Shown in pieces: positions 1-38,274 of a stretch of DNA of 38,274 nt. The notes under the pieces are model-generated. The model saw only the letters and a program-made list of their open reading frames with translations, did no database searches and had not been told where the DNA came from. The first letter of the stretch is position 1. Each line of letters begins with the position of its first letter. The position numbers and the translations under genes were made by a program. This stretch comes from an uncultured bacterium. Lineage in GTDB: Bacteria; Patescibacteriota; Minisyncoccia; Phycocordibacterales; PALSA-1337. Location: NCBI GenBank assembly GCA_903842025.1, contig CAIMKX010000047.1:1-38274 (forward strand), given 5' to 3'.

Positions 1-81
1 ATTCGTATGAGTCATATTGAGTACGCCAAAATCATGCATGAAAGCAAGCAAAAATTATTCGCCGCCATCAAGAAATGCTAA
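1..81 (+). CDS. C-terminal fragment of an unidentified protein (IRMSHIEYAKIMHESKQKLFAAIKKC*), cut by the window edge; possibly a transposase end
   Basis: Open frame from base 1 to TAA at 79-81; lies just outside a 24-bp sequence repeated at the other window end. Confidence 0.35.
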   Translation: MRMSHIEYAKIMHESKQKLFAAIKKC

Positions 82-875
82 ACTCATTTGAGGCTCATCT
101 TACGATGGGAGAATACTCTGAAATCTACCACAGACTCAAACTTCAAAAACACGAAAACGCCAAAGGTCGCAAAAATCTAATTCACAATATTGACGCTCTT
201 ACGCTCGGCCTTCTCAAACAATCTCATGGCATCGCAACCAAGAAATCACTCTTTGAAATCATTGCTCCAAATTGTTCCTACAAAACCCTGGTGGTTTCCA
301 TTAACCGTTGTCTTGAACTCTTGAAGAAAATCATCTGCTTCATCATGATTGGAAACCGTCGTGATTGTCATCTGGTCAAGCATACCGATTCAACCGACCT
401 GCCGGTCTGTTCAATCCGTAAAGCTAAACGCCACAAGACAATGAAAGAATTGGCTTCATGGTCAAAATCCAGTAAAGGTTGGTTCTATGGCTTAAAGCTT
501 CATCTTTCAGTCGATCTTCTTGGTAAGATTGTCGGTCTGTACTTCACTACCGGCAAAACCGGCGATCGGGATATTCTGAAAGTCATGAACAAGGACTTGA
601 GAGGTATATTCGTGGCTGACGCCGGATATGTCTCAGAAAAGCTTGAACGGGAATTCTTCATTGAAAATGAGAGAATGCTTCTCACCTGCACCAGAACGAA
701 TATGAAAAAGATCGCCACCCTCGATGATATTGAATTGTTGAAAACCCGCATGAGGATCGAGGACAACTTTGGTAACTTGAAACAGTTCCACAACCTGGTG
801 AGTACAGTCTGCCGATCCATCAAAGGATACCTAACCAACTACATTTCATCCGTTTGTGCTTACATGATCGCCTAA
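75..875 (+). CDS. IS982-family-like DDE transposase; the N-terminus may be truncated or fused
   Basis: HTDSTDLPVCSIRK..., GWFYGLKLHL, VADAGYVS and RIEDNFGNLK fit the IS982 DDE layout; D, D and E residues are present. Confidence 0.75.
   Translation: MLNSFEAHLTMGEYSEIYHRLKLQKHENAKGRKNLIHNIDALTLGLLKQSHGIATKKSLFEIIAPNCSYKTLVVSINRCLELLKKIICFIMIGNRRDCHLVKHTDSTDLPVCSIRKAKRHKTMKELASWSKSSKGWFYGLKLHLSVDLLGKIVGLYFTTGKTGDRDILKVMNKDLRGIFVADAGYVSEKLEREFFIENERMLLTCTRTNMKKIATLDDIELLKTRMRIEDNFGNLKQFHNLVSTVCRSIKGYLTNYISSVCAYMIA
94..117. repeat. 24-bp sequence ctcatcttacgatgggagaatact, exact inverted copy at 38251-38274
   Basis: Direct comparison of the window ends. Confidence 0.95.
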
Positions 876-921
876 TTGTTTGTCAGTTTATTAACCCGTG
901 TTTCTTTGTATCGTAAGTGAG
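94..921 (+). mobile_element. Possible IS982-like element or remnant with imperfect ends (ctcatcttacgat at 94 / atcgtaagtgag ending at 921)
   Basis: Transposase ORF plus imperfect inverted ends; boundaries uncertain. Confidence 0.35.
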
Positions 922-1152
922 AAAAACGAAAACTACAGCCAACTGTGGCTATTTGGGGTGGAAATGAAATCAGGGAGTTGGGGTGTTTCGTAATTCGGGG
1001 TAATTACTAAGAAAATCCCAAATCTCAATGTCAAAATCCTATGAATTTGGGTTTGGTCATTTCTTAGGTTAATTAGAAATTAGGTAATTAGAAATTTGTT
1101 TGTATGAATCCAAATTACCTGGATTATCCATCAAATGTAGTATGATGTAAGC

Positions 1153-1749
1153 ATGTCGCCAGAAACCGCCGAAACATCCTATTCTTCGCAAACTGACGAG
1201 CAATTGGCCGAAAAATGCCGGAAACAGGACGACCAGGCTTTTCAGGAACTCATGAACCGCTATGTCCGGCAGATCTTGAATTTTGCCAGACAATACGCCA
1301 AAGCCTCCGAAGACGCCGAAGACATCACCCAAGACACTTTCTTCAAAGTCTGGAAAAATATTAAATATTACACCAAAGGCCGGATGTTCAAGCCTTGGCT
1401 CTATGCGATAGCCAGGAACACTGCTCTCGACCAGATCAAAAAGAAAAAGGCCTTGCCATTTTCCGATCTCGACGACAAGGAAAACGATTTGTCTTTTGCC
1501 GATACCGTCGAGGATCACGAGCCTTTGCCGCCGCAAATCTTCGAGACGAACTTCCTGACAGGCAAACTCAGCGACGCTCTCGAAGTCATCCATCCCGATC
1601 ATCGGGCCATCCTTATCCTTCATTACAAAGAGGAAATGACCTTTGACGAGATCGCCTCGATCGTGAATAAACCCATGAATACGGTCAAAAGCTGGCACCG
1701 AAGGGCCCTCATCAAGCTTCGGGAAGAGTTGGCGCACCATATCGAGTAG
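1153..1749 (+). CDS. RNA polymerase sigma factor, sigma-70/ECF family
   Basis: Region 2 (FQELMNRYVRQILNFARQYAKASEDAEDITQDTFFKVWKN) and region 4 (HRAILILHYKEEMTFDEIASIVNKPMNTVKSWHRRALIKLRE). Confidence 0.92.
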   Translation: MSPETAETSYSSQTDEQLAEKCRKQDDQAFQELMNRYVRQILNFARQYAKASEDAEDITQDTFFKVWKNIKYYTKGRMFKPWLYAIARNTALDQIKKKKALPFSDLDDKENDLSFADTVEDHEPLPPQIFETNFLTGKLSDALEVIHPDHRAILILHYKEEMTFDEIASIVNKPMNTVKSWHRRALIKLREELAHHIE

Positions 1750-1767
1750 GCCTGTCGTACTAAGGCG

Positions 1768-2181
1768 ATGCCAAATGATTCCGCCAAAACAAAAGTCAAG
1801 GATGATTCCTGCCGGAGGATCGTCTGTTGCGTCATGCGGAAGGTCGAGCGAATAGAGATCAGACGTTCACGCATCAGGGCGATCGTTGGCGGCATCGTCT
1901 CCCTGTCGGTCGTTGTCGCCTTTGTTCCGGCGATCAGTTATGTTGTTTCCGTCGTTTTCCAGTCCGGTCTTATTTCTTATCTTTCTCTTATTACGACTGA
2001 CAGCTCCGCCATTTTTAGTAATTTTGGCGATTGGCTCCTTTCCGTCACCATGGTTTGGCCGGTCACCGGCAGTATCATCTTTATCGGGCTCCTCCTTATC
2101 CTGATCAACGCCCTTCGCTATATGACCGGATATTTGTCTTCAGTCTCCGTTTACCAAGAGCGCATGTCGAGATACGCCTAA
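1768..2181 (+). CDS. Small membrane protein of unknown function, next to the sigma factor
   Basis: Hydrophobic segments; same strand, 18 nt after the sigma gene. Confidence 0.7.
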   Translation: MPNDSAKTKVKDDSCRRIVCCVMRKVERIEIRRSRIRAIVGGIVSLSVVVAFVPAISYVVSVVFQSGLISYLSLITTDSSAIFSNFGDWLLSVTMVWPVTGSIIFIGLLLILINALRYMTGYLSSVSVYQERMSRYA

Positions 2182-2186
2182 ACCAC

Positions 2187-2669
2187 ATGAACCTCAAACA
2201 TTTCTTTCATAACCAAGCCACTTCCAAGATTATCCTTATTTTGGCCGTTTTACTGGTCATCTTGGTCATTTTCCAAGCCGGCCTGACGGTCGGATTCCGC
2301 AAGGCCAGTTTCGCCTGCAATTGGAATGATTCATTTCTTCAGGGCCCCAATAACCCCCGCTCCATGTTGGCGCCTTTCATCAATGACAAGGATGATTTCA
2401 ATCCGCACGGCGCCATTGGCCAGATCATCTCGACCAGTCTCCCGGTAATCATGATCAAAGGACAGGACAACCTTGAAAAAGTCATCCATATCGGGCCCAA
2501 TACTGCCATAAGAAATTTTCGTCAGACCGCTTCGACTAGCGATCTTACCGTCGGACAAAATATCATAGTCGTTGGAGAGCCCGACGACAGCGGCAACATT
2601 CAAGCCGTGCTTATCAGGATCATACCGGCTCCGCCCAACACCCGAGTCGCGCCTTTCCAAGCCCAATAA
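2187..2669 (+). CDS. Single-TM anchored small protein, DUF5666/OB-like extracytoplasmic domain
   Basis: N-terminal TM then AIGQIISTSLPVIMIKGQDNLEKVIHIGPNTAIRNF...LTVGQNIIVVGEPDDSGNIQAVLIRII; start chosen at ATG 2187 inside the longer ORF. Confidence 0.65.
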   Translation: MNLKHFFHNQATSKIILILAVLLVILVIFQAGLTVGFRKASFACNWNDSFLQGPNNPRSMLAPFINDKDDFNPHGAIGQIISTSLPVIMIKGQDNLEKVIHIGPNTAIRNFRQTASTSDLTVGQNIIVVGEPDDSGNIQAVLIRIIPAPPNTRVAPFQAQ

Positions 2670-2692
2670 TATTATCCAACTATCTACTTATC

Positions 2693-4498
2693 ATGAACTT
2701 CATAAAATCAATCACAACCAAAGTCGCCGAAAACTTCAGACACCACAAGATCCGCACGTTCTTTGTGGTGATAATCTTGGCGCTTGTCGTTTATGGGATC
2801 TATAAGACTTATTTTGTGGCCGCGGCCGTCCCGCAATACACACTAACCGCCGTCCGGACCGGCTCCATCATCCAGACCGTCACCGGCAGCGGCCAAGTCT
2901 CGGCCTCCAACCAGACCGATATTTTGAGCCAAGCCTCCGGAGCCATTACCTCCATCAAAGTTTCCGTCGGCCAATCGGTCAAGACCGGCGACCTCATTGC
3001 CACGATCGATTCCACCAACGCCGCCATCTCGCTTCAGAGCGCCAAGATCGCTTTTGCCAAACTCACCCAGCCAGCCAAGGAGACTGACCTGACCAATGCC
3101 AATAGCAGTCTGGCCAAAGCCTACGATTCCGGCTTCAATACAGCCGCCGGAGTCTTTCTCGATTTGCCGGCCATTATGACCGGAATGAAGGACCTTTTGT
3201 ACAGCCAAAACGGCTTCCTCAGCATCCAATATTCCTCATCGTTGGTGTCCTCCCTGCAGGCCTCAAGGAATTCCGTTGGACAAAGCTACGATGCCGCCCT
3301 TAGCCAATACAATCAAGTTTTGCAGGAATACGGGAAAGTCTCCCGCTCCAGCGCCACCTCGAGCCTCGATGCATTGATAGCCGATACGTATTCGACGATC
3401 AAGGCCGTCGCCCAGACAGCCACGGCCGCGCAGAACGTCATCAATCAGATCATCAACACTCAGCCGGATTATCACGCCAGCCTGTCCAGCGCCGCTCTGA
3501 CGAATATCACGACCTGGTCCAACCAAGCCAACGGCGATGTTTCCAACATTGTCGCCGCCCAAAATTCTATCCTGAGCGCCTCCAATTCCCTTTCAACATT
3601 ATTGGCCGGATCTGATGCATTGGATGTCCAATCGGCCCAATTGACCTTGGAACAGGCAGAGAGGACTTATAACAATTACTTCGTCAGAGCGCCTTACGAT
3701 GGAGTGATCGGCCGGATTCCGGTCAGCGTCTACAGTCAAGCCGGAGCCAGCACGGTGATCGCCACCATCATCGGTGAGCAGAATATCGCCAGCATTTCCT
3801 TGAACGAAGTCGATGCTGCCAAAGTCAAAGTCGGCCAAAATGTCAACATTACTTTTGACGCCATAGACAACTTGAACGCGACCGGCACGGTCTCGGTCGT
3901 CGATCAGATAGGCACAGTCTCGAGCGGAGTCGTGTCTTACGGCGTAAAAATCCTCATCAATACGGCTGATTCCAGGATCAAATCGGGGATGAGCGTCAAC
4001 ACGACGATAGTGACCCTCAAAAAAGACGACGTAGTCATCGTCCCTTCCGGCGCAATCAAAACCCAAAACGGCTCAAGTTATGTCCAAACATTCGACAATG
4101 CCCTGATCAAGTCCCTGGCGACCACGGTCGCCTCCGCTTCGACAAGAACTTTAGCCAGAAACTTCAATTCCGCAAGCTCCACCAGGGCTCTTGGCGCCGC
4201 AGCTATCAATTCCGGCTCGACAAATTCAGCCTCGACTCGGATCCCCTTGACCCAGACTATCTCCACGTCCGTTTCTCCCACAAAAGTGACCGTTACGACC
4301 GGTGTTTCGGATGACACCAACACGGAAATATTGGACGGCATCACTGCCGGTCAATACGTCGTAACCAAAACAACAGCCGGGAGCGCGGCCCAAACCACAA
4401 CAGCGCCGAGCATCCTTTCAAGTTTGGGTGCTAGGACGGGAGGAACTGCCGCGACAAGAACGACCGGCGCGGCTGGAGGCGTAAGACCGGGAAATTAG
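2693..4498 (+). CDS. HlyD/MacA-like efflux adaptor protein
   Basis: N-terminal TM; biotinyl-lipoyl halves (GSGQVSASNQTDILSQASGAITSIKVSVGQSVKTGDLIATID ... VRAPYDGVIGRIPV) and a coiled-coil insert. Confidence 0.88.
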   Translation: MNFIKSITTKVAENFRHHKIRTFFVVIILALVVYGIYKTYFVAAAVPQYTLTAVRTGSIIQTVTGSGQVSASNQTDILSQASGAITSIKVSVGQSVKTGDLIATIDSTNAAISLQSAKIAFAKLTQPAKETDLTNANSSLAKAYDSGFNTAAGVFLDLPAIMTGMKDLLYSQNGFLSIQYSSSLVSSLQASRNSVGQSYDAALSQYNQVLQEYGKVSRSSATSSLDALIADTYSTIKAVAQTATAAQNVINQIINTQPDYHASLSSAALTNITTWSNQANGDVSNIVAAQNSILSASNSLSTLLAGSDALDVQSAQLTLEQAERTYNNYFVRAPYDGVIGRIPVSVYSQAGASTVIATIIGEQNIASISLNEVDAAKVKVGQNVNITFDAIDNLNATGTVSVVDQIGTVSSGVVSYGVKILINTADSRIKSGMSVNTTIVTLKKDDVVIVPSGAIKTQNGSSYVQTFDNALIKSLATTVASASTRTLARNFNSASSTRALGAAAINSGSTNSASTRIPLTQTISTSVSPTKVTVTTGVSDDTNTEILDGITAGQYVVTKTTAGSAAQTTTAPSILSSLGARTGGTAATRTTGAAGGVRPGN

Positions 4499-4509
4499 GT
4501 AGTTTTGTC

Positions 4510-4613
4510 CCGGTCGCAGGAGTTGTGAGGTTAAGACGCCCCGCAAACCACAAACTCAGCAGGCAAATACGCAGTTGCGCCAAAAAGGAATAATGCCAGA
4601 CTCCTGCGACCGG
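4510..4613. repeat. Inverted-repeat element with 14-bp perfect arms CCGGTCGCAGGAGT/ACTCCTGCGACCGG
   Basis: Arms at 4510-4523 and 4600-4613, between adaptor and ATPase genes. Confidence 0.8.
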
Positions 4614-4632
4614 CAAATATCAATAAGAAATC

Positions 4633-5358
<726 letters not shown>

Positions 5359-5376
5359 ATTGAAATTTACAATTAC

Positions 5377-5570
5377 AAAAAATCCCCCACCCCTCCTTAT
5401 CAGTCGGGGCACCCCCTTTTTCAAAGGGGGAATCTCCAACGATTGCACCGTTGTAAAAAGTTCTTTTTTTGTTAAAACGTTTTTTTTGAATTATCCTGCG
5501 AGTCAGATGGAGGATCCCCCTTTGAAAAAGGGGGTGTCCTGAGGCGTAGCCGAAGGACGGGGGATTTTTA
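5377..5570 (+). repeat. Family A palindromic repeat, copy 1 (about 194 bp), between the ABC ATPase and permease genes
   Basis: aaaaaatcccccacc ... gacgggggattttt; cores at 5412-5430 and 5516-5534. Confidence 0.9.
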
Positions 5571-5587
5571 AATATTAACTTAACCCT

Positions 5588-6817
5588 ATGACCACCAAAG
5601 ACATCATCCACGAAACATTCTCAGCCCTGACGGCCAACAAAGTCAGAACTTCCTTGACCATGCTCGGCATTGTGATCGGCATAAGCTCGGTCATCATCAT
5701 GGTCTCGATCGGCCAGGGTGCCCAGAGCTCGATCCAGTCATCCATCCAATCAATCGGTTCAAACTTGATTATGGTTTCTCCTGGATCTTCCAGAAATATC
5801 GGCTACGGCGCTTCAAGCGCCAGAGGCTCGGCCAAAACTTTGACTATGGAAGACGTGAAAGCTATTTCTTCTCAGATTCAAAATATCTCCGCCATCTCTC
5901 CGGAAGTCAGCGGACGCTATCAGATCACCGCCAAGGGAACAAATTCCAACACTTCCGTAACCGGAGTCCAGCCGGATTATACGACTGTCCATAACATCAC
6001 GGTCGATGATGGCCTCTTCATCTCTAGCCAGAATGTCGACAATCGCTCCAAAGTCGCCGTCATCGGACCGACGACCGCTACTGATCTTTTTGGCGCCGAC
6101 ATTTCATCGGTTGTCGGCCAAAGCATTCGCATAAACGGCATGGAATTCAAGGTTATCGGCGTCACCAAATCCAAAGGCGGCAGCGGCATGGGCAATCAGG
6201 ATGACGCCGTCTATATTCCACTCTCTGCCGCCCAATTATTCCTGATCGGCGATTCGACCTACGTGACCGCCCTCAATATTTCCGCCACGGATTCGACTGT
6301 CATGACCCAAGTCCAAAAGGACATAACCGCCCTTCTTACGGAGCGCCACCACATCAAAGACAGCGCCAGCGCCGACTTCAATGTCATGAACCAGGCCGAC
6401 ATCGTCTCGGCCGCCTCGAGCGTCACCAGCACCTTCACTTTGCTCCTGGCCGCGGTCGCCGGCATCTCCCTGGTAGTCGGCGGCATCGGGATCATGAACA
6501 TGATGCTCACGACCGTCACCGAACGAACCCGCGAGATCGGTCTCAGGAAAGCCATCGGCGCCAAAGCCCGCGACATCAATGTCCAATTCCTGACCGAAGC
6601 CGTCGCCTTGACGGTCATCGGCGGAGCGATCGGCGTCTTCTTGGGCTGGCTGGCCTGCTATCTCGTCACTTATTTCGGGATTCTTGAAACTTCGCTTTCA
6701 CTCTATTCGATCGCTTTGGCCTTCGGCGTTTCGGCCATTATCGGTATAGTCTTCGGATATTATCCGGCCAGAAGAGCTTCGGGCTTGAATCCGATCGAGG
6801 CCTTGAGGTATGAATAG
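5588..6817 (+). CDS. ABC transporter permease, MacB/FtsX family
   Basis: ALTANKVRTSLTMLGIVIGISSVIIMVSIGQGAQ; VGGIGIMNMMLTTVTERTREIGLRKAIGAKARDI. Confidence 0.95.
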   Translation: MTTKDIIHETFSALTANKVRTSLTMLGIVIGISSVIIMVSIGQGAQSSIQSSIQSIGSNLIMVSPGSSRNIGYGASSARGSAKTLTMEDVKAISSQIQNISAISPEVSGRYQITAKGTNSNTSVTGVQPDYTTVHNITVDDGLFISSQNVDNRSKVAVIGPTTATDLFGADISSVVGQSIRINGMEFKVIGVTKSKGGSGMGNQDDAVYIPLSAAQLFLIGDSTYVTALNISATDSTVMTQVQKDITALLTERHHIKDSASADFNVMNQADIVSAASSVTSTFTLLLAAVAGISLVVGGIGIMNMMLTTVTERTREIGLRKAIGAKARDINVQFLTEAVALTVIGGAIGVFLGWLACYLVTYFGILETSLSLYSIALAFGVSAIIGIVFGYYPARRASGLNPIEALRYE

Positions 6818-6846
6818 TTGACAACCAATCGTACCTATGGTATCAT
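6818..6846 (+). promoter_or_regulatory. Consensus-like promoter TTGACA-17-TATCAT
   Basis: ttgaca accaatcgtacctatgg tatcat, directly upstream of the 6884 ORF. Confidence 0.7.
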
Positions 6847-6883
6847 CGGAAGCAGTCCAGTAATTTAACAAAAGGACATAGTT

Positions 6884-7192
6884 GTGCAAACTGTAGCTGA
6901 AAAGATAACAATAACCCTAGAACGGAATTCCGAGGGTGAACAAATGATTGTCATGATGTTCGGAGAGACGAAATACATCATGCTCACGGTCAAAAAAAGT
7001 ATCATGGCTGCAAAGATAGTCGAGGCTCTGGACACTGAGTTTCATGTAAAAGCGCTGATTGGAATGGCGTTTGATTATAAACTCAGCGTGGGACAGCGAG
7101 AACTCGTTTACTTTTCCGACCCCACTGTCGTCGGCATTTATATACCGTTCTCAGATCTTTTAGGTGAGGTCAGCAAGATGCTCGGTAAGTAA
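6884..7192 (+). CDS. Hypothetical protein
   Basis: 102-aa ORF between its own promoter and terminator. Confidence 0.65.
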   Translation: MQTVAEKITITLERNSEGEQMIVMMFGETKYIMLTVKKSIMAAKIVEALDTEFHVKALIGMAFDYKLSVGQRELVYFSDPTVVGIYIPFSDLLGEVSKMLGK

Positions 7193-7726
7193 TCCGCCAA
7201 CGGACGCCAGAAACCTGCCGTCAGTGGCGGGTTTTTTATTCTTTATCAAAGCACTATCGACACCGCGTTCATACATAATGCCGGAAAGTAATTTCTCGGA
7301 ACTTGAAAGTTTTTCACGAAGCGTAAGGCGCTCCATTTCTGCTAATCTTTTCTCAATGATTTCCTGTTTGCGCGTTTGCACCGCAAAATATGCCATGGCA
7401 AAAGCGACTGGCTCCTTATTGGGATCTCCATTCTGAGCTATAAGATAACATGCATAGCGCGTCAATGAAATGTCATCAACCTCGCGTTTTGCACCAGAAC
7501 CTAACCCGACCATTTTGTTGACATCAACAAAATGGTCATCAATCACTATGCCCGTATTCACACATGAGATTTTAGCCTTCTCTATGACTTTCAAGAAATT
7601 CCTCCACTCGTCATAGCCAAGCAATACCTGCAAATCTCGGGCAAACCAAAATTCCAGTTCATCGTCAGTCTTCTGGACATAATCATCAAAACTTTTATGG
7701 AGTTGTTGAATGATTTCCTGTTTCAT
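7160..7726 (-). CDS. DinD-like protein, probably C-terminally truncated
   Basis: FWFARDLQVLLGYDEWRNFLKVIEKAKISCVNTG ... SLTRYACYLIAQNGDPNKEPVAFAMAYFAVQTRKQE; the C-terminus reads through the opposing gene's terminator. Confidence 0.75.
   Translation of the reverse strand: MKQEIIQQLHKSFDDYVQKTDDELEFWFARDLQVLLGYDEWRNFLKVIEKAKISCVNTGIVIDDHFVDVNKMVGLGSGAKREVDDISLTRYACYLIAQNGDPNKEPVAFAMAYFAVQTRKQEIIEKRLAEMERLTLREKLSSSEKLLSGIMYERGVDSALIKNKKPATDGRFLASVGGLLTEHLADLT
7211..7237 (+). terminator. Rho-independent terminator
   Basis: aaacctgcc gtcagt ggcgggttttttt; stem followed by T-run. Confidence 0.8.
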
Positions 7727-7729
7727 TGC

Positions 7730-7741
7730 TTACAATTGTAA
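7730..7741. promoter_or_regulatory. 12-bp palindrome TTACAATTGTAA just upstream of the DinD-like start
   Basis: Perfect palindrome read from sequence. Confidence 0.5.
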
Positions 7742-7800
7742 CAATGAATAAAAGTTTGTGAAGTTCCGCAACACAAATAATTGTGTGCAAATATTATTTA

Positions 7801-7830
7801 CACCATCTTAGTGATATCACTAAGATGGTG
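7801..7830. promoter_or_regulatory. 30-bp perfect palindrome CACCATCTTAGTGATATCACTAAGATGGTG
   Basis: Every base is self-complementary with no loop; no T-run on either side. Confidence 0.7.
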
Positions 7831-7864
7831 CGACGAAAACCGCTTGCCATTCGTACAACTTTTC

Positions 7865-8623
7865 CTAAACCTTAATCTTCGAGAACAGCCACGCCCCGAT
7901 CCAGACAAAGACTATTGAAACTATTACTAGAACAGACAGGTCCGTCCAGACATTATGATTGGAGACACCGACCAAGACTGAACGAAGGCCATCGATGCCA
8001 TATGACAGAGGATTCAGATTGACGACGAATTTCAAGACAGTCGGCGCTTTGTCCAGGGGAAAGAGCGCGCCGGAAAGGAAGAAGACCGGCATCACGACGA
8101 AGTTCATGATGAGCTGGAAACCTTGCATATCCTCAAGAATTGAGGCAATGGCTGTGCCCAGAGCGGTAAAGACTAGAGCGATTAGGACCATGAATATCAA
8201 AGCTGGAATGATCATGGTAAATTCCGGACGGAAACCTATAAAAAGAGAAATGATCAACACCAAGACGCCTTGGAATGAAGCGACGGTCGCGCCACCAAGA
8301 GTTCGGCCGAGCATTATGGAAAATCTGGAAACAGGCGCCACCATTGTCTCTTTCAGGAATCCAAACTGGCGATCCCAAATAAGTTCAATTCCTGAAAATA
8401 TTGCTGTGAAGAGAATGCTCATGGCGATGATTCCAGGCGACAAAAACTGAATGTAGTTCCCTTCACCGGAAGCGGAAAAGACGGAATTCAAGCCAAAACC
8501 GAGAGCGACCAAGAATAGAATCGGCTGACCGAGAGAACCGAGCATCCGCGACTTGGAGCGGAAATAGCGCTTGAGCTGGCGCAGCCAGAGGATATATATT
8601 GTATAGAAAAAGTTTGTCTTCAT
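7865..8623 (-). CDS. ABC-2 type transporter permease
   Basis: MKTNFFYTIYILWLRQLKRYFRSKSRMLGSLGQPILFLVALGFG; six-TM ABC2_membrane pattern; start trimmed to internal ATG 8623. Confidence 0.9.
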   Translation of the reverse strand: MKTNFFYTIYILWLRQLKRYFRSKSRMLGSLGQPILFLVALGFGLNSVFSASGEGNYIQFLSPGIIAMSILFTAIFSGIELIWDRQFGFLKETMVAPVSRFSIMLGRTLGGATVASFQGVLVLIISLFIGFRPEFTMIIPALIFMVLIALVFTALGTAIASILEDMQGFQLIMNFVVMPVFFLSGALFPLDKAPTVLKFVVNLNPLSYGIDGLRSVLVGVSNHNVWTDLSVLVIVSIVFVWIGAWLFSKIKV

Positions 8624-8627
8624 GACT

Positions 8628-9461
8628 TTAATGACGTCGACCCCAAACTCGCGCCGCTTGACGCAAATGATCGACAGCTCCGGCTTCCTCCGTCCTGATC
8701 TCATGACCAGTTAATTTGATGAAAGCCTCCTCCAGGTTTTTTGCGCCAGCTTTCTGAATAATTCCTGCGACCGTGTCATTAGCAATCAACTTGCCATGAT
8801 CGACTATAGCTACCTTGTCAGCAGTCTTTTCAACTTCATCCATGTAATGAGTTGTAAGAAATACCGTCAGACCTCTTTCTTTGTTGAGTTTTTGAATGTA
8901 CGACCAGATGTGATTACGAGTTTGCGGATCCAAACCGACGGTTGGCTCATCAAGAAAGAGGATGACGGGTGTATGAAGCAAACCACGGGCGATCTCTAGC
9001 CGGCGTTTCATTCCGCCGGAAAAACGCTTGACCAAGTCATCTTTGCGGTCCCAAAGCTCGACGAATCCCAGCATCTCTTTAATTCTTGCGGCCGTCTCAT
9101 TCCTGGGAATACCATAAAGACCGGCATGAAAGAACATGTTCTCGTAAGCCGTCAGCTCGTCATCGAGTGAAGGGTCTTGAAAAACGATGCCGAATGAACG
9201 GCGGACTTCGGAAGAATTGTGCTTAGGATCAAAACCGTTCACGGCAATAGTTCCGGACGTCGGTGGCGTCAGTGTAGTCAACATCTTAATAGTTGTCGTC
9301 TTGCCGGCGCCATTGGGTCCCAAAAAGGCGAAGATCTTGCCGGCCGGTACATTGAAGGAAATACCGTTAACGGCGGTCAGTTGGCCATATATTTTCGTCA
9401 GGTTGGTGACGGAAATGCTGTGGTCGTTGGTGGTGGGCATTGGTTCTATTGATACTATCAT
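8628..9461 (-). CDS. ABC transporter ATP-binding protein, DrrA/CcmA-like
   Basis: GPNGAGKTTTIKMLTTLTPPTSG, FSGGMKRRLEIARGLLHTPVILFLDEPTVGLDPQTR; start chosen at an internal ATG. Confidence 0.92.
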   Translation of the reverse strand: MIVSIEPMPTTNDHSISVTNLTKIYGQLTAVNGISFNVPAGKIFAFLGPNGAGKTTTIKMLTTLTPPTSGTIAVNGFDPKHNSSEVRRSFGIVFQDPSLDDELTAYENMFFHAGLYGIPRNETAARIKEMLGFVELWDRKDDLVKRFSGGMKRRLEIARGLLHTPVILFLDEPTVGLDPQTRNHIWSYIQKLNKERGLTVFLTTHYMDEVEKTADKVAIVDHGKLIANDTVAGIIQKAGAKNLEEAFIKLTGHEIRTEEAGAVDHLRQAARVWGRRH

Positions 9462-9538
9462 TTTGCAAGAATTGGTGCGAGTAATTGACAAATGTGGCAC
9501 CATGTAGGAATATTGCTATTAGCACAAAAGGATAATTT

Positions 9539-9928
9539 ATGACTGAAAGACTTGAGAAATTGAGCCCAGAAAAACTGCTCAAGGTATTCAACACCTTGAT
9601 CAGGAGTGGCCAATGGAAGTTGCACATTGAAAGCAGATTCCTGATCCGTGTTAGGAACGTCGAAAATAATTAGCTTTATTGTCCTCTTAGCGCCGCCTAT
9701 TTCAAGCTGAGCGGCGGTAAAGAGATCGGCAGTTGCTTTACCATGCCGGAACTTGTAAATAACTACGGCATGGCAGAAAGCAACGTTGTTGAATTCGCCC
9801 ACGCCATTGATGCCTGCGACGTCGGCAAACATTTCGATCCAGATCTTCGGATCAAGATCTTGGAAGCTTTGGGTGCATCAAGATCTGTCATAGAAGAAAA
9901 CACGCGGCTATTCCCTAAAGTGTTTTAA
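9539..9928 (+). pseudogene. Small conserved-looking ORF interrupted by one in-frame TAG at 9671-9673
   Basis: MTERLEKLSPEKLLKVFNTLIRSGQWKLHIESRFLIRVRNVENN*LYCPLSAAYFKLSGGKEIGSCF... stays in one frame; AAAGGA RBS before 9539. Confidence 0.6.
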
Positions 9929-9948
9929 AAAGCACAAGTCGGACATAC

Positions 9949-9974
9949 GGGCGATCACATGATCGCCTTTTTTT
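9949..9974 (+). terminator. Rho-independent terminator
   Basis: ggcgatc acat gatcgcc ttttttt. Confidence 0.85.
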
Positions 9975-9975
9975 A

Positions 9976-10698
9976 TCAGACTATTTTCAGCTTTCTCCTT
10001 AGCATTTTCCACTCCGGCATCTTTTCCGCCACCAAATTCCAAAAGTCCTTTGAATGATTCATTTCCTTCAGGTGGCATAATTCATGTACGACAATGTAAT
10101 CCTGAACGGCTGGCGGCAGAAAAACAATTTTGTAATTAAAACTAATATTTCCTCGATGCGAACAACTTCCCCATCTCGATTTCTGATTCCTGATCGTGAT
10201 CTTATTGTAAACCAAGTTGTAATGTTCATTGAAATGTTTCAATCTGGCCGTTACTAGTTCCAGAGCTTTGGCCTTGTTGTCCCTGAATTGGGTGCGGTTC
10301 TGAGTCCTCAGCAATGAACAGCCGGCGGACACCGGATGTTTCTTGAAATATTCCACTTTTTTGTTTATCCAATCACTTTTTCTCTCGACAAATCTTTTGA
10401 TCAGGAATTCGGGGATTAACCGTGAAGCAGTCACTTTCACTTCCCCAGTTGGATAGACAGTAATTCGCATGTGGCGGGCACGCGGGCTGCGGATGATTGA
10501 GTATTCAAAAATCCCCCGTCCCTTCGCTTCGCTCAGGGCCACCCCCTTTTTCAAAGGGGGATCCTCCATCTGAAACGCGAGGCGATTCAAAAAAGGCCGC
10601 TTCTTAGAAGAATTTCCTTTTTCCAAAGCGTAATAGTTGGAGAGTCCCCCTTTGAAAAAGGGGGTGCCCCGTAGGGGCGGGGGATTTTTGTGATTCAT
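9976..10698 (-). CDS. YgjP-like (DUF45) metallopeptidase with a repeat-encoded N-terminal extension
   Basis: VVHELCHLKEMNHSKDFW (HExxH-like) and KSRWGSCSHRGNISFNYKIVFLP; residues about 4-64 encoded by the dispersed repeat at 10507-10689. Confidence 0.88.
   Translation of the reverse strand: MNHKNPPPLRGTPFFKGGLSNYYALEKGNSSKKRPFLNRLAFQMEDPPLKKGVALSEAKGRGIFEYSIIRSPRARHMRITVYPTGEVKVTASRLIPEFLIKRFVERKSDWINKKVEYFKKHPVSAGCSLLRTQNRTQFRDNKAKALELVTARLKHFNEHYNLVYNKITIRNQKSRWGSCSHRGNISFNYKIVFLPPAVQDYIVVHELCHLKEMNHSKDFWNLVAEKMPEWKMLRRKLKIV
10507..10689 (-). repeat. Family A palindromic repeat, copy 2 (183 bp = 61 codons), inside the YgjP-like ORF
   Basis: Homologous in reverse orientation to 5377-5570; two CCCCCTTTTTCAAAGGGGG cores at 10542-10560 and 10646-10664. 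Confidence 0.9.
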
Positions 10699-12599
10699 TT
10701 TTCTGGAATTCCTTTCTTAATATACCCCAGAAGCGCCCTCGCCAACTTGATCTCCGTCCAAGAAATGTTAGCTCCAACAATTGATTTCACTGGACCAAGG
10801 AACGGCGGCCTTTCGTCTTCTTGCCTCTGTCGGACTTCCTCCAAAGCCTTTTCCAACTTGGCAAAATGAATCGGCGATATTTCCTTTTTCAAATAGGAGA
10901 TCTCGCTCAACTTTAGAGGCTCCGGAACACCCTTGCCGCCTTCAAGCAATGTCTCAATCTGGTCAATAACCGTCTCTTCCTTGAGTTCCCTTTCCTTGGC
11001 CATTTCCGCCAATGATTTGCTGGCTTTGATGAGAAGAGCTGTTTTCTCATAGGTTGAAATTTTCGGCGGCTTTGGTTGTTTGATTCTCTTACTGTCTGGA
11101 CCTAATGAATGTAGAGGTGCCACTTTGGCCAGAAATTCATTCTGAGATTGAATGATATCCTTCTCGTCCGTGTAATCGTAAATCCTTTCGGCCTTGTCGG
11201 ATAATTCTCGCAAATATTTGTCATACACCAGAACGTCTGAATTAACCCGAAAAGCATTCTCATGGAAACCGAGAATAGCTAACCCTTTCAAGGTTCTAAC
11301 TCGAGAAAGCGCCACATAACCCATTCCCGGTTCAAAAGTCTTTGACAAATCAACTTCGACCGCGTCCAAGCTCATTCCTTGACTCTTGTGAACAGTAATG
11401 GCCCAAGCCAGTCTAAGAGGATACTGATTGAGCTCGGCTAATATTTTGCCGCCATCTTCGATCTGCCAAGTGGCTTTCTCGATCGTCACCAAGCGACCTT
11501 CCGGATGATCAGGCGTGGCCGCCGTTCTGATTATCGGATCGACATTCCAGCCGCAGGAAACAACAACACCAAGAGTTCCGTTGACATATCCTTTTTCGAA
11601 ATTATTCTTGACGCACATCACCCGTGCGCCTTTTTTTAATCGTAAACGCTCTGGAGCCAAACAAGACTTTTTAAGAGTTTCAACGAGAGGTTTTCTGCCA
11701 TGCGTGGTCATTTCGTAAATATTCTCAACCCCCGAGACTCTTCCAAGTTCGCGATCGTTTACAGAATCAACGTCGATATTGTGCGTGTACAGGCGCGTCG
11801 GTTCAACTATTTCGCTGACAGTTTCAACAATAGGTGCGCCGGCTTTCTGAATTGAATCAACCTGCTTTGAATTACTCAAACCAAATTCCGAAGCTTCCAG
11901 AGATTCCATTTCGGCCAGATCGACAACTTCCTCATAATCGGAAGAAGTCATCTTAATCGATCCGCCACTTTTCATCAGGTGGCGCTTTTGTAATTCCTCT
12001 CGCGCCCCTTCCGAAACTTCACCAGAACGAATCTCATTTAATATTGAAAGGATAGCGTCATTGGTCTGTCGGAAGTTCTCATGAAGATAGCAGACTGTGA
12101 AGTTCCCTTCTTTCCAAGAATTTGACTCGTAAATAAAATGTCCATCGGGTTCGCCCATTCTGGTAACCGGCGGAAGCTGGAAGAAATCACCGCAAAGGAC
12201 GACCTGAATGCCGCCGAACGGTCGATTGTCTTTCTTGATGTGACGAATGACGCGATCAACCAGATCAAAACGGAAATGGTGGAGCATTGAAACTTCGTCG
12301 ATAATAAGAACTTTGGCCTCCAGAACCTTTTTTTTGACATAAGATTTTTCGCTGATCTCCAAAATATCCTGCACGGACAAATGATCCTTGATGCCTATTC
12401 CTGTCCAAGCATGAATGGTCACACCGCCCATATGTGTGGCTGCAATACCCGTCGAAGCGGTCACGCCGACTGGCACGTCATGCTCTTTCAAATACTTGAT
12501 ATATTCATTTATGACAAAAGTCTTGCCGCTCCCGGCCGCGCCGGTCACGAAAACATTGCGTCCCATCTTCAAAATATTCAAGGCTTGCTTCTGGGTCAT
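10695..12599 (-). CDS. PIF1-like helicase/AAA ATPase
   Basis: FVTGAAGSGKTFVINEYIKYL; VLIIDEVSMLHHFRFDLVDRV; LVLCGDFFQLPPV-like; AITVHKSQGMSLDAVEVDLS; YVALSRVRTLKGL. Confidence 0.92.
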   Translation of the reverse strand: MTQKQALNILKMGRNVFVTGAAGSGKTFVINEYIKYLKEHDVPVGVTASTGIAATHMGGVTIHAWTGIGIKDHLSVQDILEISEKSYVKKKVLEAKVLIIDEVSMLHHFRFDLVDRVIRHIKKDNRPFGGIQVVLCGDFFQLPPVTRMGEPDGHFIYESNSWKEGNFTVCYLHENFRQTNDAILSILNEIRSGEVSEGAREELQKRHLMKSGGSIKMTSSDYEEVVDLAEMESLEASEFGLSNSKQVDSIQKAGAPIVETVSEIVEPTRLYTHNIDVDSVNDRELGRVSGVENIYEMTTHGRKPLVETLKKSCLAPERLRLKKGARVMCVKNNFEKGYVNGTLGVVVSCGWNVDPIIRTAATPDHPEGRLVTIEKATWQIEDGGKILAELNQYPLRLAWAITVHKSQGMSLDAVEVDLSKTFEPGMGYVALSRVRTLKGLAILGFHENAFRVNSDVLVYDKYLRELSDKAERIYDYTDEKDIIQSQNEFLAKVAPLHSLGPDSKRIKQPKPPKISTYEKTALLIKASKSLAEMAKERELKEETVIDQIETLLEGGKGVPEPLKLSEISYLKKEISPIHFAKLEKALEEVRQRQEDERPPFLGPVKSIVGANISWTEIKLARALLGYIKKGIPEK

Positions 12600-12620
12600 A
12601 ACGGGAAGTATAGCAGAATT

Positions 12621-14420
12621 TTACCCTTCAATATCCCTAATGAAACCCTGCGATTGTAACGACCAAAGCTTAGCATAAAGGCCATTCAAAGCCACCAATT
12701 CATCATGAGTTCCCTGTTCCAGAATCTTGCCGTGATTGACCACGACGATCCGATTCATTTTCCTAATCGTCGAAAGGCGGTGAGCGATGACAATGACGGT
12801 CTTGTTTTTCATCAAAGCCTCAAGCGCTTCCTGGATGAGAAGTTCCGAATGGGAATCCAAGCTGGAAGTCGCTTCATCAAGAATTAAAATTGGAGCATTT
12901 TTCAAAATTGCTCTCGCTATGGCAACGCGCTGTCTTTCTCCACCGGAAAGCTTGATGCCACGCTCGCCGACGAAGGTCTCATAGCCGAGCGGCAAGGCCG
13001 CGATAAATTCATGGCAATTGGCCAATCTAGCCGCTTCGATAACCTCTTTGTCAGTCGCGTTGGTCTTGCCGTATTTGATATTATCCTTGAGAGAGCGATG
13101 GAAGAGGATCGGATCTTGAGGGACGAAGCTGATCGCCTCGCGCAAACTACCTTGGGCGACTTTGCTGATATCCTGGCCGTCAATCTCAATGGAACCACTT
13201 TTAATGTCATAGAGACGGAGGATCAGCCGAACCAAGGTTGATTTGCCGGCCCCGGATGGGCCGATCAAAGCCACCCTTTCGCCTGGTTTGATGCCGAGAG
13301 AGATTCCGTCCAAAACATTCTTGCCAGAATGAAAAGCGAAGCCGACATCTTTGAGTTCGATGGCGCCGGCATTGACTTTGAGCGGCAAGGATCCCGGAAT
13401 ATCTTGGATCTCATGAGTAAGTTTCATTATCTCAACCATCTCTTTGGCGTCACCGAATGATTCGTATAGATCACGGAGGATGCGGCTCGAACCCCAGAAG
13501 TTGTCCATGAGGCCAACGATGTAGATCTGGATAAGGACGAATGTACCCACGGAAACTAGGCCTTCGCTCCAATACTTGATGGCCATGTAGAATATCAAGA
13601 ATTCGATGCCGACATTGAGAAAGGCCTGGATAGCGTCGATATAGTTGGAAACATTCCATTTATTTCTGAGAGCCGTGGTATGGGTGGTATTGGCTTCCTG
13701 AAAAACGCGAGATTCGTGTTCAAAACGGTTGAACATCTGGATGGTCGTGTGATTGGAAAGGCTGTCGGCCAAAGCGGCCGAGGCGCGGGATTCGACTTCG
13801 GCCGAACGGATATCGTAAGGTATCTTCCAACGGGAAAAAGCAAAGGAAAGGGCCAGGAAGAAAAGCATCCAGACGATGATGGCGATGGCGAAGAATCTTT
13901 GGGTTGACCAGAGGACGATGCAAATACCCAAGACTTTGACCAGAATGGGGATTATTTCATTCATCATGCGGTCGGTGACTTTCTCGAAGGAACGCATGAA
14001 GCGATTTATTCGTTGAACGAGAGAACCGCTAAATGTATTTGTGAAGAAAGAATAGGAATGACCGATGGCGTATTCATAGGCGCGCTGACGCAGACTGTTC
14101 ATGGTGTTGGCCTGCAAATGGACCATGGCAAAACTGTAGACTCGATAGCCAAGCCAGCCGATCGTATGCATTATGAGAATGAGAAAGATGGCGTGCAGAA
14201 GCTGCGGCACGGCCGTGACCGGATCGGGCCGACCGGCCAGAATGTCAAAGAAATTCTTGTAATAAACAGGAACGATCACGCTTGAAGTTACGACGGGAAC
14301 GATAGTCGTTATGAAAGCGATCAAAAAAGTCAGCCAATAGGGTTTGGCGACATTGTAATATTCCCGAAGGACATCCATGACGGTCACCTTAGGGTATTTT
14401 TCATTGTGAGACTTCATCAA
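12621..14420 (-). CDS. ABC exporter with fused TM and ATPase domains, MsbA/LmrA-like
   Basis: N-terminal 6-TM domain; [52 protein letters not shown]. Confidence 0.94.
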   Translation of the reverse strand: MMKSHNEKYPKVTVMDVLREYYNVAKPYWLTFLIAFITTIVPVVTSSVIVPVYYKNFFDILAGRPDPVTAVPQLLHAIFLILIMHTIGWLGYRVYSFAMVHLQANTMNSLRQRAYEYAIGHSYSFFTNTFSGSLVQRINRFMRSFEKVTDRMMNEIIPILVKVLGICIVLWSTQRFFAIAIIVWMLFFLALSFAFSRWKIPYDIRSAEVESRASAALADSLSNHTTIQMFNRFEHESRVFQEANTTHTTALRNKWNVSNYIDAIQAFLNVGIEFLIFYMAIKYWSEGLVSVGTFVLIQIYIVGLMDNFWGSSRILRDLYESFGDAKEMVEIMKLTHEIQDIPGSLPLKVNAGAIELKDVGFAFHSGKNVLDGISLGIKPGERVALIGPSGAGKSTLVRLILRLYDIKSGSIEIDGQDISKVAQGSLREAISFVPQDPILFHRSLKDNIKYGKTNATDKEVIEAARLANCHEFIAALPLGYETFVGERGIKLSGGERQRVAIARAILKNAPILILDEATSSLDSHSELLIQEALEALMKNKTVIVIAHRLSTIRKMNRIVVVNHGKILEQGTHDELVALNGLYAKLWSLQSQGFIRDIEG

Positions 14421-14456
14421 GTAAGTTTAGCAAGAGAAAGAGAGATAGTCACTTTT

Positions 14457-14675
14457 GTGTCATTCCCGCGAAAGTGCCCAGTAGGTAATTTTGCTAAATG
14501 AGGAATCCAGGATTAAACACTAATTGAAAATTTAAAAATCAAAATGGAAAATGACAATGCAAAATTCAAAATGAAATCGCACCCGTTTCAGACATTTTAC
14601 ATTTTAAATTGTCATTTTCCATTTTGAGATTTACCTTTTACATTACACTGGATTCCCGCTTTCGCGGGAATGACA
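14457..14675. repeat. Family B repeat (tcattcccgcga...), left copy, with a nested AT-rich inverted repeat
   Basis: gcccagtaggtaattttgctaaatgaggaatccaggat matches 17451-17489 inverted with one mismatch; outer arms tcattcccgcgaaag/ctttcgcgggaatga. Confidence 0.85.
14540..14626. repeat. Nested inverted repeat with caaaatggaaaatgacaat arms
   Basis: Arms 14540-14558 and 14608-14626 are exact reverse complements. Confidence 0.85.
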
Positions 14676-14695
14676 AACGAACAGCTTTTTGTAAA

Positions 14696-16600
14696 CTATT
14701 CAGCTTTCCTAATCCTCCCCGCTCTTAGCGCATTCCCTATCGGAATAAAATCTGTAAGGAAATTGTAGGCGGCCGCGCCGGCAGGGCCGATCACACCGAA
14801 GGTAACGAGGAAAAGGCCGAAAATATTGGTAACTGCCCAAATAGCAAAACATTGCCACATTATTTTCCTGACAGATTGTGCAGTCCGTATGATGATCGGC
14901 AACCGATTCAAGTGATCATGCATGATCGTAATGTCAGCGGCCTCAATGGCGGCATCTGAACCGATACCACCCATGGCGATCGAGACATCGACAAGGGCCA
15001 ATGAGGCGGCATCATTGACTCCGTCACCGATGTAACCGACGACTTCCGGGTCTTTTTCCCTTTCAAATTTGCGGACGAATTCAACCTTGGTTTCGGGCGT
15101 CATGTTGGCATGAGGCTTCTTGATGCCGAGTTCGGAAGCAACCAAAGCCGCGGCATGCTCATTGTCGCCGGTCAGCATATGCCACTCTTTGACGCCAAGA
15201 ACCTCCGTTTCAGCGATGATCTCCTTCATTCGCGGCCGGAGCTCGTCGGCATATGAGAGCAAACCGACAGCTTCCCCATTCAAAGCCAAAATGACCACGC
15301 CACGGCCAAAGTCTTTTTCTTTTTCAACCTCCTTTCTGATTTGATCGGAAACCAAGACATGTTCCTTGACCATGAATGAAAGGCGGCCAATGAGCATCTT
15401 GTCTTTTTCATGGCTGAATGAAACGCCCTGGCCGGATATTTCCTCGGAAGAATGCGGCGCGTGGATCTTGATCTTATTTTCTTCTAGGTATTGAACGATA
15501 GCTTTCGAAATAGCATGTTTGGATTCAGACGCACCCATACCGAATAACTCAACGGCTTTTTCCTTGGAACAATTCCCATAAGATTTAACATCTACAATTT
15601 TTGGCTTGCCTTTGGTTAAGGTGCCGGTCTTGTCCGTCAAGATATATTTCAGTCGCGACAATTGCTCAAAAGCGGCCGAACCCTTGACGATCACTCCGCG
15701 TTTGGCTGTTCTCGAAATAGCCGCCGTGAAGGCCAGCGGGATCGCCACGGCAATATCATCGGCACAGACAACGAGAAGAATCGAAAGAATTTCCCTCGAA
15801 TTCAGGTGGAATAGAAACATGATGACGGCCGCCAAGAGCGACAGCCCGATATACCACTCGGTAAACTTGTTGGCCGTTCTTTCGGCCGGACTTTTGTCGC
15901 GGCTAGCCTCTTCAACCAAACCAATAATCCTTGAAAGTGTCGTATCGGCGCCGATTTTTTCAGCCTTAACTATTAATGATCCCGATTCATTTATAGTTGA
16001 GGTGAAGACCTTGTCTCCGGCTTTCTTGCTGACCAATTCACTCTCGCCGGTCAAGGAAGATTCATCAACATCAGCCGTACCGGAAAGGACCGTTCCGTCG
16101 ACCGGCATCCGATCGCCATTCTCAACAATAACCAGATCGCCGATTTTGACCTCTTTGACATTGATCTCTCTCACCGTTTCACCGTCCTGAATACGAACCT
16201 TATCAGCGTGATATTTCATCAGGCTTTGGATAATCCTTTTGGCCCTTGCTTCGGTGATGCGATCAAAGACCCTGGCAAAAGCCAGCATCAGAGTGATGAA
16301 AGCAGCCGAAAACCATTCATGAGAAACTAAAGAGAATACCAAGGCAATCGTGGCCAAAAGATCCACGGAAATTGTCCTTTTGAGAATCGCTTTTGCGGCG
16401 CTTATGATAACGGGAATCAGGCCAATCAGAGAAAGCGTAATTAGGATTGTATCCGTCTGCGTTTCATGAAAAATAACGTGAGCCAAAAGAAAAATTACCG
16501 TTCCGACGATAAGAATAGCGTCGACAATATTCAAAGTATTTTCAAAACTAAAAATAGACTTCTCAGTGTGAGGAGCGAGCATGCCAATATTATAACCCAC
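14696..16600 (-). CDS. P-type ATPase, P1B-like, without the canonical CPx motif
   Basis: DKTGTLTKGKPKIVD, LTGESELVSKK, MLTGDNEHAAALVASELGI, GYIGDGVNDAASLALVDVSIAMG; TM6 reads VVCADDIAVAIPLAFTAA. Confidence 0.92.
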   Translation of the reverse strand: MGYNIGMLAPHTEKSIFSFENTLNIVDAILIVGTVIFLLAHVIFHETQTDTILITLSLIGLIPVIISAAKAILKRTISVDLLATIALVFSLVSHEWFSAAFITLMLAFARVFDRITEARAKRIIQSLMKYHADKVRIQDGETVREINVKEVKIGDLVIVENGDRMPVDGTVLSGTADVDESSLTGESELVSKKAGDKVFTSTINESGSLIVKAEKIGADTTLSRIIGLVEEASRDKSPAERTANKFTEWYIGLSLLAAVIMFLFHLNSREILSILLVVCADDIAVAIPLAFTAAISRTAKRGVIVKGSAAFEQLSRLKYILTDKTGTLTKGKPKIVDVKSYGNCSKEKAVELFGMGASESKHAISKAIVQYLEENKIKIHAPHSSEEISGQGVSFSHEKDKMLIGRLSFMVKEHVLVSDQIRKEVEKEKDFGRGVVILALNGEAVGLLSYADELRPRMKEIIAETEVLGVKEWHMLTGDNEHAAALVASELGIKKPHANMTPETKVEFVRKFEREKDPEVVGYIGDGVNDAASLALVDVSIAMGGIGSDAAIEAADITIMHDHLNRLPIIIRTAQSVRKIMWQCFAIWAVTNIFGLFLVTFGVIGPAGAAAYNFLTDFIPIGNALRAGRIRKAE

Positions 16601-17354
16601 TCAACCTTATCGCTCCATAGAGAACCGCCATACCCAAAATAGTCATAACTGTTGTCAGAAACTTGGGATGGGCATGATGACTTTCGGGAATGAGCTCGCT
16701 GGCGCCGATGTACAGGAAGAATCCGGAGAATAGAGCGAGAACAATGCTTAAACCCTGTTCAGGTAACTGGAAGAACATCGTGGAAATCACCCCCAAGACC
16801 GGCGCGACCGCCCCGGCAATCAGCCAGTGAAGCGCCTGTTTATTCTGGCCATGATTCTTGAGAATCATATTCACTGTGTTTATGCCATCAGAAAAGTCGT
16901 GAACCAAAACAGCGATTGCGACTATCACTCCGACAGCTGCCGAAACCTGAAAAGCCAGACCGATAGCCAAACCATCTAGGAAGCTGTGAAGAACTAAACT
17001 GCCAGCGCCCAATATTCCACGCCTGATTGCGTGCTCTTCGTGAGACTCAGGGGCTGATTCGAATGCTACCAAATCATGATGATCATGCTCGTGCGTATGG
17101 CCATATAAGAAAACCAATCGATCAAGGATAAGATAAATCAGAAAACCGCTGGCAATGATTGTGGTAATCGTCGAAACTTCGTAGAATTTTGAGCCAAGAT
17201 CGATAGATTCCGGAATAAGGTCGAAGAAAGCCACACCGAGAACTGCCCCAGCACTGAAGCCTAGAATCAAGTGCAATTTGTCCTTGAATCGCAGGGCGAC
17301 AAAACCGCCGATCATGGTGGAGACAAAAGCGGCAAGGGAGATGAGGATGATCAT
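16590..17354 (-). CDS. ZIP family metal transporter
   Basis: MIILISLAAFVSTMIGGFVALRF; HSFLDGLAIGLAFQVSAAVGVIVAIAVLVHDFSDGINTVNM; start trimmed because the upstream ORF extension lies in repeat family B. Confidence 0.9.
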   Translation of the reverse strand: MIILISLAAFVSTMIGGFVALRFKDKLHLILGFSAGAVLGVAFFDLIPESIDLGSKFYEVSTITTIIASGFLIYLILDRLVFLYGHTHEHDHHDLVAFESAPESHEEHAIRRGILGAGSLVLHSFLDGLAIGLAFQVSAAVGVIVAIAVLVHDFSDGINTVNMILKNHGQNKQALHWLIAGAVAPVLGVISTMFFQLPEQGLSIVLALFSGFFLYIGASELIPESHHAHPKFLTTVMTILGMAVLYGAIRLSGL

Positions 17355-17390
17355 GGTTAAAGCATAGCCGATTGCATAACGAAAAGCGAG

Positions 17391-17510
17391 TTTTGTGTCA
17401 TTCCCGCGAGTGCGGGAATCCAGGATGTAAAGATAACTGTTATTTGCTCCGATCCTGGATTCCTCATTTAGCAAAATGACCTACTGGGCGCCTTCGCGGG
17501 AATGACAACA
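17391..17510. repeat. Family B repeat, right copy
   Basis: tcattcccgcgagtgcgggaatccaggat ... atcctggattcctcatttagcaaaatgacctactgggcgccttcgcgggaatgaca. Confidence 0.85.
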
Positions 17511-17512
17511 CA

Positions 17513-17974
17513 TTACTCAATCTGCTCCGGCCCGTTCAAGATTATTTCTGCTTTCCCGTTATAGGACTTGATCAAGCCTTTAATCTTCACTTCCCTTTCA
17601 TAGCTTTTGATATCCTTGAATTTTTCCAAATCAGAGGCAAATATGACAGCGGAAAACGAACACGTTTGATAATTCTGACAGAAATCAAAAAAGGTAACGC
17701 CGCTTTTGGCGGTGAAAACCTTCAAGACCTTGCCTTTAATGGTTGCATTCTCGCCGATATGATTCGCCGCTTCGGTGTAATCATACTCGCCACCGTCGGG
17801 AAGATTGGAAATATTGTCGGAAGTAACTTTAGAGGAAGTTGAGTTTGGCTTGATGATCTCGTTTGAACCGGTTGACTTCAAAGTTAAAACGATCCCGATT
17901 AATATGACAACGGCTAGGATAGCTCCGCGAATAATGTAGGTTTTGTAATGAATAAATAGTTCTTTGTAGTTCAT
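17513..17974 (-). CDS. Membrane-anchored OB-fold-like protein
   Basis: N-terminal TM, then EAANHIGENATIKGKVLKVFTAKSGVTFFDFCQNYQTCSFSAVIFASDLEKFKDIKSYEREVKIKGLIKSYNGKAEIILNGPEQI. Confidence 0.75.
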   Translation of the reverse strand: MNYKELFIHYKTYIIRGAILAVVILIGIVLTLKSTGSNEIIKPNSTSSKVTSDNISNLPDGGEYDYTEAANHIGENATIKGKVLKVFTAKSGVTFFDFCQNYQTCSFSAVIFASDLEKFKDIKSYEREVKIKGLIKSYNGKAEIILNGPEQIE

Positions 17975-17989
17975 ATGATTTGAATTAGT

Positions 17990-18252
17990 TAATAAAATCC
18001 CCCGGCCTGTCGGCCACCCCTTTTACGTCTTCAGAAAATCCCCCCGTCCTTCGGATATCGCCTTTATCTTCCAAAAAATCCCCCGCCCCTACGCTTCGTA
18101 ACACCCCTTTATGCCTTCAGAAAATCCCCCGTCTCTTCGCTTCGCTCAGAGCCACCCCCTTTTTCAAAGGGGGTGGCCGACAGGCCGGGGGATTTTTTGA
18201 AGGCATAAAGCGGGTTCCTCGTAACATAGCGGAGGCCAGGGGATTTTCTGAA
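17990..18252. repeat. Array of repeat family A end-modules (several aaaatcccccg... units of about 40 bp plus one core hairpin)
   Basis: aaaatccccc recurs four times in one direction, followed by inverted gggggatttt / ggggattttctgaa; core at 18155-18173. Confidence 0.85.
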
Positions 18253-18254
18253 TT

Positions 18255-18782
18255 CTACTCATTTTCCACCAGCACCCTCTTCACAATCCACAAATATTGT
18301 TTCCTCACACTCTCATTCGTCCCGATTTCCAAAACCTCATCATTCATCGTCGTCGCCGAGGCTGTCCAATTGTAGCTTCCGGAAGCATAAGCTTTATCGG
18401 TCACCAAAACTTTCATGTGCATGATTCCCTCATTATGCTTTTGAGTTTCGACGGTAATCCCCGCTGATTTCAATTCCTGGACAACATTTTTATTGCTACC
18501 AGTACTAGCATCCCGATCATTGATTCCCCAAACGACCAATCCCCTCTTTTTGGCTTGAATCAGTGCGTCAGCTATATCTTTCTTGTTGAAATAATAGATG
18601 GCGAAGTAGACATATTTATCGGCATCGTTAATAAGCCTAACGATTTCTTTGTCGTTTTGCTTGTGATCCAGAGAATAGATGACCTTGAATTGGGAATTGT
18701 AATAAGAAGTGGCTAAGAAGAAAGTGGCGACGACTAAACAAACCTCTAGGAGAGACCTAGAGAAACGTTTCAAATTGAACAT
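18255..18782 (-). CDS. Phospholipase D-like/Nuc-type single-HKD protein with N-terminal anchor
   Basis: IMHMKVLVTDKAYASGSYNWTASATTMNDEVLEI (HxK...GSxNWT). Confidence 0.88.
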   Translation of the reverse strand: MFNLKRFSRSLLEVCLVVATFFLATSYYNSQFKVIYSLDHKQNDKEIVRLINDADKYVYFAIYYFNKKDIADALIQAKKRGLVVWGINDRDASTGSNKNVVQELKSAGITVETQKHNEGIMHMKVLVTDKAYASGSYNWTASATTMNDEVLEIGTNESVRKQYLWIVKRVLVENE

Positions 18783-18854
18783 TTACATTACACGATTAAA
18801 TAATACTAAAGCTTACGAAAACTATTGGCGTTAATATGAATTATATCATGAATC

Positions 18855-21038
18855 TTACACCCAATAATCCAGCGTCTTTTTATCCAGATCCGCAGCCATA
18901 ACCTTAAAAGTAATAGTGTCACCGAGGGTGAACTTCTGCTTGGTCTTCTCGCCGGTGACGGAATAGGTTTTGGGATCGAAGACAAAATAGTCGTCGCCGA
19001 GATTGCGGAAATTGATCATGCCTTCGGACCTGGTTTCATTCTCTTCGACGTAAATACCCCACTTGGTTATGCCGGAAATTCTGCCAGTGAAAGTCTGACC
19101 AATGCGGGTACTCATGTATTCAACCTGCTTCAATTTCTTGGAAGAACGCTCAGCATCAGCGGCATTGATCTCGCGATCAGTGGAAGTCTCGGCAATCTTT
19201 TGGAAAGCGACAATGTCTCGATCGCCAAAAGGCGTATTGTTCAAATGCTTGTGCAAAATTCTATGAACCAAAAGATCGGGATAGCGGCGAATAGGTGATG
19301 TGAAGTGGGTGTAAAAATCAAAAGCCAAGCCGAAGTGGCCAATGTTCTTGGTGGAATACACGGCTTTTTGCATGGAACGGATGGCGGTCGTACGGATTAG
19401 AGATTCATGCTGAGTATCCTCGATCTGGTCCAGAAGATTATTGAAATCCTTGGCGGTAACTTCCCCGTCCTTGGTCTTCAAATCATAGCCCAGAGCTTTG
19501 ACGAAAACGGAAAGATTCATGATCTTCTCCTTGTCAGGCACATCGTGGATGCGATAAATAGCACCGGTGTCGCGATTGCCTTTTCTTTTAATCGAATCGT
19601 AAATGAATTTGGCAACCTCCTTGTTGGCCAAAAGCATGTATTCCTCAACAAGTTTATGAGTATCAAGTCTCTGCTTGACATCAACCCCGATCGGCTTGCC
19701 ATTCTGGTCAAGGCGGAATTTAATTTCCTCTTGTTCGAATTCTATAGCGCCTTTGGAAAACTTTTCTTTTTGCAGTATCTTGGCCAAGCGATTGAGAGTG
19801 ACCATTACGTCCCTGAATTTCATGCCGGCTTCGGCCGATGCCACGGTCTGCAAACCGTTGGAGTATTTAGAAACAGCTCCAGCATTGCCGTCAATGACCG
19901 CTTGAGCCGTCTCATAAGTGAAGCGATGGGTGGAATTCATCACAGTTTTGCCAAACCAACGATTAAGAATACGAGCTTTGTCGTCCATGATGAAAATAGC
20001 TGAAAAACTCAATTTGTCCTCGCCTGGATTCAAGCTACACAAATCATTTGAAAGAGTCTCCGGTAACATTGGTATCGTACGGTCAACCAAGTAAATGGAG
20101 CAACCGCGTTTGACCGCTTCCCTATCAAGTGCCGTTCCTTCTCGGACGTAATGAGAAACATCGGCGATATGGACCCCTATTTCATAGAGAGGTCCAGAGG
20201 TTTTAATACCCGGCGTTCCAGTTGGAGAGTCCCCCTTTGAAAAAGGGGGTGCCGAGCGGAGCGAGGCGGGGGATTTTTTTTCCGAATCGAGGGATTGTCC
20301 AGAATTTGATTTCGGTGAGCTTGTCGAAACCGCCGAGAAACCGGGTATTTTTTGCAGTTCTTCGCCAGTCAATTCCCTAAATGAAATCGCATCGTCAAAA
20401 TCTTTGGCATCGAAAGGGTCAATGGTAAAAGTCGGAGTTGTCCGAATGTCACGGCGCTTGGCCAATTCTTCCGGTTTGATTATCTTCTCAGTTTTGCCTA
20501 TTAAATCTGCTTCATTTTCTACAGCCGCTGGAAAACCAACTTGAAAGCCGTTTTCTAATACTATCGACTCCATCTCGACATCGTTCACACCTTTCTTACC
20601 GATAACTCGAATGACTTTGCCTTCCAAAGATCTTTTTGGATCATTCCAGGGCAAAATTTTGACATAAACTTTATCGTCATCCTTGAGATTCTTTGAATCG
20701 TTGGAGGAAATCAAAATATTGGTGTACATCTTGCGGTCATCAGGCACAACAAAGCATTTGCCGTTTTCTATAAGGACATTGCCAACAAAAGAATCCTTGG
20801 CGCGACTCAAAACCTTGATCACCCGGCCTTCCTTCTCTGTTGAACCTTTTACCTTCTTTTCTTCAACGGCCACCTCGACAGTATCGCCATTCAAAGCGGT
20901 ATTAAGAAAACCAACCTCGATGTGAACCGATTCATCGCGATCGACTTTCTTGCCATTCTTAGCTGGCAAGTCAACAAAACCAGCCCCTTTGGCAGTGGTC
21001 GATATGGTGCCGGTTAAGGAGTATTTGGTGGATTTCAT
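18855..21038 (-). CDS. rnr: Ribonuclease R/RNase II family exoribonuclease
   Basis: TIDPFDAKDFDDAISF, YEIGVHIADVSHYVREGTALDREAVKRGCSIYLVDRTIPMLPETLSNDLCSLNPGEDKLSFS, HFTSPIRRYPDLLVHR, C-terminal S1 domain. Confidence 0.95.
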   Translation of the reverse strand: MKSTKYSLTGTISTTAKGAGFVDLPAKNGKKVDRDESVHIEVGFLNTALNGDTVEVAVEEKKVKGSTEKEGRVIKVLSRAKDSFVGNVLIENGKCFVVPDDRKMYTNILISSNDSKNLKDDDKVYVKILPWNDPKRSLEGKVIRVIGKKGVNDVEMESIVLENGFQVGFPAAVENEADLIGKTEKIIKPEELAKRRDIRTTPTFTIDPFDAKDFDDAISFRELTGEELQKIPGFSAVSTSSPKSNSGQSLDSEKKSPASLRSAPPFSKGDSPTGTPGIKTSGPLYEIGVHIADVSHYVREGTALDREAVKRGCSIYLVDRTIPMLPETLSNDLCSLNPGEDKLSFSAIFIMDDKARILNRWFGKTVMNSTHRFTYETAQAVIDGNAGAVSKYSNGLQTVASAEAGMKFRDVMVTLNRLAKILQKEKFSKGAIEFEQEEIKFRLDQNGKPIGVDVKQRLDTHKLVEEYMLLANKEVAKFIYDSIKRKGNRDTGAIYRIHDVPDKEKIMNLSVFVKALGYDLKTKDGEVTAKDFNNLLDQIEDTQHESLIRTTAIRSMQKAVYSTKNIGHFGLAFDFYTHFTSPIRRYPDLLVHRILHKHLNNTPFGDRDIVAFQKIAETSTDREINAADAERSSKKLKQVEYMSTRIGQTFTGRISGITKWGIYVEENETRSEGMINFRNLGDDYFVFDPKTYSVTGEKTKQKFTLGDTITFKVMAADLDKKTLDYWV
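20225..20281 (-). repeat. Family A half-element inside the rnr coding sequence
   Basis: ggagagtccccctttgaaaaagggggtgccgagcggagcgaggcgggggattttttt; translated as KKSPASLRSAPPFSKGDSP. Confidence 0.88.
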
Positions 21039-21108
21039 TCATTTGACAGTACCATGAAAGTTGCAGTTGAGCAAATTCTGGTTGATGTCGGACCTGGTCC
21101 GAGGCGAG

Positions 21109-21117
21109 TTATCCACA
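21109..21117. promoter_or_regulatory. Single consensus DnaA-box-like 9-mer TTATCCACA
   Basis: Exact match to TTATNCACA. Confidence 0.35.
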
Positions 21118-21152
21118 AATAATCCAACCTATGTCCACAATTTTTCAAATAA

Positions 21153-21251
21153 TTTTATCGTTTCTTGAACAAGATTTTATCAATCCTTGAAACAGATTTT
21201 ATCTGGATTTTAACAAAATTTTATCAGGATTTTATCTCACCTGAGTATAAT
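21153..21251 (+). repeat. Phased tandem repeat: TTTTATC at 21153, 21175, 21197, 21219 (22-bp steps) and 21230 (11 bp), ending at a TATAAT
   Basis: Direct reading; adjacent 22-mers also share cttgaacaaga/cttgaaacaga. Confidence 0.85.
21246..21251 (+). promoter_or_regulatory. -10 box TATAAT for the tRNA-like transcript
   Basis: Perfect TATAAT at the end of the phased array; -35 weak or absent. Confidence 0.5.
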
Positions 21252-21279
21252 GGCATTCAGAACGATTAAATTCGTTCGT

Positions 21280-21349
21280 GGGCCCGTGGAGCGGTTTCCT
21301 GTTCCCTTTATCAAATGGAACTTAGCGGGTTCGACTCCCGTCGGGTCCA
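21280..21349 (+). ncRNA. tRNA-like RNA: canonical acceptor and T-arm, atypical D-arm and anticodon arm
   Basis: gggcccg/cgggtcc acceptor (7 bp, one G.U); gcggg TTCGACT cccgt T-arm; gttcc(11 nt)ggaac in place of the anticodon arm; short gga-gcggtt-tcc D-arm; no encoded CCA. Confidence 0.5.
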
Positions 21350-21357
21350 CAAATTGC

Positions 21358-21385
21358 TTGACAATAGACTATTTAGGAGTAAAAT
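21358..21385 (+). promoter_or_regulatory. Consensus-like promoter TTGACA-16-TAAAAT between the two RNA segments
   Basis: ttgaca atagactatttaggag taaaat. Confidence 0.7.
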
Positions 21386-21391
21386 TTCGGT

Positions 21392-21565
21392 ATTGATAAA
21401 GGGAACTGGAGAATCATAGAACCTGCAAGGTTCTAGCTAAACAACCACTGGATATATATCTGGTGGTTGTTTATTTTCATAAGTGGTAAAATATTCCGGT
21501 CGAATTACTCGACTGGTGGACATCACGGAGTCGCTGAAACATAACAATCCCTTCGGGGATTTTTA
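21392..21565 (+). ncRNA. Candidate structured small RNA(s); may end at the hairpin at 21439-21477 or at the terminator near 21564
   Basis: Promoter at the right distance; hairpins agaacc-tgcaa-ggttct, aaacaaccac...gtggttgttt and ccggtcga-attac-tcgactgg; no coding potential seen. Confidence 0.5.
21546..21564 (+). terminator. Rho-independent terminator
   Basis: aatccc ttcg gggatt ttt. Confidence 0.75.
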
Positions 21566-21573
21566 TGTTGTAC

Positions 21574-24500
21574 CTAAAAATGCTGTTTTTTGTCTTTGAT
21601 AAGAATAAGAAAGAACGCCGGCACGATGAACAAAGTCAGGAACGAAGATAGAGTGAGGCCGAAGATTATGGCGCCGCCGAGCGACCTCCAGAGCTCATTG
21701 GAAAGAGTGACCGGCAGAATACCAATGATCGTACAGATGGAGGTGATGAAGATCGCCTCAAGACGGGACTTCCCCGCGTCAGCGATGGCGTCCTCGAATT
21801 TGATGCCGCTTTTGATGTTGAGATTGATCTTGTCGACAAGGATTATGGCGTTCTTCACGACTATGCCAAAGAGCGCCAGGATACCGATAAGACCAGGGAA
21901 GCTTAGCGGCACATCGAATATGGCCATACCGATGAATACTCCTATCAAAGCGAGCGGAATGGGGACCAGAACAATAATGGCTTTGCGGAAGGAGTTGAAT
22001 TGAATGATCAGAGTGGCGACTATGAGAACAAGAGCGATGAGCATGGCCCGCAAAACTGATTGCACGGATTCGGCGTTCTGCTCGTTTTCTCCGCCATAGG
22101 AGATCGAATAGCCAGCCGGCATGTTGTATGATGCCAGTTTCTTTTCGAAAGCGGTGAGAATGGCTGTGCCATTGGTCGTGGAATCAGCTCCGCCGGAAAG
22201 GATGATCGTATGCTTCTGGTCAATACTGGTGATGACGTCAACGGCTGGTTTTAATTCAATCTTGGCGACATCCTTGAGATAGACCGGCTGTTTGATCATA
22301 TTCAAGATCTGGAGATTCTGAATGGCCGCCAGATTAGGGATCGAATTCTGGTCAAAAGTGGCGATGAGCTTGATCTCTTTTTGTCCTTCTATAATCTTGG
22401 TCAATTCCAGACCGGATACGGCCGTTCGCAAAACCGAGCCGACGTAGGCGGCGTCGAGATTGTTCTCGGCCAGACGCGACGGATCGAGAATGAAAGTGTA
22501 TTCCGGCACCGATTCTTTTTGGGAGACGTTGACGTTGACCACTCCGGGAATGGATGAAAGCATCGGCTTGAGATCATGTGTAATGGTCGTCAGCTTATCC
22601 AAATCATCTCCCGAAATATGGGCTTCAAAAGCGGCACCGGATGGCGGACCGCCGGCCAGAGTCGAAACATTGATCTCCAAACCGGAAACATCAGCCAAAT
22701 CATTTCTGATCTTGTCGGCCAAAGCGTATGAAGTCAGCTTACGGATCCCTTTATCCTTAAGAGTTATTTCAATGGAAGCGACATTGGAGGACCCGGCTCC
22801 GCCCGAGCCGAACGAACCGGAATTGGCGCTCGGACTGCCGATGATCGTGGCCATGTTTTTTATGTCCGCGTAAGCCAATAGCCTCTGCTCGACCTGCTTG
22901 GCCCGATTGTCGGTCTCGGTAAGATTGGTGCCGACCGGCGCCCGCATGTCGACGAAGACATAATCGCTGTCTTGAATGGGAAAGAAGACGCTTTTGACGA
23001 AACCCAAAGGAACCAGACTGACAGAAACTATGAAGAGGACGACTACGGAAAATAGGATTATTCGACGGCGCTTCTTGTCCAGAATGTAATGCCGAAAGGC
23101 TCTTTCATATACAGGCAGAAAACGGTGGAAGTCGATGATCCCGTGAATGATCCGTCCCGAAAGATTTTCATGTTCGCGACTGCCTTGGATGCGCAATTTC
23201 TCCTTGATAAGATCATCATCGTCCCATTCGCGTTCCATTAACTCGGCATTATCGATGACTTTTTGCTTGCCGCCTTTCTCATACCACCAGATCAAATAAG
23301 CCTCGATAAGAACCATAATTGTTCCGGCTATAATTGAGGTCATTCCTCCGACATAAAATAGAATCGCGGCAATCATTATGAGTACCGCTTCAATGATCAA
23401 GAAAAATCTCTTGGTCAGACGGATCCTTTCCAAAACCGCCGCCAAGGGGTGGTTGATCATGAGAGCAACCAAAAGCGAACCGATGAGAGTGATCGAAACC
23501 GTCACGGGAATGGACCGCAGATACTGGCCGATTATTCCCGAGGCAAAAAGCAAAGGCAGGAAGGCCCAGACTGTGGCTAGGGTCGTCGTCGTTAGCACCC
23601 ATTTGAAGTCATGCAATACCAGTAGAACAGCTTCTTCCGGCGTAAACTTCCCCGTATTCAAATATTGCTTTGTGGCTGAAACAACGACGATGGCATCGTC
23701 GACAAGAAGACCTAGGGCAAGGATAAGCGAAAAGAGCGACAGGAAATTCAAAGTGATGCCGAGCACCGACAACATCCCGAAGGTGATGAAGAACACCAAG
23801 GGGATGGCCAGGCCAGCCACCAAGGCTTCCTTGAGTCCGACGATCAAAAAGAGGATTATGAATACCAAAAGAACGGTCAACAGGAAATCGTCGCTGAGCT
23901 GGGTGAAATCCTTGCGGACCTGCTTGGCCAGATCGGTGCCGACGTCAAAAGTTATTCCCGGCGGAAAAGTCTTGATGGTTCTTTCGACTGTCGCCTTGGC
24001 CGTATCGACGGTGTCGAGGACGGAAGCGCCTTGGCGTTTGACCAAAGAGAGCGTGATGGAATTCTTGGGGCTTGAACCTTCGATGGAAAGGCGCGAGTAC
24101 GAGGTCTTCTTCAAGGCCTTGACGGAAACCTTGGCGACATCCCGAAGGAATATCGGACCGCCGTTCCCAGTCGAGCCGACCGGCACCGCTCCGATCTCAT
24201 CGGCATTGTCCAGAAGCAGATCCGAGCGGATCGGCACAACGAAACTGCCGCTTTCAAAATTGCCGGATGGGATGGCGGCATTGGCGGCGACGATGGCCTG
24301 GTTGGCCTCTGCCACGGTCACCCCGTAAAACTGCAAAAGATCCGGGCGATAGGCGACTTCGTATTCCTTCTCGTCTCCGCCGGAGATGTTGATCTCGCGA
24401 AGGCCAGATAATTTCTCCAACTCAGTCTGAATGTCTTCAGCGTATTTTCTTAACGTAAAACCGTCATAGGGGCCGGTGATGGAGATAGTCCAGATCGGCA

Positions 24501-24975
24501 TGTCGTCGAGGGATATCTCGGTGACGACTGGGTCCTTGGCGTCGGTGGAAATGTTCGGTTTGGCATTGTTGACGGCATCGCGCAAGGCTTGAATGGAACT
24601 CTGAATATCGGCATTGGCGTTGAACTCTACGGTAATTGAAGAAATTGAATTATAGGAATTGGAAGTTAATTTGTTCAAACCCTTCAAGCCGGAAAGCTCG
24701 GTCTCGATTTTCCGGGTCACGAACTGCTCGACATCGGTCGGCGAGGCGCCTGGATAAAGAGTCGTAACGACAGCGATCGGAATCTTTATTTCCGGACTGG
24801 ATTCACGAGGCAAAATGGCGAAGGCGTAGAGACCCCAAGCCGTCACCAGGATGATCAGCAAGATAACCACCCGGAAATTGCTGACGAAATAATTGAGCCA
24901 GGTCTGACGCAACTCCGGCCTGAAAGTCAGCCGGTCAAGGTATTTGCTGTCTGAGGAATTAGGGTTTATTGGCAT
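21574..24975 (-). CDS. RND family (AcrB/HAE1-like) efflux transporter with an extra hydrophobic central segment
   Basis: LPRESSPEIKIPIAVVTTLYPGASPTDVEQFVTRKIE; LFSLILALGLLVDDAIVVV; GIVVKNAIILVDKIN. Confidence 0.94.
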   Translation of the reverse strand: MPINPNSSDSKYLDRLTFRPELRQTWLNYFVSNFRVVILLIILVTAWGLYAFAILPRESSPEIKIPIAVVTTLYPGASPTDVEQFVTRKIETELSGLKGLNKLTSNSYNSISSITVEFNANADIQSSIQALRDAVNNAKPNISTDAKDPVVTEISLDDMPIWTISITGPYDGFTLRKYAEDIQTELEKLSGLREINISGGDEKEYEVAYRPDLLQFYGVTVAEANQAIVAANAAIPSGNFESGSFVVPIRSDLLLDNADEIGAVPVGSTGNGGPIFLRDVAKVSVKALKKTSYSRLSIEGSSPKNSITLSLVKRQGASVLDTVDTAKATVERTIKTFPPGITFDVGTDLAKQVRKDFTQLSDDFLLTVLLVFIILFLIVGLKEALVAGLAIPLVFFITFGMLSVLGITLNFLSLFSLILALGLLVDDAIVVVSATKQYLNTGKFTPEEAVLLVLHDFKWVLTTTTLATVWAFLPLLFASGIIGQYLRSIPVTVSITLIGSLLVALMINHPLAAVLERIRLTKRFFLIIEAVLIMIAAILFYVGGMTSIIAGTIMVLIEAYLIWWYEKGGKQKVIDNAELMEREWDDDDLIKEKLRIQGSREHENLSGRIIHGIIDFHRFLPVYERAFRHYILDKKRRRIILFSVVVLFIVSVSLVPLGFVKSVFFPIQDSDYVFVDMRAPVGTNLTETDNRAKQVEQRLLAYADIKNMATIIGSPSANSGSFGSGGAGSSNVASIEITLKDKGIRKLTSYALADKIRNDLADVSGLEINVSTLAGGPPSGAAFEAHISGDDLDKLTTITHDLKPMLSSIPGVVNVNVSQKESVPEYTFILDPSRLAENNLDAAYVGSVLRTAVSGLELTKIIEGQKEIKLIATFDQNSIPNLAAIQNLQILNMIKQPVYLKDVAKIELKPAVDVITSIDQKHTIILSGGADSTTNGTAILTAFEKKLASYNMPAGYSISYGGENEQNAESVQSVLRAMLIALVLIVATLIIQFNSFRKAIIVLVPIPLALIGVFIGMAIFDVPLSFPGLIGILALFGIVVKNAIILVDKINLNIKSGIKFEDAIADAGKSRLEAIFITSICTIIGILPVTLSNELWRSLGGAIIFGLTLSSFLTLFIVPAFFLILIKDKKQHF

Positions 24976-25041
24976 TGGTTTGTGGCTTTCTCGACTTGCA
25001 CTGCTCTCTAAGATTTTACAGACTATGGAAATTAGTGAAAA

Positions 25042-25149
25042 GTTTACAGTGCAAAGTGCAAAATTTTAGTGATTAGATATTGAGTTATTTGCAGCGGAAA
25101 CTATCAACTATTCACTACAACTTTGCACTTTGGACTTTGCACTGTAAAC
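25042..25149. repeat. Inverted-repeat element with gtttacagtgcaaagt...gcaaa arms, between RND and adaptor genes
   Basis: gtttacagtgcaaagtgcaaaattttagtg vs cactacaactttgcactttggactttgcactgtaaac. Confidence 0.8.
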
Positions 25150-26726
25150 TACTGCACGCTGACCTTCTCCCCTTCATCCAATTCATAGACCGGCGTGACG
25201 ATCTGCATATCGTCGGACAGGCCCGATACGACTTCTATAAAATCTCCCTGAACCTGGCCGAGCGTCACGTCATTCCTCTTGATCTTGGAATCCTGGTCGA
25301 CGGTAAAGACATAGGCCGCGCCGGGGACTATCTTCACATCCTGGATCGGCAAAAGATACGTATTTGCGGCCGCCGGGGATTGGACGCTTCCTTTGGCGGT
25401 TATCGAAACAGAAACATTTTGACCTACCACCAATCCGGAATTTTCCAAATCAGTCACGTCGACGTCGACTTCAGCTTTGCGGCTGGCGCTATTCAAACTT
25501 GGCGCGACATTGGCAACAGTGCCTTTGAAAGTGTCTCCGATAATTACCGACGCACCGACTCCGACTCTGGCAATATCCTCGCCGCTCACAAAAGCTTTGA
25601 CTTCCAAACCTCCGCCGCCGATGATGGTCGCCAGAAGCTGTCCTGGTGCGGCCAATTCACCGACACGAAGAGGCAGGGCGGAAATCCTGCCGGTAATCGG
25701 CGAAGTAATGATTGTCTTCCCCAATTGAGCCTGGAGATTTTGAACACCGGCCTTGGCCAATGAGACTTGAGCTTCTGCGGTCGTACCAAAAGAGGCATTC
25801 GAACCGGAAAGTGAGGCTAGAGCTCCTGACAAAGCCAGACTCGATCCGCTTACGGACGCCTTGGCGCCGGAGACGATAGCTTTCCAATTGTTCAGGAAAG
25901 CCGAAAAACTTGCGTTCGAATAGATCGCGGCGTCGTTGAGGCCCCTGGAAATATTGTTGAGAAGGCCGGTGATGGTGTTGAGGTTCTTTGAGGACAATCT
26001 GATGGCGGCGATGATGTCATCGGGACTTGAGCCGGGTGACAAAGCATCGACCGCCGTTTTCCAATCCTTGAGAATATTGGTTAGATCGATCCTGACGGAA
26101 ATAATCTCGTCTTTTGTTTTGGCGTCCGAGACAAACGAGGTCAGACGACTGCCATTGCCGTCGTTGTTATTGAGCAGAGGATCGATGTTGGTAATGACCG
26201 CCTCATAGCCTTTGAGATAGCTGTCACGGACTTGATCGATGGCACTCGATTTGGCGGAATCAAGGGAAACGCCGCCGGTATAATATTGGCCGTTGGCCAA
26301 GTCCAGAGAGGCTTTGGCTTGGCTCAATTGGGCCCTGATGTCGGCGTTCTGCAATTCTAATATGACCTGACCGGCATAAACCATGTCCCCTATGGAGACA
26401 TTTGTGACAGAAACGGGAGCGGACATTTGGCTCTTGAGATCGGCCTGTGACTTTGACTCGACCATTCCCTGGGCCTGAACAACGAGGTCATTTTTGCGGA
26501 ATGAGGACACGTTCGCAACCTGGACCTTTTTTGGCCCGATCTCTTTGACTTGGCTTGCGGTATCGCCGGAGCGCCCAAGCAGGATCGCGCCGCCTATTAT
26601 GACTACGGTGGCTATCGTAACCAGCAATATGTGGCTTTTAATATAGGAAAATATGGACATATTCTGATGATACATGGCGGTTCTCGTTTGCGCAAACGAA
26701 TAAAAATTGGTCAAATATTTATCCAA
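25149..26726 (-). CDS. RND efflux periplasmic adaptor (HlyD-like); start may be internal
   Basis: ADLKSQMSAPVSVTNVSIGDMVYAGQVILELQNADIRAQL ... ITSPITGRISALPLRVGELAAPGQLLATII. Confidence 0.88.
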   Translation of the reverse strand: MDKYLTNFYSFAQTRTAMYHQNMSIFSYIKSHILLVTIATVVIIGGAILLGRSGDTASQVKEIGPKKVQVANVSSFRKNDLVVQAQGMVESKSQADLKSQMSAPVSVTNVSIGDMVYAGQVILELQNADIRAQLSQAKASLDLANGQYYTGGVSLDSAKSSAIDQVRDSYLKGYEAVITNIDPLLNNNDGNGSRLTSFVSDAKTKDEIISVRIDLTNILKDWKTAVDALSPGSSPDDIIAAIRLSSKNLNTITGLLNNISRGLNDAAIYSNASFSAFLNNWKAIVSGAKASVSGSSLALSGALASLSGSNASFGTTAEAQVSLAKAGVQNLQAQLGKTIITSPITGRISALPLRVGELAAPGQLLATIIGGGGLEVKAFVSGEDIARVGVGASVIIGDTFKGTVANVAPSLNSASRKAEVDVDVTDLENSGLVVGQNVSVSITAKGSVQSPAAANTYLLPIQDVKIVPGAAYVFTVDQDSKIKRNDVTLGQVQGDFIEVVSGLSDDMQIVTPVYELDEGEKVSVQ

Positions 26727-26756
26727 AATAGAGCTAAAATTGAAGTTATTTCAAAT

Positions 26757-26787
26757 AAAAAAGGGCTGGACATACGATTGCCAGCCC
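26757..26787 (-). terminator. Rho-independent terminator on the minus strand
   Basis: Minus strand: gggctgg caatcgtatgt ccagccc tttttt. Confidence 0.8.
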
Positions 26788-26930
26788 CGACATAAACCAA
26801 ATGAGCATTACAGCCGACCCATGAGTTGATTTGCACATCTCCGATACATCAAGTTCCCAACTCACGGTAGGTTCCTATTTTACTTAGTGCCTTAAGCAAC
26901 ACCACATGGTTGTATGTCTAAGCATAAACT
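26757..26930 (-). ncRNA. Structured leader or independent ncRNA upstream of the RND operon; class not recognised
   Basis: Ends in a terminator; gacatac (26769-26775)/gtatgtc (26912-26918) complementarity closes a 150-nt domain; internal tgagttg/caactca stem. Confidence 0.45.
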
Positions 26931-27013
26931 AATACGTAATCATAAATAAATCAAGTCTTTCAATAACTTTAAAAAGTGTTATCATTTCATAACTAACATT
27001 CATTCAAAATAAT

Positions 27014-27244
27014 ATGTCCATCGGAAATTTCTTCATGAAGCAGTTGCTCAAGTCCAAAATGAAAGATATCCCTGAATCTGAACAGGAAAAGATCTTGGCA
27101 TTACTGGAAAAGAATCCGGAATTCTTCACCAAGCTGGCCGAGAAAGTCCAATCCAAGGTCAAGAACGGCCAGGACCAGACTTCAGCCGTCATGGAGGCGA
27201 TCAATGAGAATAAAGAGGAGCTGCAGAAGATGTTGGGGAATTAA
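27014..27244 (+). CDS. Small helical hypothetical protein
   Basis: 76-aa charged ORF MSIGNFFMKQLLKSKMKDIPESEQEKILALLEKNPEFF... Confidence 0.7.
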   Translation: MSIGNFFMKQLLKSKMKDIPESEQEKILALLEKNPEFFTKLAEKVQSKVKNGQDQTSAVMEAINENKEELQKMLGN

Positions 27245-27252
27245 AATCTTCC

Positions 27253-28305
27253 TTATTGATTCCGCTCAATCTGTTCACCTTGAAAACTGGCGAACGAAGT
27301 GGTCACGGCCATTTTAACGCCGGCGATGTAGTTATTGGCGACATAGACAGCCAGAATAAGAACAAAAGCCACCAGGCCGTTGGTAATGAGCACCGGATGC
27401 CTTTTGTCCATTCTGATAAATAATTTGAATAGAAGCGCCAGAGCCACCAATATTCCAAGAATGATAAAAATGAAGCTGGCTAAATGCCGAGGGGATGTGA
27501 CATAAGCCTCAAATGCATTAGTTTTTGCGTAAGATCGAGCAGGCGTCGTATCCACAACGATCGGAACGGATGAAGTTTGGGCAATTACAGGGATAGGTCG
27601 GTCGTTTACCGTCGTTTCAGCTCCCATAACTTTTGAAGTTGAAACGGCTATGGCTCGATGAGCAGTGGTCGGAATAGCTTCAGCCATTGCCTTCAATGGC
27701 CGCTGATCGAATCCACCGAAGGCTGCCGGCTTGGCATAGATCTGGGCGACGAAAACGGTCGGTCGTCCTTCATAGGTGCCGGTGGCGATCCCAGTGCCTA
27801 TTTCCGTATAGGCATATTTCACGATATTGGCTTTGTGAGCCGGAGAATTCATCCAAGCGTTGGCCACATCCTTGGAATCGTCAAAATCAACAGCCAGATT
27901 TTCCCCGGCATATTCGTATTTGTATCCCACAAGATTGAACCAATACCAAGGAGACTTGCCATCGGGACTGGTGTGGGCAAAATATCCTTTTTTCGCCATG
28001 TCCTGGGCTTTGAGCTCGGCCGCTTTGTTCAAAAGAGGATTGACGGAGAGAACGGCCAGATCTTGGCCTTGCCTTTTTTGGTTGGTCAGGTCATCGAGAA
28101 CCGAAGGCAAAACGGAAGCCATGAAATTGATCGGATTCATGGCCGGAATGTAAGGCAGAGCCAAGACTCCAGCTTCAACAGCCATAACTACCAGCGCCAT
28201 AAGACGGATATTTTTCCCACGAAGGAAGTGAGGTTGGTGGTCATTACCCTTATGGGGAATAAAATACTTTTTGAACCACCGGATCATGCCGTAATTGTAA
28301 ATCAA
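27253..28305 (-). CDS. CAP/SCP-domain protein with N- and C-terminal TM segments
   Basis: LLNKAAELKAQDMAKKGYFAHTSPDGKSPWYWF...YAGENLAVDFDDSKDVANAWMNSPAHKANI. Confidence 0.92.
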   Translation of the reverse strand: MIYNYGMIRWFKKYFIPHKGNDHQPHFLRGKNIRLMALVVMAVEAGVLALPYIPAMNPINFMASVLPSVLDDLTNQKRQGQDLAVLSVNPLLNKAAELKAQDMAKKGYFAHTSPDGKSPWYWFNLVGYKYEYAGENLAVDFDDSKDVANAWMNSPAHKANIVKYAYTEIGTGIATGTYEGRPTVFVAQIYAKPAAFGGFDQRPLKAMAEAIPTTAHRAIAVSTSKVMGAETTVNDRPIPVIAQTSSVPIVVDTTPARSYAKTNAFEAYVTSPRHLASFIFIILGILVALALLFKLFIRMDKRHPVLITNGLVAFVLILAVYVANNYIAGVKMAVTTSFASFQGEQIERNQ

Positions 28306-28356
28306 AATCCCGCTCGAGTCTACGGCGGGATCTTAATGAAATATCGTCAATTCCAA

Positions 28357-28884
28357 TTATTGCGTGAGAGCGTTACCGACAGCGGCCGTATTGGCAATAG
28401 GCGTACAGGTAAAGCCGACTGGACAAACAACCGGATTGGCGGAAGCCGTCGCACCATTGCCATTGAGTGAAGCGATCGTCAAGGAGCCAACAAAACCAGT
28501 GGACGGAACGCCATGGGCGCTCTGATAGGCCTGAACAGCAGCGAAGGTTATCGGACCGAAGAAGCCGGTCGAAACGGGATAAGTGAAGAATCCTTCGGCG
28601 CGGAGCCTTTCTTGGAGTTCACGGACCGCATCTGACGTGTCGCCTTGGCGAAGATAACCGCCAAAGGAAAACGTCGAGGCGCCTAGAACGCGGCCGGATG
28701 ACACCGGAGCCGTGACTACCGGAGCCGGATTGCAGGAAAATGTGCTGAAATTGTACCCGTATGGACAAGCGACTCCGCCGCCACCTGAAGAAAAGCCGCC
28801 ATAGCCATGCGCTATCCCAAAACCGACGGACGAGACCGCGAACATCACCAACGCCACACTAATTGTTTTTGTAAAGTTTTTCAT
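28357..28884 (-). CDS. Secreted peptidoglycan-binding domain protein
   Basis: YLRQGDTSDAVRELQERLRAEGFFTYPVSTGFFGPITFAAVQAYQSAHGVPSTGFVG; signal-peptide-like N-terminus. Confidence 0.9.
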   Translation of the reverse strand: MKNFTKTISVALVMFAVSSVGFGIAHGYGGFSSGGGGVACPYGYNFSTFSCNPAPVVTAPVSSGRVLGASTFSFGGYLRQGDTSDAVRELQERLRAEGFFTYPVSTGFFGPITFAAVQAYQSAHGVPSTGFVGSLTIASLNGNGATASANPVVCPVGFTCTPIANTAAVGNALTQ

Positions 28885-28980
28885 ATTTATTGATTGCTAA
28901 TAAAATAATGACTTCGGCCTTTTAGGGCTAAATATGCTATGATGCTATAACATAAGCAAACTTCATGCAAGTCAGGCAAG

Positions 28981-30510
28981 GTGCATAACCGTATGAAAGA
29001 AATAATCCATAAAATAGGCCGTCATTCCGTATTGACGATACTGGTATCTCTCGTTCTCATCGGCGGCATCTTGCGTTTTCACGATCTTTCTTCCCAATCG
29101 TATTGGATGGATGAAGGATACACGGTCAATGCCGTTTTGTCCGTTCTGGATCATGGAACAACCTTTCTGGATTCCGGCCAGAATTATTCCTGTCCAACTT
29201 ACTGTTACCCAACGGCTTATTTAATTCAACTGTTCGGTAATGATCCGGCAAGTTACAGACTTCTCTCTGTCTTTGCCGGCTTACTATTCATTGTCGTATT
29301 ATTTTTTATTGCCAAAAGATTCTTCGATAAGAATATTGCTTTGCTAACCTCATTCTTTATCACATTCTCATACTGGCAGATAGCCTGGTCGAGACAAGCG
29401 CGTTGGTACACGCTCTTTGAGCTTTTTTTCTGGCTGGCTATTTATTTCTTTTATGCGACTCTTTATTCGGACAGAAACAAATATTTAAACGTCGCCCTTG
29501 CCGCCATTTTCACCGTATTGGCGGTCCTTACGCATGGTCTTGGCTATTTATTGCCATTAATCTTCGTCGGCTGGATCCTTATCGACCAGATCTTCATTCA
29601 AAAGAAGTTTGATTGGAAGAAAAGTCTGGCAGTTGTCTTCGTTGGCGCAGTTATCTTGTGGCTATTTAATCTCATTTCGAATATCGATGTCATTTCATAT
29701 CTATTCAATAATCTTAACCTTCATTACGTTCTTCCTTATTATCTGAACTTCTATCTCCGCACATATTGGCTTTTTATCTTATTCGCTATCTTTGCTTTTT
29801 TCAGCAAGAATAATGCCTACAAAAAAGAAATATATTTTCTATTATTTGTTCTGAGTGCTTATCTCATTCCGCTCTCATTCTTGACTGATATTGTCCATTA
29901 TCGCTACATGTTCCATCTCACACCTATACTTATCATGCTTGGCGCCTTGGGCATAGCTAATCTTCAAGAGGAAATCAGATCGAAATACGGAAAGATCGCG
30001 CTTTGGCTGACGGTTTTGATCCTTTTTGCCACGGTAGCAGGTGGTGTGTTCATCCCGCGGACATATTACTACCTGGAATCAGACAATCCACAAACTCTGG
30101 GTGCTCGTCCACATTACGCCTCTACTCCGCAACCTGACTGGAAAGATGCTTATGCTTTCATCAAAGAAAATATGACCGAAAACGATACGATCGTCTCTAG
30201 CCAGCCCCAATTTAACAAGATATTCCTAGGTGAAGCTGGCTACTGGATCAAATATAATTATCTCGGTTTCGACGACAAGACTCAATTTAGCAAGGATGAC
30301 CGCGAATATTATGTGGGGGCCAAGATCATCGACGACCTGGCAGAATTGAAAGCAGTCACCGCGACCTCGCACGGCTTCATCGTCTTTGATATTATGTCCA
30401 TCGATGGTCGGATATCCCAGGATATTCAGAACTACATCATGACCGATCTGACTCTGGTTTTTCACGAGAAAACCAATGAGTATTCCGAAATATGGGTGTA
30501 TAGATTCTAA
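28981..30510 (+). CDS. GT39/ArnT-like multi-TM glycosyltransferase
   Basis: LRFHDLSSQSYWMDEGYTVNAVLSVLDHG then many TM helices; YRYMFHLTPILIMLGALGI. Confidence 0.82.
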   Translation: MHNRMKEIIHKIGRHSVLTILVSLVLIGGILRFHDLSSQSYWMDEGYTVNAVLSVLDHGTTFLDSGQNYSCPTYCYPTAYLIQLFGNDPASYRLLSVFAGLLFIVVLFFIAKRFFDKNIALLTSFFITFSYWQIAWSRQARWYTLFELFFWLAIYFFYATLYSDRNKYLNVALAAIFTVLAVLTHGLGYLLPLIFVGWILIDQIFIQKKFDWKKSLAVVFVGAVILWLFNLISNIDVISYLFNNLNLHYVLPYYLNFYLRTYWLFILFAIFAFFSKNNAYKKEIYFLLFVLSAYLIPLSFLTDIVHYRYMFHLTPILIMLGALGIANLQEEIRSKYGKIALWLTVLILFATVAGGVFIPRTYYYLESDNPQTLGARPHYASTPQPDWKDAYAFIKENMTENDTIVSSQPQFNKIFLGEAGYWIKYNYLGFDDKTQFSKDDREYYVGAKIIDDLAELKAVTATSHGFIVFDIMSIDGRISQDIQNYIMTDLTLVFHEKTNEYSEIWVYRF

Positions 30511-30550
30511 TGTTGCAATCCTCCCATACTTATGGCATAATGCGCTCCTG

Positions 30551-31657
30551 ATGGAAAACTCCCTCCGAAGCCTCAAAAGCGGTAAATGGCTCAAATCCCC
30601 TATCTTCTGGGCCCGCTTCTTGGCCTACGCTATCCCCCTCGCTTTCCTCCTCTATGTTCTTTACCAGAATTTCCTGCCGTTCGGCTATGACAAAACCTTT
30701 ACCATCGATGTCGGCGGTCCGGACGATACGGCCGTGGGAGAATTCTACCTGGCCCCCTCCAAGGATCTCTCCGAAAGAGAAGCTACATTAGAGAATGGCC
30801 TTTACCGTGAACTCTCCGGCACGGCCTATGCGGTCTTCAAGCCCAAAGCCATCCTCAAGAAGGCGGCGATCACCGTCTCGGTTCAAGGCAACGGCGTGTT
30901 TATCATCCCTCCGACTATCAACTTTGATCCCTCGACCATCACCGACTGGGACTATGCCTGGGATTTCTCCACGAGCACGCCAGCCGAATTGAAAGGTAAT
31001 GCCTTCCATTTTGACAAAGGCCTTTACTTTGACGGCCGAAGTCGTATGGAATTGCCCGATACGGCCAATAGGTTTGAAAACCGGGCCTTTAGTATTTACG
31101 CCGAATGGCAGCCGGACGACAATGCCACCAATACCCAACAGATCATCGGCCACTATAACTGGGAGCTTTGGCAGAATAAGGACAGTGTCGTTTTCCAGAT
31201 CGGCCGGATGAACGACACCAAGGGTCCTTCGTATTCGATCAAATACCCCATCACCACTCCGGCTGATTTCTTCAACAAGAGACATTCGGTTTTGGCCATA
31301 TACAACCCGGCCTCGCCTGATTCCCCCAACGGTTACTTCGAGCTCTTCGTCGATAATATTTTCGCCGGCCGCACCTATTTCGGCCAAGACAAGATCTGGA
31401 CCGGCTACGGCGTAGAGAATCTATCTCTCGGCTGGACTCCCCACAATTATCAGAAAAGCCCCCACTTCACTGGTTATATTTACGCAGTCAACACCGTCTC
31501 CCGAAATATTCTCCAACCCCAGTCGGAGCTTAGTCTCAATGTCACCAACAGCGACCCTCTAACCATTACCCTCATTTCCTCCGCCACTTCTTCCACTTCC
31601 CCCTCAACCGCCACCTCTACCTTGAAGCGGCTAACTCTCCATGTCTCTCAAAAATAG
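30551..31657 (+). CDS. Membrane-anchored LamG/concanavalin-like protein
   Basis: LYFDGRSRMELPDTANRFENRAFSIYAEWQPDDNATNTQQIIGHYNWELW ... GYFELFVDNIFAGRTYFGQ; start trimmed to 30551. Confidence 0.75.
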   Translation: MENSLRSLKSGKWLKSPIFWARFLAYAIPLAFLLYVLYQNFLPFGYDKTFTIDVGGPDDTAVGEFYLAPSKDLSEREATLENGLYRELSGTAYAVFKPKAILKKAAITVSVQGNGVFIIPPTINFDPSTITDWDYAWDFSTSTPAELKGNAFHFDKGLYFDGRSRMELPDTANRFENRAFSIYAEWQPDDNATNTQQIIGHYNWELWQNKDSVVFQIGRMNDTKGPSYSIKYPITTPADFFNKRHSVLAIYNPASPDSPNGYFELFVDNIFAGRTYFGQDKIWTGYGVENLSLGWTPHNYQKSPHFTGYIYAVNTVSRNILQPQSELSLNVTNSDPLTITLISSATSSTSPSTATSTLKRLTLHVSQK

Positions 31658-33617
31658 ATTCCAAAGTCTCCTCGCCCTCATCACCCGGCATTTCCTGATG
31701 CCTTTTTGTTTATCCGTCTTCGCCATATTCGCCTCATTCTCTATCTTCGGTCTTGATCTCTATCCCCTCAGCCAATCCCTCATCCTCTACACCGGCCTCA
31801 CCTTCGGCTTCTTGACCTTCTTCCTCCGCTTCAAACGCCTACCCGAGCAAAGCCCCGCTCGCGCCGTCATCATCGAATTCCTCTCCCCCCTCTTCCTCAT
31901 GTCCCTCCTCATCCTCACCCTTTCCAACCTCGATTTTCTGACCACCCGCCTCGATCTTCATCTCATCAAAACCTTCAACCCCACTCTCACCCTCATCTCC
32001 ATCTTCTCCGGCTTTCTTGTCTTCTACGCCAACCGAGATCGGGTCGAGAAAGAGATTGAGGAAGAAAAGAACAATTTTAGTATTTGTCTGCTGATAATAT
32101 TCATAGTCTTTGTCGCTATTAAAATATTGCTTCCTATAATGTCCACCGGCAGTTATTTGGATGAATATACCCATATACTATCCGGTATAAATTATCTAAG
32201 TAGCGGACATTTCGCCGAATTCTATCATGGACAGGAATACACAAGAGGCGAGTATATTTCTCTGATTGCCGCGCTAGTCGTCAAAATATTCGGTAATAAC
32301 ATGGTTGCGCTTAAAATGATCCCGGCCTCGTTGGGCATAGTGAACTTTTTCCTGCTATATGCTGTCTCAAGAAGGATTAATATGAGCAAATGGCCGTCAA
32401 TAATTCTGATGATTGTTTACACTATAAGCCCTTGGGTAATATTCAATCATTTATACATAAGAATGTATGTTTTTTATGAATTCTTTATTCTCCTAGTCCT
32501 CAACATATTTCTCTATGCATTAAGTCAGTTTAAAAAAGACAAGGTATTGCAAGCGAATATCGCCTTTATTGTAATCGCTATCGTCGATGTCATTGCTTAT
32601 CTATTCAGCAATGACTTGGGAAGCCTCGCAATCGTGATTTTTACGGGCTCGCTATTCCTATATTTTTCCTTCTTCATAGCGCCAAATATAAATTCACATA
32701 ATCAGCTCGTTAACCGAATTTTTAAAGCTAAAGTGCTGTACAAAATACTCTTTTTCACCATAGTGATTTCGCCGTTTGTTATACTTTTTCAAGTCCCGTA
32801 TATGGTTTTATCAGTCTTTAGTCAGACAATAAAATATACCACCCCAGCCGATCTAAAATACGCCAATTTATTCCTGAATCTAAACTTCGCGTTTACTATT
32901 TTGTTCATCGCTTCAACCAAGAGGTTATTCACGAACAACAAAAATATATACTTAGGCTCCGCAATATTCGGATCGTCAGTTTTATTTTTTATGCATATCG
33001 CATCACCAGATTCAATACAGCTTACGAGAGGCATTTTGTACTTCCTCCCTCTCTTTTACATGGTTGCCATAAGCTATCTTTCCTATATTAAATCAAACTA
33101 CATAAATTATTTTCTAATAGCTATACTCCTGATTACTGTCATTGGCAATTACCCCACAAATTTTTTATTGCACCCATATATACCAAAAGAAGTAACCTAT
33201 ATTGATGATTACGCCTATGTTGGTGCTCGCGCACTATGCAATGGGAAGATCATTATCACTTCAAGTCGACCAGGAATATTACTATTCTTCGGAATAAAGC
33301 CAGACTTTTATGTTAATACAAAATACAATGATCGTGTATGGGTGGCTTCTGACGAAGAGTCTAGCCTAGCATATTTCTCCACAACAACTGGTATGTTTTT
33401 TGATACCTATTCCGACACACCTATTATAAAAAATGTCGAGGAATTCAGAACTATTTATAATACATATCAGAATATTTGCTATATTACTGGAGCACTACCA
33501 TATTCATGGATAAACAATGATGTACGATCATTCATAGACGAGAACTTCATTGAAGAAGATAAAAAATACAGGACTAATGAGACCTCAGTTAATATGAAAT
33601 TGTATTTAAAGAGTTGA
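31641..33617 (+). CDS. GT39-like multi-TM protein with an internal composition break
   Basis: GSYLDEYTHILSGINYLSSGHFAEFYHGQEYTRGEYISLIAALVVKIFGNNMVALKMIPASLG. Confidence 0.8.
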   Translation: MSLKNRFQSLLALITRHFLMPFCLSVFAIFASFSIFGLDLYPLSQSLILYTGLTFGFLTFFLRFKRLPEQSPARAVIIEFLSPLFLMSLLILTLSNLDFLTTRLDLHLIKTFNPTLTLISIFSGFLVFYANRDRVEKEIEEEKNNFSICLLIIFIVFVAIKILLPIMSTGSYLDEYTHILSGINYLSSGHFAEFYHGQEYTRGEYISLIAALVVKIFGNNMVALKMIPASLGIVNFFLLYAVSRRINMSKWPSIILMIVYTISPWVIFNHLYIRMYVFYEFFILLVLNIFLYALSQFKKDKVLQANIAFIVIAIVDVIAYLFSNDLGSLAIVIFTGSLFLYFSFFIAPNINSHNQLVNRIFKAKVLYKILFFTIVISPFVILFQVPYMVLSVFSQTIKYTTPADLKYANLFLNLNFAFTILFIASTKRLFTNNKNIYLGSAIFGSSVLFFMHIASPDSIQLTRGILYFLPLFYMVAISYLSYIKSNYINYFLIAILLITVIGNYPTNFLLHPYIPKEVTYIDDYAYVGARALCNGKIIITSSRPGILLFFGIKPDFYVNTKYNDRVWVASDEESSLAYFSTTTGMFFDTYSDTPIIKNVEEFRTIYNTYQNICYITGALPYSWINNDVRSFIDENFIEEDKKYRTNETSVNMKLYLKS

Positions 33618-34901
33618 TCTATATAAGTCACGGATGAAGATGATCCGTAATCCGACAGCCATTACAAGGTTCGTCAGCGCAAATGAATAGATTACGCCCA
33701 TGTATCCGATATAATTGCATAGAATGATCGCCAAGATAGTGCCACATAATCCCAGAAGAACATAAAATTTAGCCATTAATTTCGCGTATCCAGTTGGGAC
33801 CAATATCCCGGCATCCACTGTTGCCGCCCATATGTTGGTGACAAAGATGATGATTGAGAACGGCAAAATGGCAAAAAGCAAATCGTTGTATTGGTTTGGA
33901 ATGAATATTTTGACGATATTGGGAATTATGAAATATAGCGCTGTTCCTAGGACTATCCCTAAAACAAAAAAATATACTGTGTACTTCTTTGTCTTTTCAA
34001 GAATCTTTCCATATTGCTTCCGCACCGCAAACTCGGCAAAATTCGGAGCAACGACTTGGCCCAATAAGGTAAATGGCAGGACCAGGATCATGAACATCTT
34101 GTTAAGCAATTCGTAGGTTCCAATCTCCGCGATGTAGTGATAATGACCAAGGATCAGGATACCGAATCGTATAAACAAATAATTGCCGAGGATAGCAATG
34201 CCATATGTAAAACTATAAGCGCCGATCTCATTGATAACGCTTTTATTCAGCTTGAAAGTGAAATTGCCGTGGCCAAAACCTAGACTTAATAAAAGAACGA
34301 AGTAGAAAATATTCTGTGAAATCAAAGCGCCAGTCAATCCGTATGACCTTACGAGAAAATACACCGGCAAAACCGATACTATGCTTACCACCATCGAAAT
34401 CGTCGCCAACTGTCTGAATTTTTTTAATCCTCTGTAAACACCGTCATACAAGGAAGTCATGGGAGACATGAAGATCAGCGGCAATAGATACAAGACATAG
34501 ACATATTTGTCGCCCAAATACCACGGTCCGACAGACACCGCTAAAATCGATAGAATAAAAGCCAATGCAAATATTATCAGTCCGGAATTGAACAGGACAG
34601 CTCTCAATTTTTCCTGATCCGTAATGTTATACTCGGCGACATATTTCGATGTTGCAGTTGAAATACCGAAGTCGCCGAACATGATCAGAAAAAATATGAT
34701 TGCCAATATGTAGTTGTAGATTCCAAAATTGAATGATGTAAGCAGTCTGGCGCACAAAATAAAGATAAAGAAAGTTATTCCTTGCTGGCCTAGCATTTGC
34801 AAACTTCTCCATATAAAGTTATCTGCTGTCTGCTTATGGCTATTATATTGTCTTTTAATAAATCCGCCCATTTTACTGAAACCTCGGGGGTTTGACTGCA
34901 A
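33606..34901 (-). CDS. Polysaccharide flippase (Wzx/MATE-like)
   Basis: DNFIWRSLQMLGQQGITFFIFILCARLLTSFNFGIYNYILAIIFFLIMFGDFGISTATSKYVAEY; about 12 TM. Confidence 0.9.
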   Translation of the reverse strand: MQSNPRGFSKMGGFIKRQYNSHKQTADNFIWRSLQMLGQQGITFFIFILCARLLTSFNFGIYNYILAIIFFLIMFGDFGISTATSKYVAEYNITDQEKLRAVLFNSGLIIFALAFILSILAVSVGPWYLGDKYVYVLYLLPLIFMSPMTSLYDGVYRGLKKFRQLATISMVVSIVSVLPVYFLVRSYGLTGALISQNIFYFVLLLSLGFGHGNFTFKLNKSVINEIGAYSFTYGIAILGNYLFIRFGILILGHYHYIAEIGTYELLNKMFMILVLPFTLLGQVVAPNFAEFAVRKQYGKILEKTKKYTVYFFVLGIVLGTALYFIIPNIVKIFIPNQYNDLLFAILPFSIIIFVTNIWAATVDAGILVPTGYAKLMAKFYVLLGLCGTILAIILCNYIGYMGVIYSFALTNLVMAVGLRIIFIRDLYRSTL

Positions 34902-35856
34902 GATAAATGTCGTTATTAATGATTCTACTGGATTGTATTATTTTCCGCTGTTTAAGCGTATCTGGTATACTCTTTAAAAACACAATATTTGAATAACAAA
35001 ATGCATATAAAACTCGAAGGCTTTTTCTTTTTAACGAATATCTAATTGCTTTTATCATATGAAACATATAAAATAACGGAAATCTTAGTAAGAGATTCGA
35101 GATTTTATAATTTTTTATCATACTTCTGGCGTGGCCTGAAAAAATTAAGCTAAATCTTGATGCGTAGATATTATTTGATAGAGCATTATTAACACCAAGA
35201 TGAATAAAAAATGATTTTGTATACAAAACATTATGATAACCCAATAAATAAGCCCTCGGACCAATATCGACATCATCTATATTAAATTCCTGTGATTCAT
35301 CAAAACCTCCAATTTTGTCCCAAAAAGTTTTTTTAAAGAACATGCATCCGCCGGTCGGTGATCCAATCAATATTAATGTATCTGAATAATTTATAATATT
35401 ACTTACATCAATTTTCTTTTGGTGTAGATTGACTCCATAAATTGAGTAAAATAAGCCATAATGTTCTGTTACATCATTACCCAGATCTGATAGTAGAATC
35501 TGAGTAAAGCCAATCTTTTCATCTATACGATATAGATTAATAAGTTGAGCCAAAATTGTTTTATCCCGTATCAAAATATCATTATCTATCATGAGAACAT
35601 ATTCGCCGTTAGCATTTCGCACGCCAATATTTTTTCCTCTTGAATAACCAACATTTTCGTTAGACTCAATGATCTTAATATACTTGAAACTTCTTAAGAA
35701 AGACAAACTATTGTCTGTTGATTTATTGTCAACAATAATAATCTCATAATTCGGGTACTCCAAACGTAATAATGGAGGTATTGTTTCCTTGAGATATTCT
35801 AATCCATTATAATTCAATATAACTATGGTTATAAGAGGTGTAGAAGTGTTTTCCAT
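34873..35856 (-). CDS. GT2 family glycosyltransferase
   Basis: PLITIVILNYNGLEYLKETIPPLLRLEYPNYEIIIVDNKSTDNS...YVLMIDNDILI; start trimmed to 35856. Confidence 0.93.
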   Translation of the reverse strand: MENTSTPLITIVILNYNGLEYLKETIPPLLRLEYPNYEIIIVDNKSTDNSLSFLRSFKYIKIIESNENVGYSRGKNIGVRNANGEYVLMIDNDILIRDKTILAQLINLYRIDEKIGFTQILLSDLGNDVTEHYGLFYSIYGVNLHQKKIDVSNIINYSDTLILIGSPTGGCMFFKKTFWDKIGGFDESQEFNIDDVDIGPRAYLLGYHNVLYTKSFFIHLGVNNALSNNIYASRFSLIFSGHARSMIKNYKISNLLLRFPLFYMFHMIKAIRYSLKRKSLRVLYAFCYSNIVFLKSIPDTLKQRKIIQSSRIINNDIYLAVKPPRFQ

Positions 35857-35860
35857 GAAA

Positions 35861-38062
35861 TTATAAACATGCATAGATCGTAGCGATTCTTTCAACAAAT
35901 ACTTTCAAAGAATATTGTTCCGATTGTTGTTTTGCTTGAGTTCTTATCTTTCGATATAGTTCGGCATTAGAGAATAGCTCATCAATCTTTTTAACCAGCC
36001 CCATAACATCTTTTGGTTTAAACAAAAGCCCCGTCTCTCCATCTTGTATAAGTTCTACCAAAGCTCCTGCATCTGTTGCAATCACAGGTATTCCTGAAGC
36101 CTGAGCTTCAATAACGGAAATACCAAAGGCTTCACGTAAAGACGGTACAATAAGTACATCTATGCTTCCGTAATCTGGTTTCTCTCGAAATCCAGCAAAG
36201 CATACTTTTTCTGTAATTTTTAGTCTGGAACACAAATCACTTAATGATCCTTTAAGAACTCCGTCACCAATAATAATTGCATAATATTCAAATCTTAAGA
36301 ATGGTAATGCTTCAAGTAAATAGCGGCAACCCTTCTCCTCTGCTAAGCGGCCCACATATCCAATATTCTTGACTGCTTTTGATAAGATAACCCCAGGTGC
36401 AATATTAACCTCTTTACGCGTGTCTAAATTTACGAAATTTGGAACAACCGCAATTTGAGACGGCGAAATACCGATTTTCTGAATTAGTATACTTTTCACA
36501 AGCTTCGATACAGCAATATATTTGTCAACAAATGATCTTGAAAACTTCAATAAACAATTATAGTATACACTTTCTTTTAATAATGGACCGTGCTCATGAT
36601 GAATTAATTTAATGCCCGGAATTATTAGTTTTAGGAAAACACCAAATATTAGACATTTATCACCATTAAGGTGGACGATGTCTATATTTTTCATTTTTAC
36701 TATCCTAATGAGATAGGATAGTGACGAAATATTATATTTTGATGATGATTGATCATAAAAAACATTATCTTTGTTTTTCAAAAAGACATGTTCGATATTA
36801 CGTAAATATAAAAAATATAAATCTATTCCGGAAATGTTTACATCAATTAATTGTCTTGCAATAGTCTGAACACCACCAAATCCATTTTTATCGATCAAAA
36901 ACAGTACGTTGAGATTAGTATCGTATAATTTACAAATTTTTTTTATAAGTACCTTCCAGGTAATTTTTAATAAATCTATCTGTCTTGGTTTTTCTATTGC
37001 TAAAATATTTACAAAATAGAAAAAACTATCTATATATAATCCGGTTTCACCAAGTATCTCAAAATTAGATTTATTCTTAAAACATATAACCTGTACTCCC
37101 CCTGCTACGTAATTAAGCAATTTACCAGTGGATTCCGAACTATCTTTTTTTGGATCAATCGCATAATCAGCCATGGCGCAATATTTCGGCAGATCAAAAT
37201 ATGAAAACCGGCCGGTAAAAAATACATTTTTACTTTTAACATATTCTGCTAGCTTTCTAGAATACTCATTTTCAAGATTACCGTATCCCGCAAATACAAA
37301 CGATATATCGGATCGTTTTTGCAAAATACTTGGTATGGAATCAAAAAGCTCTTTTACACCCTTGGCTTCTGTAAGAGATCCTGTATATAAAATGACAATA
37401 TTATCCTTTGGTATACCCATCTCACTTCTGACATCATCTTTCTTATAGACTGATCGGCTAAATAAGTCCTCATCAACTCCGTCATTAAGAATATTTATCC
37501 TGTCTTTTTGGACATGGTATTTGGCGATTATAAAATCATAGCTATTTACTGAACTGCAAAATATCGTATTAGGCATATAGAGCAATAATTTTTCGAGTAT
37601 CATAAAAAAGTAATACAGCGATTTTAGCAACCGTGACTTATGTAATGTGTACGCATACATTTCTGCGGCGAGAGATCCTTGGCAGTCAAATACGATTCTA
37701 ACTTTTCCACAAGATAAGACCTTTATAATAAACGCTATGCATAAACCTTCATATAGATGAGCATGGATGATTCTTGGTTTATTTTTCAAATACTCCTTAT
37801 ATGACAATTTGAGTAGTAAAAAATCCAAATAAAACTTTCCCCACGATGCACCGGGCGTAATTTTCTTGTACCAAGAAACATTTGAGACTCTCTTTATATC
37901 AAAACCATCTATATTATGACCGAGATGATAAGTGCACAATACTACTTCGATTCCCTCCTTTTTGAGATACTTAATTTCGTTATAAATACGAATATGGCAT
38001 CCTCGATCTGAAAAGAAAGGCGTGGCGGCAATCATCAAAATTTTCTTATTTGTATTATTCAT
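35861..38062 (-). CDS. Two tandem GT4-type glycosyltransferase domains in one ORF
   Basis: First: KILMIAATPFFSDRGCHIRIYNEIKYLKKEG...VILYTGSLTEAKGVKELFDSIP; second: VLFLIDKNGFGGVQTIARQLID...IGYVGRLAEEKGCRYLLEALP...LIVPSLREAFGISVIEAQASGIPVIATDAGALVELI. Confidence 0.9.
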   Translation of the reverse strand: MNNTNKKILMIAATPFFSDRGCHIRIYNEIKYLKKEGIEVVLCTYHLGHNIDGFDIKRVSNVSWYKKITPGASWGKFYLDFLLLKLSYKEYLKNKPRIIHAHLYEGLCIAFIIKVLSCGKVRIVFDCQGSLAAEMYAYTLHKSRLLKSLYYFFMILEKLLLYMPNTIFCSSVNSYDFIIAKYHVQKDRINILNDGVDEDLFSRSVYKKDDVRSEMGIPKDNIVILYTGSLTEAKGVKELFDSIPSILQKRSDISFVFAGYGNLENEYSRKLAEYVKSKNVFFTGRFSYFDLPKYCAMADYAIDPKKDSSESTGKLLNYVAGGVQVICFKNKSNFEILGETGLYIDSFFYFVNILAIEKPRQIDLLKITWKVLIKKICKLYDTNLNVLFLIDKNGFGGVQTIARQLIDVNISGIDLYFLYLRNIEHVFLKNKDNVFYDQSSSKYNISSLSYLIRIVKMKNIDIVHLNGDKCLIFGVFLKLIIPGIKLIHHEHGPLLKESVYYNCLLKFSRSFVDKYIAVSKLVKSILIQKIGISPSQIAVVPNFVNLDTRKEVNIAPGVILSKAVKNIGYVGRLAEEKGCRYLLEALPFLRFEYYAIIIGDGVLKGSLSDLCSRLKITEKVCFAGFREKPDYGSIDVLIVPSLREAFGISVIEAQASGIPVIATDAGALVELIQDGETGLLFKPKDVMGLVKKIDELFSNAELYRKIRTQAKQQSEQYSLKVFVERIATIYACL

Positions 38063-38191
38063 GGGATCACCACATCAATCTCAAAATCCCCCGTCTCCGA
38101 CAGCTTCTTGGCCAATTCATAAGAGACGGGGCTGGCGCCGCCGCCGAGAGGCGAGAATTCGTAGTTGAGGAGGAGAAGACGGCGGGGCATT
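38059..38191 (-). pseudogene. Truncated, frameshifted N-terminus of a GT4 glycosyltransferase
   Basis: Minus strand: MPRRLLLLNY (one extra base) EFSPLGGGASPVSYELAKKLSETGDFEIDVVIP*, with TGA overlapping the next ATG. Confidence 0.6.
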
Positions 38192-38250
38192 ACCGCATGA
38201 TAGTACCATTGTTTGGGCGGGGTGTAAAATGATGATATACACCGTAATAT

Positions 38251-38274
38251 AGTATTCTCCCATCGTAAGATGAG
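38251..38274. repeat. Inverted copy of 94-117, running into the window end
   Basis: agtattctcccatcgtaagatgag is the exact reverse complement of 94-117. Confidence 0.95.

What the first reader, a model, noticed from the sequence alone, without database searches (positions are those of the whole stretch)
21280..21565. tRNA-like RNA followed by a promoter-driven RNA whose predicted 5' end is complementary to the tRNA-like anticodon arm
Seen: 21280-21349 has a full acceptor stem and canonical T-arm (TTCGACT loop), but a 3-bp D-arm and a gttcc/ggaac arm with an 11-nt loop. 43 nt later a TTGACA-16-TAAAAT promoter predicts a start near 21392-21393. The bases there, TTGATAAAGGGAAC (21393-21406), are a perfect 14-nt reverse complement of GTTCCCTTTATCAA (21301-21314). 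After one mismatch five more pairs follow (TTTCC/GGAGA, one G.U). The duplex and the anticodon-like hairpin cannot form together. Inference: a split RNA pair, a decoy tRNA with its antidote RNA, or one long RNA with two alternative folds.
Basis: partly seen in the sequence, partly recalled or inferred. Interest (0 to 1): 0.8.

Follow-up and report, generated by a model that had tools for sequence, protein, structure and literature searches.

The report
tRNA-like RNA with co-evolving antisense RNA
Many Patescibacteria carry small RNA-only cassettes in which an RNA built like an alanine tRNA, but with no usable anticodon, sits beside a second small RNA that matches its anticodon arm or its CCA end letter for letter and has changed in step with it, which points to an undescribed RNA-against-RNA control or toxin-antidote system.

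Summary
The window (a Candidatus Taylorbacteria relative, Patescibacteria) encodes RNA1 (21259-21349, tRNA-like) and RNA2 (from ~21393 to a terminator at 21438-21473), whose first 14 nt are the reverse complement of RNA1's anticodon arm. Covariance models of RNA1 alone found 94 candidate loci (68 in the class, 26 elsewhere in the phylum). In 76 the adjacent DNA holds a complement to that locus's own anticodon arm above the 99th percentile of swapped controls; 51 anchored members show covariation along the helix. RNA2 lies downstream, upstream, convergent or (once) divergent, so the two act as separate RNAs. RNA1 keeps A73 and G3:U70 (alanine identity) while pairs 4-7 drift. Most loci lacking the anticodon-arm antisense instead encode a hairpin followed by UGGUGGA..., complementary to the acceptor 3' strand plus CCA, although CCA is mostly not in the DNA; the window has this RNA too (21499-21565). 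Best explanation: a CCA-tailed alanine-type tRNA mimic held in check by a dedicated antisense RNA, working like an RNA-RNA (type VIII) toxin-antitoxin pair. Toxicity and charging are inferred. In this genome RNA1 shares promoter boxes with competence and type IV pilus genes. No Rfam family matches at its threshold.

The parts
21152..21236 (+). Five ATTTTATC boxes (21152, 21174, 21196, 21218 at 22-nt spacing, then 21229) upstream of the RNA1 -10 box; shared with other loci of the genome
   Evidence: Sequence; the pattern ATTTTATCNNNNCTTGAA has 30 sites in about 11 clusters in this genome against 1 for the reversed control pattern
21246..21251 (+). RNA1 -10 element TATAAT; start predicted near 21258-21259
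   Evidence: Sequence; start inferred, no transcript data
21260..21277 (+). 5' hairpin of RNA1 (GAACGA-TTAAAT-TCGTTC)
   Evidence: Fold; corresponding hairpins in order-level relatives, several with a loop complementary to the anticodon-arm loop
21280..21349 (+). RNA1 tRNA-like domain: acceptor stem with G3:U70, 4-bp D-stem, 7-bp anticodon stem with 9-nt loop, canonical T-arm, A73; CCA not encoded
   Evidence: CM score 70.4 bits; cloverleaf supported by covariation over 33 members, score 0.698 against 0.207 shuffled
21297..21314 (+). RNA1 segment (3' D-strand, anticodon 5' strand and loop) complementary to RNA2
   Evidence: 18-position match with one mismatch, score 37 against swapped 99th percentile 31.0
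21358..21385 (+). RNA2 promoter TTGACA-16-TAAAAT
   Evidence: 11 of 12 matches; in 57 loci the RNA2 promoter scores 9-12 and its -10 box mostly ends 5-7 nt before the complementary segment
21393..21476 (+). RNA2 antisense RNA: 5' complementary segment 21393-21412, hairpin, terminator 21438-21473
   Evidence: fold z-score -5.55
21421..21435 (+). Second RNA2 segment that can pair with the RNA1 anticodon 3' strand (21316-21330), or form its own hairpin
   Evidence: such segments pair better with their own RNA1 than with swapped ones (p 2e-4 over 57 loci)
21499..21565 (+). RNA3, class-C antisense: hairpin 21499-21513, then TGGTGGAC (21514-21521) complementary to the RNA1 3' end GUCCA plus CCA, terminator 21546-21561
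   Evidence: its promoter (TAAAAT 21487-21492) is weak, so this part is the least certain

Best explanation
RNA1 is a CCA-tailed tRNA mimic with alanine identity that cannot decode normally because its anticodon arm is a 7-bp stem with a 9-nt U-turn loop. RNA2 is its dedicated antisense inhibitor. RNA2's first nucleotides seed on the RNA1 loop, invade the anticodon 5' strand and often the D-arm, and so dismantle the tRNA-like fold. In a minority of loci the antisense instead covers the acceptor 3' strand and the CCA end. The pair would work like an RNA-RNA (type VIII) toxin-antitoxin or dose-control module: free RNA1 disturbs translation or alanine charging, and RNA2 keeps it silent until the balance shifts. 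In the window's genus RNA1 is probably switched on together with the competence and type IV pilus genes. Shown by sequence: both RNA genes, their one-to-one covariation, promoter placement, the alanine identity elements and the shared promoter boxes. Inferred: transcription, CCA addition, alanylation, inactivation by pairing, and toxicity.
For: Covariation of the RNA1:RNA2 helix in 51 anchored members, with up to six standard pair types per position. In 7 early members the cognate duplex was the strongest of its row in every case. RNA2's promoter puts its 5' end at the seed. The loop carries a U-N-R motif, the U-turn type known from antisense systems (papers using the term; the general rule is from my own knowledge). 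RNA1 keeps G1-C72, G2-C71, G3:U70 in 60 of 62 and A73 in 62 of 62 while pairs 4 and 5 vary; G3:U70 28 of 28 in other classes, where CCA is mostly encoded (21 of 28). Bacterial alanine identity is A73, G2-C71, G3.U70, G4-C69, G20 (PMC9976931). Loci without anticodon-arm antisense have TGGTGGA in their flanks in 8 of 10, against 15 of 84 others (p 1.4e-4), as antisense to the CCA end. Arrangement varies, no protein partner recurs, copies are multiple and patchy. Competence-gene boxes upstream of RNA1.
Against: No expression, charging or toxicity data exist here. In class-level members the acceptor stem is extended by covarying pairs -2:74 and -3:75 (28 and 26 of 29), which ordinary tRNAs of the same loci do not show (3 and 7 of 22); this could hinder RNase P processing or CCA addition. 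In the downstream arrangement RNA1 has no room for a terminator of its own, so a read-through transcript carrying both RNAs is likely. Two loci (L236, L245) show no antisense of either kind. The CCA-antisense matches are short and the Fisher test was made after seeing the data. The competence link was seen only in the window's genus; the class-level promoter motif that I tried was found only at RNA1 loci.
Confidence: 0.55

Rival explanations
1. RNA1 is a specialised alanine carrier (for example a non-ribosomal alanine donor or a competence-related translation factor) whose amount is tuned by antisense RNA2; there is no toxin.
For: Alanine identity kept in nearly all members; RNA1 shares promoter boxes with competence genes in two genomes.
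Against: Patchy presence, several copies per genome and clean absence from an orthologous site in named relatives fit an accessory module better than a housekeeping carrier. No recurrent neighbour that would use Ala-RNA1.
Confidence: 0.17
2. RNA1 and RNA2 assemble into one active two-piece RNA, for example a tmRNA-like ribosome rescue RNA.
For: RNA1 resembles the tRNA-like domain of tmRNA (29.9 bits to RF00023) and has G3:U70; RNA2 pairs where tmRNA helix 2 would be.
Against: The genome has a full tmRNA at C42:51195-51557 and smpB beside it. By eye there is no consistent tag reading frame in RNA2, and the shortest RNA2s are little more than the antisense stretch plus a terminator. Antisense against the CCA end replaces antisense against the anticodon arm, which one active complex would not tolerate.
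Confidence: 0.1
3. RNA1 is a sponge: RNA2 is a regulatory small RNA acting on mRNAs, and RNA1 titrates it.
For: RNA2 has a strong sigma-70-type promoter and a free 5' seed; RNA1 is probably induced with other genes in this genus.
Against: The seed changes freely from locus to locus together with RNA1, even at the same gyrA-adjacent site, which is not expected if it were held by mRNA targets. A sponge would not need alanine identity elements or a CCA end.
Confidence: 0.12
4. One long transcript with two mutually exclusive folds (a cis-acting switch).
For: In the downstream arrangement RNA1 has no room for its own terminator before the RNA2 promoter (window 21350-21358).
Against: RNA2 is also found upstream with its own promoter and terminator, or convergent on the opposite strand, where a cis switch is impossible.
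Confidence: 0.03

Closest known systems
Type VIII toxin-antitoxin systems (SdsR/RyeA, CreTA)
   Same: Two small RNAs encoded next to each other on the same or opposite strands, one thought to be harmful and the other neutralising it (definition: TADB 3.0, PMC10767807)
   Different: Here the candidate toxin is a tRNA-like RNA with alanine identity; the antitoxin is antisense to its anticodon arm or CCA end; no CRISPR effector; toxicity untested
tRNA-Ala and other tRNAs (Rfam RF00005)
   Same: Cloverleaf, T-arm, A73, G3:U70, encoded or inferred CCA
   Different: Below the Rfam threshold; 7-bp anticodon stem, 9-nt loop, 4-5-nt D-loop; accompanied by a cognate antisense RNA; extended acceptor stem in one clade
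tmRNA tRNA-like domain (Rfam RF00023), including two-piece tmRNA
   Same: Alanine-type acceptor end with G3:U70 and T-arm; two RNA pieces that base pair
   Different: About 91 nt, no tag reading frame or pseudoknots seen; a normal tmRNA exists in the same genome; below the family threshold
T-box riboswitch
   Same: The CCA-end antisense uses UGGU...:ACCA pairing, formally like the T-box UGGN:NCCA contact; other antisense RNAs read the anticodon loop
   Different: Separate small RNA with a terminator, not a leader of an mRNA; long perfect complementarity instead of codon-anticodon reading; resemblance only, recalled from general knowledge
Plasmid and type I antisense RNAs (CopA/CopT, Hok/Sok kind)
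   Same: Seeding of an antisense 5' end on a U-turn loop, then strand invasion
   Different: The target is a tRNA-like RNA rather than an mRNA or replication primer, and the antisense is encoded beside its target, not on the opposite strand of it

Membership tests
Type VIII toxin-antitoxin (RNA toxin, RNA antitoxin) | Two small non-coding RNAs encoded next to each other, on the same or opposite strands | tested here: met
   94 candidates: best match 61 downstream same strand, 21 upstream same strand, 9 convergent, 3 divergent; 76 above the 99th percentile of swapped controls. Genes predicted, not shown to be transcribed
Type VIII toxin-antitoxin (RNA toxin, RNA antitoxin) | One RNA inhibits growth and the other neutralises it | not testable with these tools
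   Needs expression experiments
Type VIII toxin-antitoxin (RNA toxin, RNA antitoxin) | Specific pairing of cognate RNAs | tested here: met
   Covariation at variable helix positions, 51 of 51 paired at most of them; cognate duplex strongest in each row
tRNA (RF00005) | Score above the Rfam gathering threshold | tested here: not met
   24.9 bits against 29
tRNA (RF00005) | 5-bp anticodon stem with 7-nt loop | tested here: not met
   7-bp stem and 9-nt loop in the alignment
tRNA (RF00005) | Mature 3' CCA | tested here: inconclusive
   Encoded in 21 of 28 members of other classes; not encoded in the window, but complementary UGG in class-C antisense RNAs
Alanine identity (tRNA-Ala, tmRNA) | G3:U70 with A73 and G2-C71 | tested here: met
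   60 of 62 G3:U70, 61 of 62 G2-C71, 62 of 62 A73; 28 of 28 G3:U70 in other classes
tmRNA (RF00023) | Score above threshold, tag reading frame, pseudoknots | tested here: not met
   29.9 bits against 47; no tag frame or pseudoknots seen by eye; separate true tmRNA present
T-box riboswitch | Leader of an mRNA with specifier loop and antiterminator | tested here: not met
   RNA2 and RNA3 are short predicted RNAs ending in a terminator; no Rfam T-box match

The most novel reading that the evidence does not exclude
A phylum-wide, protein-free module in which a competence-induced alanyl-tRNA mimic arrests or reprograms translation and is neutralised by antisense RNAs that attack either its anticodon arm or its CCA end, coupling DNA uptake to growth control in Patescibacteria.
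Probability: 0.25. Interest if true: 0.95.

Novelty: categorically new. Interest (0 to 1): 0.9.

Why it matters
I found no described system, in Rfam or in the papers I could search, in which a tRNA-like RNA with amino-acid identity elements is countered by its own antisense RNA. It adds two interacting RNA families, patchily spread over several classes of Patescibacteria, a large and poorly cultured branch of bacteria. In present annotation the RNA1s can appear as odd tRNAs (here tRNA-Asp with anticodon AUC). Each cassette is about 200-350 bp and can be moved into a laboratory strain, so charging, toxicity and neutralisation are directly testable.

Tried and rejected
Split or two-piece tmRNA: considered because of G3:U70 and the rnr neighbourhood; set aside after finding a full tmRNA and smpB. 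One RNA with alternative folds: set aside once upstream and convergent RNA2 genes were seen. A recurrent protein partner: none; the only shared neighbourhood is next to gyrA within the family. Orphan RNA1 in other classes: first believed, and a search for a trans-encoded RNA2 in one genome found nothing convincing; then the RNA2s were found on the opposite strand. Virus or plasmid carriage: no match to phage or plasmid records; eight viral-contig pattern hits lack the T-arm and are chance, a second pattern gave none. gyrA-based search for named relatives: useful for taxonomy, but those relatives lack the cassette at that site. Literature searches for a described tRNA-like/antisense pair in CPR bacteria gave nothing relevant. 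The CCA-antisense test over all members shows no general excess (3 of 94 above the 99th percentile); the signal is confined mainly to loci without the anticodon-arm antisense. (an E. coli stretch) was of no use and played no part.

Full report
Check of the observation. The tRNA-like fold, the promoter and the 14-nt reverse complement are at the stated coordinates. ARAGORN labels 21280-21350 a tRNA-Asp with anticodon ATC. Rfam has no family at its gathering score in the window; the tRNA model reaches 24.9 bits against a threshold of 29. RNA1 folds far better than shuffled sequence (z -3.47) and RNA2 likewise (z -5.55).

Relatives. The same genome holds a second copy (G000:C1:29125-29201), and relatives hold more. 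Their loops differ, yet in seven of the eight loci first read there is a downstream promoter followed by the reverse complement of that locus's own loop. In seven early members the cognate RNA1:RNA2 duplex was the most stable of its row in a 7 x 7 cross table. The window's RNA1 with the second copy's RNA2 gave -24.7 kcal/mol against -33.6 for its own partner, so the two pairs of this genome look largely separate (inference).

A model of RNA1 only. A covariance model built from RNA1 (R1; R2 from 33 members) was used without any RNA2 information. The cloverleaf is supported by 197 cells with changes on both sides of a pair against 54 in shuffles, covariation score 0.698 against 0.207. R2 over 384 genomes of the class brought in new members, and 19 of 19 examined had a cognate promoter-driven RNA2. 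Over 68 members, own-locus complementarity had median score 38 against 21 for swapped loci; 52 exceeded the maximum of 408 swapped comparisons.

Covariation of the intermolecular helix. With 51 members anchored on the loop, ten of sixteen positions are paired in 50 or 51 members. Seven of these ten vary, with two to six standard pair types, where shuffled partners gave at most 29 to 44 pairs. The other three are the loop's U, C and A, invariant or nearly so, and say nothing about pairing. The loop consensus YYUNRNCAR contains a U-N-R, the U-turn type known from antisense systems.

RNA2 anatomy. In 57 loci the RNA2 promoter scores 9-12 of 12; shuffled sequence mostly gives 7-8. Its -10 box ends 5-7 nt before the complementary segment in 43 of 57 loci, so the seed is the very 5' end. 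Complementarity continues into the D-arm and, in a separate later segment, into the anticodon 3' strand, more than in swapped controls (p 1e-6 and 2e-4). The shortest RNA2s are little more than the antisense stretch followed by a terminator.

Arrangement. RNA2 is downstream on the same strand (RNA1 end to seed about 30-80 nt), upstream on the same strand (seed about 90-150 nt before RNA1, with RNA1 then often followed by its own terminator), convergent downstream, or once clearly divergent. This excludes a single RNA with alternative folds for the family and argues for action in trans.

RNA1 as an alanine-type tRNA mimic. Pairs 4-7 of the acceptor stem vary with compensation, but G1-C72, G2-C71, G3:U70 and A73 hold in 60 to 62 of 62. 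The reported bacterial alanine identity set is A73, G2-C71, G3.U70, G4-C69 and G20 (PMC9976931). In other classes of the phylum 28 of 28 hits have G3:U70 and 21 of 28 encode CCA; two of these 28 (L269, L275) are ordinary tRNAs and were left out of the pairing test. In class-level members the acceptor stem is longer: -2:74 pairs in 28 of 29 and -3:75 in 26 of 29, against 3 and 7 of 22 ordinary tRNAs from the same loci. How such precursors are processed is open.

A second kind of antisense. Ten loci lack the anticodon-arm antisense. Eight of them carry TGGTGGA within the flanks, seven directly after a hairpin of at least 4 bp, and the bases that follow complement that locus's acceptor 3' strand (12-nt matches in L280 and L065). 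In most of these the gene does not encode CCA, so the antisense matches a tail that would have to be added after transcription; this suggests that RNA1 is CCA-tailed. The association was noticed before it was tested (p 1.4e-4), so it needs an independent set. The window carries both kinds: RNA2, and at 21499-21565 an RNA with a hairpin, TGGTGGAC and a terminator.

Why inhibition rather than a complex. Two antisense types that attack opposite ends of RNA1 and largely replace each other share one obvious effect: they take RNA1 out of action. This is an inference, but it weighs against RNA1:RNA2 being an active composite, as does the presence of a normal tmRNA and smpB in the genome.

Distribution and context. 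Strong RNA1 hits occur in a minority of genomes (for example 25 of 333 sampled across the phylum at E <= 3e-11, a few of them ordinary tRNAs), with up to five per genome. Thirty-eight non-Patescibacteria genomes gave three weak hits of tRNA length, which were not examined further. No protein family recurs as neighbour; four loci share a site next to gyrA within the family, while named relatives with gyrA up to 82 percent identical lack the cassette there. These named relatives place the window near Candidatus Taylorbacteria.

Competence link. Upstream of the window's RNA1 lie ATTTTATC boxes at 22-nt spacing. The pattern ATTTTATCNNNNCTTGAA has 30 sites in about eleven clusters of this genome (control 1), two of the clusters being the two RNA1 loci. 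Other clusters precede genes for a T2SSE/PilB-type ATPase, a ChlI/ComM-type protein, a ComEC protein and a type IV pilin (Pfam T2SSE, Mg_chelatase/ChlI, Competence, N_methyl). In a second genome (G001) a related motif precedes RNA1, a ComEC-like protein, a metallo-beta-lactamase-like protein and a gene that looks like rpsF (the last three identified by eye). RNA2 has an ordinary promoter. So in this genus RNA1 is probably part of the competence and pilus regulon; in class-level genomes I found no sign of this.

Order-level RNA1s also have a 5' hairpin whose loop often complements the anticodon-arm loop (own against swapped p 0.001), possibly a built-in guard.

Verdict. A real, recurrent two-RNA (sometimes three-RNA) module with strong covariation and no described family that I could find. 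The mechanism as an RNA-only toxin-antitoxin or dose-control pair is the best reading, but expression, charging and toxicity are not shown.

Noticed in passing
window 21152-21236; G000 C1:7155-7216, C6:15399-15460, C9:223-262, C31:7005-7066, C38:19415-19454, C38:22086-22125, C44:19477-19538, C48:3465-3559, C52:8891-8952: A 22-nt-period box array (ATTTTATCNNNNCTTGAA) forms what looks like a competence and type IV pilus regulon of this genome; its regulator is unknown.
   Followed up: partly
L297 (G000:C6:14500-15900) and L298 (G000:C9:1-900): Two box clusters of the same regulon are followed by no evident nearby gene but, in L297, by about 180 nt ending in a terminator; possibly further non-coding RNAs.
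   Followed up: no
L203, L212, L214, L233, L247, L241: Subtype with RNA2 upstream in which the RNA1 leader contains GTGGAG(CC/TT) or similar, able to displace the acceptor 5' strand from GGCTCCAC.
   Followed up: partly
genomes G012, G025, G067, G075: Nearly complete relatives without a tmRNA match of the usual full-length score; G012, G025 and G075 also lack an SmpB match, G067 has one.
   Followed up: no
window 21280-21350: ARAGORN annotates RNA1 as tRNA-Asp(atc); public annotations of Patescibacteria may contain such spurious tRNAs.
   Followed up: partly
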